Assembly: GCA_018241505.1 (NCBI GenBank)
Contig: JAFEDS010000035.1
Span: forward strand, 1-62,267
Source of the DNA: Pseudomonadota bacterium
Lineage (GTDB): Bacteria > Pseudomonadota > Gammaproteobacteria > Steroidobacterales > Steroidobacteraceae
Length of the DNA: 62,267 nucleotides
Direction of reading: 5' to 3'
Below the pieces are notes generated by a model that did not search any database, was not told where the DNA came from, and worked only from the letters and a program-made list of their open reading frames with translations. Shown in pieces: positions 1-62,267 of this stretch; the stretch's first letter is position 1; the number at the start of each line of letters is the position of its first letter. The position numbers and the translations under genes are program-made.

Positions 1-1
1 A

Positions 2-739
2 GACCCCGCCAACATGAAGACCCATGCCAAGCGCTCCGGCACCGACTGGATTCTCAACGGCGCCAAGATGTGGATCACCAATGGCTCCATTGCCGATCTG
101 GCCGTGGTGTGGGCCATGACCGAGGAAGGCATCCGCGGCTTCATTGTCGACAAAGGCATGCCCGGCTTTGCCGCCACCGAGATCGAGCATAAGTTCTCCC
201 TGCGCGCCTCGGTCACCGCAGGCCTGTTCTTCGATAACGTGCGGGTGCCTGAAGAGAATGTCCTGCCGGGGATCGTCGGGCTCAAAGGCCCCCTGTCCTG
301 CCTCACCCAGGCCCGCTACGGCATTGCCTGGGGGGTCATCGGAGCGGCCCAGGCCTGTCTGTCCCAGATGCTCGACTACACCCATGAGCGGGTGCTCTTC
401 GGGCGCACCCTCGCCCACAACCAGGCCATCCAGATCCGTCTCGCCGAGATGGCCCGCCAGATCACCACCGCGCAGTTGCTCGCGCTGCAGTTGGGACGCT
501 TGAAGGACTCCGGCCAGATGACCCCGGCGCACGTCTCACTCGCCAAGTGGAACAACTGCCGCATGGCCCTGGACATCGCCCGCGATGCCCGCGACATGTT
601 GGGGGGGGCCGGCATCAGTGCCGAATATGTCCCCATCCGTCACATGCTCAACCTCGAAAGTGTCATCACTTACGAGGGCACCGAGACCATTCACCAGTTG
701 ACCATCGGGCGCGCGTTGACCGGCGTCAACGCGTTCTAA
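2..739 (+). CDS. Glutaryl-CoA dehydrogenase-like acyl-CoA dehydrogenase (5' end outside window)
   Basis: The frame is open to the left edge, so this is the C-terminal 245 residues of a protein that in this family is usually about 390-400 residues. Flavoprotein acyl-CoA dehydrogenases remove two hydrogens from an acyl-CoA; the glutaryl-CoA branch also decarboxylates its product to crotonyl-CoA. Visible signatures are the WITNG segment of the middle beta domain, the RVLFGRTLAHNQAIQ helix and, near the end, VITYEGTETIHQL followed by GRALTGVNAF. The Glu of YEGT is the expected catalytic base, and this ending closely resembles glutaryl-CoA dehydrogenases as I remember them. It converges with iorB 97 bp downstream. 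Its place beside the aminobenzoyl-CoA genes suggests it handles a dicarboxylic or glutaryl-type intermediate, but other acyl-CoA substrates are possible. Confidence 0.85.
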   Translation, partial: DPANMKTHAKRSGTDWILNGAKMWITNGSIADLAVVWAMTEEGIRGFIVDKGMPGFAATEIEHKFSLRASVTAGLFFDNVRVPEENVLPGIVGLKGPLSCLTQARYGIAWGVIGAAQACLSQMLDYTHERVLFGRTLAHNQAIQIRLAEMARQITTAQLLALQLGRLKDSGQMTPAHVSLAKWNNCRMALDIARDARDMLGGAGISAEYVPIRHMLNLESVITYEGTETIHQLTIGRALTGVNAF

Positions 740-836
740 GGGCGGCGATCCGCGCCCTGGGCGGGGCCGCGGTAGAGCATACGCGGCGCCGCTGGTGGCA
801 GCATGCACCGCGTGGTCGCGACAACCGACCGCGCGT

Positions 837-2399
837 CTACGCGGCGCGGCCAGTGCCAGTAGCGGGCGCGGCTGACGTCGCGGGCCCGCCCAACGCCGCA
901 ATCTCACGTCGCAGCGAGTTGCCCTCTTCATCCGCCAACGCGGCCTCAATCAACCGCGCCATTACCGTGCCGCCGTCCGACCGGCCGGTGAGCGCCTCAA
1001 CCTGACCCAACAGTGTGGTGAAATTCCGCCAGCCGCGCTCGTGCGTCTCGCCATACCCTTTCACCAGTCGCTGAGCCTTGGCGAGCTGTACCGCGACCAG
1101 GTAGTTATCCTTCGCGACGCTCTCTATCTTCGCCAACCAAATTTCAATGCGGGCATTCTCTTCGTGAAACCGCAGAGTTTTGCGCCGCCAGCGCTTGAAC
1201 CCGGCCAACACATACAACAACGCGAAACCGCGCAAGGTGCGCGTCTTGATCTGCCGCCCGGAGGTGTGTTTCGCGAGCCAACCGCTCAATCCCGGTGAGC
1301 CCAGGATCCAGCGTCCGAGGCCCGCCGGCATCGTGCCCGCGATTTCCTCCACCCGCGGCTTCATGAACTCGGTGATGCCGAACAACTGATTGGCATCCGC
1401 CCGGATCTCGTCCTTGACGCGTGCGAACCGCGAGCCCCGGATCTTCAGGTCCGCAACCCGGATCGTGTCCTCGAACGTCATCCACAGCGCCAGGCTGCGC
1501 GCAACGGCTTCCAACAGGGCATAAGAGCTTGCATCGGCCCACAGGCGGGATTCGAGCGCCACCACGCTTTCCACGCGATCGAGGTAGCTTTCCGCGTACT
1601 CTGGATCCTGGTAGTCCAATGCGCGCCGGGCGCCTTCCAACACGAGCGGCTGGACGGCAGCGGGAAGCCGCTTGATGCGCTCGAGCACCGGCTGCAATCT
1701 CGCCGAGCGCGCCTGCGTTGGCAGATCCGGAAGCGGCTTGCTCACCGCCTTGCCCGTGAAGCCGCTGTCGCCGCGCTGAGCACTCTGGAAAGCGTCCTCG
1801 AAGGCGGCCAGGTTGGTTGCGACCGCAATGCCGCTTTTCCGGATGGTTTCCTGGAAATTCGACTTGCGGAACGGCAGCACGCCGGCCCCGCACAAAGCAC
1901 CCAACATCACGGAGCTGACCACACTGTGATTGCGCTCCGCCGTTTCATTCATATCGAAGAGCACGACCTTCTGCGCATGGCTGCGCACCATGTTCAGCAG
2001 ACCCTCGGAGTCCGCAGCGCCCTGCCCCATTGCGCTCTTTTCAGCGACAGCATAGCTGCGATGCGTCGACGCAATCAGTGTCGTGCGGTCGGAAGTCACG
2101 AGCCCGCGTTGGATCGCACGGCCGGCCTCCGCCAGCTCCGAGGCAATCACGCAATCAACATCACCCGGGACCGGCATCAATGCCAGGATGGGCGCACGCC
2201 CTGCCTGTTCAGCCGCGGCCCGCGGGAAAAACTCGAGGTAGTAGATGGTGGCGCCGGTGCGCTGCGCCACGCCCGGCACGGACGTCGATTGGGCAATGTA
2301 GTTTTCGGACTCGGCGATCTCAATCAGCCAGTCGGCGAGAACCCCACCACCCTGCCCGCCCAACGCGGCGATTGTCAGCTTGATCGGACGGTCGGTCAT
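837..2399 (-). CDS. iorB: Indolepyruvate:ferredoxin oxidoreductase-type beta subunit
   Basis: The protein has 520 residues. The N-terminal 190 or so residues are the pyruvate:ferredoxin oxidoreductase gamma-type domain, with ALGGQGGGVLADWL at the start and SVPGVAQRTGATIYY after it. The rest is the long C-terminal domain seen in the roughly 500-residue proteobacterial beta subunits, not the 200-residue archaeal form. With IorA it should oxidatively decarboxylate an aryl 2-oxoacid to the acyl-CoA. The open frame continues 58 codons upstream, but the ATG at 2399 overlaps the iorA stop as ATGA, so I place the start there. It is the third gene of the tightly coupled operon cyclase-iorA-iorB. The true substrate is unknown; indolepyruvate is only the family label. 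Confidence 0.88.
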   Translation of the reverse strand: MTDRPIKLTIAALGGQGGGVLADWLIEIAESENYIAQSTSVPGVAQRTGATIYYLEFFPRAAAEQAGRAPILALMPVPGDVDCVIASELAEAGRAIQRGLVTSDRTTLIASTHRSYAVAEKSAMGQGAADSEGLLNMVRSHAQKVVLFDMNETAERNHSVVSSVMLGALCGAGVLPFRKSNFQETIRKSGIAVATNLAAFEDAFQSAQRGDSGFTGKAVSKPLPDLPTQARSARLQPVLERIKRLPAAVQPLVLEGARRALDYQDPEYAESYLDRVESVVALESRLWADASSYALLEAVARSLALWMTFEDTIRVADLKIRGSRFARVKDEIRADANQLFGITEFMKPRVEEIAGTMPAGLGRWILGSPGLSGWLAKHTSGRQIKTRTLRGFALLYVLAGFKRWRRKTLRFHEENARIEIWLAKIESVAKDNYLVAVQLAKAQRLVKGYGETHERGWRNFTTLLGQVEALTGRSDGGTVMARLIEAALADEEGNSLRREIAALGGPATSAAPATGTGRAA

Positions 2400-4540
2400 A
2401 TTGCGAGCCGGTGCCGCTCGCTGCGTCGCTGCAGAGCCCCGATGATGGATGAGCGTACCGAATTCATGAATCGATCCCAGCGCGAGGGGTTGTAGACCAA
2501 CTCGGCGCGATAAAATGAGGGGCATAGAACGGCGGCGTGCGCCACTTCGCCGCACACACCACACCCGACGCAACTGTTGTCAACGTGGGCCACCGGATCA
2601 GTACGCAACGGATCGGGATTGTCCTTCACCGTCAATGAAGGACAGCCGGACAGGCGGATGCATGAGTGATCGCCCGTACAAGTGTCCGGGTCGACACCAA
2701 AGCGTTCGCGCACGACTCGCTGCCCGTCCTTGATGGCCTTGCGTATCTGGGGCTTGATGCGCCGTTGCCGGTTCAACTGGCACTCGCCCTCGGCCACAAT
2801 GACCTTCGGACCTTTCAGCGGAGTTCGCAGCGCCTCGCGCAGCACCTTCAACGTGCCCTGCATGTCATAGGTGCGAGTGTGCTTGATCCACTTGACGCCG
2901 ACACCCTTCACCGCATCGACAATCGTATTGTTGCCCTGCCGGTGCTCGTTGGCCCAGCGCGATGAGGGAATATCCTGACCGCCGGTCGCGGCCGAATAGT
3001 TGTTATCGATGATGACCGTCAGGTCGTCATGCTTGTTGAAGACAGCGTTGCCGATTCCACTTGTCAACCCGTTGTGCCAGAAGCCGCCATCACCCATGAC
3101 CGCGACTGCCCGCTTGCCGCCATCAGTTCCGAAGGCGGACGCGCTTGCCGCACCCAGGCCGTAACCCATGATGCTGTTGCCCATGTTGAATGGGGGCAGG
3201 GTTGCGAAGGAATGGCAACCGATATCCGCGCTGATGTGCAACGGACCGGTTTCCTTCTGGAGGATCTTCATTGCGGCAAAGAACGGACGTTCCGGACAAC
3301 CCGTGCACAACCCCGAGGGCCGTGGGGGTACCAGGGCCGCCAGTTTCGCCGCGGACTCCGCCGAGACCTGGGTCTTGCGGGCGGGCGGGATCTTGCCGTC
3401 GGCACGCAACTGCGGGGCAAACTGATCAATGAAGCGGCTGATGCCCGTGCGCACCGCATCGACGGTGTATTCGCCGAACCGCGGCAGAACTTCCTTGCCT
3501 ACGATCCGGGTATTCACGCCGGCCTGATGCAGCATCTGTGTGGCCGCCTGCTCGATGAATTCAGGTTGCCCCTCTTCCACCACCAGCACGGCGCGCTTGC
3601 CACTGCAGAACTTCACCCACTCATCGGCAACCAGCGGATAAGTCGCATTCAACACATAGAGCGGAATGCCGCTGTTACCGAACGTATCGGCGCAACCGAG
3701 CAGCTCCATTGCACGCAAGGCACTGTTATACAGACCACCCTGCATGACGATGCCGATGTCGTTGACATCGCCATCAATGAATTCGTTGAGGCCCGACCGG
3801 GAAATAAATTCGACCGCCGCGGGCAGCCGCTTCTCAACCTTCTCTTTTTCCTGAGCAAACGTCGACGGCGGCAGAATGATCTTGCCGTAGTCACGCGCCG
3901 GAGCGGCCAGCGCATCGGCCGCCGAGAACGACGGCTTGCGGTTGTTTTTCGCCGGAAACATGCCGTGCACGTGACAGGCACGAATGCGCAGCATCAGCAT
4001 GACCGGCGTGCTGCTGGCTTCGGACAACTCGAAAGCTTTCTCGACCATCCGGGTGATGGCGGGCAACTGCGGCCGTGGATCCAGCAGCCACATCTGCGAC
4101 TTCATGGCAAAAGCGTGGGTACGCTCCTGCATGATGCTCGCGCCCTCACCATAATCCTCACCGAGGATGATGAGAGCACCGCCCTTCACCCCCGAAGAAG
4201 CAAGGTTTGCCAACGCATCGGAGGCCACGTTGGTGCCGACTGTTGATTTCCAGGTGACCGCACCGCGCAACGGATAGTTGATTGATGCGGACAGCATCGC
4301 GGCGGCGGTCGCTTCGGATGCGCTGGCTTCGAAGTGCACACCCAGCTCGTTGAGGATGCCTTCGGCATCGGCGAGCACGTCCATGAGATGCGAGACGGGC
4401 GCGCCTTGGTAGCCACCTACGTAGGCGACGCCCGACTGCAGCAGAGCCTTGGTAACCGCGAGAATGCCCTCGCCATGGAACTCGTCGCCCTCTCCCAGGC
4501 GTAGCTTCTCAACTTCCTTGGCAAAAGAGCGTTCGGCCAT
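2396..4540 (-). CDS. iorA: Indolepyruvate:ferredoxin oxidoreductase-type alpha subunit
   Basis: The protein has 714 residues, the usual alpha-subunit size. It carries the pyrimidine-binding domain first (GGYQGAPVSHLMDVL) and the thiamine diphosphate domain in the second half (GDGGFWHNGLTSGI, then IIDNNYSAATGG). A C-terminal iron-sulfur region holds CTGDHSCIRLSGCPSL and CVGCGVC with a later CP. These features support CoA-dependent, ferredoxin-linked oxidative decarboxylation of a 2-oxoacid. The gene starts one base after the upstream cyclase stop and overlaps iorB by four bases, so the three products are probably made together. Such enzymes are often oxygen-sensitive, yet the neighbouring monooxygenase needs oxygen; this version may be the oxygen-tolerant long form of aerobic proteobacteria. 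Confidence 0.9.
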   Translation of the reverse strand: MAERSFAKEVEKLRLGEGDEFHGEGILAVTKALLQSGVAYVGGYQGAPVSHLMDVLADAEGILNELGVHFEASASEATAAAMLSASINYPLRGAVTWKSTVGTNVASDALANLASSGVKGGALIILGEDYGEGASIMQERTHAFAMKSQMWLLDPRPQLPAITRMVEKAFELSEASSTPVMLMLRIRACHVHGMFPAKNNRKPSFSAADALAAPARDYGKIILPPSTFAQEKEKVEKRLPAAVEFISRSGLNEFIDGDVNDIGIVMQGGLYNSALRAMELLGCADTFGNSGIPLYVLNATYPLVADEWVKFCSGKRAVLVVEEGQPEFIEQAATQMLHQAGVNTRIVGKEVLPRFGEYTVDAVRTGISRFIDQFAPQLRADGKIPPARKTQVSAESAAKLAALVPPRPSGLCTGCPERPFFAAMKILQKETGPLHISADIGCHSFATLPPFNMGNSIMGYGLGAASASAFGTDGGKRAVAVMGDGGFWHNGLTSGIGNAVFNKHDDLTVIIDNNYSAATGGQDIPSSRWANEHRQGNNTIVDAVKGVGVKWIKHTRTYDMQGTLKVLREALRTPLKGPKVIVAEGECQLNRQRRIKPQIRKAIKDGQRVVRERFGVDPDTCTGDHSCIRLSGCPSLTVKDNPDPLRTDPVAHVDNSCVGCGVCGEVAHAAVLCPSFYRAELVYNPSRWDRFMNSVRSSIIGALQRRSERHRLAI

Positions 4541-4541
4541 A

Positions 4542-5327
4542 TCAGGCGGGTACCAGCGCCAACACGCGCAACGGGCTGCCCGAGCCGTTCACGATCTTCA
4601 ACGGGGGAGCAACCACCACGGCGCCGGTGGGCGGCAGTTGGTTGAGGTTGGTCAGGCTGGCGAGGCCGAACTTGTTGGATCCGTGCATGATGGTGTGACA
4701 GGGAAACGCCGGATCGAAGCGGTACGCCTGCCCGGCATCGGTGCCGACCGTCTCAACTCCAACGCCGAGAATGTCGCGTTCCTTGGCCAGGAACGGGACG
4801 CACTTAGGATCGAATCCCGGGGTGTGAGGGCCGTCTTCCCTGGCGTTGAAATATTGCGCGCCTTTGCGCTGGGACCAGTCCGTGCGGATGAGCACCCAGG
4901 CGTGGGAAGGAATGCGGCCGTGCTTCTTCTCCCACTCCTCGATGACCGGTTGGGTCAGAAGGAAGTCGGGATCGGCCTTGGCACGATCGGCGACGTCAAT
5001 GACACAGGCCGGGCCGACAAAGCGGTCGACCGGGATGTTGTGCGTCGCATTGTTGGGATGGTCCTTGCCGGTGACCCAGTGGACCGGGGCATCGAAATGG
5101 GTGCCGGTGTGCTCACCGCATTCGATATTGTTCCAGTACCAGCCGGGGCCGCGCTCGTCGTAGCGCGAAATCTCCTGCAGCGCGAACGGCTTGGAATTCG
5201 CAAACGGCGGCGGCAGGTTGATGATGGGGGTAGCCGGTTCCAGGGGAACGGTCAGGTCGACTACACGGATGCGGCCGGAAACGATGCCGGCGGCGAGCTG
5301 GGCCAGGGTTTCAACAGGAGTGCTCAT
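4542..5327 (-). CDS. Cyclase-family metal-dependent hydrolase (isatin hydrolase or kynurenine formamidase-like)
   Basis: The 261-residue protein carries the family metal motif as EHTGTHFDAPVHW near residues 72-84 (HxGTHxDxPxH), which binds manganese or zinc in kynurenine formamidase KynB and in isatin hydrolase. KynB proteins are shorter, near 210 residues, while isatin hydrolases are about 250-260, so size favours the second group. It is the first gene of an operon with iorA and iorB and sits head-to-head with the aminobenzoyl-CoA monooxygenase gene. Either activity would make an ortho-aminophenyl compound that feeds that pathway: formamidase gives kynurenine, isatin hydrolase gives isatinate. 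No signal peptide is seen. The substrate is inferred from context only. Confidence 0.75.
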   Translation of the reverse strand: MSTPVETLAQLAAGIVSGRIRVVDLTVPLEPATPIINLPPPFANSKPFALQEISRYDERGPGWYWNNIECGEHTGTHFDAPVHWVTGKDHPNNATHNIPVDRFVGPACVIDVADRAKADPDFLLTQPVIEEWEKKHGRIPSHAWVLIRTDWSQRKGAQYFNAREDGPHTPGFDPKCVPFLAKERDILGVGVETVGTDAGQAYRFDPAFPCHTIMHGSNKFGLASLTNLNQLPPTGAVVVAPPLKIVNGSGSPLRVLALVPA

Positions 5328-5365
5328 GGGTGGTCAGTTCTCGCAAAATATAGGCGAAAGAATAA

Positions 5366-5394
5366 TTGACACCTGAAGTAGTTGGCAATATAAC
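5366..5394 (+). promoter_or_regulatory. Sigma-70 promoter of the aminobenzoyl-CoA operon
   Basis: TTGACA at 5366-5371 and TATAAC at 5389-5394 are separated by 17 bases, one base away from consensus overall. It points towards the monooxygenase gene at 5443, with transcription expected near 5401 and a leader of about 42 bases. A purine-rich AAGGGGG lies about 10 bases before the ATG. The opposite operon must start in the same 115-bp divergent region; TATATT read on the minus strand near 5349-5354 is a possible -10. Confidence 0.72.
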
Positions 5395-5399
5395 ATACG

Positions 5400-5409
5400 C
5401 AGCATGCTG
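5400..5409. promoter_or_regulatory. Candidate operator palindrome
   Basis: CAGCATGCTG is a perfect 10-bp palindrome lying where transcription from the promoter at 5366-5394 should begin. A repressor bound here would block that promoter. The MarR-family regulator encoded in the same operon (8519-9025) is the obvious candidate. MarR sites are usually 16-20 bp, so this may be only the core of the site. Confidence 0.35.
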
Positions 5410-5442
5410 GCGATATGGTTGCCACAAGGGGGTTGAGCCAGG

Positions 5443-7725
5443 ATGAGGCGAATCGTTTGCTTGGGCGGCGGCCCTGCCGGACTGTACGCCGCCATTCTGC
5501 TCCGTAAGGCGCTTCCGCAGGTCCGGGTGGAAGTATACGAGCGGAACCGCCCGGACGACACGTTCGGCTGGGGCGTGGTCTTTTCCGACCAGACCATGGG
5601 GAATTTCCGCACCGCGGACCCGGAAAGCCACGACGCCATCACCGGCAGCTTCCATCATTGGGACGATATCGCCATCCACTTCGGGGGCCGCCGGTTCGTG
5701 AGCGGCGGGCACGGATTCGCTGGAATCAGCCGCAAACGCCTCCTGAACCTGCTCCAGGAGCGGGCCCACGAGCTCGGGGTACACCAGACCTTCCAGCACG
5801 AGGTCGCCGATCTGAACGATTTGGGCGACGCGGACCTGCTGATCGCGGCCGACGGCGTGAACAGCCGGACCCGCAACACCCATAAAGACGTCTTCGAGCC
5901 GGACGTCGATGTGCGCAAGTGCCGCTTCATCTGGCTGGGAACCACCCAGAAATTCGATGCATTCACGTTCGCTTTCGAGCAGACCGAGCACGGTTGGTTC
6001 CAGATCCACGCCTACCAGTTCAGCCGGGACCTCTCGACCGTCATTGTGGAAACGCGCGAAGAGACCTGGAAGGCGCATGGCCTGGATCGCGCCAATACGG
6101 CACAGTCGATCGCCTTTTGTGAGGGACTGTTCGGTAAGTACCTGAATGGGCACTCCCTGCAGAGTAACGCCAATCACCTGCGCGGTTCGGCGTGGCTGAA
6201 TTTCAACCGCGTCGCCTGCAAAAACTGGCACCACGGCCGCACCGTCCTGATCGGCGATGCCGCCCACACAGCACACTTTTCCATTGGCTCCGGCACCAAG
6301 CTCGCCATGGAAGACGCCATCTCGCTCGTCAAGCACGTCACCGCCACCAATGATTTCGACGCCGCGCTCGGCGCGTATCACAAGGAGCGAAACGTCGAAG
6401 TGCTCAAGCTTCAAAGCGCCGCCCGCAACCGCATGGAATGGTTCGAGAACGTCGCCCGGTACGTGCATCTGCCGCCGGAACAGTTCGCCTACAGCCTGTT
6501 GACGGGCAGCCAGCGAATTGGCCATGAAAACCTGAAATTGCGCGATCCGAAGTTCGTGGCTGGCTACGAGCAGTGGTTGGCGCGGCAAGACGGTACTGAC
6601 GAGGGGCGCCCTCCCATGTTCTTGCCGTTCAAGCTGCGGGGTCTGGAACTGGTTAATCGGGTGGTGGTCTCGCCGATGGCGCAGTACTGCGCACAGGACG
6701 GGCTGCCCACCGACTGGCATCTGGTCCACTACGGCCATAGGGCGCTGGGCGGAGCCGGTCTGGTCTATACCGAAATGACGTGTGTTACGCCGGACGGCCG
6801 CATTACTCCCGGCTGTCCGGGATTATGGAATGCGGCGCAGCGGGACGCGTGGCAGCGGATTGTTGAATTCGTCCACGCCAACTCACCCGCCAAGATCTGC
6901 CTGCAGTTGGGACACGCCGGACGCAAGGGCTCCACCCAGATCGGCTGGGAAAAAATGGATTACCCGCTGCCCGAGGGCAACTGGCCCATCCTGGCGCCCT
7001 CGCCCCTGCCCTATTACGCCGGCATCAGCCAGGTGCCGGTGGAAATGTCTCGAGCGGACATGGATGAAGTTCGGGAGGCGTTTGTACGGGCCACCCGTTA
7101 TGGCCTGCAAGCGGGCTTCGACATGCTCGAGCTGCACATGGCGCACGGCTATCTGTTGGCGTCGTACCTCTCGCCGCTGACCAACCTGCGCACTGACGAG
7201 TACGGCGGCAGCGTCGAAAACCGGTTGCGGTTTCCGCTCGAAGTGCTCGAAGCTGTCAGGAAGGAGTGGCCGGTCGACAAGCCCCTGTCCGCGCGCATTT
7301 CGGCGACCGACTGGGCCGACGGCGGCCTGAGCGAAAATGACGTGCTGACTATTGTGCGTGCATTGCGCAAGGCGGGGCTCGACATGATCGATGTCTCGAC
7401 CGGACAAACGGTGCCCCACCAGAAGCCCGTGTACGGACGGATGTGGCAGACACCGTTTGCCGACCGGATCCGCAATGAAATCGGCATCGCGACCATGGCT
7501 GTTGGCAACATCTATGAGTGCGATCACGTCAACTCGATCATTGCAGCCGGGCGCGCCGACTTGTGCGCCATCGCACGGCCGCACCTGTCCAACCCGGCCT
7601 GGACCCTGGACGCCGCCGCATCGCAGGGTTATCGCGAGCAATGGTGGCCGCCGCAGTACCTCTCGGGTAAGAGTCAGCTCGAGCGCAACAAGGAGCGCGC
7701 CATACCGGTGGAGACGAAGATTTGA
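5443..7725 (+). CDS. 2-Aminobenzoyl-CoA monooxygenase/reductase-type fusion flavoprotein
   Basis: The 760-residue protein fuses two flavoenzymes. Residues 1-385 are a class A FAD monooxygenase: [15 protein letters not shown] near the N-terminus, [13 protein letters not shown] in the middle and [17 protein letters not shown] for the FAD ribityl site. Residues from about 390 are an Old Yellow Enzyme barrel: [39 protein letters not shown] and [11 protein letters not shown]. This architecture is known from the Azoarcus evansii enzyme that hydroxylates 2-aminobenzoyl-CoA at C5 and reduces the ring to a non-aromatic oxo-cyclohexene product, and from salicylyl-CoA 5-hydroxylases. The beta-oxidation genes downstream favour the aminobenzoyl role. 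It heads the plus-strand operon behind a strong promoter, and the next gene starts inside its stop codon. Confidence 0.88.
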
Positions 7726-8507
7726 GCATCCGCAGGACGCAACTTGCCGGCTTGCATGCGGTAGTGACCGGTGCCAGTCGCGGCATCGGCGCTGATATCG
7801 CCGCTGCATTGGTTGCTGATGGCGTGCGCGTTTCGCTACTGGGACGCGATGCCGAGGCGCTGCGGCGTGTGGCCGACCGTCTGGGCGGCGACGAACACGC
7901 GCGATTCATGACAACGGATGTTACGGACTGCGACTCGGTCGCCCAGGCGTTCGAGGCCGCGCGCGGTCAATTCGGCCCCGTTCAACTGCTCATCAACAAT
8001 GCGGGCCAGGCTGCGAGCGCCAAATTCACGGACACTGACGAGAAGTTGTGGAACCAGCTATTTGCCGTCAACCTCCACGGCACTTACGCCTGCTGCCGGC
8101 AGGCGGTTCCCGACATGTTGAGCGCCGGCTTCGGCCGGATCGTCAACGTAGCGAGTATCGCGGGCCTGCGCGGAGCCGCGTATATTTCCGCCTATGTCAG
8201 CTCGAAACACGCAGTCATCGGCCTGACTCGTGCACTGGCATTGGAATATGCCGCCCGCAACATCACGGTGAATGCCGTGTGCCCGGGCTATGTGGATACG
8301 GATATCGTCAAGGGTGCGATTGCCAACATTGTCAGCAAGACCGGCCGCAGCGAGGCCGACGCGCTCGCTGCCCTGGTGGCGAACAATCCGCAACGCAGGC
8401 TGATCGAGCCCCGGGAAGTCGCCGACACCGTGATGTGGCTGTGCCGGCCCGGCTCGGAAAGTGTGACCGGCCAGAGCATCGTCCTGGCCGGCGGCGAAGT
8501 GACTTGA
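7722..8507 (+). CDS. SDR-family dehydrogenase, probable hydroxyacyl-CoA dehydrogenase
   Basis: The 261-residue short-chain dehydrogenase has the dinucleotide motif TGASRGIG near residue 16, NNAG in LLINNAGQ, the catalytic Ser in VNVASIAGL and the YxxxK pair as YVSSKHA. Proteins of this type oxidise a hydroxy group with NAD(P), and in CoA-linked aromatic pathways they serve as 3-hydroxyacyl-CoA dehydrogenases. The start is a TTG overlapping the preceding stop (TTGA), which implies translational coupling to the monooxygenase. The operon order of monooxygenase, SDR, hydratase and dehydrogenase is that of a modified beta-oxidation. The exact substrate cannot be read from the sequence. Confidence 0.85.
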
Positions 8508-8518
8508 GGAGGGGGAAA

Positions 8519-9025
8519 ATGCCAAAAGAAAAGAGCTCGCTCAAACTGATCGAGCCGCACGTCGACGCGGAAACGCGTGTCCACGACGATCATCACCTGT
8601 CCGTGCGCCTGTGGCTGCGGATGTTGAGTTGTACCAATCGCATCGAAAACTTCGTGCGGCAGAAGCTGCAGGCGAATTTCGAAACGACCCTGCCGCGCTT
8701 CGACCTGATGGCGCAGTTGGAGCGCGCGCCGCAGGGCCTGAAGATGAGCGAGTTGTCCCAACGCATGATGGTCACCGGCGGCAACGTCACCGGTATCACC
8801 GACGGCCTGGAAAAGGAAGGCCTGGTGGTCCGCGAAGTCGACCCCTCCGACCGGCGCGTATTTCGCGTGAAGCTGACCGCGGACGGCCAGAAGCAGTTCC
8901 GGCGCATGGCGGGCGAGCACGAGCAGTGGATCATCGGGCTGTTCGATGGCATGAGCGCGAAACAGAAAAACCAGCTCACCGACCTGCTGGGTGAGCTCAA
9001 ACAACACATCGGCAAACATGACTGA
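8519..9025 (+). CDS. MarR-family transcriptional regulator
   Basis: The 168-residue protein has the winged-helix core of MarR repressors: [23 protein letters not shown] as the recognition region and then [15 protein letters not shown] as the wing with the conserved DxR. MarR proteins bind palindromic DNA as dimers and commonly release it when they bind an aromatic acid or aryl-CoA. I chose the ATG at 8519 because GAGGAGGGGG stands just upstream; the same frame is open further upstream but lies inside the SDR gene. Its place inside the operon suggests it controls the divergent region at 5328-5442 in response to a pathway thioester. Confidence 0.9.
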
Positions 9026-9821
9026 TATCCAGCCGCAGCACTTTCTCTGGCGCCAGGAAGGCCGCGTCGGTGTGATCACCCTGAACCGGCCGGAGCGCAA
9101 GAATCCTCTGACGTTCGAGTCGTATGCGGAGCTGCGGGATTTGTTCCGCGAGTTGGTGAAGGTCGATGAGGTTCGCACCATCGTGCTGACGGGCGCGGGA
9201 GGTAACTTCTGCTCCGGCGGCGATGTGCACGAGATCATCGGGCCCCTGACGAAAATGAACTATGCGGGGTTGCTCGACTTTACTCGGATGACGGGTGATC
9301 TGGTCAAAGCTATGCGCCATTGCCCGCAACCCATTATCGCCGCGGTCGATGGTGTTTGCGCGGGTGCCGGTGCGATTCTCGCGATGGCGTCGGATCTTCG
9401 CATTGGCACGCCGCGCACCAAAACGGCGTTCCTGTTTACCCGTGTTGGACTTGCCGGATGCGACATGGGCGCTTGCGCCCTGCTGCCGCGGATCATCGGG
9501 CATGGGCGCGCCGCCGAGCTGCTCTACACCGGTCGTTCGATGTCGGCGGAGGAAGGCGCGGCGTGGGGATTTTTCAATCGCGTGGTGGCGCCGGAGAATG
9601 TGTTGGAGGACTCGTTGCAACTCGCTCGCGAGTTGGCGGGCGGGCCGACCTTTGCGCACGCCATGACAAAGAAAATGCTGCACACGGAGTGGGATATGCC
9701 CATTGACGTGGCCATCGACGCGGAAGCCGAAGCACAGGCTGTCTGCATGCAGACGGAAGACTTCGCGCGTGCCTATCGGGCGTTTGCGGCCAAGCAGAAG
9801 CCGCAATTCGAGGGCAACTGA
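9018..9821 (+). CDS. Enoyl-CoA hydratase/isomerase family protein
   Basis: The 267-residue crotonase-fold protein shows the [11 protein letters not shown] start, the oxyanion-hole stretch [13 protein letters not shown], and [19 protein letters not shown]. In place of the usual Glu-rich loop it has [16 protein letters not shown], so an Asp may serve where hydratases use Glu. In this pathway it would add water across a double bond of a ring-derived or ring-opened CoA ester, or hydrolyse a cyclic keto-ester. The start is taken as the ATG that overlaps the marR stop by eight bases; a GTG nine codons earlier is an alternative without a ribosome-binding site. Confidence 0.87.
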
Positions 9822-9825
9822 GATC

Positions 9826-11088
9826 GTGCGCACGCGAGACTTCCTGGAGTGGCCGTTTTTTGCGCCCGCGCACCGGGAACTGGCTGAGCGGGTGGATGCG
9901 TGGGCGGCGGAGCGGTTCGCTCAGCCAGCGGGCAGCGGCGGCAGCCATCGCGGCAGCGCGGCGCACGCGGAGGATCGCGATTCGGTTGACGCGGCGTGTC
10001 GGCAGTTGGTGCGGGACCTCGGACGCGCGGGATGGACGCGGTATTCGGTGCCCGGGATGGCGCACGGGGCTGCGGCTAGCTCGGGCGCTGGGGCTGTCGG
10101 CGCCGACGCATCGCCTGCGTTTGATGTTCGCGCGCTTGCGCTCATCCGAGAAACACTGGCCTGGCACAACGGCCTCGCCGACTTCGCATTCGCCATGCAG
10201 GGCCTGGGCAGCGGCGCCATCACCCTCGCCGGTTCGCCCGCCCTCCAACAAAAATATCTGCCGCGCGTAGCAGCCGGCGAAGCGATTGCCGCATTCGCCC
10301 TATCTGAACCTGACGCCGGTTCCGATGTGGCGGCAATCAAGTGTAGCGCCAAACGCGATGGCGAGAGCTACGTGTTGGACGGCCAGAAAACCTGGATCTC
10401 CAACGGCGGAATCGCCGACTTCTACTGTGTGTTTGCGCGCACGAGCCCTGCTGAGCATCGCCCCGACGGTTCCGTAACCGCTCGCGGCATCAGCGCATTC
10501 GTCGTCGATGCCAACGCGCCCGGCTTTTCGATCGCCGAACGCATCGATGTGATCGCGCCCCACCCGCTCGCCACCTTGGCATTCGATGGCTGCCGCATTC
10601 CAGCGGCCAATCGACTCGGCGCCGAGGGCGATGGGTTCAAGCTCGCGATGCGCACACTCGATGTCTTCCGGACGTCGGTGGCCGGAGCGGCGCTCGGTTT
10701 CGCGCAGCGGGCTCTTGATGAGGCGCTGAAGCAATCCCTGGCCCGCCCGATGTTTGGCAAGACGCTCGCCGACCTCCAACTGACTCAAGCCGCCTTGGCG
10801 GACATGGCTACCGAAATCGACGCCGCACGCCTGCAGACTTACCGCGCGGCGTGGCTGCGTGATCGTGGCGACACAGTCACTAAAGAAGTGGCGATGGCGA
10901 AGATGAGCGCGACTGAGTCGGCACAACGTGCGATCGATCGCGCCGTGCAGATCTTTGGTGGCCGTGGCGTTGTTCACGGCGAGATCGTGGAGCACCTGTA
11001 TCGCGACATCCGCGCGCTACGCATTTATGAAGGTGCAACCGAAGTGCAGAAACTGATTATTGCCCGCGAGTTACTCAAGGCCCGATGA
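9826..11088 (+). CDS. Acyl-CoA dehydrogenase
   Basis: The 420-residue acyl-CoA dehydrogenase has [17 protein letters not shown] and [12 protein letters not shown] in the middle domain and ends with [19 protein letters not shown], where the Glu of YEGA is the expected catalytic base of the short-chain type. I take the GTG at 9826 as start, four bases after the hydratase stop, because the frame upstream lies inside the hydratase gene. The N-terminal helical domain contains a Gly/Ala/Ser-rich stretch (about residues 80-105, including [18 protein letters not shown]) where relatives have a short loop. It probably oxidises a ring-derived CoA ester and passes electrons to ETF. The next gene overlaps it by four bases. 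Confidence 0.87.
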
Positions 11089-11501
11089 ATCCCATGGCGA
11101 CTGAACGACACACTCTCAAACCGGCCCACTGGCCGCGCCCCAGCGGCTACAGCAATGGCATCGTGGCCACCGGGCGCCAGATATTCGTGGCCGGCCAGGT
11201 TGGCTGGGACGCCCACGGCAAATTCAACAGTGCGCGGCTCGCCGACCAGGTGAAGCAGGCGCTGCAGAACATTTGCGAGGTGCTCGCGGAAGCAAAGGCA
11301 GGGCCGGAGCATATTGTGCGGCTGACGTGGTATGTGACGAGCCGCGATGAGTACATCAGCGATCTGGAAGGCATCGGCGCGGCGTATCGCGAAGTGATGG
11401 GGAAGAACTTCCCAGTCATGAGCGTGGTGCAGGTGGTTGCGCTCATGGAGGCCAAGGCGAAAGTTGAAATTGAGGCCACGGCGGTGTTGCCGGGCGTCTA
11501 G
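11085..11501 (+). CDS. Rid-family (YjgF/YER057c/UK114) protein lacking the catalytic Arg
   Basis: The 138-residue protein has the Rid fold signatures: [40 protein letters not shown] and the C-terminal VEIEATAV. True RidA enzymes hydrolyse 2-aminoacrylate and other enamines or imines using an Arg equivalent to E. coli Arg105, in the segment FPARS. Here the matching segment is FPVMS, so that Arg is Met. This puts it with Rid subgroups whose chemistry is poorly defined. The ATG overlaps the dehydrogenase stop as ATGA. In this operon it might deaminate or tautomerise the enamine left when the aromatic ring of 2-aminobenzoyl-CoA is reduced; that role is inference. Confidence 0.87.
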
Positions 11502-11583
11502 GGAGCTCACGCAGCCCCCGCCCGGCGCGAAACCCTGAATCAGGCTCGCGCCGCGAACCCAGCACCGACGGGTAGCGCGGAAG

Positions 11584-11690
11584 CAGCACCAGCGGCAGCG
11601 CAAACCCAGCACCAGCACCGGCGGCGGCACAAACCAGCACTAGCGGCAGCGGCAGCACAACCCAACACCAGCGGCAGCGACAAAGCGAAC
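11584..11690. repeat. Degenerate GC-rich tandem repeat between the Rid and reductase genes
   Basis: About four imperfect copies of a 23-28-base unit start near 11584, 11607, 11635 and 11662. Each begins with CAGCAC or CAACAC and contains AGCGGCAGC-type triplets followed by an A-rich CAAACC-like end. They fill most of the 197-bp gap before the reductase ATG. No start codon precedes them in the reductase frame, so they are probably untranslated, although that frame has no stop through them. Confidence 0.6.
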
Positions 11691-11698
11691 ACCAACTC

Positions 11699-13150
11699 AT
11701 GTGGCGGCCACCGGAACGCATCAAGTACACAGCCAGCGGCGGCACTTGGCCAAGCGCCGCTGAAGCCGCCGCATCGCGCCTTTTCTCGCCGGTGCGCGTC
11801 GGCAAGCTGCAGTTGGCTCAACGCACCTGGGTCCCCGCCATGGTGCCGTGGCGCGCCAGCGAAGACGGATTCGTCACACCGGAAGTGCTCGAATGGTACG
11901 AGTGCTTCGCGCGTGGCCGCCCTGGTGCCATTGTTGTTGAGGCGACGGGAATCAGGGACGTGCCCAGCGGCCCGTTGCTTCGCGCCGGTCACGACCGGTT
12001 TCTGCCCGGGCTGCGCGACCTCGTCCGGGTTGTTCGCGAAGCCAGCGGCGGACAAACAAAGTTGTTCATTCAACTGATCGACTTCCTGTCGATCCGGCGA
12101 AGGCCGGTGCCCTCTCGCTATTTTGGGCAGTTCCTCGCCATCACGGCGCAACATCGAGCGGCATTCGGCGATCCTTCCGCATCGGATAGCGATGTCCGTA
12201 CGTGGTTGCTTTCGCTGGCACCTGAAGAAGCAGCCAAAGTTCTGGATGAAAGAGAGCTCGACGCCCTCGAGTTCGGGGCCCGCGAGCGCGTTACGGATAC
12301 TCATCTCGATCACATCCGCGATCTTCCGATCCACCTGCCCGGACTGTTCTCGGCAGCTTCTCGCCGCGCATGCGAGGCAGGATTTGACGGCATCGAGCTG
12401 CACTTCGCGCACGCCTACACAATGGCGTCCTTCCTGTCGCGATCGAACACGCGCGCCGACGGTTATGGAGGCGTAATCGCCGACAGGGTAAAGCTTCCCC
12501 TGGAAGTTTACTCACGAGTCCGCCAGGAAGTAGGTCCCGATTATGTGGTGGGTTGTAGGTTTCTGGCCGACGAGTGTATTGACGGCGGATCCAACTCCGA
12601 CGATGCCGTATATTTTGGAACCGAGTTTGCGCGCGCGGGCATGGACTTTCTGTCGCTGTCGCGGGGTGGCAAGTTTGATGATGCCAAACAGCCGAAGGTT
12701 GGCGATGCGGCTTACCCCTACACTGGGCGCAGCGGCTACGAATGCATGCCGTCGTACTACTCCGATGCGGCGGGGCCTTTTGGCAGAAACCTGGAGCCCA
12801 CGGCGCGAATTCGCGCGGCCGTGCGGGAGGCCGGGTTCGCCACTCCCGTCGTGGTCGCTGGCGGAATCCACAGCTTCGAGCAAGCGGAAAGCTGTCTGGC
12901 CGCTGAGCGGGCTGACATTATCGGCTTTGCGCGTCAGGCGCTGGCGGATCCGGACTGGTTTCGAAAGGTCGTGGGTGGGTGCGGGTCACAGGTGCGTTTG
13001 TGCCTGTACACCAACTACTGCGAGGCACTCGATCAGCGCCATCGGCAGGTCACCTGCGAATTGTGGGATCGCGAGGCGCTCGATGAGCCGGGCGTGAAGA
13101 AGTCCGCTGATGGCAAGCGAAGACTGACGCCGCCGGTGTGGCGGCCGTAG
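11699..13150 (+). CDS. NADH:flavin oxidoreductase, Old Yellow Enzyme/2,4-dienoyl-CoA reductase type
   Basis: The 483-residue protein has an OYE-like barrel: SRLFSPVRVGKLQLAQRTWV as first strand, then ELHFAHAYTMASFLS with the His-x2-His substrate pair, and SNTRADGYGG and GFARQALADPDW at the FMN phosphate site. Between the LFIQL strand and the catalytic His pair it carries roughly 75 extra residues compared with simple OYEs (from about 125 to 200, charged and Ala-rich). It ends with a Cys-containing stretch (VRLCLYTNYCEAL). About 30 residues precede the barrel; no good ribosome-binding site is seen before the ATG. It is a second reductase after the one fused in the monooxygenase and may reduce a later alpha,beta-unsaturated CoA intermediate. 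Confidence 0.8.
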   Translation: MWRPPERIKYTASGGTWPSAAEAAASRLFSPVRVGKLQLAQRTWVPAMVPWRASEDGFVTPEVLEWYECFARGRPGAIVVEATGIRDVPSGPLLRAGHDRFLPGLRDLVRVVREASGGQTKLFIQLIDFLSIRRRPVPSRYFGQFLAITAQHRAAFGDPSASDSDVRTWLLSLAPEEAAKVLDERELDALEFGARERVTDTHLDHIRDLPIHLPGLFSAASRRACEAGFDGIELHFAHAYTMASFLSRSNTRADGYGGVIADRVKLPLEVYSRVRQEVGPDYVVGCRFLADECIDGGSNSDDAVYFGTEFARAGMDFLSLSRGGKFDDAKQPKVGDAAYPYTGRSGYECMPSYYSDAAGPFGRNLEPTARIRAAVREAGFATPVVVAGGIHSFEQAESCLAAERADIIGFARQALADPDWFRKVVGGCGSQVRLCLYTNYCEALDQRHRQVTCELWDREALDEPGVKKSADGKRRLTPPVWRP

Positions 13151-13264
13151 GACAACCGGTGCTCGGCGCGCGCTATCGGTCAGCGCGACCAAACGCGGCG
13201 TGGCGGCGCGGAGGTGTGGCACGCGGACGCGGCGGCGACGGAGGGCGTGCAACGCCCGCGGCGA

Positions 13265-13579
13265 TCACGCCTTCTTGTTATACATCCGGCACCAGCCGTT
13301 GGAGTCCACATTCTTCCCAGGAAAGAATGTGCAGGCACCCCCAGCCGGATCGCCCGCCTTGCCCTGATACCAGGAGCAGCTCGAGCACGTTGACCCGGCC
13401 TTGAACTGCGGGCTGGCTTTCTGGTCGACGTGCTTGACGTCGGACACATAGCCCAGTGCCACCGCCACGGAATCCTTCTCATTCACCTTGGGCGGCGGCG
13501 CATCGGCCAACACACGACCTGCGCTACCCGCGAGCAGCGCAAGCGACAACATCTGACGACGCGAAATTTTTCTCCCCAT
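13265..13579 (-). CDS. High-potential iron-sulfur protein (HiPIP), Tat-exported
   Basis: The 104-residue protein starts with a twin-arginine-type signal (SRRQMLSLALLAGSAGRVLA). The mature part has CSSCSWYQG, then GGACTFFPGKNV and NGWCRMY, the four-cysteine pattern that holds the 4Fe-4S cluster in HiPIPs. Such proteins are periplasmic one-electron carriers between the bc1 complex and oxidases or reaction centres. It is divergent from a small membrane-protein gene. No partner oxidase is visible in the window, so its electron acceptor is unknown. Confidence 0.92.
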   Translation of the reverse strand: MGRKISRRQMLSLALLAGSAGRVLADAPPPKVNEKDSVAVALGYVSDVKHVDQKASPQFKAGSTCSSCSWYQGKAGDPAGGACTFFPGKNVDSNGWCRMYNKKA

Positions 13580-13619
13580 GCCGCATCATACCTCTCCTTT
13601 CAGTGCCATGGGAGGCAGC

Positions 13620-13976
13620 ATGCTTTGGGTTATCACCATTCTCATCGCCCTGCACATTCTCGCCGGTGTGTTCTGGGCGGGTTCGACCTTTGCCATCGCC
13701 CGCTCGGGGGGCGCCGGTGCCGACGCCTTGTTCGGACCGCAGATGGGTGCAGCGACCGTTACCGTTCTGGCGGGAATAGGCCTGTTTGCCATTTTGCATC
13801 GGGGTCCGCCGGGCCCAATGGAGCACACGCTCGGCCTCGGTGCGCTGTGTGCAGTCGTTGCAGCAGGCGTCCAAGGAGCGATGCGAAAGAAGAATCCACT
13901 CAAAGGGCAGCGGATTGCGGCGGCACTCTTGTTCGTCACCGTGCTCTGTATGGCAATCGCCCGTTACGTCCACTAG
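13620..13976 (+). CDS. Small four-helix membrane protein of unknown function
   Basis: This 118-residue hydrophobic protein has about four predicted membrane helices: residues 2-22, 35-55, 62-80 and the last 20. Short basic loops include RKKNPLKGQR. I do not recognise the family. The ATG at 13620 has GGAGG four bases upstream and starts directly with the first helix; in-frame starts at 13578 and 13608 would add a polar leader, and the first would overlap the divergent HiPIP start. It is 12 bases upstream of the ApbE gene and may work with it at the membrane, for example in haem or flavin-linked electron transfer, but nothing in its sequence proves that. Confidence 0.65.
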   Translation: MLWVITILIALHILAGVFWAGSTFAIARSGGAGADALFGPQMGAATVTVLAGIGLFAILHRGPPGPMEHTLGLGALCAVVAAGVQGAMRKKNPLKGQRIAAALLFVTVLCMAIARYVH

Positions 13977-13988
13977 CCTCGCGACCCC

Positions 13989-14996
13989 ATGAGAAAGCAG
14001 CTCTTCGCGGCCATTCTGGTCCTCCTGGCTTCGCCCGCGTGGGCCGAGTGGCACGAGCGCACCGACGCGATCATGGGAACGCGGATCTACGTCGAGCTGT
14101 GGGGCGAAGACTCAGCGAAAACGGAAGCAGCGATCGACGCCGTGATGGACGACATGCGGCGCATCGACCAGCTCATGAGCCACTACAAGCCGGAAAGCCA
14201 GCTCTCGCAGATCAACGCACGGGCCGCGCAGGAGCCCGTGCAGGTCGATCCTGAGCTGTTCGATCTGATCAAGCTGTCGACTCACTACTCCATTATCACG
14301 GAAGGCGCATTCGACATCACTTACGCGAGTGTTGGTCACCTGTATGACTACCCGCATCACGTGAAGCCGACCGAAGCTCAGATCAAAGCCGCGCTGCCCG
14401 GAGTCAACTGGCGCAACATGTTGCTCGATGAAGCGAACCACAGCGTGCGCTTCGAGCATCAGGGCATGCGGATCGACCTCGGCGGTATCGGCAAGGGATA
14501 CGCCGTCGATCACGGCATCGGGATTCTGCAAGCCCGCGGATTCCAACACGCGCTCGTTACCGCGGGCGGCGACTCGCGGATCATTGGCGATCGCATGGGA
14601 CGACCGTGGGTCATTGGCATCCGCAATCCGGACGACAAGAACCAGGTCGTCACGCGCATCCCGATCGTGAACTCAGCAATGTCGACTTCCGGCGATTACG
14701 AGCGGTTCTTCGATGAGGGTGGCGTGAGATACCACCACATCATTGATCCGAGGACCGGGCATTCCGCGAGCAAGGTGCGCAGCGCGACCATTCTCGGGCC
14801 CACCGCAACGGAAACCGACGGAATGTCGAAGACTGCCTTCGTCCTCGGAGCGGAGAAGGCCTTGGAAATCATCAACCGGATGCCGCAATACGACGCGATC
14901 TTTGTCACGCCGGATGGAAAGGTCCTTTATTCCAACGGACTGGCACCGCCCGATGAGAAACCGAAGCCGGACGCCAAGGCGCCCGCCAAGCACTGA
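13989..14996 (+). CDS. apbE: FAD:protein FMN transferase (ApbE family)
   Basis: The 335-residue protein has a cleavable signal peptide (about residues 1-19, ending SPAWA). It continues with the ApbE core: TDAIMGTRIYVELW, MSHYKPESQLSQIN, GAFDITYASVGHLYDY, IDLGGIGKGYAVD and HIIDPRTGHSA. ApbE proteins move FMN from FAD onto Thr or Ser of membrane flavoproteins such as NqrB, NqrC or RnfG in the periplasm. The C-terminal 20 residues are a Pro/Lys/Ala tail. No target flavoprotein is encoded nearby. It probably shares a transcript with the upstream membrane protein. Confidence 0.92.
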   Translation: MRKQLFAAILVLLASPAWAEWHERTDAIMGTRIYVELWGEDSAKTEAAIDAVMDDMRRIDQLMSHYKPESQLSQINARAAQEPVQVDPELFDLIKLSTHYSIITEGAFDITYASVGHLYDYPHHVKPTEAQIKAALPGVNWRNMLLDEANHSVRFEHQGMRIDLGGIGKGYAVDHGIGILQARGFQHALVTAGGDSRIIGDRMGRPWVIGIRNPDDKNQVVTRIPIVNSAMSTSGDYERFFDEGGVRYHHIIDPRTGHSASKVRSATILGPTATETDGMSKTAFVLGAEKALEIINRMPQYDAIFVTPDGKVLYSNGLAPPDEKPKPDAKAPAKH

Positions 14997-15023
14997 GCCC
15001 GGCGAAAACGAGGCCCCGGCTCC

Positions 15024-15041
15024 GCGCGGCCAGTGCCGCGC
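15024..15041. terminator. Hairpin between convergent apbE and DUF2934 genes
   Basis: GCGCGGC and GCCGCGC form a perfect 7-bp stem with a CAGT loop, followed by an A/T-rich stretch TAATTAAAA. It lies between two convergent genes and could end transcription in both directions. There is no long U run, so its strength is uncertain. Confidence 0.55.
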
Positions 15042-15044
15042 TAA

Positions 15045-15377
15045 TTAAAACAGCGCAGTACCGTCGTGGCGCGCCTTCAGTAGCGCATCCACCTCAGCCT
15101 CAGCAGCAAGCCAGTCCTCTTTCTCGCGCCCGGGGGCAAAACCGCGGCGCTCAGCGCGCAGATAGGCACCCTCGGCAATCATTGCGCGTCGCACCTCCTC
15201 GCTGACAGCGACGGCGACCGGAGTTTTTGCAACAGGCGGCTTCTTGACGCGGGGCGTCGTTGACTTGGCACGAACGCGAGGTGCCTTAGGGGCGAGCTCG
15301 TCAGCCTTGATGACGTTGGGGATCTCCTTCGCGCTGTCCGGGCTGCGAGGGGGTTCGGTGGGACGGCGAGTGGCCAT
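15045..15377 (-). CDS. DUF2934 domain protein
   Basis: The 110-residue protein has a Pro/Lys/Ala-rich, probably disordered first half (KSTTPRVKKPPVAKTPVAVA). A short C-terminal DUF2934-like helix pair follows: EEVRRAMIAEGAYLRAERRGFAPGREKEDWLAAEAEVDALL. The function of DUF2934 is not known; the module is common in proteobacterial stress-associated or polyhydroxyalkanoate-linked small proteins. The ATG at 15377 has AAGGAGGAC just upstream, so the 83-codon longer open frame is not used. It stands alone and is divergent from the efflux operon, with a 335-bp regulatory gap between them. Confidence 0.75.
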   Translation of the reverse strand: MATRRPTEPPRSPDSAKEIPNVIKADELAPKAPRVRAKSTTPRVKKPPVAKTPVAVAVSEEVRRAMIAEGAYLRAERRGFAPGREKEDWLAAEAEVDALLKARHDGTALF

Positions 15378-15459
15378 CTGGTCCTCCTTGGTGAAATTGG
15401 GTGTGAGCTTACGGAACGCGCGCCCGCGCGCAAGCCGAGACGATAGCCAAGCAGAGTTT

Positions 15460-15518
15460 GCACAACTGCGAGGCGTTAACGCGCGACCGATCGCACAATT
15501 GCGAAGCGTCAGCACGCG
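15460..15518. repeat. Two-copy 26-bp direct repeat in the intergenic gap
   Basis: Copies at 15460-15485 and 15493-15518 match at 21 of 26 positions and are 33 bp apart, about three helical turns. Each begins GCACAA and includes TGCGA and GCGT. They lie closer to the DUF2934 gene than to the efflux operon and may be a protein-binding site for either. No known operator is recognised. Confidence 0.55.
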
Positions 15519-15551
15519 GGGGCGCTCCAAAATGATCGCCCACGAAGGTGT

Positions 15552-15618
15552 ACGGACTATGTCCGTCCGGTGTCCGCAGGGTGTCCGCACGCCCGTCCGG
15601 TGTCCGGCGCCCGGACAC
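15552..15618. promoter_or_regulatory. GTCCG half-site array, candidate enhancer for the sigma-54 activator
   Basis: GTCCG occurs at 15561, 15565, 15572, 15583, 15595 and 15602. Inverted CGGAC copies lie at 15553 and 15612. ACGGAC-TAT-GTCCGT (15552-15566) and GTGTCCGG-CGC-CCGGACAC (15600-15618) are perfect inverted repeats, each with a 3-base spacer. The 12-mer GTCCGGTGTCCG occurs twice exactly 30 bp apart. The array lies about 65-130 bp upstream of the -24 element, the usual place for binding of NtrC-type activators such as the one at 20316-21659. Confidence 0.62.
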
Positions 15619-15683
15619 TTCGACACCGCGGCACTGCAGCCACAATCCCAATAAAATCAGCCTGTTGTAGCGGCCGAGACACC

Positions 15684-15698
15684 TGGCACGCGCGGTGC
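15684..15698 (+). promoter_or_regulatory. Sigma-54 (-24/-12) promoter of the efflux operon
   Basis: CTGGCACG followed by GTGCA gives GG at 15685-15686, ten bases, then GC at 15697-15698, the invariant GG-N10-GC spacing. The -24 element TGGCACG matches the consensus exactly; the -12 element has GTGC where TTGC is usual. The predicted start near 15710 is only a few bases before the adaptor ATG at 15713. The operon encodes its own sigma-54 activator, which supports the call. Confidence 0.65.
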
Positions 15699-15712
15699 AA
15701 TGACCGCAGCAT

Positions 15713-17020
15713 ATGAAAATCGCCGAACTCAAACGCATCTCGGAAGCCGCATCCGTGCGAGGCACGGAAAAGCAGGACACAGCCATCGCGACCGCTGCCC
15801 GCCCGTGGCACCAGCAGCGCTCGGTGCGCATCGCCGCAGCAACCACGGTCGCGCTGCTGACACTGGTGGGCTGGCTCATCCATGCCTGGACCAACTCCAA
15901 CCACGTGATTTCAGCGGAGCGGCTGCGGATCGTAACAGTCAGCAAAGGGCGCTTCGTCCGCGATGTCGCGGCTCAGGGCACTGTCATTGCGGCAATCAAT
16001 CCAACATTGTTTGCTGTCGCGCCGGGCACCGTGAGCTACGTTGTTCGGGCGGGCGACACGGTGACCAAGGGACAAGTGCTCGCGACCCTGGAGAGTCCCG
16101 AACTGAACAACGAATACCAACGCGAGCAGGCGACCCTCGACAGTCTCAATGCCGCCCTGGAACGCCAAGGCATCGAGATCCGCCGGCAGTTGCTCACCAG
16201 CAAGCAGCAAGCGGACCTCGCGCAAGTCGCCATCACCGCCGCTGAAAGAGAGCTCAAACGCGCCCAGTGGGCCTGGGACCAGCGCGCCATGAGCGAACGC
16301 GACTACAAGCGCTCCATTGACGATGTCGCGACCGCCAAGCTCAATTTTGAGCACGCCCGCGACACGGCCGGGTTGGAGCGCGACAGTGTGGTGCTCGACC
16401 TGAAGACCCGCAAGCTGGACCGGGATCGCCAGGCGCTGGTGGTTGAAAACCTGAAACGCCGGGTCGACGAACTGAGCGTCCGCTCCCCCGTCAACGGCAT
16501 GGTGGCCAATCTCGGCCAGCCCGAGAAAGCCCGCATCGCCGAGAGCGCGCCGATCATCACCGTGGTTGACCTCAGCGCCTTCGAGTTGGAATTCCAGGTG
16601 TCCGAGACCTATGCGCGCGATATCAAATCCGGCATGGCCGCTGAGATCACCCTGGACGGCCGCGTCCAACCCGGCACCGTCACCGCCATTTCACCTGAGG
16701 TGCGCCAGAGCCTGGTCACCGGCCGGGTGCGCTTCAAGGAGCAACCACCGGGCCTGCGGCAGAATGAGCGTGCCTCCGTGCGCATCGTGTTGGATGAGCG
16801 GGAGCACGTGCTGAAATTCGAGCGCGGCCCGCAGATCGACGAAGGAACCAGCCACGTGTATGTAGTGCGGGGCGACCACGCTGTGCGTACGCCCGTACAC
16901 CTCGGAGCGGCCTCTGTGTCGGAAGTCGAAGTGTTGCAAGGACTCGCGGAAAACGACCGGGTAATTGTCTCGGACACGCGTGACTTCAATGATGCACCGG
17001 ACCTGCTGATATCCAACTGA
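15713..17020 (+). CDS. Periplasmic adaptor (HlyD/MacA-type) of an ABC efflux system
   Basis: The 435-residue protein has one N-terminal membrane anchor (about residues 38-58), a split lipoyl domain (GTVSYVVRAGDTVTKGQVLATL and RSPVNGMVANLG) and a long coiled-coil hairpin between them (about 140-255). It ends with beta-barrel and membrane-proximal parts. Such adaptors link an inner-membrane MacB-type pump to an outer-membrane channel. The ATG has almost no leader if the sigma-54 promoter at 15684-15698 is right. A GTG at 15752 with GGAAG upstream is an alternative start that still precedes the anchor. No outer-membrane TolC gene is in the operon, so a channel encoded elsewhere is expected. Confidence 0.85.
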   Translation: MKIAELKRISEAASVRGTEKQDTAIATAARPWHQQRSVRIAAATTVALLTLVGWLIHAWTNSNHVISAERLRIVTVSKGRFVRDVAAQGTVIAAINPTLFAVAPGTVSYVVRAGDTVTKGQVLATLESPELNNEYQREQATLDSLNAALERQGIEIRRQLLTSKQQADLAQVAITAAERELKRAQWAWDQRAMSERDYKRSIDDVATAKLNFEHARDTAGLERDSVVLDLKTRKLDRDRQALVVENLKRRVDELSVRSPVNGMVANLGQPEKARIAESAPIITVVDLSAFELEFQVSETYARDIKSGMAAEITLDGRVQPGTVTAISPEVRQSLVTGRVRFKEQPPGLRQNERASVRIVLDEREHVLKFERGPQIDEGTSHVYVVRGDHAVRTPVHLGAASVSEVEVLQGLAENDRVIVSDTRDFNDAPDLLISN

Positions 17021-17037
17021 TTGAGGACGTAAGAATC

Positions 17038-17733
17038 ATGCTCAAAATGCAAAACGTAGGTAAGGTGTATCGGACCGACCTCATCGAGACCCACGCACTG
17101 CGCGACTTCTCACTCGAGGTCGCCGCGGGCGAGTTCGTGGCCGTCACCGGCCCGTCGGGCTCCGGAAAAACCACTTTCCTGAATGTCGCGGGTCTGCTCG
17201 AGACTTTCGAGTCGGGTCAATACTCGCTCGATGGCAAGGACGTGCGGGGATTGTCGGATGATGCCCGCTCGCAGCTTCGCAACGAGAAAATCGGTTTCAT
17301 TTTCCAGGGCTTCAACCTGATTCCGGATCTGAACATCTACGACAACGTGGATGTGCCGTTGCGCTATCGGCGCCTGAAGCAATCGGATCGGCACGAGCGC
17401 ATCAGCAGCGCGCTGGAGCTGGTCGGCCTGGCATCGCGCGTCAAACACATGCCCTCGCAGTTGTCGGGTGGTCAGCAGCAGCGAGTGGCCATTGCCCGCG
17501 CCATCGCCGGCGACCCGGCGTTTCTGCTGGCCGATGAGCCGACCGGCAACCTGGACTCCCTGATGGCTCGTCAGGTCATGGACCTGCTCGAGCAGATCAA
17601 TGAAATGGGCACCACCATCGTCCTCGTGACGCACGATCCGGAGCTGGCGCGCCGGGCGCACCGCAACGTGCACGTAGTCGACGGTCAGATCTCCGATCTG
17701 AAGGCATACGAGCAGCGCGCCGTCCCGGCTTGA
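17038..17733 (+). CDS. ABC transporter ATP-binding protein (LolD/MacB family)
   Basis: The 231-residue ATPase has Walker A GPSGSGKTT, a Q-loop in FIFQGFNLIPDL, the signature LSGGQQQRVAIARA, Walker B FLLADEPTGNLD and the switch His in LVTHDPE. It should power the two permeases that follow; in MacB these parts are fused, whereas here they are separate. It lies 17 bases after the adaptor gene, with a GAGGACG-like site before the ATG, and 9 bases before the first permease. This type drives mechanotransmission through the periplasm and does not carry substrate through the membrane. Confidence 0.92.
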   Translation: MLKMQNVGKVYRTDLIETHALRDFSLEVAAGEFVAVTGPSGSGKTTFLNVAGLLETFESGQYSLDGKDVRGLSDDARSQLRNEKIGFIFQGFNLIPDLNIYDNVDVPLRYRRLKQSDRHERISSALELVGLASRVKHMPSQLSGGQQQRVAIARAIAGDPAFLLADEPTGNLDSLMARQVMDLLEQINEMGTTIVLVTHDPELARRAHRNVHVVDGQISDLKAYEQRAVPA

Positions 17734-17742
17734 GGTACCAAC

Positions 17743-19083
17743 ATGACCGCCTATTACATGCGACTCGCACTCAAGAGCTTCCAGCGCAACCTGGGACTGA
17801 CAGCCCTCATGGTCGGCGCAATCGCACTCGGCATCGCCGTGTGCGTCATGACCATGACGGTGTTTCACGCGATGTCCGGCAATCCCATCTGGTGGAAAGG
17901 GGACCGGCTGTATGCCGTCACCATGGACAACTGGGACCCGAATGATGTCTACGACCCGCTGCACCCGGAGCTCGCCCCCCCGATGTTGACGTACAAGGAT
18001 GCAAAATTCCTCTCCCAATCCAACATCCCGGAACGCAAGGTCATGATGTACAAGGTGAACTCGATTGTCACCGGCGGCACCGCTGAAAGACGCCCGCACC
18101 ATGTCATCTCGCGCGCCACCACCGCGGATTTCTTCGCGATGTTCGAGGTTCCGTTTGAATACGGTAGCGGCTGGTCCGCGGCTGCGGATGAGGGCCCGCA
18201 GCCGGTCATTGTCATCAGCCAGAAGGAGAATCAAACCTTGTTCGGCGGCGGTAACAGCGTCGGTCGCAACATCATATGGAACAACACACAGTTCCGCATC
18301 ATCGGGGTATTGAAGGACTGGTCGCCGCAGCCGAAGTTCTACGATCTCAACAACGGCCCGTTTGACGTGCCGGAAGATGCCTACGTACCGCTCGGCTGGG
18401 GACCGAACCTGGAGCTGCTGTCGGCCGGCAGCTCCAACTGCTGGAAGCCCGAGCCCCTGGATTCGTTTCCGGAGTATATGAGCTCGGACTGCACGTGGAT
18501 CGAGATGTGGGTGGAATTGCCGAATGCAAAGGCCCGCGAGCGGTTCCAGAACTTCATGGACGGCTACTGGAGCGACCAGCACGCCGCGGGTCGATTCCCG
18601 CGCCCACGCAGGAACCAGTTGACTCCCGTCGGACAGTGGCTGATCGATCAGGGCGTGGTGCAAAACGACAATCGCGTCCTGGTGGGATTGTCGTTTGCAT
18701 TCCTCGCGGTGTGCCTGATCAACACAATCGGGCTGTTGTTGGCAAAATTCCTGAATGGGGCCGCCATCACCGGCGTCAGACGCGCATTGGGAGCCAGCCG
18801 CCGGGAGGTGTTCAAGCAGCACCTGGTTGAGGTGGGCGTTCTGGCGAGCATTGGAGCGTTGCTGGGACTGGGCCTCAGTGCAGTGGGTTTGTGGCTCGTG
18901 CATGCCCTATATGCATCGGTTCGGTTCGGTGAACGCGGCGGATTCCAAGAGCTGACGCACTTCGATACCACGAGTGTCATCTGGGCTGTGATCCTTGCCG
19001 TGATTGCAACGCTGGCGGCGGGACTCTACCCGGCGTGGCGTATTGGACGGTTGCCGCCCGCCGTATACCTGAAGAGCCAATGA
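17743..19083 (+). CDS. ABC transporter permease, MacB/FtsX type (first)
   Basis: The 446-residue permease has an N-terminal helix (about residues 18-40), a large periplasmic domain of about 240 residues and three C-terminal helices in the FtsX arrangement (LVGLSFAFLAVCLINTIGLLLA, then VGVLASIGALLGLGLSAVGLWLV and a last one near 415). The motif TGVRRALGASRREVF between the helices is the coupling helix typical of the family. It likely pairs with the second permease as a heterodimer on the shared ATPase. The substrate is unknown; antimicrobial peptides, lipids or antibiotics are usual for this type. Confidence 0.88.
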   Translation: MTAYYMRLALKSFQRNLGLTALMVGAIALGIAVCVMTMTVFHAMSGNPIWWKGDRLYAVTMDNWDPNDVYDPLHPELAPPMLTYKDAKFLSQSNIPERKVMMYKVNSIVTGGTAERRPHHVISRATTADFFAMFEVPFEYGSGWSAAADEGPQPVIVISQKENQTLFGGGNSVGRNIIWNNTQFRIIGVLKDWSPQPKFYDLNNGPFDVPEDAYVPLGWGPNLELLSAGSSNCWKPEPLDSFPEYMSSDCTWIEMWVELPNAKARERFQNFMDGYWSDQHAAGRFPRPRRNQLTPVGQWLIDQGVVQNDNRVLVGLSFAFLAVCLINTIGLLLAKFLNGAAITGVRRALGASRREVFKQHLVEVGVLASIGALLGLGLSAVGLWLVHALYASVRFGERGGFQELTHFDTTSVIWAVILAVIATLAAGLYPAWRIGRLPPAVYLKSQ

Positions 19084-19095
19084 GAGGAGACACCC

Positions 19096-20319
19096 ATGGT
19101 ACCCATCCGCCCTATTCTTTCCGCGCTGTTGCGCAACCGGACCGGTGCTGTGCTCGTGGCGATTCAGATCGCCATCGCGCTGGCCATCCTCGTGAACGCC
19201 GTGTACATCGTGAAGCAACGGGCCGACAAGATCGGCCGACCGACGGGAGCGGATACAAACAACATCCTGGTGGTGTCGAGCTCCGGATTCACCCGCGACT
19301 ACGACACCGTGGGCGCGATCCGCGACGACCTCGCCTACATCCGCGGAGTGCGGGGCGTAATCGCGGCGACCGCCATCAACTCGGTCCCACTCAGCAGCGC
19401 CGGAAGCTCCCGCACCCTGGCGAACCATCCGAGCGGAAGTTTCACCGACGGTGAAAATGGGCAATACTTTGAGATTGATGAGCAGGGCATCGACGCGCTC
19501 GGGTTGCACATCATTGCCGGACGCAATTTCCGCGCCGAGGAAATTCAGCCGCCCATCGACAAGACTTCGACCGCCCGGTTTGAGTCGAAAATCGTGGTGA
19601 CGAAGGCCATGGCCGATGCCCTCTATCCCGGCCAGAACGCTGTCGGCAAGCCGGTCTATGATCAGCTTCGGCATCCCGCGACGATTATCGGCATCGTGGA
19701 TCGGATGCAGGCCGCATGGCCTGACTACACTCACATCGGCAGCGTGTACTTTCTTCCTCGACTACCCTTCTCGTATTACGACTCCATGTTTTACATCGTC
19801 CGAGCGCAGCCGGGACAACGCGACGCGGTGGCGCGCACGATGGAAGAACACTTGTCCGCGTCGAACCCGAACCGAATCATTGACTGGATTCGACCGCTGC
19901 AGAGCTTCAAGGAACGCAGCTACTCAACCGACAAAAACACGGAGTACTTCCTGGTCAGTGTGACCGCAATTCTGGTCGCCATCAGCATGTTGGGGATTTT
20001 CGGGCTGGCTACATTCAACGTCAGCACCCGGACCAAGCAAATCGGAACGCGCCGTGCCGTTGGGGCTCGCCGTGGGGACATTGTGCGGTACTTCATGGTC
20101 GAAAACGCCATGATCACGAGCGCCGGTATTGCCGTCGGGTGTGCACTCGCCTTGGGAGTCGGGTATTACCTCTCGTTGCAATATAAACTTCCGCGCCTGG
20201 ACCTTTATTACCTGGTAGGTGGGATTCCTGTGCTGTGGACCATCGGACAGCTTGCGGTCTTGCAACCTGCGCGGAAGGCTTCCTCCGTGTCACCGTCAGT
20301 AGCTACCCGTACCGTATGA
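19096..20319 (+). CDS. ABC transporter permease, MacB/FtsX type (second)
   Basis: The 407-residue protein has the same plan as the preceding gene: one N-terminal helix (about residues 15-37), a periplasmic domain, then three helices starting near residue 285 with the coupling sequence TKQIGTRRAVGARRGDIVRYF. It diverges in the periplasmic part, which suggests an asymmetric permease pair. GAGAGGAGAC gives a clear ribosome-binding site. Its stop overlaps the response-regulator start (ATGA), so pump and regulator are made from one transcript and translation is coupled. Confidence 0.88.
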   Translation: MVPIRPILSALLRNRTGAVLVAIQIAIALAILVNAVYIVKQRADKIGRPTGADTNNILVVSSSGFTRDYDTVGAIRDDLAYIRGVRGVIAATAINSVPLSSAGSSRTLANHPSGSFTDGENGQYFEIDEQGIDALGLHIIAGRNFRAEEIQPPIDKTSTARFESKIVVTKAMADALYPGQNAVGKPVYDQLRHPATIIGIVDRMQAAWPDYTHIGSVYFLPRLPFSYYDSMFYIVRAQPGQRDAVARTMEEHLSASNPNRIIDWIRPLQSFKERSYSTDKNTEYFLVSVTAILVAISMLGIFGLATFNVSTRTKQIGTRRAVGARRGDIVRYFMVENAMITSAGIAVGCALALGVGYYLSLQYKLPRLDLYYLVGGIPVLWTIGQLAVLQPARKASSVSPSVATRTV

Positions 20320-21659
20320 ACCTGAGCGCCGGAACTGTTCTGGTTATCGACGACAACGAGGCAGTCCGGACGGCGTTCGATGTGCTGCTGTCGATTCACG
20401 GGGCCCGGGTGTTGGCCGCGGCCACACCCACCGAAGGGTTGAGCCTTCTCGGCCGCGAAGCCGTGGACCTCGTGATCCAGGATATGAACTTCCGGCGGGA
20501 GGCGACTTCCGGGGAGGAAGGGGTCGCGCTGTTTCATGCCATCCGCGCGCGCTTCCCGGAAGTTCCCATCATCCTTCTGACGGCGTGGACTCACCTGGAA
20601 ACAGCCGTGGACCTGGTGAAGGCCGGCGCAGCCGACTACCTGGCGAAGCCATGGGATGACTCGCGATTGCTGACCTCCGTGCGCAATCTGCTCGACCTGC
20701 GCAAAGCCCGGGCCGAAGCACAGGCATTGCGAGCCCAACGAACCCGGGCACGTGAGTCACTCGCGTCCGAGTTTGACCTGTGCGGTATCGTCTACGAGAG
20801 TGAGGCAATGCACACTCTGGTGAGTACCGCGACTCACATTGCCCACGCGGATGTTCCCGTGCTGATCACCGGCCCCAACGGGGCTGGCAAGGAAGTTCTG
20901 GCCGACATCATCGAAGCGAACTCATCGGTGCACGGCAAGCCCTATCTGAAGGTGAACCTCGGGGCACTGCCCAACGAGTTGATGGAGGCGGAGCTGTTTG
21001 GCACCGAGACCGGAGCATTCACCGGCGCACGGGCCCGCACCGGCCGGTTTGAAGCGGCGGACGGCGGTACGTTGTTTCTGGATGAGCTGGGTAACCTGTC
21101 CGCCACCGGGCAGGCCAAGCTGCTGCGCGTGTTGCAGACCGGCGAGTTTTCCCGCCTGGGATCCAACACGACACGGCGCGCGAAGGTCAGGGTTCTGGCC
21201 GCCACCAATGCCAACTTGCGGGCAGCCATCCGCGACGGCCGCTTCAGGGAGGACCTGTTCTATCGACTCAATGTCATTGAGCTGGAAATGCCCGCGCTGC
21301 TGGACCGGCGGGAGGATATCGGAGCCCTGGCGCGCCACTTCCTGGAGCCGGGATTCACGCTCGCGCCGGATGCTGTCGATGCACTGACCCGCTACCCCTG
21401 GCCCGGGAATGTTCGCGAGTTGCAAAACACCCTCAAACGCGCGTGCCTGTTGTCAACTGACCGGACAATCAATGCCGCAGCGCTCGCCCTGCCGGCAGCC
21501 ACGGCCCCTGCGGAGGAAACAACATTGGACCGCGCGACCATCGAGCAGGCACTCGGCCGCGCGCAGGGTGTGGTAGCGCAGGCAGCCAGGGAGTTGGGAA
21601 TGTCGCGGCAGGCGCTGTATCGGCGGATGGACAAGTTGGGATTGAGGCAGCCCAATTGA
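20316..21659 (+). CDS. NtrC-family sigma-54-dependent response regulator
   Basis: The 447-residue protein has a receiver domain (VLVIDDNEAVRTAF, phospho-acceptor Asp56 in VIQDMNF, conserved Lys in AKPWDD). The AAA+ domain has a Walker A variant (GPNGAGKEVLADII), GAFTGA at residues 233-238 and LFLDELGNLS. A Fis-type helix-turn-helix lies at the end (GVVAQAARELGMSRQALYRRMDK). GAFTGA contacts sigma-54, so this protein should open a sigma-54 promoter; one stands before the first gene of the same operon. The longer open frame upstream lies within the permease gene; the ATGA overlap marks the start. It is likely phosphorylated by the next gene product. Confidence 0.93.
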   Translation: MNLSAGTVLVIDDNEAVRTAFDVLLSIHGARVLAAATPTEGLSLLGREAVDLVIQDMNFRREATSGEEGVALFHAIRARFPEVPIILLTAWTHLETAVDLVKAGAADYLAKPWDDSRLLTSVRNLLDLRKARAEAQALRAQRTRARESLASEFDLCGIVYESEAMHTLVSTATHIAHADVPVLITGPNGAGKEVLADIIEANSSVHGKPYLKVNLGALPNELMEAELFGTETGAFTGARARTGRFEAADGGTLFLDELGNLSATGQAKLLRVLQTGEFSRLGSNTTRRAKVRVLAATNANLRAAIRDGRFREDLFYRLNVIELEMPALLDRREDIGALARHFLEPGFTLAPDAVDALTRYPWPGNVRELQNTLKRACLLSTDRTINAAALALPAATAPAEETTLDRATIEQALGRAQGVVAQAARELGMSRQALYRRMDKLGLRQPN

Positions 21660-22969
21660 TCCGGACGTCACTGGCAGGCCGCGCAGTGGTTGGGCTGGGC
21701 CTGACGGCCCTGGCGACGGCGGCGGCCACGGCGGTGACCGGATACTACTTCCACTCCCCGCTGATCGCGGGCCTGGCGGGGCTGCTCGCCTCTGCACCGC
21801 TCATAATCTGGTTTGCAATACTGGTCACGCGACCGTGGTCGCGCGTTGTACGGGCGGTGAGCGACGGCATCGTCAGCATGCGTGACCACGACTTCAGCGT
21901 GAGCATCCGTAAGATCTCAAACGACGAGATCGGCGATCTGGTCGTGGCCTACAATGCCCTGGGCGATCTGTTGCGCCGTGAACGGCTCGACCTGCACCAA
22001 CGCGAGTTGTTGCTGGATACAGTGATACAAACCACACCGTTGGTGATGGTGCTGACCAACTCATCGGGCCGGGTGGTTTACAGCAACATCGCCGCACGCA
22101 AGCTGTTCAATGGCGGCCGCAAGCTGGAAGGGCTCGATTTCCGCGAGCTGCTGCAACAGTCGCCGGCACCGCTGCGTGAGGCGGTCACCGGCCAGGCCGA
22201 CACGCTGTTTACCATGGAAATCGAGGGCGAGTCGCAGGTGTATCACCTGTCGCAGCGCCGGTTCCATCTCAATGCCCAGCCGCAGCAACTGTTGCTGCTG
22301 AAGCAGCTCACCCGCGAGCTGGCGGCACAGGAAGTCGCGGTCTGGAAGAAGGTGATCCGGGTGATTGCCCACGAGCTCAACAACTCGCTGGCGCCCATCA
22401 ACTCGCTGGCCCACTCGGGCAAGCTGTTGGCGGGCGAGAATCCACAACTGGATCGCGTGTTTACCACGATCGGTGACCGCGCCGCGCACCTCGCTTCCTT
22501 CATTGACGGGTATGCGCGATTCGCGAAGCTGCCGCGGCCGCTGCCAACGAGCGTCGACTGGGCCCCGTTCATCGGGCGCCTGCAGGCGGCGATGCCCTTC
22601 CAGCTCGACGGTGCGTTGCCCGCGCGGGCAGGTTCATTCGATGCCAGTCAATTGGAGCAGGTGATGATCAACCTGCTGAAGAATGCCTCCGAGTCGGGCT
22701 CGCGCCAGGAGCAGATTGCCGTGAAAATCCGCGACAGCGGCCACGAGTTCGTGATTGAGGTGGCGGATGGGGGCAGCGGGCTGACCCCGAGCGTGTTACG
22801 GGACGCGCTGCTGCCTTTCTTTTCCACGAAGGCAACCGGCACAGGCCTGGGGTTGACACTGTGCCGGGAAATCATCGAGGCGCATGGCGGTCGGTTGAGC
22901 CTAGGCAACCGCTCAGATGGCGCTACGGGCGCGGTCGTGACCCTGTGGATCCCTTCCGCCGTCCCGTAG
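21656..22969 (+). CDS. Membrane sensor histidine kinase paired with the sigma-54 regulator
   Basis: The 437-residue kinase has two closely spaced helices (about 9-30 and 36-57) with almost no periplasmic loop, so it may sense within the membrane. It then has a HAMP segment, a PAS-like region (about 125-215), the phospho-acceptor His239 in [15 protein letters not shown] and an ATPase domain ([28 protein letters not shown]). The NtrY/NtrB-like H-box fits its partner. The start is TTG overlapping the regulator stop (TTGA). Its 3' end overlaps the convergent galU gene by 47 bases. Confidence 0.88.
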
Positions 22970-23957
22970 TGGCCGTCCGCGCATGCGATTTGGCTCCGCC
23001 ATTCGCACTGCTGTTCTTGCGCCGATCGACCTGGATGTATTCGTTGCCCATGGCCGCGATCGAGTTGATGGTCTCGCGGTTGAGGCTCTGCAGGTACTTG
23101 CCGAAGTCCTTGCCGAGCTGCGGGTGGCCCAGGCCGAACTCAACAGTGGCCTGCAGGTAACCGAGCTTGCTGCCGCAGTCATAACGCTTGCCGGTGAACC
23201 GGTGCGCATACACGGCCTCTTCCTTCATCAGGCGCGCAATCCCATCCGTCAACTGAATCTCGCCACCGGCACCCTGGCCGATCTTCTCGAGATGCTCAAA
23301 GATCGCCGGAGCCAGCACGTAGCGACCGACCACCGCCAGATTGGAGGGAGCATCCGTGGGCTTCGGCTTCTCGACGATACTGTTGACGCGGCTGGTAGCC
23401 GACCTGTCAGCTTCCACGGCGACGATGCCGTACTTGTCGGTGTCACTCTTGGGAACAACCTGAACACCGAGCACGCTCGCACGTTTGGCTTCGTAGACAT
23501 CAGCCATCTGTCGCAAACATGCGACTTCGCTCTTGATGAGATCGTCGGCCAGATGCACAAAAAACGGCTCGTTACCGACGGCAGGCTGTGCGCACAGCAC
23601 CGCGTGCCCCAGACCCAGAGGCGCCGGTTGACGGATGTAAATGCAAGACGCATAGGACGGAAGGACACTGCGGACCTGATTGAGCAGGTCACTTTTACCC
23701 TGTGCTTCCAGCGTGTGCTCCAGCTCCGGGTCGGAGTCGAAGTGATCTTCAATGGCCCGCTTGGAAGCGCCCGTGATGAACACCAACCGCGTTGCCCCCG
23801 CCGACAACGCCTCTTCCACCGCGTACTGAATCAGGGGCTTGTCGACAACAGGCAGCATCTCCTTGGGGCTGGCCTTGGTCGCAGGCAGGAACCTCGTACC
23901 GCGACCGGCAACCGGAAATACGGCCGTGCGAATGGCCGACGTGGAGTTCGTCCTCAT
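22923..23957 (-). CDS. galU: UTP-glucose-1-phosphate uridylyltransferase
   Basis: The 344-residue enzyme makes UDP-glucose for envelope polysaccharides. It shows the nucleotidyl-transferase loop [38 protein letters not shown] for the metal Asp, VEKPKP and [10 protein letters not shown], and [18 protein letters not shown] near the end. The ATG at 23957 has GGAG nine bases upstream; a TTG one codon earlier is less likely. Typical GalU proteins are near 290-300 residues. Here about 35 extra basic residues ([10 protein letters not shown] and [12 protein letters not shown]) form a tail, most of which is encoded antisense to the end of the histidine kinase gene. Confidence 0.92.
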
Positions 23958-24051
23958 CAAATTCGTCTCCTGGGGACTGCTTCTACTCGAGCGTTGAGTC
24001 TAACGCCCTGAAAAGAAGCAAAGTATATGCCAGCGCACATATTTATAGGCT

Positions 24052-25194
24052 TTAGATGGCGCGAGCGGCTTCGTCCGTTCGCTCGGCCCACTTGAAGACC
24101 GCCGGGCGCATGCTGTCCCACGAGCGGCATTTGGGGCAGTGCCAATACCATCCCACGCTGTTCAGGCCGCAGTCATCGCACTGATAGCGCCCACCCGCAT
24201 CCCCGATACGGGTCAACAACACCCCCAGGGAAGCCGCTTCCGCCGGGGAATCAACGCCGGCGTCGATCTCACGAGTAACGGATGGCAAACGGAGCACGTC
24301 CTGCGGTGGCAGCGCCGTCGCGAGCAGCCAGGCAAGTTGGCGGCCGCTGACCCGTCCATTGCGTTGCAGCCGGCGCGCGACCTGAGCAAGAACATCACTT
24401 TCACCCGCCAGTTTGGCCAGTGCGAGCACCCGCGGGATGATCTCCAACGCAAGCCCTGGGAAAGCTTCGAGGGCGCTCAGGTATAGCAGGAGAGCCTCCG
24501 CCGCGTTACCTCCCAGCTCCGTCATACGGGCGGTCAGTATCTGCGCGCGAGGCAGCTCGGCATCATGTGTACGAGCCTGTCGTAACAAAGTGCGCGCCCG
24601 TTCGGTGTCCCCTTGCAATAGTGCGTGCTCAGCCAGCTCGCACAAATAGTGGGCAGCCACCGTGCGCCGCTCGTGTTGGAGGTTAGGCGGCAGGTCGTGG
24701 AATATCTTCAGCGCGTTGGCCCAGTCGCCCTGTTGCTCGTAAATGCGCAACAGGTGATCCAGTGCGGCGTTGCGGTACTCCCGGGACGCGGCCAACTCTT
24801 CCAACAGCCGTTCCGCTCGGTCCATGAGACCGGCGCTGAGGAAGTCGAGTGCGAGAGCAAATGCGGCCTTGTCGCGCAAGGCAACCGCTCCCTGCTCGCG
24901 CAAGCGCGAATGGATGGCAATGGCGCGATCAACTTCACCGCGCCGGCGAAACAAGCTCCCCAGAGCGAACTGGATTTCAGCCGCATCGCCGTCGGCTTGC
25001 GCCATGCGCGAGAAGATCTCGGCGGCATGATCGAATCGGTCGTTGATCAGGTGGTCGAGGCCGACGTAGTAGTCGCGGGGTAAGCGGACTGTCCGCGCAG
25101 CACCATTGCGGCGCCCTAGCACCCAGGCGGCAATGCCCACGGCTATGAATGACAGTGCGAGCAGGAATGGGGGCAGCTCGATCACACTGCCCAA
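24052..25194 (-). CDS. lapB: Lipopolysaccharide assembly protein LapB (TPR)
   Basis: The 380-residue protein has an N-terminal membrane anchor (about residues 8-26), a long array of TPR helices and a C-terminal rubredoxin-like metal site (CDDCG near residue 342 and HCPKC 14 residues on). In E. coli LapB adapts FtsH to degrade LpxC and so balances lipopolysaccharide synthesis. The gene follows ihfB by 23 bases; the small lapA gene that often stands between them is absent here. About 95 bp separate it from galU downstream. Confidence 0.9.
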   Translation of the reverse strand: MGSVIELPPFLLALSFIAVGIAAWVLGRRNGAARTVRLPRDYYVGLDHLINDRFDHAAEIFSRMAQADGDAAEIQFALGSLFRRRGEVDRAIAIHSRLREQGAVALRDKAAFALALDFLSAGLMDRAERLLEELAASREYRNAALDHLLRIYEQQGDWANALKIFHDLPPNLQHERRTVAAHYLCELAEHALLQGDTERARTLLRQARTHDAELPRAQILTARMTELGGNAAEALLLYLSALEAFPGLALEIIPRVLALAKLAGESDVLAQVARRLQRNGRVSGRQLAWLLATALPPQDVLRLPSVTREIDAGVDSPAEAASLGVLLTRIGDAGGRYQCDDCGLNSVGWYWHCPKCRSWDSMRPAVFKWAERTDEAARAI

Positions 25195-25217
25195 TGTAAC
25201 ACGGCCTTGTTACAGGA

Positions 25218-25538
25218 TCAGTCGCGGATGGGCCGATCGGCCCCATCGTTGACGCGCTCCCGCAAGTCCTTTCCAGGCTTGAAATGCGGAACGTACTTGC
25301 CTGACAAAGCGACCGCCTCTCCGGTCTTCGGGTTGCGACCCTGGCGAGGCGGCCGGAAATGCAGGGAGAAACTGCCGAAACCGCGGATTTCGATGCGCTC
25401 TCCCTGGGAGAGCGCATCACTCATGATTTCGAGTATCTGCTTCAGCGCGAGCTCCACATCCTTGGCAGGAAGGTGCTTCTGCTTCGCAGTGATGATCTCA
25501 ATGAGTTCCGATTTCGTCATGAGCTTACTGCTACTCAT
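25218..25538 (-). CDS. ihfB: Integration host factor subunit beta
   Basis: The 106-residue DNA-bending protein has [42 protein letters not shown] with the intercalating Pro of RNPKTG, and [16 protein letters not shown]. It pairs with IHF alpha to bend DNA by about 160 degrees, which among other roles helps sigma-54 activators loop to their promoters. An ATG at 25520 would give a more usual N-terminus (MTKSELI); the ATG at 25538 adds six residues. The order rpsA-ihfB is conserved in gammaproteobacteria. Confidence 0.95.
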
Positions 25539-25568
25539 GAGACTCGTACGGTCGCGGCAGTCGCTGCA

Positions 25569-27248
25569 TCAGTCGCGGTCCGAGCCGATTTGTTCCTTGA
25601 GCAAATCGCCCAGGCTCGTGCCCGAGGAACTGCCCGTCTCAGAGCGATAGCTCTGCACGGCTTCCTGTTCCTCATGCATTTCCTTGGCTTTGATCGACAG
25701 CGAGATCGTGCGGGACTTGCGGTCCACGCCCGTGAACTTCGCTTCGATCTCTTCGCCCACCTTCAGAACCGTACGTGCATCCTCCACACGATCGCGACCG
25801 AGCTCGGAAGCACGCAGTTGACCATCGATCCCGTTGCCGAGGTCGATGACCGCGCCGCGAGCATCCACTTCCTTGACGACACCCTTGACGATGGTGCCCT
25901 TGGGGTTCTCCGCGATGTACGCCGAGAACGGGTCCTTGGCGAGCTGCTTGATACCGAGGGAGATGCGCTCCCGCTCCGGATCGATGGACAGAACCATCGC
26001 TTCGAGCTGCTGGCCCTTCTGGTAATTGCGCACGGCCTCTTCGCCCGGCTGATCCCAGGAGATGTCGGACAGGTGCACCAGGCCGTCGATGTTGCCCGGC
26101 AGACCGATGAAGATGCCGAAGTCGGTGATGGACTTGATCTGTCCGGACACCTTGTCGCCACGGTTGTAGTTCTCTGCGAACTCCTTCCAGGGATTCGCCT
26201 TGCACTGCTTCAAGCCCAGCGAAATACGGCGGCGTTCCTCGTCGACGTCGAGCACCATGACCTCGACTTCCTGACCGGTGTGCACCACCTTCGCGGGGTT
26301 CACGTTCTTGTTGGTCCAGTCCATTTCCGATACATGAACCAACCCTTCGACGCCGTCCTCGATCTCCACGAACGCGCCGTAGTCGGCGATGTTGGTGACC
26401 TTGCCGAACACGCGGGTGTGCGGCGGGTAGCGGCGGGAAATGTTCTCCCACGGATCCGCGCCCAACTGCTTGAGGCCGAGGCTGACACGCGAGCGCTCGC
26501 GATCAAACTTGAGGATGCGGACATCGATCTCATCGCCAACTTTGACGACTTCCGACGGATGTTTGACGCGCTTCCACGCCATGTCGGTGATGTGCAGCAG
26601 GCCGTCGATGCCGCCCAGGTCAACAAACGCACCGTAGTCGGTGAGATTCTTGACGGAGCCGCGTACGACCGCGCCTTCCTGCAGGTTGTCCATCAGTGCG
26701 CTGCGCTCGGCGGAGAATTCCTGCTCCACGACCGCACGCCGTGAAACGACGACGTTATTGCGCTTCTGATCGAGCTTGATGACCTTGAATTCTAGCGGCT
26801 TGTTCTCGAGGTACGACGTATCGCGCACGGGACGCACATCGACGAGCGAGCCTGGCAGGAACGCGCGGACGTTGTCGATTTCCACCGTGAAGCCGCCTTT
26901 GACGCGGCCGGTGATGATGCCAACAACAATCTGCGAGTCATTGAATGCAGTTTCCAGGCGCGTCCAGGTGCGTGCGCGCTTGGCCTTCTCGCGGGAGAGA
27001 CGAGTTTCACCGGTTCCGTCCTCGACGGAATCCAATGCAACTTCCACCTCATCACCGGGTTTGACTTCCACCTCACCGCGTTCGTTCTTGAACTGCTCGA
27101 GGGGAATGACTGCCTCTGACTTGAGACCGACATTGACAATGACGACGTCATCGGTGACGTCCACAATGAGCCCGGTCAGAATCATTCCCGGGCGGATACG
27201 CTGGTTGGCGAGACTTTGCTCGAAGAGCTCGGCGAAACTTTCTGTCAT
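25569..27248 (-). CDS. rpsA: 30S ribosomal protein S1
   Basis: The 559-residue protein has six S1 repeats, each with GxVxxxxxxGxFVxL-like cores such as [19 protein letters not shown] and [20 protein letters not shown]. The first two repeats bind the ribosome and the last four bind mRNA. The length matches E. coli S1 (557). It lies between cmk and ihfB as in other gammaproteobacteria. The start ATG follows two perfect hairpins and has only a poorly placed AAGG one base away, which recalls the structured, Shine-Dalgarno-poor leader through which S1 represses its own translation. Confidence 0.97.
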
Positions 27249-27258
27249 ACCTTCACTC

Positions 27259-27308
27259 GCACGGTACGTTACCGTGCATGTACTGGACTCTCATCCGTTG
27301 TAGTCCAG
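27259..27308 (-). promoter_or_regulatory. rpsA leader hairpins, candidate autogenous control element
   Basis: Read on the minus strand, a stem CTGGACT/AGTCCAG (7 bp, 12-base loop, 27302-27308 with 27283-27289) is followed by GCACGGTA/TACCGTGC (8 bp, 3-base loop, 27259-27277). The second ends 10 bases before the rpsA ATG. Both stems are perfect. E. coli rpsA has similar stacked hairpins that replace a Shine-Dalgarno site. Confidence 0.55.
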
Positions 27309-27363
27309 GCAAACTAAAAATAGCGCGCGCATCCTGCACACGCCTGTACAAATTCAATCGCCT

Positions 27364-28047
27364 TCACGCCCAGAGAGCACGCTCGCGTCCCAATGCGATG
27401 ACCCGATCGATGACCTGGTCAATGCTGAGGCCGGTCGAATCGATCACTTCGGCATCGGGCGCGGGCTTCAGGGGAGCGACCGTGCGGGTGGCGTCCCGCT
27501 GGTCGCGCTCGGTGATCTCGCGCGAAAGGGCGGGAAGGCTAACATCCGACCCCTTGTCTTTCAACTGCTTATAGCGGCGCAGAGCGCGCTCGGCGGGGCT
27601 GGCGGTGAGGAATATCTTGAGGTCGGCGGTCGGAAACACAACCGTGCCCATATCCCGCCCATCCGCGACCAGGCCGGGAGCCTTCGCAAAGGCACGCTGC
27701 CGGTCCAGCAATGCACTGCGAACAGCCGGCCAGGCAGCCACCCGCGACGCGCCCTGCCCGGCTTCTTCTGACCGGATCTGCCGGGTAACCTCTTCTCCGG
27801 CCAAGATTACGGCCTCGCCACCGTCAGTAGCCACGTCAAAACGGACGTCCATGGACCCCGCTATCTGGGCATGACCCTGGGTGTCATCGGGATTCAGGGA
27901 TCGTTTGCGGCCTGCCAGGGCAACCAGGCGATAGAGGGCGCCGCTGTCCAAAAGGTGCCATCCCGCCCGGACGGCGACGGCGCGGCTGATGGTTCCTTTT
28001 CCGGACCCGCTGGGGCCGTCGATGGTAACAATAGGTGGGCTAGGCAT
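27364..28047 (-). CDS. cmk: Cytidylate kinase
   Basis: The 227-residue kinase phosphorylates CMP and dCMP. It has the P-loop GPSGSGKGT near residue 10, DSGALYRLVAL, VADGRDMGTVVFP and KIFLTASPAERALRRY, all hallmarks of Cmk. The ATG at 28047 lies 20 bases after the aroA stop; the longer open frame runs into aroA. The order aroA-cmk-rpsA is that of most gammaproteobacteria. Nothing unusual is seen. Confidence 0.95.
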   Translation of the reverse strand: MPSPPIVTIDGPSGSGKGTISRAVAVRAGWHLLDSGALYRLVALAGRKRSLNPDDTQGHAQIAGSMDVRFDVATDGGEAVILAGEEVTRQIRSEEAGQGASRVAAWPAVRSALLDRQRAFAKAPGLVADGRDMGTVVFPTADLKIFLTASPAERALRRYKQLKDKGSDVSLPALSREITERDQRDATRTVAPLKPAPDAEVIDSTGLSIDQVIDRVIALGRERALWA

Positions 28048-28066
28048 TAGTCCTGCAGAGCGTGGG

Positions 28067-29362
28067 TCACCCGGTCTGGATGTGCAAGCCCGCCGAGCGT
28101 GACAACTCAACAAAACCCGGGAAAGAGGTCGCCACATTGGCCACATCGAGAATTTCGATCTCGCCTTTCGCCCGCAGGCTGGCTACAGCAAAGGACATGG
28201 CTATACGGTGGTCACCGCGGCTGTCGACCGTCCCGCCCTGGAACCCACTGCCACCCCGAATCCAAAGCCCGTCGGGCTGCAGCTTGTTTTCCACACCGAG
28301 CGCGGTCAGGCCATCGGCCATGGCGGCCAGGCGGTCCGTCTCTTTGACCCGCAATTCTTCAGCTCCCGTAACGCGGGTCTCGCCTTCCGCGCAGGCGGCC
28401 GCAATGAAGAACACGGGAAATTCGTCAATGGACAGCGGAACGAGGTCTTCGGACACCGTAATGCCTCTGAGGCGGCTCTTACGGATCTCGATATCGGCGA
28501 TGGGCTCTTTGGCATCGCCACGGGGGTGCAGTCTTATGTCCGCACCCATCTGCTGAAGGAGTGTCAGGAGGCCGGTTCGGGTCGGGTTTACACCCACGTT
28601 GCGCAGAAGGAGCGGCTTCTCCGCGGCGAGGACTCCCGCGACCATAAAGAATGCGGCGGACGAAAAATCCGCAGGCACCTGGATCGGGGTTGCACGGAGG
28701 ATCTGCCCTCCCTCGATGCTGGCGGTCGCGCCGTGCTGCGAAATCTCGACGCCAAAGGCGCGGAGCATGCGTTCGGTGTGATCGCGCGTTGGCGCTGGCT
28801 CAGTGACACTGGTCCGGCCTTTTGCCTGCAGGCCCGCCAGCAGAACGGCGGATTTGACCTGGGCACTGGCGACAGGAAGCTTGTAGTCGATGCCCTGCAA
28901 AGGCGTGCCGCGGATTTCTACGGGCGGGCGGCCGTTTTGGGTCGCGATGTTGGCGCCCATCAGACGCAGCGGCGTGGCCGCGCGCTCCATGGGGCGACTC
29001 ATCAATGACTCGTCGCCAACCAGCGTGGAGTTGAAACCCTGGGGAGCCAACAGGCCCATGGACAGGCGCATGGCCGTACCGGCGTTTCCCATGTCCAACG
29101 GCTTGCTCGCCGCTTTCAGGCCATGAACACCGACGCCATGAACGATCACATGATGCTCTTGCGGACGCTCGATCCGAACACCCATGGCCTGCAGCGCACG
29201 CAGTGTCGACAAACAATCCTCGCCGGCAAGAAATCCCGTGATGTCAGTGACCCCTTCGGCAATGCCTCCCAACATCAGCGAGCGATGCGAGATGGATTTG
29301 TCACCGGGGACTGTCAGCTCACCCTGGGCAACTCCGCCCGGGCCGGCCAGGTATTTCGGCAT
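28067..29362 (-). CDS. aroA: 3-Phosphoshikimate 1-carboxyvinyltransferase (EPSP synthase)
   Basis: The 431-residue enzyme joins phosphoenolpyruvate to shikimate-3-phosphate in aromatic amino acid synthesis. Seen are PGDKSISHRSLMLGG (phosphate binding), MGNAGTAMRLSMGLL (the glyphosate-site region), PVASAQVKSAVLLAGL, and KETDRLAAMADGL with DHRIAMSFAVA near the end. The NAGTAMR motif with Ala after Gly-Thr fits class II-like sequences as easily as class I, so I make no sensitivity claim. The start lies two bases after the pheA stop; the open frame extends 45 codons into pheA and is not used. Confidence 0.95.
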   Translation of the reverse strand: MPKYLAGPGGVAQGELTVPGDKSISHRSLMLGGIAEGVTDITGFLAGEDCLSTLRALQAMGVRIERPQEHHVIVHGVGVHGLKAASKPLDMGNAGTAMRLSMGLLAPQGFNSTLVGDESLMSRPMERAATPLRLMGANIATQNGRPPVEIRGTPLQGIDYKLPVASAQVKSAVLLAGLQAKGRTSVTEPAPTRDHTERMLRAFGVEISQHGATASIEGGQILRATPIQVPADFSSAAFFMVAGVLAAEKPLLLRNVGVNPTRTGLLTLLQQMGADIRLHPRGDAKEPIADIEIRKSRLRGITVSEDLVPLSIDEFPVFFIAAACAEGETRVTGAEELRVKETDRLAAMADGLTALGVENKLQPDGLWIRGGSGFQGGTVDSRGDHRIAMSFAVASLRAKGEIEILDVANVATSFPGFVELSRSAGLHIQTG

Positions 29363-29364
29363 GA

Positions 29365-30471
29365 TTACTGTACCGCGCGCGGGTAGGAACCGAGAATGCG
29401 AAACAGCGAAGCCCGCTTTTTCAGCTCGGCCAGCGCTTTCGCGACATGCTTGTCGTCCGCATGTCCCTCGATGTCGATAAAAAAGACGTAGTCCCATTTC
29501 TTCCGATGGGAAGGACGCGACTCGATGCGCGTCATGGAAACCCGATGGTCGGCCAATGGCTGCAGGAGACGTTGCAACGCGCCGGGCGCATCTGTGTGGC
29601 TGATCGAAACCAACAGCGTGGTGCGATCCGCGCCGCTGGGCGTGAAAAGCTTGCGTCCCAACACAAAGAAGCGCGTCGTGTTGTCGGGCCGGTCCTCGAT
29701 CTCGGCGGCGAGGATCTTCAGTCCGTACACTTCGGCGGCCGTTTCTCCGGCGATCGCCGCGGTGCCCTGCTCGTCCCGGGCGCGGCGCGCGCCCTCGGCA
29801 TTGCTGGAGACCGGCACGCGCTCCACATTCGGCAGATGCTCATCCAACCAGACCCGACACTGCGCCAGCGCCTGCGGATGCGAGCAGATCCGCACGATGC
29901 GGCCCAACGAACCCATCTTCCCCATGATGAAATGGTGAATGCGCAATTCAACCTCACCGCAGATGGTCAGCGGTGAGCTGAGAAACCGGTCCAGGGTATG
30001 GTTGACGGTGCCTTCGGTGGAGTTCTCGATCGGCACCACGCCGAAATCGGCGCTCGCCGCTTCCACCTCGTGGAACACTTCATCGATGGTGCTGAGCGGC
30101 AGGCCGCGCACCGAATGACCGAAGTGGTTCAGGACCGCAGCCTGGGTAAACGTGCCTTCCGGGCCGAGGAACGCCACCTTGAGCGGCTCCTGCTGGGCCA
30201 GACACGCGGACATGATCTCGCGAAACAACCGGAGGACTTCCTCGTCCCGCAGCGGCCCGTTGTTGCGCTCCTTCGCCATGCGCAGCACCTGCGCTTCGCG
30301 CTCCGGGCGGTAGAAGTCGACCGTCTTGCCTTCCTGGGTTTTCGAAATCCCGACCTGCTGTGCCAGCCGGGCCCGGTCATTGATCAAGGCATGAATTTTT
30401 TCATCAATGGCGTCGATCTGGTCGCGCACCTGGCCGAGATCGAGCTTTTTTTTCTTGTTGCCGCGGTCCAT
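29365..30471 (-). CDS. pheA: Bifunctional chorismate mutase/prephenate dehydratase
   Basis: The 368-residue protein joins an AroQ chorismate mutase (residues about 8-95, with IDAIDEKIHALINDRARLAQQVG) to a prephenate dehydratase (FLGPEGTFTQAAV, IPIENSTEGTVNHTLDRF-type motif, and NTTRFFVLGR) and a C-terminal ACT domain (SHTDAPGALQRLLQPL, then RIESRPS). It makes phenylpyruvate and is feedback-controlled by phenylalanine through ACT. Its ATG overlaps the serA stop (TGATG). An N-terminal KKKK run is slightly unusual but without clear meaning. Confidence 0.96.
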   Translation of the reverse strand: MDRGNKKKKLDLGQVRDQIDAIDEKIHALINDRARLAQQVGISKTQEGKTVDFYRPEREAQVLRMAKERNNGPLRDEEVLRLFREIMSACLAQQEPLKVAFLGPEGTFTQAAVLNHFGHSVRGLPLSTIDEVFHEVEAASADFGVVPIENSTEGTVNHTLDRFLSSPLTICGEVELRIHHFIMGKMGSLGRIVRICSHPQALAQCRVWLDEHLPNVERVPVSSNAEGARRARDEQGTAAIAGETAAEVYGLKILAAEIEDRPDNTTRFFVLGRKLFTPSGADRTTLLVSISHTDAPGALQRLLQPLADHRVSMTRIESRPSHRKKWDYVFFIDIEGHADDKHVAKALAELKKRASLFRILGSYPRAVQ

Positions 30472-31640
30472 CAGACGATACGGGCCGACAGGACGCCGTC
30501 GATGCGCCGGATCTGCTTCTGGACCTCTTCGCTCACCGCGCCATCGGTGTCGATGAGCGTGTAGGCGTATTCACCGCGCGACTTGTTCAGCAGGTCCGCG
30601 ATGTTGATGCGGGCGCTGGCGAGGCAGGTTGAGATCTGGCCGACCATGTTGGGCACGTTGCTGTTCGCGATGAGCAGGCGCGAGGTATTGGGCGCGCGCG
30701 GCATCACGCTTTCCGGGTAGTTGACGCTGTTGCGGATATTGCCGTTTTCGAGGAAATCGCGCACCTGTTCCGCCACCATGACCGCACAATTTTCTTCGGC
30801 TTCGCCCGTGGAGGCACCCAGGTGCGGCAGGGTCACGACCTTGGGATGATCCTTCAGGGCATTGTTCGGGAAGTCGCAGATATAGGAATGCAGCCGGCCC
30901 GAATCCAGGGCGGCGAGCACCGCCTGGTCATCGACAATCGGTGCGCGCGCGAAATTCAAGACGATGCCGCCCTTCTTCATGAGCTTCACGCGCGCTTCAT
31001 TTACGAGCTTGCGGGTGTGATCGTTCAGAGGCACGTGCACCGTGATCGCATCCGCACGCGTAAACAGGTCATCGAGCGACAGGGCCTGCTCGACGCTCGA
31101 TGAGAGTTGCCAGGCGCGCTGCACCGTAATCTGCGGGTCGTAGCCGAGGACCTTCATTCCCAACGCCAGCGCCGAGTTGGCCACTTCCACGCCGACCGCG
31201 CCCAGGCCCACTACGCCGAGGGTCCGGCCGGGCAGCTCGAAGCCCACGAACTTCTTCTTGCCCTTCTCGACCGCCTCGTCAATGGTGTGATCGTCGCCGG
31301 TGAGCGAGCGCGAGAAGGACCAGGCAGGGCAGATATTGCGCGCGGCGAGGAACAGCCCCGCGAGCACCAACTCCTTCACCGCGTTGGCATTCGCCCCCGG
31401 AGAATTGAACACCGGGATGCCGCGTTTGCTGAGCTCCGCCACCGGAATGTTGTTCACCCCGGCGCCCGCCCGGCCGACCGCGCGCACCGAGTCGGGAATC
31501 ACCCTGTTGTGCATGTCGGCGGAGCGCACGAGGATGGCATCCGGGCGATCCAGCTCGGAAGCGATTTCGTAGCGCTCCCGCGGCAGGCGTTCCAACCCAC
31601 GGGCGCTGATGTTGTTCAGAGTCTGAATTCGGTAACGCAT
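30471..31640 (-). CDS. serA: D-3-phosphoglycerate dehydrogenase
   Basis: The 389-residue enzyme oxidises 3-phosphoglycerate in the first step of serine synthesis. It shows NSPGANANAVKELVLAGL, the NAD fold GRTLGVVGLGAVGVEVAN, FARAPIVDD with the substrate Arg, TLPHLGASTGEAEENCA with the catalytic His, and a C-terminal ACT-like domain (NVPNMVGQISTCLASARINIADLLN). The ATG at 31640 has GAGG eight bases upstream; an ATG six codons earlier overlaps serC and has no such site. It sits directly after serC, so two serine-pathway enzymes are cotranscribed, in a place where relatives often carry hisC or tyrA. Confidence 0.93.
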   Translation of the reverse strand: MRYRIQTLNNISARGLERLPRERYEIASELDRPDAILVRSADMHNRVIPDSVRAVGRAGAGVNNIPVAELSKRGIPVFNSPGANANAVKELVLAGLFLAARNICPAWSFSRSLTGDDHTIDEAVEKGKKKFVGFELPGRTLGVVGLGAVGVEVANSALALGMKVLGYDPQITVQRAWQLSSSVEQALSLDDLFTRADAITVHVPLNDHTRKLVNEARVKLMKKGGIVLNFARAPIVDDQAVLAALDSGRLHSYICDFPNNALKDHPKVVTLPHLGASTGEAEENCAVMVAEQVRDFLENGNIRNSVNYPESVMPRAPNTSRLLIANSNVPNMVGQISTCLASARINIADLLNKSRGEYAYTLIDTDGAVSEEVQKQIRRIDGVLSARIV

Positions 31641-31650
31641 GCGCGGTGCC

Positions 31651-32730
31651 TCAACCATGGCGACGCTGAAAGTCCTTCATGAAGGCAACGAGTGCCTGCA
31701 CGCCTTCCAACGGCATCGCATTGTAGATGCTCGCCCGCATACCACCCACGGAGCGGTGGCCCTCGAGGTTGGTGAGTCCGGCCGCGTTGGCTTCAGAGAG
31801 GAAGGTTTTATCGAGATCCGGCTTCGCCAGTGTGAAGGGCACGTTCATCCACGAGCGCGCCTCCTTTGACACGGGGTTGCGGTAAAAACCGGATGCGTCG
31901 ATGTAACCGTAGAGCGCGTCCGCTTTCGCACGGTTGCGCTCGCCGATGGCCTGGAGACCGCCCTGGGCCTTCAGCCACTTGAATACCAGGCCCGCGAAAT
32001 ACCAACCGAAGGTCGCTGGTGTATTCAGCATCGAGCCTTCGTCGGCCATGGCCTTGTAGTCCCACACGGCAGGCGTGCCCGGGCGCGCCTTGCCGATGAG
32101 ATCCTCGCGCACAATCACCACCACCAGGCCCGACGGGCCAATGTTCTTCTGCGCGCCGGCGTAGATCAGGCCGAACTTCGACACGTCGATGGGTCGCGAC
32201 AGGATGGTCGAGGACATGTCGGCAACCAGCGGCACGCCGTTGGTTTCCGGCACGTACGGAAACTCGACACCGCCAATGGTCTCATTCGGCGTGTAGTGGA
32301 CGTACGCCGCGCCCTTCGTGAGCTTCAGCGCGCCCTGTCCTGGTGCAGTCGAGTAGTTTGATGCGGCTTCGTCGGCGGCAACGTTGACCTTCGTCAGACG
32401 CTTGGCTTCACCGATCGCCTTCTTGGACCACGTGCCGGTGTTGATGTAATCAACAGTCGACTCGGGCGTCGTCAGATTCAGAGGGATAGCCGAGAACTGG
32501 CCGGTCGCGCCGCCCTGTAAAAACAGGACCTTGTAGCTGGATGGCACATTGAGCAGCTCACGCAGGAGGCTCTCTGCCTCTTGCGCAACCCCGATGAAGG
32601 CCTTGCTGCGATGACTGACTTCCATGACCGACATGCCGGAACCGCGCCAGTCCAGCAATTCATCACGGACCTGTTGCAGAACTTCCGAAGGCAGGGTCGC
32701 CGGCCCCGCCGCGAAATTGAAAACTCGCAT
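31651..32730 (-). CDS. serC: Phosphoserine aminotransferase
   Basis: The 359-residue class V aminotransferase has the N-terminal [33 protein letters not shown], and the PLP lysine in [17 protein letters not shown]. Near the end are NVPFTL and [19 protein letters not shown]. It converts phosphohydroxypyruvate to phosphoserine and also serves pyridoxal phosphate synthesis. It is the first gene of the run serC-serA-pheA-aroA-cmk and is separated from gyrA by a 270-bp gap rich in repeats. Confidence 0.96.
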
Positions 32731-32851
32731 AGCAGTGGTAGTTCGAAGTGAAGGGAGCCCGCGATACTACCAACGGAGTGTCGCGGGTGTCATAACTTTT
32801 GGCGGGGCCGCCCAGGCGCTTTAGTTCTGGCCGGCCGCTTTCGCGCAGGCT

Positions 32852-33000
32852 GATGGCACCTCGCTGGTTCTGCCTGACGGCGCCTCGCTGGTTCGGCCGA
32901 TGGCGCCGCTGTTTCCCTGGCTGAGGCGCCTCGCTGGTTCTGCCGATGACGCCGCAGTTTCCTTGGCTGAGGCGCCTCGGTTCTCCTTCTGATGGCGCTC
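32852..33000. repeat. Degenerate direct repeats between gyrA and serC
   Basis: Five GAYGGCGCC-like repeat starts lie at about 32852, 32876, 32899, 32945 and 32992. The copies at 32899 and 32945 are the best matched and share a 46-bp period containing GGCTGAGGCGCCTCG; those at 32852 and 32876 share TCGCTGGTTC with a 24-bp period. The block abuts the gyrA stop codon and lies in its 3' untranslated region. No gene is convincing here. Confidence 0.65.
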
Positions 33001-35649
33001 TCAGTTCTCGCTGTCCGGTGCGCCCTCTGGCCCGGAATCGGCGGCCGGCGCATCTGGAGCCGTCGCGTCAGCGCCCAACGCGTCCCCCGTTGGGCCTTCG
33101 CCTTCGGCGCTTTCACCTTCGAGGTGCTCGATCCGCTCGATGCCTGCGAGCCGCTCACCGTCCGCGAGCCTGATCAGGCGCACACCCTGCGTGTTGCGTC
33201 CGAGAACGGAGATTTCGTCCACGGGCGTACGCACCAGCGTGCCTGTCGAGCTGATCAGCATGATCTCCTGCCCTGCCACAACCTGCAGTGCCGCCACGGT
33301 GGTGCCGTTACGGTCCGAGGTCTGCAAGGCGATCACACCTTGTCCACCACGACCGTGCGAGGGGAATTCCTCCAACGGAGTCAGCTTGCCGTAACCCGAC
33401 GCGGAGGCAGTCAGCACGTTGCCTTCGCCAACCACAATCAACGCAATCAGTTCCTGGCCCTCGCCAAGTTTGATTCCGCGGACGCCCGCCGCCTCACGGC
33501 CCATCGGGCGCACTTCCTCTTCGTGGAAGCGAATGGCTTTGCCGCCACTGGACACCAGGATGATTTCGCGCGTCGCATCGGTCAGCGCGACACCGACCAG
33601 GCGATCGTTGTCACGCAAATCGACACCGATGATGCCGCTCGCGCGCGGGCGCGAGAACGCGGTTAGAGGTGTCTTCTTCACCGTGCCCTGGCTGGTTGCC
33701 ATGAACACGAAATGATTCTCGTCGTACTGTTTGATCGGCAGCAGGGCGTTGATTTTCTCGCCCTCGCCCAACGGCAACAGATTGATCATGGGCCGGCCTC
33801 GCGAGCCGCGGCCAGCGAGGGGCACCTCGTAGACCTTCAGCCAGTAGACCTTGCCCTTGTTCGAGAAGCACAACACGGTGTCATGGGTGTTGGCCACAAA
33901 CAGCTTCTCGACGAAATCCTCATCCTTCACGGCCGTGGCCGATTTGCCGCGGCCACCCCGGCGCTGCGTTTGATATTCCGTCAGCGGCTGTGATTTCGCG
34001 TACCCGGTGTGAGACAGCGTAACCACCACGTCCTGGGGCTCGATCAGGTCTTCTGTCGTGAGATTCAGGTGATCGCGGTTGATCTCGGTACGCCGCGCAT
34101 CGCCGTAAGCTTCGCGGATCTGGATGAGCTCATCGCGCACGACCTGAGTGAGGCGCTCGGGGCGCGCCAGGATGTCACCCAGGTCGCGGATGCGCTCGAG
34201 CAGTTCCTTGTACTCATCGATGATCTTGTCCTGCTCCAGCCCGGTGAGGCGGTGCAGACGCATATCGAGGATGGCCTGCGCCTGATCCTCTGACAGGTGG
34301 TAACCACCGCCATTCAAGCCGAAGTCGGCGGCAAGACCATTGGGGCGCGTGGAAATCGCGCCCGCGCGCTCCAGCAACTGCGGAACGATACCGGCAGGCC
34401 ACGGCCGCGCCAGCAGGCCCGCACGGGCTTCGGCAGGCGATGGCGCCGCCTTGATCAACGCAATGATGTCGTCGATGTTCGCCAGCGCAACCGCGAGTCC
34501 CTCGAGGATGTGCGCCCGCTCCCGCGCCTTCGCCAGATCGAAAATGGTTCGGCGGGTGACGACTTCGCGCCGATGCCGGATGAACGCATCCAGCATCTCC
34601 TTCAGTGACATCAACTTCGGCTGCCCGTCCTGCAGCGCAACCATGTTGATGCCAAACACCGTTTCCATTGGCGTTTGCGCATACAGGTTGTTGAGGACGA
34701 TCTCGGTGACCTCGCCGCGCTTCAGCTCGATCACGATGCGCATGCCATCCTTGTCGGACTCATCGCGCAGGCCATCGGAAGCAATTCCGTCGAGCAGCTT
34801 TTCGCGCACCAGTTGCGCAATCCGCTCAATGAGGCGCGCCTTGTTCACCTGGAACGGCAGCTCCGTCACAATGATCGCCTGGCGATCGCCTCTGCCGACC
34901 TCTTCAATCGAGACTTTGGCACGCACAGACAACCGTCCGCGTCCTGTCCGGTACGCGGTCGCAATCTCCTGCGCCCCGTTGATGATTCCGCCAGTGGGAA
35001 AATCAGGGCCCGGCACATGCTGCATGAGTGCAGCCAGGTTTAGCGACGGATCGTCGAGCAGCGCCAGGCATGCGTTGATGATCTCGGTCAGGTTGTGCGG
35101 CGGGATGTTGGTAGCCATGCCCACCGCGATTCCCGTCTGCCCATTGACCAGCAGGTTGGGAATCCGGGCCGGTAGCACCGACGGCTCGGTCTCGGACTCA
35201 TCGTAGTTGGGCGTGAAATCGACCGTTTCCTTGTCGATGTCGGCGAGCAGCTCGCCGGCGATGCGCGACATGCGCACTTCCGTGTAACGCATGGCCGCCG
35301 GCGCGTCACCGTCAACCGAGCCGAAATTGCCCTGTCCGTCAACGAGCAGGTAGCGCATCGAGAACGGCTGAGCCATGCGCACGATCGTGTCGTAAACGGC
35401 GATGTCGCCGTGCGGATGGTATTTACCGATGACGTCGCCGACGACGCGCGCCGACTTCTTGTAAGGCTTGTTCCAGTCATTGCCCAGCTCGCGCATCGCG
35501 TGCAAAACACGGCGATGTACGGGCTTCAAGCCATCACGTACGTCGGGCAGCGCGCGCCCGACGATCACGCTCATGGCATAGTCCAGATAGGACTGCCGCA
35601 TCTCATCTTCGAGAGTGACAGTCAGAATTTCGCGTGCAATTTCGGCCAT
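33001..35649 (-). CDS. gyrA: DNA gyrase subunit A
   Basis: The 882-residue subunit has the breakage-reunion domain with the active Tyr in [11 protein letters not shown], the [21 protein letters not shown] start and a six-blade C-terminal beta-pinwheel with QRRGGRGKS as GyrA box. The tail ends in about 35 acidic and Ala/Pro-rich residues ([19 protein letters not shown] onward). Residue 83, in [10 protein letters not shown], is Ile where E. coli has Ser and P. aeruginosa has Thr; residue 87 is Asp as usual. The ATG at 35649 starts MAEIAREI; the frame is open 30 codons further upstream without typical sequence. Confidence 0.97.
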
Positions 35650-35775
35650 CAAAAACCGGGCCCGTAAAGGCTTGGTGAAAACGCCAATCTTAACACATGG
35701 GACCGCTCGAAACTCCTTCCGCGCCATCACGATATGCAATACTGGGCGCTGTCATTTTTCAGCGCTTTCGCGCCG

Positions 35776-37254
35776 ATGCCGCCCGAACCCATAGATCTCC
35801 TGATTGAAGCCCGCTGGGTGCTCCCGATGGCACCTGACAACACTGTGCTGGCGGATCACGCGGTGGCCGTTTCCTCGGGAAAAGTCGTGGGCCTGGGCCC
35901 GGTGGCGCAGATGCGTGAGCGCTTCGAGCCTCGCGACCGCGTGGTTCGTCACGATCATGCGTTGATGCCGGGTTTTGTTAATGCCCATACGCGTGCGGGC
36001 ATGACGTTGCTGCGCGGGTTGCCTGTTCGGGGGCCGCGCGGGCGGTGGTTGCGAGACACAGTGCGACCGGTAGAGCAGCGCTGTATGAGCGCGGATTTCG
36101 TGCGCGAGGGAACGCAGCTCGCCATCGCCGAAATGTTACGGGCGGGAATCACCTGTTTCGCAGATATGAACCTGTTCCCCGAAGAAGCGGCTCGGGCAGC
36201 GTCGGCAACCCGCATGCGCGCCGCGATCGGACTGCCCGTGGCAGATGCCCCGAATGTATGGGCCGACAGCGCCACGGCGCATTTCGAACGCGCGGAACAG
36301 CTTTGGGACGAATACAGATCTGACCCGTGGGTATGTCTCTATTTTGCGCCGCAGGAAGCGGCGGAGGTCTCCGACGAAACGCTGGTTCGGGTGCGGCGGG
36401 TGGCTGATGAATTGGACGCGCGGGTTGCCATGGAGGCACCGCCGCTGCGGCGGCTGCATTCGCTGGGGCTTCTGCGGCCGGGATTTGCCGCTATCCCGCA
36501 TTCAGCGTGGAAGGCGGATGAGGTGGAGCTGGTCAGCACCACGGGGATGGGTGTGATTCGGTGTTTGCAGGGGGATCTCAGGCTTGGCGCGGGTGTTTGG
36601 GGTGGCGGTGCTTCGGGTGCTGGTGCGTTTGGCGCCTCGGGTGCTGGTGCGTTTGGCGCCTCGGGTGCGGGTGGGGTTGGCGCTTCGGGTGCTGGTGCGT
36701 TTGGGGCTTCGGGTGCTGGTGCGTTTGGGGCGCCGGGTGTCAGTGCATTTGGCGCGTCGGGCGGCGGCGTTGTGGGCGCCGATGCTGGAGCGTTGGCCGT
36801 GGGCGACTCGTCTGGGGGCCGCACCGGTGAAGCGCCCCCGCTACTCACGACGGTTGTCGGCCTCGGGTCCGGTCACCCGGTGAGCGTGGGTGCCCTGGAT
36901 TTGCTCGCTGAGGCCCGCACTGCAGCGCTGCTGAGCGGCGGCTCCCTGTCGGCTATTGATGCGCTACGTTTGGCGACCCTCGGCGGGGCGATGGTGCTTG
37001 GATTCGCTGCAGATACTGGTTCAATTGAGCCCGGCAAATACGCGGACCTCATTTGCGTCGACTTGAAACGCCTGGCATCCCAACCAACATCGAGCGTGCC
37101 GGATTCAATTCTGTTCGGCGCCACGCGCGAACAAGTGAGCGACGTATGGACGTCGGGTCGACTGGCGGTGAGCGAGGGCCACCTGCTCGGGTTCGACGAG
37201 GATGAGCTCATGGCGTCCGCGCTAAGGTGGCAAAAGTTGAGGGGTGACAAATGA
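35776..37254 (+). CDS. Degenerate TRZ/ATZ-type amidohydrolase (MtaD-like) with a repeat insertion
   Basis: The protein (492 residues from this ATG) follows the MtaD/TrzN layout: MPGFVNAHTRAGMTLLRGLP, then AIAEMLRAGITCFADMNLFPE and, at the end, RLATLGGAMVLGFAADTGSIEPGKYADLICVDL. MtaD deaminates S-adenosylhomocysteine or methylthioadenosine. The metal ligands are gone: HxH is HTR, the usual HVHE segment is AMEAPP, and the GTD loop is GLGSGH. A 24-bp tandem repeat (36610-36777) puts ASGAGAFG-like units where the last barrel strands should be. It is probably inactive or has a new role. The position beside ubiG is the conserved mtaD locus. Its start is uncertain; an ATG at 35734 is in frame. Confidence 0.75.
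   Translation: MPPEPIDLLIEARWVLPMAPDNTVLADHAVAVSSGKVVGLGPVAQMRERFEPRDRVVRHDHALMPGFVNAHTRAGMTLLRGLPVRGPRGRWLRDTVRPVEQRCMSADFVREGTQLAIAEMLRAGITCFADMNLFPEEAARAASATRMRAAIGLPVADAPNVWADSATAHFERAEQLWDEYRSDPWVCLYFAPQEAAEVSDETLVRVRRVADELDARVAMEAPPLRRLHSLGLLRPGFAAIPHSAWKADEVELVSTTGMGVIRCLQGDLRLGAGVWGGGASGAGAFGASGAGAFGASGAGGVGASGAGAFGASGAGAFGAPGVSAFGASGGGVVGADAGALAVGDSSGGRTGEAPPLLTTVVGLGSGHPVSVGALDLLAEARTAALLSGGSLSAIDALRLATLGGAMVLGFAADTGSIEPGKYADLICVDLKRLASQPTSSVPDSILFGATREQVSDVWTSGRLAVSEGHLLGFDEDELMASALRWQKLRGDK
36610..36777 (+). repeat. Seven-copy 24-bp tandem repeat inside the amidohydrolase gene
   Basis: Seven head-to-tail 24-bp units (starts 36610, 36634, 36658, 36682, 36706, 36730 and 36754) keep the reading frame and encode ASGAGAFG-like octapeptides. 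The first five are nearly identical apart from the third; the last two are diverged. The identity of the central copies suggests recent expansion by slippage or unequal exchange. Confidence 0.95.
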
Positions 37255-37958
37255 GCGCCTTAGGAACCAATGCCCAAACGAATGCTGATAGCAGCGAGCT
37301 CGGGAAGTTCGACTCAATTTCCAGCCGCTTCTGGGATGCGCAGGGTGAATTTCGTCCGCTGCATATTCTGAATCCTGTGCGCGCGCAATTCGTCGCGGAT
37401 CGGGCGACGTTGGCCGGCATGCGCGTTCTCGACGTTGGCTGCGGAGGCGGATTGCTGTGCGAAGCGTTGGCGCGCGCTGGCGCCAAGGTTACCGGCATCG
37501 ATCTCGCACCGGGGATGATCGAGGTTGCTCGGCTGCATGCGGCGGAACAGGGTCTCGACATCACTTACAAGATGACTGCCGCCGAGGAGATCGGTGGTGA
37601 GTTCGACGTGGTCACTTGCATGGAGATGCTCGAACACGTGCCTGACCCGGCGAAAATGACTGCGACATTGGCGTCGCTCGTGAAGCCCGGCGGCGACGTG
37701 TTTGTTTCGACAATCAACCGGAATCTGAAATCCTTTCTGTTGGCGATTGTCGCGGCGGAATACGTGCTGAACCTCATTCCGCGAGGTACACACGAATACG
37801 ATCGTTTGATACGACCCTCTCAACTGGAGCGATGGGCTCGCGCAGCAGGGTTGTCGATGCGCGAGATTGCGGGGTTGGAATTCAACCCCCTGACATCGAC
37901 CTGCCACCTCAGCAGCAATCCTTCCGTCAACTACCTGGCGCACCTTGAACGCTCTTGA
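37251..37958 (+). CDS. ubiG: Ubiquinone biosynthesis O-methyltransferase
   Basis: The 235-residue enzyme performs both O-methylations in ubiquinone synthesis. It has the SAM motif VLDVGCGGGLLCEALARAGA near residue 58, IDLAPGMIEVA after it, and DVVTCMEMLEHVPDP. The C-terminal HEYDRLIRPSQLERWARAAG is typical of UbiG. The ATG overlaps the stop of the degenerate amidohydrolase (ATGA), so translation of ubiG is coupled to that gene; this may explain why the upstream frame stays open. Confidence 0.96.
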   Translation: MSALGTNAQTNADSSELGKFDSISSRFWDAQGEFRPLHILNPVRAQFVADRATLAGMRVLDVGCGGGLLCEALARAGAKVTGIDLAPGMIEVARLHAAEQGLDITYKMTAAEEIGGEFDVVTCMEMLEHVPDPAKMTATLASLVKPGGDVFVSTINRNLKSFLLAIVAAEYVLNLIPRGTHEYDRLIRPSQLERWARAAGLSMREIAGLEFNPLTSTCHLSSNPSVNYLAHLERS

Positions 37959-39267
37959 GACACCTGCCGCGCTGGCTATAGGCGCTGTGGCGCTGCTCAT
38001 CGGCGCGGCTCTGGGCTATCTCATTTCTCAAGTGCGCGCCGCGCGCCGCGTTGAGGCGTTGCGCGTGGACCTGGAAGCTGCTCGCGTGCGCCTGGAGAGC
38101 GAGACTGCATCGCAGGGTCGTTTGCAGTCGACGTTCGAATCCGTCGCTGGTCAAACTCTTCGCGACAATAGCGAGATGTTTCTGCGCATGGCGCGAGAGG
38201 CGCTCGGGCGCGATCAAGTGGTCGCACAAGCCTCGTTGAAAGAGCGCGAGACGGCCATGTCAACATCCATGGCACAACTCGTGGAGCCGTTGCGCGCGGC
38301 GCTCGAGAAAACCGAAGTCCAGGTGCAAGCTCTCGAGCGCGAGCGCCGTGACGCTTATGCAAGCTTGCGTACGCAAATCGAAAACCTCACTGAAGGTCAC
38401 TCGCAACTGCAGCGTGAGACACGTAACTTGGTCACTGCTCTCCGCCGCCCCGAGGTCCGCGGCCGTTGGGGTGAGCTGACGTTGCGCCGGCTGGTAGAGC
38501 TAGCTGGCATGTCCGAGCATTGCGATTTCACGGAGCAATTGAGTGTAACTTCGGATGAAGGGGCACTCCGACCGGATCTCGTGGTCCACATGCCCGACTC
38601 CCGCGACTTGGTTGTCGACGTTAAGACGCCACTCGATGCATTTCTGGAGGCACTCGAAGCGCCCACCGAAGAGGCTCGAGGCTTGCAGCTCAAGCGCCAC
38701 GCCCAGCACCTGGAGACTCGCGTCCGTCAATTGGCATCCAAGAGCTACTGGTCCCAATTCGAGCGCAGCCCTGAGTTCGCCGTGCTGTTTCTGCCAGGCG
38801 ACCAGTTCCTGGCCGCCGCCCTGGCGGAGCGCCCTGAGCTGTTGGAAACGGCCCTCAAGCAGAATGTCATCATCGCAACGCCATCAACGCTGATTGCATT
38901 GTTGAAGACAGTGGCCTACGGCTGGCGGCAATCGGCAGTTGCCGAAAATGCCGCGGTCATCCGCGAGCTCGGGCAGGAGTTATACCGGCGGCTCGGCACC
39001 TTCACCGGCCATCTGGGGCGCGCCGGCAGTCGCCTGGGCGCGGCCGTGGAGGCCTACAACGCCGCGGTAGGTTCACTCGAGCGGCAGGTATTGCCACAAG
39101 CCCGGCGGTTTACGGACCTGGGGGTCACCGCTGATGCGCCGCTAGCAACACTCGAGAGTGTTGATTCGATGACGCGCGTGCCGGCGGGGGGCGGGGTGCA
39201 GGAGTCGTTGCCCATGGGGTTACCTGCCGGTCGTGGCTCGCGCCGTAGCACTGACAATGACTCCTGA
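37945..39267 (+). CDS. rmuC: DNA recombination protein RmuC
   Basis: The 440-residue protein has an N-terminal membrane helix (about residues 9-27), a coiled-coil region (about 35-150) and the RmuC nuclease-like domain with RRPEVRGRWGELTLRRLVELAGM, RPDLVVHMPDSRDLVVDVKTPLDAF and FLPGDQFLAAAL. RmuC limits inversions at short inverted repeats in E. coli. The start is a TTG that overlaps the ubiG end by 14 bases; no nearby ATG or GTG fits better. A Gly/Arg-rich tail ends the protein. Confidence 0.92.
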   Translation: MNALETPAALAIGAVALLIGAALGYLISQVRAARRVEALRVDLEAARVRLESETASQGRLQSTFESVAGQTLRDNSEMFLRMAREALGRDQVVAQASLKERETAMSTSMAQLVEPLRAALEKTEVQVQALERERRDAYASLRTQIENLTEGHSQLQRETRNLVTALRRPEVRGRWGELTLRRLVELAGMSEHCDFTEQLSVTSDEGALRPDLVVHMPDSRDLVVDVKTPLDAFLEALEAPTEEARGLQLKRHAQHLETRVRQLASKSYWSQFERSPEFAVLFLPGDQFLAAALAERPELLETALKQNVIIATPSTLIALLKTVAYGWRQSAVAENAAVIRELGQELYRRLGTFTGHLGRAGSRLGAAVEAYNAAVGSLERQVLPQARRFTDLGVTADAPLATLESVDSMTRVPAGGGVQESLPMGLPAGRGSRRSTDNDS

Positions 39268-40279
39268 GTCCAACTCCGCCCGGTATTTCTCGGTGCTCTA
39301 CGCAGCCACCGCGGAGCGCCCTGCCCTAGAGGCGCTGCTTGGCATCGAAAGGGAGGTGTCTGACAGCCTCCGTCCAGGATTGGATCACCACGTGGCGCAT
39401 TCACGGCTGCAGTGGTGGCGTGAGGAATGCGAGCGCGCTACGCGCGGCGGTGCCGTGCACCCGCTGACGCGGGCGCTGATTGCAGCACTCGGTGACCCAC
39501 AGGCGAAGTCGGTACCCCAACTCGCAGGACTGTGCGGAATTGTTGATGTTGCGATTTGGGATCTAGCCAGCGCTACGTTTGAGACGCGGAAGGAGTTGGA
39601 GGCGTATTGCCAGCGATGGGCAGGAGCGGTGGTTGAGCCGCTTGTGGCTGTAGCGACGACGGGGGCAGCGGTATCTGGTGGTTCGACCGCGGGCGCTGCG
39701 CCAGCGGACGATCTGCGTGCCGCAAGGGAGGACGGTGGCGCTGCGCCAGCGGGCGATCTGCGTGCCGCACGGGGGCACGGTGGCGCTGCGCCGGCGGGCG
39801 ATCTGCGCGCCGCACGGGGGCACGGCGGCGCCGCACCCGCGGCCGCTTCCCCGGAGCGCAATGCTGACTGGCATGCACTGGGTGCCGCCATTTGCGAAAT
39901 TGAGTTGCTGGCGGATCTGAGGCGCGATGCCCTCCACGGCCGGATTCGGCTGCCACTCAATGAGCTGGAAAGCGCAAAAGTCGATACCCGCGCTTTGGCC
40001 AAACCACCTTGGCCCGACGCGGTCGCGTCTTTGATCAGGGATCGCCTGGCAGCCCTACGCAAAAACATTGTACTGAGTGTCGAGAGCTCGAGCCGCGAGC
40101 AACAACGGGCATTGCGCGGACTTTTGGTGTGGGCCGCGCTCACCTGGCGAACGGCGCAACGGATCGAGCAATCATTGCCCAGTCAGTTGCAGCCTGCGCG
40201 ATTTGACGGCATCAGCGACGCCTGGTTTGCATGGCGCATCGCGCGACGAGCAACAGTCGGTCGATTTAGATTGAATTGA
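39257..40279 (+). CDS. Squalene/phytoene synthase-like protein with repeat insertion
   Basis: The 340-residue protein resembles trans-isoprenyl diphosphate synthases of the squalene/phytoene family and the mitochondrial NDUFAF6 group: RYFSVLYAAT, HSRLQWWREECER, and CEIELLADLRRDALHGRIRLPLNEL, which matches the second Asp-rich region of phytoene synthases. The first DxxxD motif is missing, as in non-catalytic members. Between the halves lies a 45-bp tandem repeat coding GAAPAGDLRAARGHG units (39692-39826). The ATG at 39257 overlaps the rmuC stop; a GTG at 39233 is possible. A role in assembly of respiratory complex I is known for the eukaryotic relative only. Confidence 0.7.
   Translation: MTPESNSARYFSVLYAATAERPALEALLGIEREVSDSLRPGLDHHVAHSRLQWWREECERATRGGAVHPLTRALIAALGDPQAKSVPQLAGLCGIVDVAIWDLASATFETRKELEAYCQRWAGAVVEPLVAVATTGAAVSGGSTAGAAPADDLRAAREDGGAAPAGDLRAARGHGGAAPAGDLRAARGHGGAAPAAASPERNADWHALGAAICEIELLADLRRDALHGRIRLPLNELESAKVDTRALAKPPWPDAVASLIRDRLAALRKNIVLSVESSSREQQRALRGLLVWAALTWRTAQRIEQSLPSQLQPARFDGISDAWFAWRIARRATVGRFRLN
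39692..39840 (+). repeat. 45-bp tandem repeat inside the squalene synthase-like gene
   Basis: Three full units start at 39692, 39737 and 39782, and a partial one starts at 39827. Each encodes GAAPAxDLRAARxxG, with GAAPAGDLRAARGHG exact in the second and third. The frame is kept. The high identity of the last two full copies points to recent duplication. Confidence 0.93.
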
Positions 40280-40306
40280 CTCAGTTATTTCTGGAGTGAC
40301 CCATCG

Positions 40307-41077
40307 ATGAGCGATTCGTTCGATCCCCGAACTCACCACGCGCGCGCCGACGAACTTGGCGGACGAGTGATTGCGATCACCGGTGCCAGCAGTGGTATCG
40401 GACGCGCGGTCGCTCTCGCATGTGCGCGACACGGTGCAACGGTGATCTTGATTGGACGGAACTCGCGCAAACTGGAAGCGGTACACGGTGAGATCGAAGC
40501 AGCCGGCCATCCGGAGCCTACTATTGCCGTGTTGGATCTGGAGAAGGCTGTGGCGTCGGACTACGACCAGCTTGCCGCGGCAGTATTGGAACGCTTCGGC
40601 CGCCTCGACGGACTTCTGCACAACGCCGGCCTGCTGGGCACTCTATCGCCGATCGAACACTATGATGTGCCAACATGGTGTCGCGTTATGCATGTCAATG
40701 TTACTGCTGCATTCGCGCTTACTCAGGTCCTGTTGCCCGCATTGAAGCAGTCACAAGACGCCTCGGTTCTCTTTACATCCAGCTCGGTGGGCAGAATCGG
40801 TCGCGCCTACTGGGGCGCCTACGCGGTTTCAAAGTTTGCAACTGAAGGCTTCATGCAAGTGCTTGCTTCGGAAGTGGAGAACATCACGTCGATCCGGGTG
40901 AATTCGCTGAACCCGGGACGGGCACGGACGATGATGCGCCGGCAGGCTTATCCCGCTGAAGACCTCAATACCTTGCCGCTGCCTGAGACACTCACGGGAC
41001 CCTACATCGCGTTGCTTGGCCCGGCCAGCAAGGGTGTGACCGGGAAGACGTTTGATGCTCAGGCACCGACGACCTAG
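40307..41077 (+). CDS. yciK: YciK-family short-chain dehydrogenase
   Basis: The 256-residue SDR has ITGASSGIGRAVALACARHGATVILIGR as dinucleotide site, LDGLLHNAGLLG, the catalytic Ser in LFTSSSVGRIG and YAVSKFA with the Tyr/Lys pair. The C-terminal part (RVNSLNPGRARTMMRRQAYPAED) is characteristic of YciK. Its substrate is not established. The neighbourhood mtaD-like, ubiG, yciK is conserved in Pseudomonas and relatives, although the phosphatase gene often found between ubiG and yciK is missing here, replaced by rmuC and the squalene synthase-like gene. Confidence 0.93.
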   Translation: MSDSFDPRTHHARADELGGRVIAITGASSGIGRAVALACARHGATVILIGRNSRKLEAVHGEIEAAGHPEPTIAVLDLEKAVASDYDQLAAAVLERFGRLDGLLHNAGLLGTLSPIEHYDVPTWCRVMHVNVTAAFALTQVLLPALKQSQDASVLFTSSSVGRIGRAYWGAYAVSKFATEGFMQVLASEVENITSIRVNSLNPGRARTMMRRQAYPAEDLNTLPLPETLTGPYIALLGPASKGVTGKTFDAQAPTT

Positions 41078-41183
41078 AGAGTGATGGCTCCGGCGACCTG
41101 CAGAGTGCACGAGCTCGGACCCACTAACTCGCCTTCGATTCCTTCGAGTCTCCAATAGGACTTCAGAGAAACTCTAACTATTC

Positions 41184-41411
41184 GTGTCTATTGTCTGTGG
41201 CCGGAGGCAAAGGTTATCTGATGCTGCCTTGTGCGAAGCCGTCCGCGAGATGCGGCATGGTTCGTATGAAGCTGACCTCGGTGGCGGCCTTCTGAAAAAG
41301 CGTATCGCCCGCGTCTTGACGATGCCGCCTGCATTCCTTGCGACAGCCGAGAATGCAGGCGAACTAACGGAGGTGAACTGCGATGGCGAAGAAACGCTCA
41401 AAGATTCTTGA
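41184..41411 (+). pseudogene. Remnant of a RelE/HigB-type toxin gene
   Basis: The short frame keeps two blocks of a known toxin family: LSDAALCEAVREMRHGSYEADLGGGLLKKRIA near the start and AENAGELTEVNCD near the end. The intact toxins I recall are about 110-120 residues and carry an RNase core of some 45 residues between these blocks (GKSGGFRTLVA and FVYGFPKN type), which is missing here. The N-terminus also looks frameshifted: the bases before the first block would match the family W-A-R-K-Q segment only if two bases were restored. The toxin is therefore expected to be dead. Confidence 0.72.
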
Positions 41412-41691
41412 TACCGTCCATGAGGCAGCCAAAGGGTTGCACGCTGGAGGCGCCATTGATCAGTTGACAATGCGGGAGTTCGATCAACTGTGCTTGCCGC
41501 CTGTGCCGCCGTTGCGCCCTGCCGAGATCAAGCGGATTCGCGAGCGGGAGAATGTTAGCCAGGCGGTCTTCGCTGCTGTCCTGAATACGAGCGTCTCAAC
41601 GGTGCAAAAATGGGAAATCGGCCAGAAGCGGCCCATGGGCGCGGCTCTCAAGCTTAAACCGTTAAGGCGTGCCGCCTTCGGCAGCAGCTAA
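41383..41691 (+). CDS. HTH antitoxin of a decayed toxin-antitoxin pair
   Basis: The 102-residue protein starts MAKKRSKILDTVHEAAKGLHAGG and has a Cro/C1-type helix-turn-helix: EIKRIRERENVSQAVFAAVLNTSVSTVQKWEIGQKRP. Family members continue with a helix of about 15 residues (KLLNLVQ-type); here the sequence changes after GAALKL to KPLRRAAFGSS, encoded antisense to the end of rluB, so the C-terminus has been replaced. It overlaps the toxin remnant as in the intact modules. DNA binding may survive and the protein may still repress its own promoter. Confidence 0.75.
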   Translation: MAKKRSKILDTVHEAAKGLHAGGAIDQLTMREFDQLCLPPVPPLRPAEIKRIRERENVSQAVFAAVLNTSVSTVQKWEIGQKRPMGAALKLKPLRRAAFGSS

Positions 41692-43401
41692 CAGAGCCTC
41701 CAACTCTTCGACTGTCAACTCCCGGAACTGCCCACGGGACAGAAGACGATCGAGCGCCAGCGAGCCGAGTTGAGTGCGAAGCACGCGGCTCACGAGCGCT
41801 CCCTGGCGCTCGAACAACTGACGCACATCCTTACCACTGGCTCCGCGCGCGACCAACGAGTACCAGCGATTTGAACCCTCGCCGCCCGCTGCTGCGCAAT
41901 GCTCAATTTGAAGTTTTTCGCCGGTGTCCAAAACACCCTGCGAAATCGTCTCCAGGCCCTGGGGGCTCAACTCGCCATGTACCCGCACGCTGAATTCGCA
42001 CGACAGCCGGCGCATGGAGCGCTGAAGCTTCGACGCAAGATCACCGTCTGAGGTAGCTAGTTCCAACCCGCCGTCAACACGCGGCATCGGACTCACTGGA
42101 ATAAATCGGCGCCCCGCACGGCGAGGCATGCGATCCAGCAGCGGTGTGCTCGACGATTGCACATGGCTCTCGTGAGGCTCGTCCCCACCTTCCGCCGATG
42201 CTTCGTCCGCCTCTGCTGTTTGATCAGGCGCCTCAACGGGCTGCTGTAAATTTTCGCCGGGCGAGCGATGGATTAAGAACACGCGAGCGGAGCCGCCGAC
42301 CTCCCTCTGACGAATCAGTCGTCCATCAAGGCGTATGCGATCAGTGGGGCCAACACGCACGCCGAGAACCGCCGGTTCGTCGTTTACGGAGATGCGTCCG
42401 GCGCGGATCCAGTCCTCCACCTCGCGGCGCGACCCCACGCCGGCGCGGGATAGTACTTTCTGAAGGCGCTCGCCATCGTCACGGACTTCACGCCCGTCGC
42501 GGCTCTCCCGCTGTTCGTGGCCCTCGCTCGGGTTGCGAACAGCACGGCCCTCGCTGCCCGCTTGGCCTTCGCGCTGCTGTGGCACCGACTTGCCTTCGCC
42601 ACTGTGCTCCAACTGCTCGGGCTCGTGACCCAATTGCACTTCGTCGTGCTCGTGTTGCTGCCTCGGCTCGCCGTCCGGTTGCACAGGCGCATTGCCGCGA
42701 GTGCGTTTACCGGCGCTCGCACCGCTCCAAACACTTCTAGTGCCGCTGCGAGATGTACGCTCACCAAGCTTCCCACTCGGTCGTGGCCTGCGTCGTCCCG
42801 GAGCTGGATCCCACACTGAAGATTCGGTGCCACGTCGCGGCGCGCGCGCGCCGCCGCTCGTGCGATCGGCGGTATCCCAACGCTTGGGGCGGCTCGGTCG
42901 GTCTGTTGGCCCACGCCGTTCGGATGGTCCGCGTCTTTCGGTTCGTCCGCGCTGTTCCGGCCGACCGGAGTCGCGCGCCAATCCTGAACGTTCGGGACGT
43001 CCGCGGTAGCTGTCGGAACCCCGACGCGGCGGACGGTCACTTGATCCGTTCCGCTCCGCGCGCTCTGCGAGGTTCGACCGTCCGGTGCGCTCAGTCCGCT
43101 CCGTGCGATCAGTGCGTCCCGAAGCGGGATAGCCATCACGCCCTGCGCGGTCTCCCTGAGCTGCACTACCGGCGCGCCCTACGCGGTCTCCGCGAGCAGC
43201 GCGGTCCGCTCGAGCCGCACGGTCTTTTGGCGCGCGATCACGATACGGCGCTCGATCGGCGTTGTCTCGCGCAGCACGCGGCCCACCGGTGCGTTCGGAT
43301 CGCCCCGGGCGAGCGGCGCGTTCAGATGAACGGCCCGCGGTGGCACGTCGTCGCCCCCCGCTGGGAGGCGAGTTGGAATCGTCGAATGGTTTACGCGGCA
43401 T
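41662..43401 (-). CDS. rluB: RluB-type 23S rRNA pseudouridine synthase with degenerate active site and basic extension
   Basis: Of the 579 residues, the first 305 or so are low-complexity and rich in Arg, Gly, Asp and Ser (GGRRRATAGRSSERAARP and similar). An S4 RNA-binding domain follows (GERLQKVLSRAGVGSRREVEDWI, about 309-370), then the RsuA/RluB fold. The segment aligned to GRLDVNTCGLLL of E. coli RluB reads SPMPRVDGGLEL, so the catalytic Asp is Pro, and GRNREVRR is ASGKDVRQ. The KPEGE motif is RSPGE with a roughly 20-residue acidic insertion after it. It is probably catalytically dead or much altered, yet is kept in the conserved scpA-scpB-rluB order. Confidence 0.8.
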   Translation of the reverse strand: MPRKPFDDSNSPPSGGRRRATAGRSSERAARPGRSERTGGPRAARDNADRAPYRDRAPKDRAARADRAARGDRVGRAGSAAQGDRAGRDGYPASGRTDRTERTERTGRSNLAERAERNGSSDRPPRRGSDSYRGRPERSGLARDSGRPEQRGRTERRGPSERRGPTDRPSRPKRWDTADRTSGGARAPRRGTESSVWDPAPGRRRPRPSGKLGERTSRSGTRSVWSGASAGKRTRGNAPVQPDGEPRQQHEHDEVQLGHEPEQLEHSGEGKSVPQQREGQAGSEGRAVRNPSEGHEQRESRDGREVRDDGERLQKVLSRAGVGSRREVEDWIRAGRISVNDEPAVLGVRVGPTDRIRLDGRLIRQREVGGSARVFLIHRSPGENLQQPVEAPDQTAEADEASAEGGDEPHESHVQSSSTPLLDRMPRRAGRRFIPVSPMPRVDGGLELATSDGDLASKLQRSMRRLSCEFSVRVHGELSPQGLETISQGVLDTGEKLQIEHCAAAGGEGSNRWYSLVARGASGKDVRQLFERQGALVSRVLRTQLGSLALDRLLSRGQFRELTVEELEALLAAAEGGTP

Positions 43402-43427
43402 GCAGGCCTCGAGTCAGTAGCCGCACT

Positions 43428-44618
43428 CTAGTCATCAATGTCGCGCGGTCCCGCGACGAGTTCGCTGGCGTCAGGACCTGCGGCTGACAATTCATCTTCA
43501 TCCGAACTTTCGTCATCACCCGCCAGATCAGCGTCGACACTCGCCACAAACTCTTCAGCTTCGTGGAGTGCAGTGTCTGAGGTGGCACGTGCCTTTCCTC
43601 GCTTGTTCTTTCGACCTGAGCCGCGGCTCGTTGATTTAGGTGCGGCCGGCGTCTCTGCTGTTGGCGCATTGCCTTCAGAGGATGCATGTGCGACCTCCTG
43701 ATCGCCTGCAGGTGCATCATCCTTACTAGCACCTTCGGACTCTGCGGCAGCGGCGCCCGCATCTGATGTCTCGGACTCGGTGGAAGCGTCAGCATCAACC
43801 GCGTGTTGGGAAGTCGTCTGCGCGACCGCGTCTTCTGATGGCGTGTCTTTCTGCGTTGCGGCCAACGAAACATCCGCGTCAGGGGCAGCATGCTCGCCAG
43901 CCACCGCCTCACCGAACTCGGCTCCGTCAGCGATTGCCTCACCAGACGCTGTGTTGTTCGACTCAGATCCTACGGCAGGCGCTCCTCTTTCCGCGCTCGC
44001 GGCTTCAGCCGCCGAGGCGCCCCCTGTCGCTGCGTCGTCCGCCGGCATCAGGCCCGGATCAGGCAAATCAAACTGCACTTTGATTTCACCGATGGCCTTG
44101 ATTTCTGCCAGCGGCGGCAATTCATCGAGCCTCTTCAGGCCGAAATAATCGAGAAAATCGCGAGTCGTCCCTAACAGCTCCGGGCGGCCGGGGACATCGC
44201 GGTGGCCGACGACGTGAACCCAGTTACGCTCAATTACAGTCTTCACGATGTTGGGGTTGACCGCGACGCCGCGCACCGATTCGATTTCAGCGCGGGTAAT
44301 CGGCTGCCGGTAGGCAATGATCGCCAGCGTTTCGAGCAACGCACGGGAATACTTCGGGGGACGTTCGGGCCAGAGGCGCGAAATTTCGTTCGACATTACG
44401 GGCCGCACTTGAATGCGGAAGCCCGCAGCCGTTTCCTTGAGCTCGATCCCGCGGGTCGAGTATTCCTCGGCCAAGGCTGCCAAGGTGGCCTGAACGACCG
44501 TCATTGTTGGTCGGGCGGCACCTTCGTCGAACAACTCGACGAGCTCTGCAGGGTGCAGCGGCTTTCCGGCCGCCAGCAAGGCAGCCTCGATCACATTCCT
44601 GATGTGCGTTTCAGTCAT
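43428..44618 (-). CDS. scpB: Segregation and condensation protein B with acidic tail
   Basis: Residues 1-190 are ScpB: tandem winged helices with IRNVIEAALLAAGKPL, YSRALLETLAIIAYRQPITRAEIESVRG and LGTTRDFLDYFGLKRLDELP. ScpB dimers bind ScpA and regulate the SMC complex. The remaining 200 residues are Ala/Glu/Asp/Ser-rich, interrupted by one basic patch (SGRKNKRGKARA). Usual ScpB is about 180-280 residues, so the tail is long. The ATG overlaps the scpA stop by eight bases (ATGACTGA). Confidence 0.92.
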   Translation of the reverse strand: MTETHIRNVIEAALLAAGKPLHPAELVELFDEGAARPTMTVVQATLAALAEEYSTRGIELKETAAGFRIQVRPVMSNEISRLWPERPPKYSRALLETLAIIAYRQPITRAEIESVRGVAVNPNIVKTVIERNWVHVVGHRDVPGRPELLGTTRDFLDYFGLKRLDELPPLAEIKAIGEIKVQFDLPDPGLMPADDAATGGASAAEAASAERGAPAVGSESNNTASGEAIADGAEFGEAVAGEHAAPDADVSLAATQKDTPSEDAVAQTTSQHAVDADASTESETSDAGAAAAESEGASKDDAPAGDQEVAHASSEGNAPTAETPAAPKSTSRGSGRKNKRGKARATSDTALHEAEEFVASVDADLAGDDESSDEDELSAAGPDASELVAGPRDIDD

Positions 44619-46875
44619 CAGATTCCTCACCGGGCGAAGACGGGTCGTCCTTGCCCGCGTTCTCGTTCACAACTGTCTGTGCGTTAGCAGCAGGCTGCTG
44701 ATCGACTGGCCGCGCTTCGTCCAATGCGGGCAGCTCGTTAAACGCCAATTCTTCAACTTCAACCGCGGGGCCACCGCTCACGGACTCGTCACCTACGAGT
44801 GATATTTCGCCCGCAGCTCGAATATCTCCAACGAGTGATACTACTTCATCGTCCGAAGAGCCTTGCTCGCCAGAAGCGACCTCCTCGGCCGGGACAGGGT
44901 ACTCAACGTCTAACGGTGTCAGCTCGTCCAATGGGGCATTGGCCGGAGGCTCTGACTCCAAAGTCGCGACCGGAGGGGCAAAGACCGTTGAATCAACAGG
45001 TACCGGCGGTTCGCCCGTGGCAGGCGGCTCGATTGCCGTGGCGGTGACCTCCAACGGGGGAGCAACTTCCACTGGGGGTGCAATATCCACGGGTGTCACA
45101 AGTTCCGCCGTCGCTGCAACACCAACCGGGGCGGCAACTTCCACGGCGGAGGCCAGCTCGGACGCCACTACTGTATCTGGGGCCGACGCTTCGGTCTGCA
45201 TCACTTCGCTCAGCGGCGTCGTGTCAACGACTACGACGGCCGCATCCGATACCGGCTCAGCCAATCCAACCGGGGAAAACTCAAAAGTCGCGGCAGGTTG
45301 ATCGAGCGTTGCGGTTGAGCCAATCGCATCAGTGGCCTCGCCGGGTACCAAAAGCGGCTCGACCGCGGCAAAGGCTTCAGTGAGCGCCGCCGTTTCGGCG
45401 GGGCCAGAATTGGCCAAGTCAGTCCCGGCCGGGTCGGTAGCGGCCAGATCGATGGCAGCCAGCCCAGCGGGACTCAGCGCGTCATCAGTCAACCCACCCT
45501 CGTAGGCCGCGAGCAGCACGGGAGCTTCGGGAGCTGCAATGGCCTCAGGAGTAACAAGCGCCTCGGGAGTGGCCAGGGCCTCGGGAGCAACAGGCGCCAC
45601 GAGGTCAACAACATCATCAACCCCCTCGAGCGGCCCGTCCTCCGGATCATCGTCACTGTCGTCAACGAAATTGGGGTCCAGGTCGGGTTCCGCGAAGCGC
45701 GCCAGCTCGTCATCGACCGGCGGAACCACAAGCCCGACGGGGGGCGAGTCACCCACAACGGCTCCGGCAACAGCGGAGCCGCCAGCCAACGAACCATCGG
45801 CGGCCGAGGCATCCAACGAGGCACCCGCGCCGCGCGCGTCGGACCCGCCGGCGGGAGATCCATCAGCAGTCAACGCGGCCGCGCCGGCGGCAGCTCCGCC
45901 AGCGGCCAGCGCGGTCGCGCCGGCAGGCTCTCCATCGGCAGCCAACACACCCTCGGCGCCAACGCCGAGCGCATCATTACCACCAACAACATGCAACTTC
46001 CGGCTGGCGCCTGCCGCCCGGACGTGAATCGGCGCAAAAGGCTCCGCCTGCACGATCTCAATCAACCCTTCGCGCACGAGCTCGAGCAGCGCCATGAAGG
46101 TGACCGTCACACCCATGCGGCCCTCTTCGAGCCGGAACAGGCGTATGAATTCGACGAAGCTCGCGTGCTCGAGGTTGGTCAGGATGTCGCCCATGCGCTC
46201 GCGCACAGACAACCGTTCGCGTTGAATGTGGTGATGCGCGAACATCTCAGAGCGCACCACAACATCCTTAAATGCAATCAGCATCTCCTGCAGCGTCACT
46301 GTCGGCAGCAGGCGGACGACCTTGCGGTCCTTCAGCTCGGCCGACGTCGTCCAGACGTCACGCTCCAGCCGTGGCAACGCATCAATGCTCTCGGCGGCGC
46401 GCTTGAAGCGCTCGTATTCCTGCAGGCGCCGCACGAGCTCGGCGCGGGGATCTTCTTCGTTGCCCTCGGCATCCACCTTGGGTCGCGGCAACAACATCCG
46501 CGATTTGATCTCGGCAAGGGTGGCCGCCATGACCATGTACTCGCCGGCGAGCTCCAACTGCAACTCGGTCATCACCTCGATGTACTGAATGTACTGACGA
46601 GTGATTTCCGCCAGCGGAATGTCGAGGATGTTGAGATTCTGGCGGCGGATGAGATACAGCAGCAGATCGAGCGGGCCTTCGAATGCCTCGAGGAAAACCT
46701 CCATCGCCTGGGGCGGGATGTAGAGGTCCTTGGGCATCTGCGTGACGGGTTCGCCGTTCACGATGGCAAATGGCATCTCCACCTGCTCCGGCGCAGGCTC
46801 GACGGCCGGCGCCTCCGGGGTGTTGGATACCACTATCTTCAGCTCAGGTTTCTTCATGCGCTGCGCCGCGCTCAC
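44611..46875 (-). CDS. scpA: Segregation and condensation protein A with very long acidic tail
   Basis: Residues 40-296 are the kleisin ScpA: FEGPLDLLLYLIRRQNLNILDIPLAEITRQYIQYI, EYMVMAATLAEIKSRMLLPR and the C-terminal winged helix (MGVTVTFMALLELVREGLIEI). The remaining 458 residues are Ala/Pro/Val/Glu/Asp-rich, with many short repeats such as APEALATPEALVTPEA and almost no basic residues. Usual ScpA is 240-300 residues. It bridges the SMC heads; smc itself is at 54969-58478. The start is a GTG overlapping the trpS stop (GTGA); an ATG six codons later is possible. Confidence 0.92.
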   Translation of the reverse strand: MSAAQRMKKPELKIVVSNTPEAPAVEPAPEQVEMPFAIVNGEPVTQMPKDLYIPPQAMEVFLEAFEGPLDLLLYLIRRQNLNILDIPLAEITRQYIQYIEVMTELQLELAGEYMVMAATLAEIKSRMLLPRPKVDAEGNEEDPRAELVRRLQEYERFKRAAESIDALPRLERDVWTTSAELKDRKVVRLLPTVTLQEMLIAFKDVVVRSEMFAHHHIQRERLSVRERMGDILTNLEHASFVEFIRLFRLEEGRMGVTVTFMALLELVREGLIEIVQAEPFAPIHVRAAGASRKLHVVGGNDALGVGAEGVLAADGEPAGATALAAGGAAAGAAALTADGSPAGGSDARGAGASLDASAADGSLAGGSAVAGAVVGDSPPVGLVVPPVDDELARFAEPDLDPNFVDDSDDDPEDGPLEGVDDVVDLVAPVAPEALATPEALVTPEAIAAPEAPVLLAAYEGGLTDDALSPAGLAAIDLAATDPAGTDLANSGPAETAALTEAFAAVEPLLVPGEATDAIGSTATLDQPAATFEFSPVGLAEPVSDAAVVVVDTTPLSEVMQTEASAPDTVVASELASAVEVAAPVGVAATAELVTPVDIAPPVEVAPPLEVTATAIEPPATGEPPVPVDSTVFAPPVATLESEPPANAPLDELTPLDVEYPVPAEEVASGEQGSSDDEVVSLVGDIRAAGEISLVGDESVSGGPAVEVEELAFNELPALDEARPVDQQPAANAQTVVNENAGKDDPSSPGEESDD

Positions 46876-48086
46876 TCCGCCCGCAGGTGCATGGCGCGAC
46901 GAACCTCGTCGAGCGTCTGCCGCGCCGCATCGCGCGCCTTGTCGGCACCTTCGGCCACGATACTGCGAACGAGCTCGGGATTCTCCTCGAATTCCTGGGC
47001 CCGCTTGCGCAAACCGGTCACTTCCTCGACCACCTTGTCAATGACGGGCTGTTTGCACTCGAGACAGCCAATACCGGCGGTGCGGCAACCTTCGCTCGCC
47101 CAGGCCCGGGTGGCGTCATCTGAGTAGATCTTGTGCAGGTCCCAGACAGGACACTTCTCGGGATCGCCCGGATCGGTGCGCCGGACTCGCGCCGGATCGG
47201 TTTGCATGGCGCGCAGTTTCTTCACGACCTGGTCGGGCTCTTCACGCATGCCGATGGTGTTGCCATACGACTTCGACATCTTGCGGCCATCGAGGCCGGG
47301 TACCTTCGCGGCGGCGGTGAGCAGCACATGCGGCTCCGGAAGAATCGTGACGGCGCCGCCTTCGAGGAACCCAAGCAGGCGATCGCGATCCGCCACAGTA
47401 ATGCGGCTGTTGCTGGTGACCAGGACCCGGGCCCGTTCCAACGCCTCCGTGTCACCTGATTCTTGAAATTTACGGCGCAACTGTTTGTAAGTAGTACTAT
47501 TTCTACCACCCAAACTCTTGACCGCACGCTCGGCCTTCTCTTCGAAATCCGGCTCTCGACCGTACAAGTGATTGAAACGCCGCGCGCACTCGCGCGTCAT
47601 TTCCACATGCGCCACCTGATCCTCGCCCACGGGCACGAAATTGGCCCGGTAGATGAGGATGTCCGCGCTTTGCAGGAGCGGATAGCCGAGAAAGCCGTAG
47701 GTCGCGAGATCCTTCTCCTTCAACTGCTCCTGTTGATCCTTGTAGCTAGGCACGCGTTCGAGCCAACCCAGCGGAGTGATCATCGACAACAGCAGATGTA
47801 ACTCGGCGTGCTCAGGCACGTGGGACTGTATGAACAGCGTCGCCACACCCGGATTCAGGCCAGCGGCCAGCCAGTCGATGAGCACGTCGTGAATCTGCGC
47901 CGGCAGCTTCGACGTGTCTTCATAACCCGTGGTGAGCATGTGCCAGTCGGCAACAAAGAAGAAACATTCGTACTCATATTGCAGAGACACCCAGTTCTTC
48001 AGTGCGCCGTAGTAATTGCCCAGATGCAGGCGGCCCGTGGGCCGCATGCCAGACAGTACGCGCCTGGCCGGCGCCGTCGCGCTCAA
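46872..48086 (-). CDS. trpS: Tryptophan-tRNA ligase
   Basis: The 404-residue class I synthetase has its HIGH-type motif in RPTGRLHLGNYYGAL and KMSKS in GRKMSKSYGNTI. It is longer than the E. coli enzyme (334) by an insertion and C-terminal additions, a form I recall from Xanthomonas relatives. The start is TTG with GAGGG five bases upstream; the first ATG (M14) would cut into the HIGH region. Its stop overlaps the scpA GTG, so synthetase and condensin genes are coupled. Confidence 0.94.
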   Translation of the reverse strand: MSATAPARRVLSGMRPTGRLHLGNYYGALKNWVSLQYEYECFFFVADWHMLTTGYEDTSKLPAQIHDVLIDWLAAGLNPGVATLFIQSHVPEHAELHLLLSMITPLGWLERVPSYKDQQEQLKEKDLATYGFLGYPLLQSADILIYRANFVPVGEDQVAHVEMTRECARRFNHLYGREPDFEEKAERAVKSLGGRNSTTYKQLRRKFQESGDTEALERARVLVTSNSRITVADRDRLLGFLEGGAVTILPEPHVLLTAAAKVPGLDGRKMSKSYGNTIGMREEPDQVVKKLRAMQTDPARVRRTDPGDPEKCPVWDLHKIYSDDATRAWASEGCRTAGIGCLECKQPVIDKVVEEVTGLRKRAQEFEENPELVRSIVAEGADKARDAARQTLDEVRRAMHLRAE

Positions 48087-48194
48087 CTCATCCCTCTACG
48101 GATCGAATGGGCCAAACGAATCAGAAAGAAAATAGGCACGGCAGTCCTGACGCTGGTGAATTCGGCGAACCGCAATTATAGCGCACGTAACCGG

Positions 48195-48833
48195 TCAGGC
48201 CCGCGTCGTACCGATTAAGGGCTCGAGACTTCCCTTGCCTTCGCGAACAATGACGGGAGGGGACGAAGAAAGATCCACAACCGTTGTCGGCTCGATGCCG
48301 CAATCGCCGCCGTCCAGCACCGCGTCGACGACATGCTCGAGCCGCTCTTGTATTTCCTGACCATGTGTGAGTGGTTGCGGATCGCCTGGAAGCAGCAGAG
48401 TCGAGCTCATCAAGGGCTCGCCCAGCTCTGTCAGCAGCATATGAGGAACCGGATGATCCGGTATCCGGACGCCGATAGTGCGCCGACGCTCGTGTTGCAA
48501 CCGGCGTGGTGTCTCACGGGTCGCATGCAGCAAAAACGTGTACGGGCCCGGCGTGCACGACTTGAGCACCCGAAATTGCCAGGTATCCAACCGCGCGTAA
48601 TGCCCTACAGCCGCGAGGTCCGCGCAAACCAGCGTGAAATGATGATGACGATCTGCGCCCCGAATCGCCCGCAACCGTTCCAGCGCATTTTTGTCGTTTA
48701 TGTGGCAGCCAAGGGCGTAGCAGGAATCGGTCGGATAGGCGATCACGCCGCCCTTGCGCACGATCTCCGCCGCCTGGCGAATTGAGCGTAATTGCGGAGA
48801 TACAGGGTGAAGCTCGAAATACTGGCTGGTCAT
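48195..48833 (-). CDS. yciO: YciO/TsaC-family (Sua5-YrdC) protein
   Basis: The 212-residue protein has the YrdC fold: GGVIAYPTDSCYALGCHI, LRAIRGADRHHHFTLVCADL, PGPYTFLLHAT, RTIGVRIPDHP and STLLLPGD. TsaC and Sua5 make threonylcarbamoyl-AMP for t6A in tRNA; YciO is a paralogue whose main role is less certain. The lack of the Sua5 C-terminal domain and the PTDSCYALGCH start favour YciO. It stands upstream of trpS and is divergent from yciB. Confidence 0.9.
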   Translation of the reverse strand: MTSQYFELHPVSPQLRSIRQAAEIVRKGGVIAYPTDSCYALGCHINDKNALERLRAIRGADRHHHFTLVCADLAAVGHYARLDTWQFRVLKSCTPGPYTFLLHATRETPRRLQHERRRTIGVRIPDHPVPHMLLTELGEPLMSSTLLLPGDPQPLTHGQEIQERLEHVVDAVLDGGDCGIEPTTVVDLSSSPPVIVREGKGSLEPLIGTTRA

Positions 48834-48906
48834 TGGGCGGCGGGCACTCTATCACGTATCATACGCGACCCTTTTTGCCAGCAACGCCGGACGGCCGTCT
48901 TCACTT

Positions 48907-49482
48907 ATGCAGGCTCTGCTCGAGTTCGCACCGCTCGTAGCGTTTTTTGTGGCGTATCGCCTGGGCGGGCTGTACGTGGCCACGGCCGTGCTGATGGCGG
49001 CGATGGCGGTTTTGCTCATCGTCGACTACCTGCGCCTGCGACGCGTTCCGGCCATGCATGCGCTGAGCGCAGTGCTGGTGTTCCTGTTCGGAACCGCGAC
49101 GCTGGTGCTGCATGATCTGCGCTTCATTCAATGGAAGCCCACGGTATTTTTCTGGCTGGCCGCGCTCGCGTTTCTCGGCAGTCAGTGGATCGGCAAGCAG
49201 ACACTCACGCAACGCCTCCTCAGCGCGGCATTGGGCGGCGATGAAAACCATCGCGTCCCGGACTCGACGTGGAAGCGCCTGAATATTGTGTGGGTGGTTT
49301 TCTACGTCGTCCTGGGCGGGCTGAATCTGTTCGTGGCGTTCAACTTCAGCGAGTACGTCTGGGTACGTTTCAAGGTGGTCGGCCTGACAGCCATCAACTT
49401 CGTGTTCATCGGAGTACAAGTTGCGTGGCTCGTACGCCGTTTCTCCGCGAGCAGCGGCGAGCCCTCCACCCAATCGCGATAG
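48907..49482 (+). CDS. yciB: Inner-membrane septation protein YciB
   Basis: The 191-residue protein has five or six helices and the YciB motifs LLEFAPLVAFFVAYRLGG, FIQWKPTVFFWLAALAFLGSQW and a late NLFVAFNFSEYVWVRFKVVG. YciB interacts with envelope elongation and division proteins in E. coli. The BolA gene follows four bases after its stop, an arrangement common in gammaproteobacteria. Confidence 0.95.
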   Translation: MQALLEFAPLVAFFVAYRLGGLYVATAVLMAAMAVLLIVDYLRLRRVPAMHALSAVLVFLFGTATLVLHDLRFIQWKPTVFFWLAALAFLGSQWIGKQTLTQRLLSAALGGDENHRVPDSTWKRLNIVWVVFYVVLGGLNLFVAFNFSEYVWVRFKVVGLTAINFVFIGVQVAWLVRRFSASSGEPSTQSR

Positions 49483-49486
49483 GCCT

Positions 49487-49759
49487 ATGGAATCCAACAG
49501 AGTCGAGGAGCTGCGCAAGGCGCTGCAAAGCGAGCTGGCACCCGTGTCGCTCGAAATCATTGACGACAGTGCGAAGCACGCCGGTCACGCGGGCGCGCGG
49601 GAAGGCGGCCACTTCCGTGTCGTGCTGGTCGCCGCAGCATTCAAAGGCCGTTCGCAACTCGAACGCCATCGATTGGTCTATGCAGCCGTCGCACCGCTGA
49701 TGGGAAATGGTGTGCATGCTTTGAACATCGTTGCCCGCACTCCTGAAGAATCTATTTAA
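49487..49759 (+). CDS. BolA-family protein
   Basis: The 90-residue protein begins ESNRVEELRKALQSELAP and has the BolA core SLEIIDDSAKHAGHAGAREGGHFRVVLVA and the RHRLVYAAVAPLMGNGVHALNIVARTPEE helix. BolA proteins bind glutaredoxins and 2Fe-2S clusters and some bind DNA. The ATG at 49487 is chosen because the frame upstream overlaps yciB. The conserved His in KHAGH is the likely cluster ligand. Confidence 0.93.
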   Translation: MESNRVEELRKALQSELAPVSLEIIDDSAKHAGHAGAREGGHFRVVLVAAAFKGRSQLERHRLVYAAVAPLMGNGVHALNIVARTPEESI

Positions 49760-49789
49760 CTACCGTCTCTAACTTACTGAGAAATAAGC

Positions 49790-50665
49790 ATGAATTATTC
49801 GAGAATCCTCCTGCTGGCCGGGCTGGTCGGCCTGGCGTCCTGCCAACCCAAAGGCGACAGCAGCCTCAGCACACCGGCGGACAACTCACCCGCCGTCGCC
49901 ACCGTGAATGGCACCAACATCTCGCAGAATTTCTTCGATCAGTACATCAAAGCCATCACCGGCAAGGCGTCCGCCGATCTCACCCAGGAACAGCGCACCC
50001 AGGCGCTCGATAACCTGATCCGCGCGCAGGTCGTGGGTCAGCAGGCCGTCAAAGACGGCATGGACAAGGTGCCGGAGACCGCGGCGCTGCTGGAATTGAC
50101 CCGCCTGAATGTTCTGCAACAGGCCGTGGCCGAGAAGTACCTGAAGGACAAGAAGCCCACTGAGCAGGAGCTGCGAGCGGAGTACGAGACGCAGGTCAGC
50201 CAGCTCTCCAAGCAGGAATACCACGCAAAGCACATCCTCGTTGCCACCGAGCCGTTTGCGCAGAAGGTGATCGACCGCCTGGGCAAGGGCGAGAAGTTCG
50301 AAGACGTGGCGAAGAAAGAATCCATGGACTCGTCCAAGGACAATGGCGGCGATCTCGGCTGGTTTACGCCTGACAAGATGGTCAAGCCGTTCTCAGAGGC
50401 GGTCCTCACGCTGAAGCCGGGCGAGTACACCAAGAAGCCGGTTCAGACCCAGTACGGCTGGCACGTCATTGAGCTGGTCGAGACTCGCGATCTGCAGCCT
50501 CCTGGCTATGACTCGGTCCGCCAGCGCCTCGAGCAGGTAGTCCAGGCCAAGAAGATCAAGGCCTACACGGATGACCTCGAGCGCAGTGCCAAGATCGAGA
50601 AAAAGCTGCCTGAGGACAAGAAGGCAGCCGACCTGAAGCCCGACGACAAAAAGCCCGCAGGCTGA
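49790..50665 (+). CDS. Parvulin-type peptidyl-prolyl isomerase lipoprotein
   Basis: The 291-residue protein has a lipoprotein signal with lipobox LASC at residues 16-19, a SurA-like N-terminal helical region and one parvulin domain (YHAKHILVATEPFAQKVIDRL, DNGGDLGWFTPDKMVKPF and TQYGWHVIELVE). It probably folds secreted or outer-membrane proteins from a membrane-anchored position, like PrsA or PpiD-type helpers. The last 20 residues are Lys/Asp/Pro-rich. It ends in a possible terminator hairpin at 50691-50714. Confidence 0.92.
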   Translation: MNYSRILLLAGLVGLASCQPKGDSSLSTPADNSPAVATVNGTNISQNFFDQYIKAITGKASADLTQEQRTQALDNLIRAQVVGQQAVKDGMDKVPETAALLELTRLNVLQQAVAEKYLKDKKPTEQELRAEYETQVSQLSKQEYHAKHILVATEPFAQKVIDRLGKGEKFEDVAKKESMDSSKDNGGDLGWFTPDKMVKPFSEAVLTLKPGEYTKKPVQTQYGWHVIELVETRDLQPPGYDSVRQRLEQVVQAKKIKAYTDDLERSAKIEKKLPEDKKAADLKPDDKKPAG

Positions 50666-50690
50666 TCGGATCGCGTAGCCGATGCGTCAG

Positions 50691-50714
50691 GGGCCGGCCT
50701 CAGCGCCGGCCCTT
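50691..50714 (+). terminator. Hairpin after the PPIase gene
   Basis: GGGCCGGC and GCCGGCCC form a perfect 8-bp stem with a 6-base loop, 25 bases after the stop. Only two T follow, so intrinsic termination is uncertain. The remaining 230 bases up to 50947 hold no gene; no convincing promoter was found in them. Confidence 0.5.
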
Positions 50715-50947
50715 CGACCTGCCAATCCAGGCGGTGGCCCCTCGGCTGCCGGCCTCCCTGGCAAGCTTGCTTGGGGCCCCTCAAACCCCCATCTAAACCC
50801 CTATATGTTCACTCGCGCGTTCCTTGTGTAAGCCCCGAGCGGGCCGGTGCGTTTTGCTTGAACGTAGGCGGAAATAAGAGGTCTAATCGATTGGACCTCG
50901 AGGCCGTGCCGGCACCCTGAAACCAAGCCGGCGTCGGAGTAAGCATC

Positions 50948-51946
50948 ATGAAGACGAAGGGCCGTTTTTTACGTAACCAATCCTCGCTATGGGCAGTGGC
51001 CCTGGCCGCGCTTTTTGCGGTGGGGACGCCAGCGTTCGCCCAGCACAGCCATGCCGGCGGTGGCGGTGGCGGCGGTCACATGGGTGGCGGCGGCGGGTTC
51101 CACGGCGGTGGCGGCCACATGGGCGGCGGATTCGGCGGACATGCCGGTGGCGGCTTTGCCGGCCGGCCCGGTGGATTCGGCGGTAACTTCGGGGGCCGCG
51201 CCAGCGGGTTTGGCGGCAACTTTCATGGGCACCCCGGCGCATTCACAGGAAGTCGTCCTTCGTTCGCTGGGAGCCGCGCGTATGCAGGGGGCGGCCATTA
51301 CGCGCCCCACGTAGGGTATGTCCCGTCTTTCCGAGGCAACGTTTCATCAGTTCGTAGCTATGGGCACGTTGGTGGCTTCGTCGGGCGGCCAGCGTATGCC
51401 GGTCACCCGGGCTACGGGTACGGTTGGGGTCGCGGCGGATTCGGCTGGCATCGCCCATACTGGGGCGGTGGCTACTGGCACGGCGGCTACTGGCCGCGCG
51501 CCTACTACGGTTGGAGTTATCCGTGGTTCCTCGGCGTTCTGCCGGCGGTGTATGCGACCTACTGGTGGGGCGGAATTCCCTACTACTACGCTAACGATGT
51601 TTACTACACGTGGAATGCCGGACAGAACGGTTATGTTGTGACCGATCCCCCACCCACCGATAACGGCGACAGCGACTCTGCCGGCGGCAACGGGAACTAC
51701 GCTTCGGCCGAGCCGGGCGATGTTCAGTCCAACAGCTACAGCGGTGGATCGTCCAACGTGTACGCCTACCCGAAAGATGGCCAGAGTGACGAACAGCAAT
51801 CGACCGATCGGTACGAGTGCCACAAGTGGGCCGTAGCGCAGAGCGGCTTCGACCCCACGCAGACGTCGCGGGCTACGGGAAATTCAGCGGACTATCGGCG
51901 CGCCATGACCGCGTGCCTGGATGGGCGGGGTTACAGCGCGAAGTAA
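50948..51946 (+). CDS. Secreted Gly/His-rich protein with conserved C-terminal Cys motif
   Basis: The 332-residue protein has a signal peptide (about residues 1-35, ending TPAFAQ). A Gly-rich region of GGGGHMGGGGGFHGGG type (to about 130) follows, then an aromatic Gly/Trp/Tyr segment (HPGYGYGWGRGGFGWHRPYW) that could form a membrane-associated hairpin. A polar linker leads to a C-terminal domain RYECHKWAVAQSGFDPT and YRRAMTACLDGRGY. The two cysteines may form a disulfide. The C-terminal pattern occurs in other secreted proteobacterial proteins I recall as DUF6515-like. No function is known; the His-rich repeats might bind metal. Confidence 0.75.
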   Translation: MKTKGRFLRNQSSLWAVALAALFAVGTPAFAQHSHAGGGGGGGHMGGGGGFHGGGGHMGGGFGGHAGGGFAGRPGGFGGNFGGRASGFGGNFHGHPGAFTGSRPSFAGSRAYAGGGHYAPHVGYVPSFRGNVSSVRSYGHVGGFVGRPAYAGHPGYGYGWGRGGFGWHRPYWGGGYWHGGYWPRAYYGWSYPWFLGVLPAVYATYWWGGIPYYYANDVYYTWNAGQNGYVVTDPPPTDNGDSDSAGGNGNYASAEPGDVQSNSYSGGSSNVYAYPKDGQSDEQQSTDRYECHKWAVAQSGFDPTQTSRATGNSADYRRAMTACLDGRGYSAK

Positions 51947-51972
51947 GCGCCGGCGCCGACAGACACCACAAC

Positions 51973-54954
<2,982 letters not shown>

Positions 54955-54968
54955 ACTACCTCAGGCAA

Positions 54969-57900
54969 TCAGACAGCAGCCAGGCGCATGGCTTCGTCGA
55001 CGTCAACAGCAACGAGACGAGACACACCGGGTTCGTGCATCGTCACGCCCACGAGCTGAGACGCGAGCTCCATCGTCGTCTTGTTGTGAGTGATGAAGAT
55101 GAACTGCACCCGCTGGGACATCTCTTTCACAATATCGCAGAACCGGCCGACATTGTGCTCATCCAGAGGGGCGTCCACCTCGTCCAGAAGACAGAATGGC
55201 GCAGGGTTGAGGTCGAAAATCGAAAACACCAGGGAGACCGCGGTCAGGGCCTTCTCGCCACCCGACAACAGGTGAATGGTGCTGTTCTTCTTACCGGGCG
55301 GACGCGCCATGACCGCCACGCCCGCCGTCAGGATGTCTTCGCCCACGAGCTCCAGGTAGGCGTGTCCGCCGCCGAACAGGCGCGGAAACTTCTCCTTCAT
55401 CCCGGCATTGACCTTCTCGAAGGTCTCTTCGAACCGCGTGCGGGTTTCCTTGTCGATGCGGCGCATCGCCTGATCGAGGGTATCCAGAGCCGAGGTGAGA
55501 TCCGTGAACTGGCGGTCGAGATAGTCCTTGCGCTCGGTCTGCTCTTTCAGCTCGTCAATGGCCGCGAGGTTGACCTGGCCCAGCTTCTCGACGTCGGCAC
55601 GCACCTGCGTGAGCAGATGTTCCCAATTGGGCACGTTCGCATCCGCGGACAGGTTCTGCTGAACTTCCTCGAGCGCGAGGTGCGTCTCGGCAAACTGTTC
55701 GGCAATGGCCTCGCGGCGCACACGCGTCTCCTGGGCGGCCAGCCGAGCCGTATCCATTGCCTCGCGCGCTTCATTGACCAATCGTTCGGCGCTCAGCCGC
55801 TTCTCATCGAGCGAGCGCAGATCGGTGTCGGCTTCCTCGAGCGCCCGCCGGGCGATCGCCAGTTCCGACTCCACTTCCAGGCGGGTGGCGAGCGAATCGT
55901 CCAGGCGTGACTCGAGCTGCAGAATCGGCTCATCGCCGCCCGACAGCTCCGCTTCCAACTCATCGCGCCGGCGAGCCGCGGACGCCCGCTGCTCAATCAT
56001 TCGATTGAGGCCGACCGCCATGGAGCTTTCGGCGGAGCGGCGCGATTCAATCTTGATGAGCAGATCGCGCGAGGCCATTTGAGCCGCTTGCGCACGATTG
56101 CGGGCCGTGGTCACAGCCTCTCGACGCTCTTCACGCTCGCCCTCCAGCTCATGCCGGCGGGAGTCGAGCTCACTCAACATGTACAGACCGCGATCGAGCT
56201 CCGCCGTCGCGCGAGCCAGCGCGTCTGTCGCGGTGCCCTTCTCCTGCGCAACGTCCGCAGCTTCCTCATCCAACCGCTCTCTACGAAGCATCGACTCCTG
56301 CGCACGCGCGCGGGTCGCTTCCAGTTGGCTGAGCAGCTCAGCATGGCGACGATGGGTTGTCTGAATTCCGGATTGAGCGTGATCCCGTTCAGACTCGGCG
56401 TGCGCCAGGGATTCGCGTACAGCGGCGAGGTGTCCCTCCACCTCGGTGACGCGCTCTTCGCTCATTGCAACCGTCGAACGCAGGCTCTTCAAACGATGTT
56501 CGCGCTCGAGAACACCGGCGTGGTGGTCGGGACCGCGGCTGACACGCAGCCAATCGCGCCCAATCCACTCGCCGCTGCGAGTGATGATTGATTGACCAGC
56601 CGTCAGGGAAGCACGAGCCAACAGCGCGTCCGACAACGTCTCGGCGGTGAAGACTCCCGCAAGGGGTGTCACGACCGACATGGGTCCAGTCACCTTCGAA
56701 GCGAGAGTATCGCCCGCGGTGCTGTCCGGTATGGCAGCTCCGTTGTTTGTTTCGACGAGCGCAACACGGCCCTTGGCCAGGTTCGTCAATGTGCCGGCCA
56801 GCTCATCGAGCCCGTCGACACAGACGGCTTCGAGATAATCACCGAGCGCGGTCTCAACAGCGCGCTCCCAACCCGATTGAACCTCCAACGTCTCTGCAAC
56901 ACGCGGACGCTGGGACAGCCCCGCACCAGCCAGCCATTCGGTGGCACTGCCGGCATCGTGAGTCAGCGCAGCCTTCTGCAGCGCCTCCAAAGATGTCCGC
57001 TCTGCACGGGCACGCTCTCGCTCGGCGCGCGCCGTTTCCAACCGCTTCTCCGCCGAGAGCTGCTCGGCACGAAGTGACTGGACCTGCTCCAGCGCCACCT
57101 TCAGTGACTTGTTCAATTCATCGGCGGCCGCGCGCGCATTCGCTTCTTGTTCCGTCAACAGTGCGAGCTGTTCGCTCGAATCCTGCGCAGCCAGGGCATC
57201 GCGCTCGAGCGCGAGCCGATCGGCCTGCGCGGCGTGACGACGCAACTGATTTTCCAACTGTTCGATACGGGCACGCTCGACCTGCGTGGTCTGGTTCGCG
57301 GAACCCAGCGCTCTATTGAACTGCTCCCAGCCCTGCTGCCAGTCCTGCAACTGGCGCTCGGCCGCTTCCAGGGCTTCTGCCGCAGCGCCCTCGGCCAATT
57401 GCACGCCTTCGATTTCGGGCGCCAGCCGCTCGATCTCATCGCGCAGGCCGGTGAGTTGACGCTCGTCGCGCTCGATGTGCGATGCGAGATCCGACAGGGT
57501 TACATGCGCCTGGGCCAGATCCGACTTCTGACGCTCACGCAAAGCGCGGGCGTGTTGGACGTTCTGCTCCAGACGGGATATCTCAGCGCCGATTTCGTAG
57601 TAGCGGCCCTGCACAGCCGAGACGCGGTCGCTCTGTTCCGTGTGAAACGCGCGTTGCTTTTCAATCGCGGCTTCGGCGGAGCGCTGATCGGCGAGAGCCG
57701 CCTGCATCGACATCTCGCGCTCACGCATCGCACTATCATGAACCTCTGCGCCGCCATCGAGGTCACGCAACCTCAGGGCGAGCAGCTCCGCGGTCAGCCT
57801 GCGCTCCTGATCCTTGAATGCCTGGTAGCGTCGCGCTGTCGCGGCCTGGCGTTGCAGATGGCGGATCTGCTTTTCAATTTCATCGCGCAGATCCTGCAGA

Positions 57901-58478
57901 CGCTCGAGGTTCTCGCGCGTTTCGGCAACGCGACTCTCCGTCTCCTTGCGCCGCTCTTTATATCGGGAGATGCCCGCGGCTTCTTCAATGAATGCGCGCA
58001 TATCATCGTGCTTGGCCTCGATGACACGCGAGATCATGCCCTGCTCAATAATCGCGTAGCTGCGCGCCCCCAGGCCGGTGCCCAGAAACAGATTGGTGAT
58101 GTCCTTGCGGCGGCAGCGCGCGGAATTGATAAAATACCCGGACGAGCCGTCGCGCGAAACCTGGCGCTTCAGCGACACTTCGTTGTAGTTCGCGTACTGA
58201 CCACCCAGCTTGCCATCCGAGTTGTCGAACACGAGCTCCACGGACGCGGTGCCAACAGGCTTGCGCGCGGTCGAGCCGTTGAAGACCACGTCCGCCATGT
58301 TGTCGCCGCGCAGATGTTTCGCCGACAACTCACCCATGACCCAGCGCACGGCGTCGATGACATTCGACTTGCCACACCCGTTGGGGCCGACGACACCTGT
58401 GAGATTGCTGGGAAAGCTGACTTGGGTGGGATCTACAAACGACTTGAATCCGGCGAGCTTGATCTTGGTCAGCCGCAT
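54969..58478 (-). CDS. smc: Chromosome segregation ATPase SMC
   Basis: The 1169-residue protein has Walker A GPNGCGKSNVIDAVRW near residue 32, two long coiled coils, a hinge in the middle (around residues 500-650), the signature HLLSGGEKALTAVSL and Walker B PFCLLDEVDAPLD at the end. It forms the condensin complex with ScpA and ScpB, which in this genome have unusually long acidic tails. The start MRLTKIKLAGFKSF is standard, with GGAAAGGTGC upstream. It heads the smc-zipA-ligA operon and is divergent from queF. Confidence 0.97.
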   Translation of the reverse strand: MRLTKIKLAGFKSFVDPTQVSFPSNLTGVVGPNGCGKSNVIDAVRWVMGELSAKHLRGDNMADVVFNGSTARKPVGTASVELVFDNSDGKLGGQYANYNEVSLKRQVSRDGSSGYFINSARCRRKDITNLFLGTGLGARSYAIIEQGMISRVIEAKHDDMRAFIEEAAGISRYKERRKETESRVAETRENLERLQDLRDEIEKQIRHLQRQAATARRYQAFKDQERRLTAELLALRLRDLDGGAEVHDSAMREREMSMQAALADQRSAEAAIEKQRAFHTEQSDRVSAVQGRYYEIGAEISRLEQNVQHARALRERQKSDLAQAHVTLSDLASHIERDERQLTGLRDEIERLAPEIEGVQLAEGAAAEALEAAERQLQDWQQGWEQFNRALGSANQTTQVERARIEQLENQLRRHAAQADRLALERDALAAQDSSEQLALLTEQEANARAAADELNKSLKVALEQVQSLRAEQLSAEKRLETARAERERARAERTSLEALQKAALTHDAGSATEWLAGAGLSQRPRVAETLEVQSGWERAVETALGDYLEAVCVDGLDELAGTLTNLAKGRVALVETNNGAAIPDSTAGDTLASKVTGPMSVVTPLAGVFTAETLSDALLARASLTAGQSIITRSGEWIGRDWLRVSRGPDHHAGVLEREHRLKSLRSTVAMSEERVTEVEGHLAAVRESLAHAESERDHAQSGIQTTHRRHAELLSQLEATRARAQESMLRRERLDEEAADVAQEKGTATDALARATAELDRGLYMLSELDSRRHELEGEREERREAVTTARNRAQAAQMASRDLLIKIESRRSAESSMAVGLNRMIEQRASAARRRDELEAELSGGDEPILQLESRLDDSLATRLEVESELAIARRALEEADTDLRSLDEKRLSAERLVNEAREAMDTARLAAQETRVRREAIAEQFAETHLALEEVQQNLSADANVPNWEHLLTQVRADVEKLGQVNLAAIDELKEQTERKDYLDRQFTDLTSALDTLDQAMRRIDKETRTRFEETFEKVNAGMKEKFPRLFGGGHAYLELVGEDILTAGVAVMARPPGKKNSTIHLLSGGEKALTAVSLVFSIFDLNPAPFCLLDEVDAPLDEHNVGRFCDIVKEMSQRVQFIFITHNKTTMELASQLVGVTMHEPGVSRLVAVDVDEAMRLAAV

Positions 58479-58525
58479 CTAGGCACCTTTCCGGGAAATT
58501 CGGCGCGTAGTGTAGAGTAAGTGGC

Positions 58526-58912
58526 ATGCCTTCAAAACCATCAAGTGATCTCGAGACCTTCCCGAATCCCACCGAGCGCGACTACACCATCCGCATGCAG
58601 ATTCCGGAGTTCACCTGCCTGTGTCCCAAGACCGGCCAGCCCGACTTCGCCACCCTCGATCTGGAGTACGTCCCCGACCAGCGCTGTGTGGAGCTGAAGT
58701 CGCTCAAGTTGTACATCTGGTCGTTCCGCGACCGCGGCACCTTCCACGAGGCGGTGACAAATGAGATCGCGGACCACCTGGCACAGGCAATGGACCCCCG
58801 CTTCCTGCGCCTCACGGCGCGCTTCAATGTCCGCGGGGGGATCTACACCACGGTCGTCGTGGAGCGCCGGCAGGCCTCCTGGAAGCCTTCCGCCCCTGTT
58901 ACGCTCCCTTAA
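58526..58912 (+). CDS. queF: NADPH-dependent 7-cyano-7-deazaguanine reductase, short form
   Basis: The 128-residue enzyme reduces preQ0 to preQ1 in queuosine synthesis. It has the catalytic Cys in [35 protein letters not shown] with the QueF motif and [11 protein letters not shown]. Its size matches the unimodular B. subtilis type, not the 280-residue E. coli form. No preQ1 riboswitch is visible in the 47-bp gap before it. Confidence 0.95.
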
Positions 58913-58925
58913 CGACGCTCGCCCA

Positions 58926-58953
58926 TAGACACACAGGGCCCCGCTTGTATAAT
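58926..58953 (+). promoter_or_regulatory. Sigma-70 promoter of dksA
   Basis: TAGACA at 58926-58931 and TATAAT at 58948-58953 are 16 bases apart. Transcription should start near 58960. A short AGCC-AGA-GGCT hairpin with a run of T (58969-58984) lies between this start and the GAGGAG ribosome-binding site of dksA. Confidence 0.65.
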
Positions 58954-58996
58954 CCCGCGTCCTTTATGAGCCAGAGGCTTTTTTAGAGGAGCGACA

Positions 58997-59821
58997 ATGC
59001 CGGCCAAGAAACCCGCGCCTAAAGCCGCGAAGGGTAAGAAGGCGGCAAGCCGACCACCGGCCCACAAGCCGACAGTGGCCCGCAAGCCTGCCGAGCGTGC
59101 TCATGCCGAACGCGCTCCGGCCGAGCGCTTTCAGGTAATGGCGCCGGCACATGATCGCCAGGATGCCGAGGATGCGGTTGCGCCAAAAAAGGCCGTTCCG
59201 CCCCGATCAACCCCCACGACGGAAGACACAATCGAGATGCGAAAGGCTGTTGAGCCGGATACCGAGACGCTCGAGGCCCCAGAGGCCGGTGCGTCGCCGC
59301 AGATAGTGGTACCACCCCGTACGACCCCAGTTCTCCCATCAGCCGCTGACTCCGACGACAGCGATTCGATCGAGCCTGGCAGCCTGCTGGCGGGCCCCCG
59401 TAACGTCCAACCCTATATCGTCAAGCGTGGCGAGCTCTACATGGGCAAGCCACAGCTCGAACACTTCCGGCAGATTCTGAATAGCTGGAAGAAGGACCTG
59501 ATGGTCGAGGTGGATCGCACGGTCTCGCATATGAAGGACGAGGCTGCCAACTTCCCGGATCCCAACGATCGAGCGACGCAGGAAGAGGAATTCAGCCTCG
59601 AGCTGCGCACGCGAGACCGTGAGCGCAAGCTGATCCGCAAGATCGACGAAGCCCTGAAGCGGATCGAGGATGGCTCCTACGGGTATTGCCTCGAAACCGG
59701 CGAAGAGATTGGCGTGAAGCGCCTGGAGGCCCGTCCAGTGGCGACCCTGAGCATTGAAGCCCAGGAGCGGCGCGAGCGCCGCGAGCGCCAGTACGGCGAC
59801 CGAGACGACCGGTACCGCTGA
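58997..59821 (+). CDS. dksA: DksA-family RNA polymerase-binding protein, zinc-independent type with long N-terminal extension
   Basis: The 274-residue protein has about 140 extra N-terminal residues, first Lys/Ala/Pro-rich and then acidic, before a DksA core: MGKPQLEHFRQILNSWKKDL, the coiled coil with DPNDRATQEEEFSLELRTRDRERKLIRKI, and YGYCLETGEEIGVKRLEARPVATLSIEAQERRE. E. coli DksA (151 residues) has four zinc cysteines; here they read Cys, Thr, Ser, Ala. The DxxDxA coiled-coil tip appears as DPNDRA. It should modulate rRNA and amino acid promoters with ppGpp. It is followed closely by gluQ, as in most gammaproteobacteria. Confidence 0.92.
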   Translation: MPAKKPAPKAAKGKKAASRPPAHKPTVARKPAERAHAERAPAERFQVMAPAHDRQDAEDAVAPKKAVPPRSTPTTEDTIEMRKAVEPDTETLEAPEAGASPQIVVPPRTTPVLPSAADSDDSDSIEPGSLLAGPRNVQPYIVKRGELYMGKPQLEHFRQILNSWKKDLMVEVDRTVSHMKDEAANFPDPNDRATQEEEFSLELRTRDRERKLIRKIDEALKRIEDGSYGYCLETGEEIGVKRLEARPVATLSIEAQERRERRERQYGDRDDRYR

Positions 59822-59849
59822 TCGGCGCCGTGCCGATCCCGACCTCGCG

Positions 59850-60773
59850 GTGCCTCGGGACCGCGAGCGTCACCGACTACCTGCCTACATAGGGCGCTTC
59901 GCGCCCTCGCCCACGGGCGACCTGCACCTCGGGTCGCTGCTAGCGGCGGTCGGAAGCTACCTCGATGCACGTCATCACCGCGGCCGGTGGCTGGTGCGCA
60001 TGGAGGATCTCGACACGCCCCGAGTTGTACCCGGCAGCGCCGATCGCATCCTGCGCACGTTGGAAGCCTTCGGCCTCCACTGGGACGGTGATGTCATATA
60101 TCAAAGCCAACGCAGCGACGTTTACGGCGCAGCGTTAGACCAACTCCAAACCGCGGGCTATACCTTCGAGTGCAGTTGTTCGCGTCGTGACATGTCAGGG
60201 ACCGGGGACACCGGCTACCCCGGTACCTGCCGCCTTGGACCAACACGCAGGGGCGTGCTCACGGCCACCCGTTTTCGCGTACCCCCTGACTTCGTGGTGC
60301 TTTTTGACGATGGAATACAAGGAAAATGTCGCTTCAATACACATGAGCTTGGCGACGTAATCATTCGCCGCAAGGACAAAATTATCGCCTACCAACTCGC
60401 CGTGGTGCTCGACGATGCCTTGCAACATGTCACCAACGTGGTGCGCGGAACCGACCTGCTCGAAAGCACGGCCTGGCAGATCCTGCTGCAGCAGGCGCTC
60501 AAACTGTCAACCCCGAGCTATGCGCATTTGCCCCTGGTGGTCGAACAAACGCACGAAAAACTCAGCAAATCGCGCCATTCCGTGCCTGTTGAGCCGGCCC
60601 GCGCGGGCGTCAGCCTGACAACCGTTCTGCGCATGCTCAACCATCCGCCACCGCCCGAGTTGGAAAACGACGTACCTGAACGACTGCTCGAGTGGGCGGT
60701 GCATCAATGGAACCCGGTCGCGGTCGCACATGTGCGCAGTGTCACGGCCCGTGACACTGTGCACGCAAAATAG
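59850..60773 (+). CDS. gluQ: Glutamyl-Q tRNA(Asp) synthetase
   Basis: The protein (307 residues from the GTG at 59850) attaches glutamate to queuosine in tRNA(Asp). It has RFAPSPTGDLHLGSLLAAVGSYLDAR (HIGH region), the zinc ligands in FECSCSRRD and YPGTCR, and KLSKSRHS as KMSKS equivalent. It lacks an anticodon-binding domain, as expected. No ATG fits between the dksA stop and the HIGH motif; the in-frame GTG gives the usual family length. QueF (58526) makes a precursor of the same modification, so two queuosine genes flank dksA. Confidence 0.92.
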   Translation: MPRDRERHRLPAYIGRFAPSPTGDLHLGSLLAAVGSYLDARHHRGRWLVRMEDLDTPRVVPGSADRILRTLEAFGLHWDGDVIYQSQRSDVYGAALDQLQTAGYTFECSCSRRDMSGTGDTGYPGTCRLGPTRRGVLTATRFRVPPDFVVLFDDGIQGKCRFNTHELGDVIIRRKDKIIAYQLAVVLDDALQHVTNVVRGTDLLESTAWQILLQQALKLSTPSYAHLPLVVEQTHEKLSKSRHSVPVEPARAGVSLTTVLRMLNHPPPPELENDVPERLLEWAVHQWNPVAVAHVRSVTARDTVHAK

Positions 60774-60870
60774 TTGGGTTCAATGCGGAATATGGACTAA
60801 GGTAGGTAGCCACGCCGATCCTGACGCCCTGGGACTGGGAACGTCCTGCTTACACACGAGGGCTGTGAGA

Positions 60871-61362
60871 ATGAGCGAACCGCGAACGATCAAAAAGTAT
60901 CCCAACAGGAGATTGTACGACACGGTCGAAAGTCGTTACATCACGCTGGCCGACATCCGGAGGTTGGTAATCGATCGCATTGATTTCGTGGTGATGGACA
61001 AGAAAACGCAGGAGGACATTACACGCTCGATTCTGTTGCAAGTGATCGCCGAACAGGAACATGGCGGCGAACCGTTGATGAGTCGGGACTTTCTCTCGCA
61101 GATCATCCGCTCCTACGGCGGTGCGATGCAGGGAATGATCGGAAGCTACCTCGAACAGAGCCTCAAGCTCTTTGCGAGTCAGCAACGCGACGCTCGCGAG
61201 CGTATCAAGAGCGTGGGCGATCCGGAGTCCGCCGAAGCGGTCAACCACCTGGCACAGCGTAATTATCAGCGCTGGCGTTCGGTGCAAGACGAGATCTACC
61301 GTACGCTGATGAATGCTGCCGCGCGCGGTCGATCCGAGGTTGAGACACTGGAGGGTCAATAA
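60871..61362 (+). CDS. phaR: Polyhydroxyalkanoate synthesis repressor PhaR
   Basis: The 163-residue protein starts with the PHB accumulation regulatory domain (TIKKYPNRRLYDTVESRYITLADIRRLVID and DKKTQEDITRSILLQVI). It continues with the second conserved region (LMSRDFLSQIIRSYGGAMQGMIGSYLEQSL). PhaR binds both DNA and polyhydroxybutyrate granules and releases phasin genes when polymer is present. No phasin or synthase gene is within the window. The ATG at 60871 is chosen by homology; the open frame upstream is not conserved-looking. Confidence 0.93.
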   Translation: MSEPRTIKKYPNRRLYDTVESRYITLADIRRLVIDRIDFVVMDKKTQEDITRSILLQVIAEQEHGGEPLMSRDFLSQIIRSYGGAMQGMIGSYLEQSLKLFASQQRDARERIKSVGDPESAEAVNHLAQRNYQRWRSVQDEIYRTLMNAAARGRSEVETLEGQ

Positions 61363-61540
61363 CCTCGACGACGAATGGCGACGAGGGAAGCATATTCCGG
61401 GAGGGCGGCCTGCACGTGGTCAACCTCCCGACCCTTCGTAGCCAGCCCTAGCTGACTACGGTGCCCCTGGGGGTCTCGGGGGCATCGACAAATTTGCTGG
61501 ACCGTTAGGGGCGGGAATCAGCAGGAATTTCGTGCTGCCA

Positions 61541-61561
61541 GCGCGGCGGTTCACGCCGCGC
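61541..61561 (-). terminator. Hairpin downstream of pnp
   Basis: GCGCGGCG and CGCCGCGC form a perfect 8-bp stem with a GTTCA loop, 17 bases after the pnp stop. No U run follows on the minus strand, so it may protect the mRNA 3' end instead of ending transcription. The rest of the gap from 61363 holds an imperfect stem (CGTAGCCAG with CTGACTACG, 61437-61460) after phaR and no gene. Confidence 0.5.
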
Positions 61562-61577
61562 CGGCAAACGCGGCTGA

Positions 61578-62267
61578 TTAAGCCGCGTCCACGTCCCGCA
61601 TGGACAGGCGGATGCGGCCCTGACGGTCCACTTCCAACACCTTCACGCGGATCACATCGCCTTCCTTCAGCTTGTCGCTGACACGCTCGACGCGCTCGTT
61701 CGAGATCTGCGAGATGTGCACGAGGCCGTCGCGGCCCGGCAGGATCGTTACAAACGCGCCGAAGTCCATCAGGCGCGCCACCTTGCCTTCGTACACACGA
61801 CCCACTTCAACGTCGGCCGTGATCAGCTCGATGCGGCGTTGCGCTTCGCGTCCGGCAGCACCGCTGACGGAGGCAATCTTCACAGTGCCGTCGTTCTCGA
61901 TATCAATGGTCGTGCCGGTCTCTTCCGTAATCTGACGGATGACCGCGCCACCCTTGCCAATGACATCGCGAATCTTCTCGGGGTCGATCTTCAAGGTGAT
62001 GATTGAAGGCGCCCACTCCGACATCTTGCTGCGCGGTTCCTGGATGATCTTGTTCATCTCACCCAGAATGTGCAGCCGGCCCTCGCGCGCCTGCTCCAGA
62101 GCGACCTTCATGATCTCGGGGGTCACACCCTCGACCTTGATGTCCATCTGCAGCGCGGTCACGCCATCCTTCGAGCCCGCCACCTTGAAATCCATGTCGC
62201 CGAGGTGATCCTCATCGCCCAGGATGTCGGTCAGCATGGCGAACTTGTTGTCTTCCTTGATCAGGCC
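61578..62267 (-). CDS. pnp: Polyribonucleotide nucleotidyltransferase (3' part of gene)
   Basis: The frame runs off the right edge; the visible 229 residues are the end of the second RNase PH domain ([40 protein letters not shown]), the KH domain ([19 protein letters not shown]) and the S1 domain ([30 protein letters not shown]). PNPase degrades RNA phosphorolytically and is part of the degradosome. The C-terminus stops right after the S1 domain ([12 protein letters not shown]), without the longer tail seen in some relatives. Confidence 0.96.

Follow-up and report, generated by a model that had tools for sequence, protein, structure and literature searches.

The plant hormone auxin is broken down to products that include isatin. 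The locus studied here raises the question of whether isatin can enter ring degradation as a CoA ester without ATP-dependent activation, because a cyclase-family hydrolase gene, iorA and iorB lie back to back with the operon of a 2-aminobenzoyl-CoA monooxygenase/reductase (ABMR). The window, a stretch of 62,267 nucleotides, begins at base 1 of contig C28, so the DNA to the left of the truncated acyl-CoA dehydrogenase gene is out of view.

Organization of the locus

The initial annotation described a cyclase (HxGTHxDxPxH)-iorA-iorB operon divergent from an ABMR operon, and the coordinates and family matches confirmed this arrangement (Table 1). The cyclase gene and iorA are separated by 1 nt, iorA and iorB share the overlap ATGA with the ATG start codon of iorB at 2399, and the two operons are 115 nt apart. 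Promoter and repeat scans returned a single weak sigma-70-like match (minus strand, 5388-5359) and revealed no regulator site. In the relative L014, gene content and order are conserved at 64-83% identity, and thus the arrangement is not due to chance. ABMR scored 1261.6 bits with NF006101, named salicylyl-CoA 5-hydroxylase/oxidoreductase (cut-off 1078), shares 61 and 62% identity with the two Aromatoleum evansii copies, and is the sole full-length match in its genome. Homologs of the OYE-family reductase that ends the operon occur near ABMR in L014 and L023, and in L323 and L326 at 64%.

Table 1. Features at the left end of the window. Fractions count homologs in the 69 fetched ABMR flanks, some of which are incomplete.
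Feature	Position	Strand	Evidence
Acyl-CoA dehydrogenase, cut at contig start	2..739	+	ORF and family match
IorB, 2-oxoacid oxidoreductase beta/gamma subunit (POR domain) with DUF6537	837..2399	-	PF01558, PF20169, PRK08312
IorA, TPP and Fe-S alpha subunit, proposed isatinate:acceptor oxidoreductase (CoA-acylating)	2396..4540	-	TPP_enzyme_C, IOR_alpha likeness
Isatin hydrolase (predicted), cyclase family	4542..5327	-	Identity to solved structures, PDB matches, motif and pocket residues
Divergent intergenic region	5328..5442		Sequence
ABMR, FAD monooxygenase fused to OYE-type reductase	5443..7725	+	PF01494 and PF00724, NF006101
SDR dehydrogenase, proposed role in alicyclic CoA-ester processing	7722..8507	+	PF00106; 53/69
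MarR-family regulator	8534..9025	+	PF01047; 57/69
Enoyl-CoA hydratase/isomerase family protein	8991..9821	+	PRK08258, 488 bits (cut-off 330); 55/69
Acyl-CoA dehydrogenase	9838..11088 (start inferred)	+	PF00441, 161 bits; 49/69
RidA-type protein	11085..11501	+	PF01042; 46/69
OYE-family reductase	11699..13150	+	Family match

Identity of the cyclase and IorAB

The cyclase matched PF04199 at 138 bits (cut-off 23.1) and is 57, 57 and 50% identical to the solved isatin hydrolases 5nnb, 5nmp and 4j0n. Its metal motif, HTGTHFDAPVH, fits the isatin hydrolase motif HxG[T/A]HxDxPxH, which was taken together with the pocket residues from the available text of PMC6117287. The catalytic Asp-His-His residues (H83, D197, H211) are identical in the solved enzymes, and each solved enzyme has an aromatic residue at the positions of W63, W65, W84 and F208, with F at 63 in one and Y at 208 in two. 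The position of Gln219 is Ala, as in LaIHB. The cyclase, which had been proposed to be of the isatin hydrolase type, is thus homologous to isatin hydrolases and stays under the arylformamidase cut-off, and the assignment is probably correct.

IorB scored 51.5 bits with PF01558, 151 bits with PF20169, and 660 bits with the IorB-like subfamily PRK08312 (cut-off 348). In IorA, the GDG motif, N513 and several Cys residues are invariant across 41 aligned rows, including the window's own. A sequence search at 1e-3 found no PDB relative of IorA. Its predicted model (mean pLDDT 78) aligned with the chains of OorDABC and oxalate oxidoreductase at a TM of 0.62 of the target; the best fold matches by E-value were other TPP enzymes, at a TM of only about 0.2. 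The TPP motif, Fe-S ligands and modelled fold place the predicted IorA among the 2-oxoacid:acceptor oxidoreductases.

A tree of IorA was built from 53 stop-free stretches of at least 600 residues, minus six duplicates; this length excludes most loci of Achromobacter and Aromatoleum. A branch with 100/100 support set apart 41 of the 47 rows, of which isatin-hydrolase loci or genomes contributed 39. The clade and the hydrolase do not coincide everywhere: the window's genome has a second IorA of this clade (L115) with no isatin hydrolase nearby, G262 has a clade IorA and no isatin hydrolase, and the second IorA (L307) of the isatin-hydrolase genome G319 falls in the other clade. The positions that differ between the two clades are a lead only, the model being of low confidence at residues 516-531, beside the TPP motif. 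IorAB is most likely an isatinate oxidoreductase.

Proposed route and its distribution

The locus probably encodes the lower part of an aerobic route for auxin/indole degradation, in which the cyclase would open isatin to isatinate (2-aminophenylglyoxylate). IorAB, using TPP and Fe-S clusters, would then convert isatinate and CoA to 2-aminobenzoyl-CoA, CO2 and two electrons by oxidative decarboxylation, and ABMR would hydroxylate and reduce 2-aminobenzoyl-CoA to 2-amino-5-oxocyclohex-1-ene-1-carbonyl-CoA. The reactions of isatin hydrolase and ABMR are established in homologs. RidA, the SDR, the hydratase and the acyl-CoA dehydrogenases could remove the nitrogen and feed the product into beta-oxidation, with the RidA-type protein as a candidate enamine/imine deaminase that frees the amino group. 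Isatin probably arises in this genome from indole-3-acetate through the iad-type oxygenase set on contig C17.

We give this whole route a probability of about 0.74. It draws on gene identities, arrangement and co-occurrence, from which we infer the substrate of IorAB and all fluxes. Among 398 genomes, the clade IorA is present in 23 of the 25 with isatin hydrolase and in 6 of the 373 others, and ABMR in 24 of the 25 and 44 of the 373; related genomes are non-independent samples in these counts. Per genus, isatin hydrolase is accompanied by IorA in 14/16 and by ABMR in 15/16. The initial annotation suggested a search for isatin hydrolase-iorAB beside ABMR in other genomes. Isatin hydrolase, IorA, IorB and ABMR were found together in six of the 80 flanks (L014, L023, L039, L044, L070 and L073) and also in G376; ABMR occurs in 8/80 flanks, including an edge fragment in L023. 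The claimed sequence from isatin through isatinate to 2-aminobenzoyl-CoA is coherent as a prediction and is supported indirectly by the co-occurrence of isatin hydrolase, IorA and ABMR.

If isatinate is a substrate of IorAB, the role of iadA/iadB would be filled, no ATP-dependent activation would be needed where the auxin pathway joins ring degradation, and anthranilate would be a by-product. We also lean, somewhat less firmly, towards a broader reading, in which the IorAB clade including IadAB is a widespread isatinate:acceptor oxidoreductase (CoA-acylating), the aerobic isatin branch has 2-aminobenzoyl-CoA as its true product, free anthranilate is an overflow or side branch, and IorAB and a split TPP decarboxylase with a ligase are exchangeable modules.

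CoA ligase or bypass

Isatinate might instead be converted by decarboxylation to 2-aminobenzaldehyde and then oxidised to anthranilate, which a CoA ligase would activate for ABMR, leaving IorAB as an accessory enzyme or a decarboxylase. In L075 and L079, which speak for such a route, isatin hydrolase is accompanied by a split TPP enzyme, an AMP-forming CoA ligase and ABMR, with no IorAB within the available flanks. In Variovorax, the available text of PMC12633357 reports anthranilate and C7H7NO, a formula that we reckon to be that of 2-aminobenzaldehyde. Beside isatin hydrolase, another TPP enzyme takes the place of IorAB in some loci: IorA or IorB occurs in 32, the split TPP enzyme pair in 20, and both in 0/80, a pattern that speaks for the IorAB route and against this alternative. 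The POR domain of IorB and the Fe-S ligands of IorA likewise indicate an oxidoreductase.

The ligase type, taken as 2-aminobenzoate-CoA ligase from its position beside ABMR (A. evansii included), was counted at 45% identity over 400 residues; the L075 ligase as the lone query gave an identical table. It lies beside ABMR in 42 of the 48 loci without IorA near (within about 35 kb on the same contig, assigned by hand) and in 3 of the 14 with IorA near (p=6e-6), leaving six and three loci, respectively, as exceptions. By genus, with some genera in more than one cell, the contrast gave p=0.0016. These counts cover 62 of the 69 flanks, the window's own ABMR excluded. The seven short flanks omitted are L247, L257 and L261 with the ligase, the incomplete L211, L213 and L263 without it, and L229, where isatin hydrolase and IorA are near and the contig ends by ABMR. 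With all 69, the ligase is found in 45/54 without IorA near versus 3/15 with it. G225 has two copies of ABMR, one with the ligase and one with IorAB.

The ligase type is present somewhere in 19 of the 34 isatin-hydrolase genomes, nine of which were chosen for IorA at the locus (ligase in 0/9, and in 19/25 of the unchosen), and a single region of Aromatoleum evansii carries IorAB alongside the ligase and ABMR. IorAB is thus often dispensable for supplying ABMR, and the bypass is not always the sole entry. The 15 genomes without a close ligase, which speak against the anthranilate route, are the window's own, G237, G296, G055, G349, G376 and the nine chosen ones, mostly MAGs; G296, G055, G349 and G376 belong to the genomes of 90% completeness or more and have IorA and ABMR. 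In the window's genome no 2-aminobenzoate-CoA ligase was found at E<=1e-120. The closest match (2.7e-86, 35%) was rejected as a benzoate-CoA ligase beside boxB/boxC in a box benzoate cluster. A ligase could have been missed, since this genome is 93.9% complete and its contig ends at the window. The ligase bypass claimed at the outset is supported, indirectly, by this genome and by the 11 of the 14 IorA-near ABMR loci that lack the ligase, but in the 19 genomes with the ligase it need not be the sole entry. We consider the anthranilate route unlikely here.

Other substrates for IorAB and the cyclase

The family name of IorAB suggests aryl pyruvates (indolepyruvate, phenylpyruvate) as substrates, and the available text of PMC9765128 describes conversion of phenylpyruvate to phenylacetyl-CoA by the IorAB of A. 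aromaticum; the place beside isatin hydrolase would then reflect co-regulation in tryptophan/auxin catabolism. However, IorA resembles IOR_alpha at 286.9 bits and misses the equivalog cut-off of 650.9, and the IOR_beta equivalog gave 31.5 bits against 205.8. The IorA clade tracks isatin hydrolase without an IadD-like auxin oxygenase (E<=1e-80) in 17/23 genomes, and IorA adjoins isatin hydrolase or ABMR in G376, G349, G322, G265 and G296. That IorAB acts on aryl pyruvates, as its name suggests, is quite improbable.

It is least credible that the cyclase is a kynurenine formamidase in a locus handling tryptophan via kynurenine and anthranilate: the fold family is common to both and two kynureninases exceed the cut-off in the genome, but all three kynureninase matches lie on other contigs than the window's, the KynB equivalog TIGR03035 was matched weakly at 34.2 bits (cut-off 223), PDB matches to KynB were weak against 57% identity to isatin hydrolases, and KynB identity was rejected on this score and the 50-57% identity. 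A different cyclase, on C46 beside a kynureninase, is a KynB candidate by position, which is the sole basis because neither TIGR03035 nor any other NCBIfam model matched it at E<=0.001.

Relation to known systems

The genes iorA and iorB are described as iadA and iadB, markers of the auxin-degrading iad loci of Variovorax, Achromobacter and Bradyrhizobium (iadA/iadB, iadI), which have isatin chemistry and both enzyme families, isatin hydrolase and IorAB, in common with the present locus. Anthranilate is the end product in the available reports of iad auxin degradation, which assign IadAB no reaction, whereas the route proposed here would yield 2-aminobenzoyl-CoA. In this genome contig C17 carries the IadD/E/F/G/H-like genes, while isatin hydrolase-IorAB lies on C28, divergent from ABMR, so that IadDE, iorAB and isatin hydrolase were not found in one locus. 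In Bradyrhizobium, iorA was upregulated 30.7-fold and iorB 7.64-fold under IAA (PMC3788728, available text). According to the available text of PMC12633357, C8H7NO3, the formula given for isatinic acid in that of PMC8383072, builds up in Variovorax strains overexpressing iadC-K2, and anthranilate is restored; anthranilate can therefore form without IadAB. The claim that no described pathway joins these steps held in that a literature search, mostly outside subscription journals, found no paper linking isatinate to 2-aminobenzoyl-CoA, but not in that iorA/iorB were already known as iadA/iadB.

In Azoarcus (Aromatoleum) evansii, the aerobic 2-aminobenzoate-CoA pathway, whose chemistry is outlined in the available text of the review PMC4539516, has ABMR with the SDR, hydratase, dehydrogenase, RidA and MarR genes, as here. 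Entry there is by an AMP-forming ligase; here IorAB lies beside ABMR and the genome has no close ligase.

The phenylglyoxylate-oxidising complex of Aromatoleum has other subunits than IorAB, a two-subunit indolepyruvate-type enzyme. It likewise takes an arylglyoxylate to an aroyl-CoA, benzoyl-CoA, and the IorAB bypass of A. aromaticum likewise takes a 2-oxoacid to an acyl-CoA without a ligase, but anaerobically and from an aryl pyruvate (PMC9765128, available text).

Locus and enzyme identities

With a probability of roughly three in four, the best reading of the locus from its genes is that isatin would be hydrolyzed to isatinate, which IorAB would convert to 2-aminobenzoyl-CoA for ring degradation by the 2-aminobenzoyl-CoA monooxygenase/reductase (ABMR). 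Gene coordinates, strands and family matches bore out the initial annotation of a cyclase-iorA-iorB operon divergent from an ABMR operon. The first three genes are closely packed on the minus strand; ABMR is followed on the plus strand by genes for SDR, MarR, enoyl-CoA hydratase, acyl-CoA dehydrogenase, RidA and an OYE-family reductase. The window starts at the first base of contig C28 of a 7.88-Mb genome that is 93.9% complete.

Coordinates of features in the window, elsewhere in its genome (G000) and in homologous loci (L)
Feature	Location	Strand	Remark
Cyclase (isatin-hydrolase type)	window 4542-5327	minus	
iorA	window 2396-4540	minus	
iorB	window 837-2399	minus	with DUF6537 domain
ABMR	window 5443-7725	plus	115 nt from minus-strand operon
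OYE-family reductase	window 11699-13150	plus	homologues near ABMR also in L014, L023, L323, L326
Second IorAB pair	G000:C1:366064-369659 = L115:8065-11660		IorA identity 62%
Iad-like upper auxin genes (Rieske pair, ligase, thiolase, SDR)	G000:C17:53232-58859 = L114:7233-12860		
FAD monooxygenase, kynureninase, cyclase in a row	G000:C46:139235-142677 = L121:7236-10678		
ABMR of closest relative	L014:7560-9869		reading frame broken by in-frame stop in assembly
Split TPP enzyme by isatin hydrolase	L075:8881-9989; L079:8758-9882		18 more loci

That the cyclase is instead a kynurenine formamidase (KynB) is improbable: its strong structural relatives were isatin hydrolases, with the cyclase 8f9x and several KynB structures ranking far lower, and it scored 34 bits against the arylformamidase model (cut-off 223). 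It shares 57% identity with both 5nnb and 5nmp, which we take to be LaIHA and RsIHA, and 50% with 4j0n. The last is LaIHB (PMC6117287), and the metal motif, catalytic Asp-His-His and pocket aromatics described in that paper all align. These results support an isatin hydrolase homologue, as initially annotated. Among three further cyclases of the genome, two are only 34-35% identical to isatin hydrolases; the remaining one, a possible KynB by its position, adjoins a kynureninase (430 bits, cut-off 246) on contig C46 and matched neither the arylformamidase model nor any NCBIfam model (E<=0.001).

IorA carries a TPP domain and conserved Fe-S ligands, and its predicted model, of moderate confidence (pLDDT 78), matches TPP enzymes including 2-oxoacid and oxalate oxidoreductases. 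IorA and IorB both fell below the strict indolepyruvate equivalog cut-offs; IorB passed that of the broader PRK08312 subfamily. As precedents from Aromatoleum, phenylglyoxylate is converted to benzoyl-CoA, and IorAB converts phenylpyruvate to phenylacetyl-CoA (PMC9765128). ABMR is a two-domain fusion, and no other full-length copy occurs in the genome; it shares 61 and 62% identity with the two copies of Aromatoleum evansii, whose ABMR reaction has been described in a review (PMC4539516). The second IorAB pair of the genome lies near hydantoinase-like, S-Me-THD-like and amidohydrolase genes.

Distribution of the module

An isatin hydrolase alignment was scanned against GTDB contigs, and the best 80 of at least 588 confirmed stretches were kept as loci; several are short, and gene counts refer to the flanks fetched. 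Among these best 80 flanks, IorA or IorB occurred in 32 and a split TPP enzyme in 20, never together (0/80), and the two kinds of loci also differ taxonomically. ABMR was present in eight of the 80, six of which held the complete set of isatin hydrolase, IorA, IorB and ABMR that the initial annotation had proposed seeking in other genomes. Gene order in L014 is the same as in the window. In L070, from the isolate Haliea sp. E1-2-M8, a Rieske oxygenase (48% identical to that on contig C17 of the window's genome), AMP-forming CoA ligase, thiolase, RidA, isatin hydrolase, IorAB and ABMR lie within about 20 kb. L075 and L079 have no IorAB in the fetched flanks; there, isatin hydrolase and ABMR are accompanied by a TPP pair and an AMP-forming ligase. 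The split enzyme, encoded in L075 by separate TPP_N and TPP_C genes, is a candidate isatinate decarboxylase.

Across a phylum sample of 398 genomes, 25 had isatin hydrolase (E<=1e-50), 29 had IorA (E<=1e-100) and 68 had ABMR (E<=1e-150). Isatin hydrolase shared 23 genomes with IorA (Fisher p 1e-29) and 24 with ABMR (p 2e-19), both values uncorrected for relatedness; by genus, IorA accompanied it in 14/16 and ABMR in 15/16. The exceptions were G237, with neither partner, and G327, with ABMR and ligase and no IorA. ABMR was matched in 27 of the 29 genomes behind the named isatin hydrolase loci (two partial). In six of the 398 genomes IorA was found and isatin hydrolase was not. A maximum-likelihood tree built from 47 IorA rows contained a 100/100 branch that separated 41 from six, the smaller side comprising five of those six genomes and the second IorA of G319. 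On the larger side, 39 of 41 rows stem from isatin-hydrolase loci or genomes, and the IorA of G262 and the paralog on contig C1 of the window's genome group with them as exceptions.

The CoA ligase and the isatin source

The initial annotation proposed that IorAB would bypass a CoA ligase. At 62 ABMR loci with sufficient flank, the aminobenzoate-CoA-ligase type was present in 42/48 without IorA nearby versus 3/14 with it (by genus, 27/33 versus 2/9; p 0.0016); in G225, one ABMR copy is accompanied by the ligase and another by IorAB. Genome-wide, the bypass stood only in part. The ligase (E<=1e-120) was not found in 15 of 34 isatin-hydrolase genomes, including the window's and that of the Haliea isolate, but 19/34 keep it, and in A. 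evansii ligase, ABMR and IorAB share one region, which argues that IorAB, judged by gene content, is sometimes the only apparent route into ABMR and often an additional one. By subset, it occurred in 19/25 genomes of the phylum sample and 0/9 picked for IorA-bearing loci, which are mostly MAGs of completeness not known; ligase-free genomes with IorA and ABMR in the >=90% complete class are G296, G055, G349 and G376.

Contig C17 carries homologues of IadD (56% identity), IadE (51%), IadF (60%), IadG (69%) and IadH (55%) from loci for aerobic auxin degradation (iad), the reference genes being named by annotation and order within these loci. The best structure matches of its Rieske protein (about 1e-173) were 9o71 and 7yls/8h2t, presumably IadD of Variovorax. 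Neither isatin hydrolase nor IorAB was seen within this 20-kb stretch. Only 7/25 isatin-hydrolase genomes contain an IadD-like protein (E<=1e-80), so the module probably serves further isatin sources besides iad.

Relation to described pathways

The locus represents a module that recurs and is in part already known through the iad genes, not an isolated oddity: iorA and iorB are iadA and iadB, which serve as exclusive markers of iad loci (PMC9613470). In the literature searched, no paper linking isatinate with 2-aminobenzoyl-CoA and no assignment for the IorAB step were found. In Bradyrhizobium on IAA, iorA rose 30.7-fold and iorB 7.64-fold (PMC3788728). IadC to IadJ have assignments in PMC12633357, where C8H7NO3 and C7H7NO accumulated strongly only in strains overexpressing iadC-K2; its main text names neither iadA nor iadB. 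From the gene numbers, 72 for iadA and 70 for iadC (PMC9613470), we infer that iadAB lie outside the iadC-K2 segment. Isatinic acid is given as C8H7NO3 (PMC8383072), and accumulation of a compound of this formula without IadAB fits the proposed role of IorAB; anthranilate was also restored in the iadC-K2 strains (PMC12633357), so this is no proof of an IadAB role.

We lean, with less assurance, towards a broader reading, in which the IorAB clade including IadAB would be a widespread isatinate:acceptor oxidoreductase, 2-aminobenzoyl-CoA the true product and anthranilate an overflow or side branch, with IorAB exchangeable for a split TPP decarboxylase plus ligase. The C46 cyclase unsupported as KynB and the ligase in 19/25 unpicked genomes slightly lower our confidence in both readings.

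Among other loci, L225 (G071) combines isatin hydrolase and ABMR with an amine-oxidase-like flavoprotein, a luciferase-like monooxygenase and a peptide/nickel-type ABC permease; an IadD-like oxygenase was not found in any of eight genomes of its genus (g117), and the locus possibly reflects another isatin source. Steroidobacter loci L015 and L016 encode isatin hydrolases at 75 and 73% identity, with IorAB absent from the fetched flanks; in L016, isatin hydrolase has an amidohydrolase-family gene nearby.
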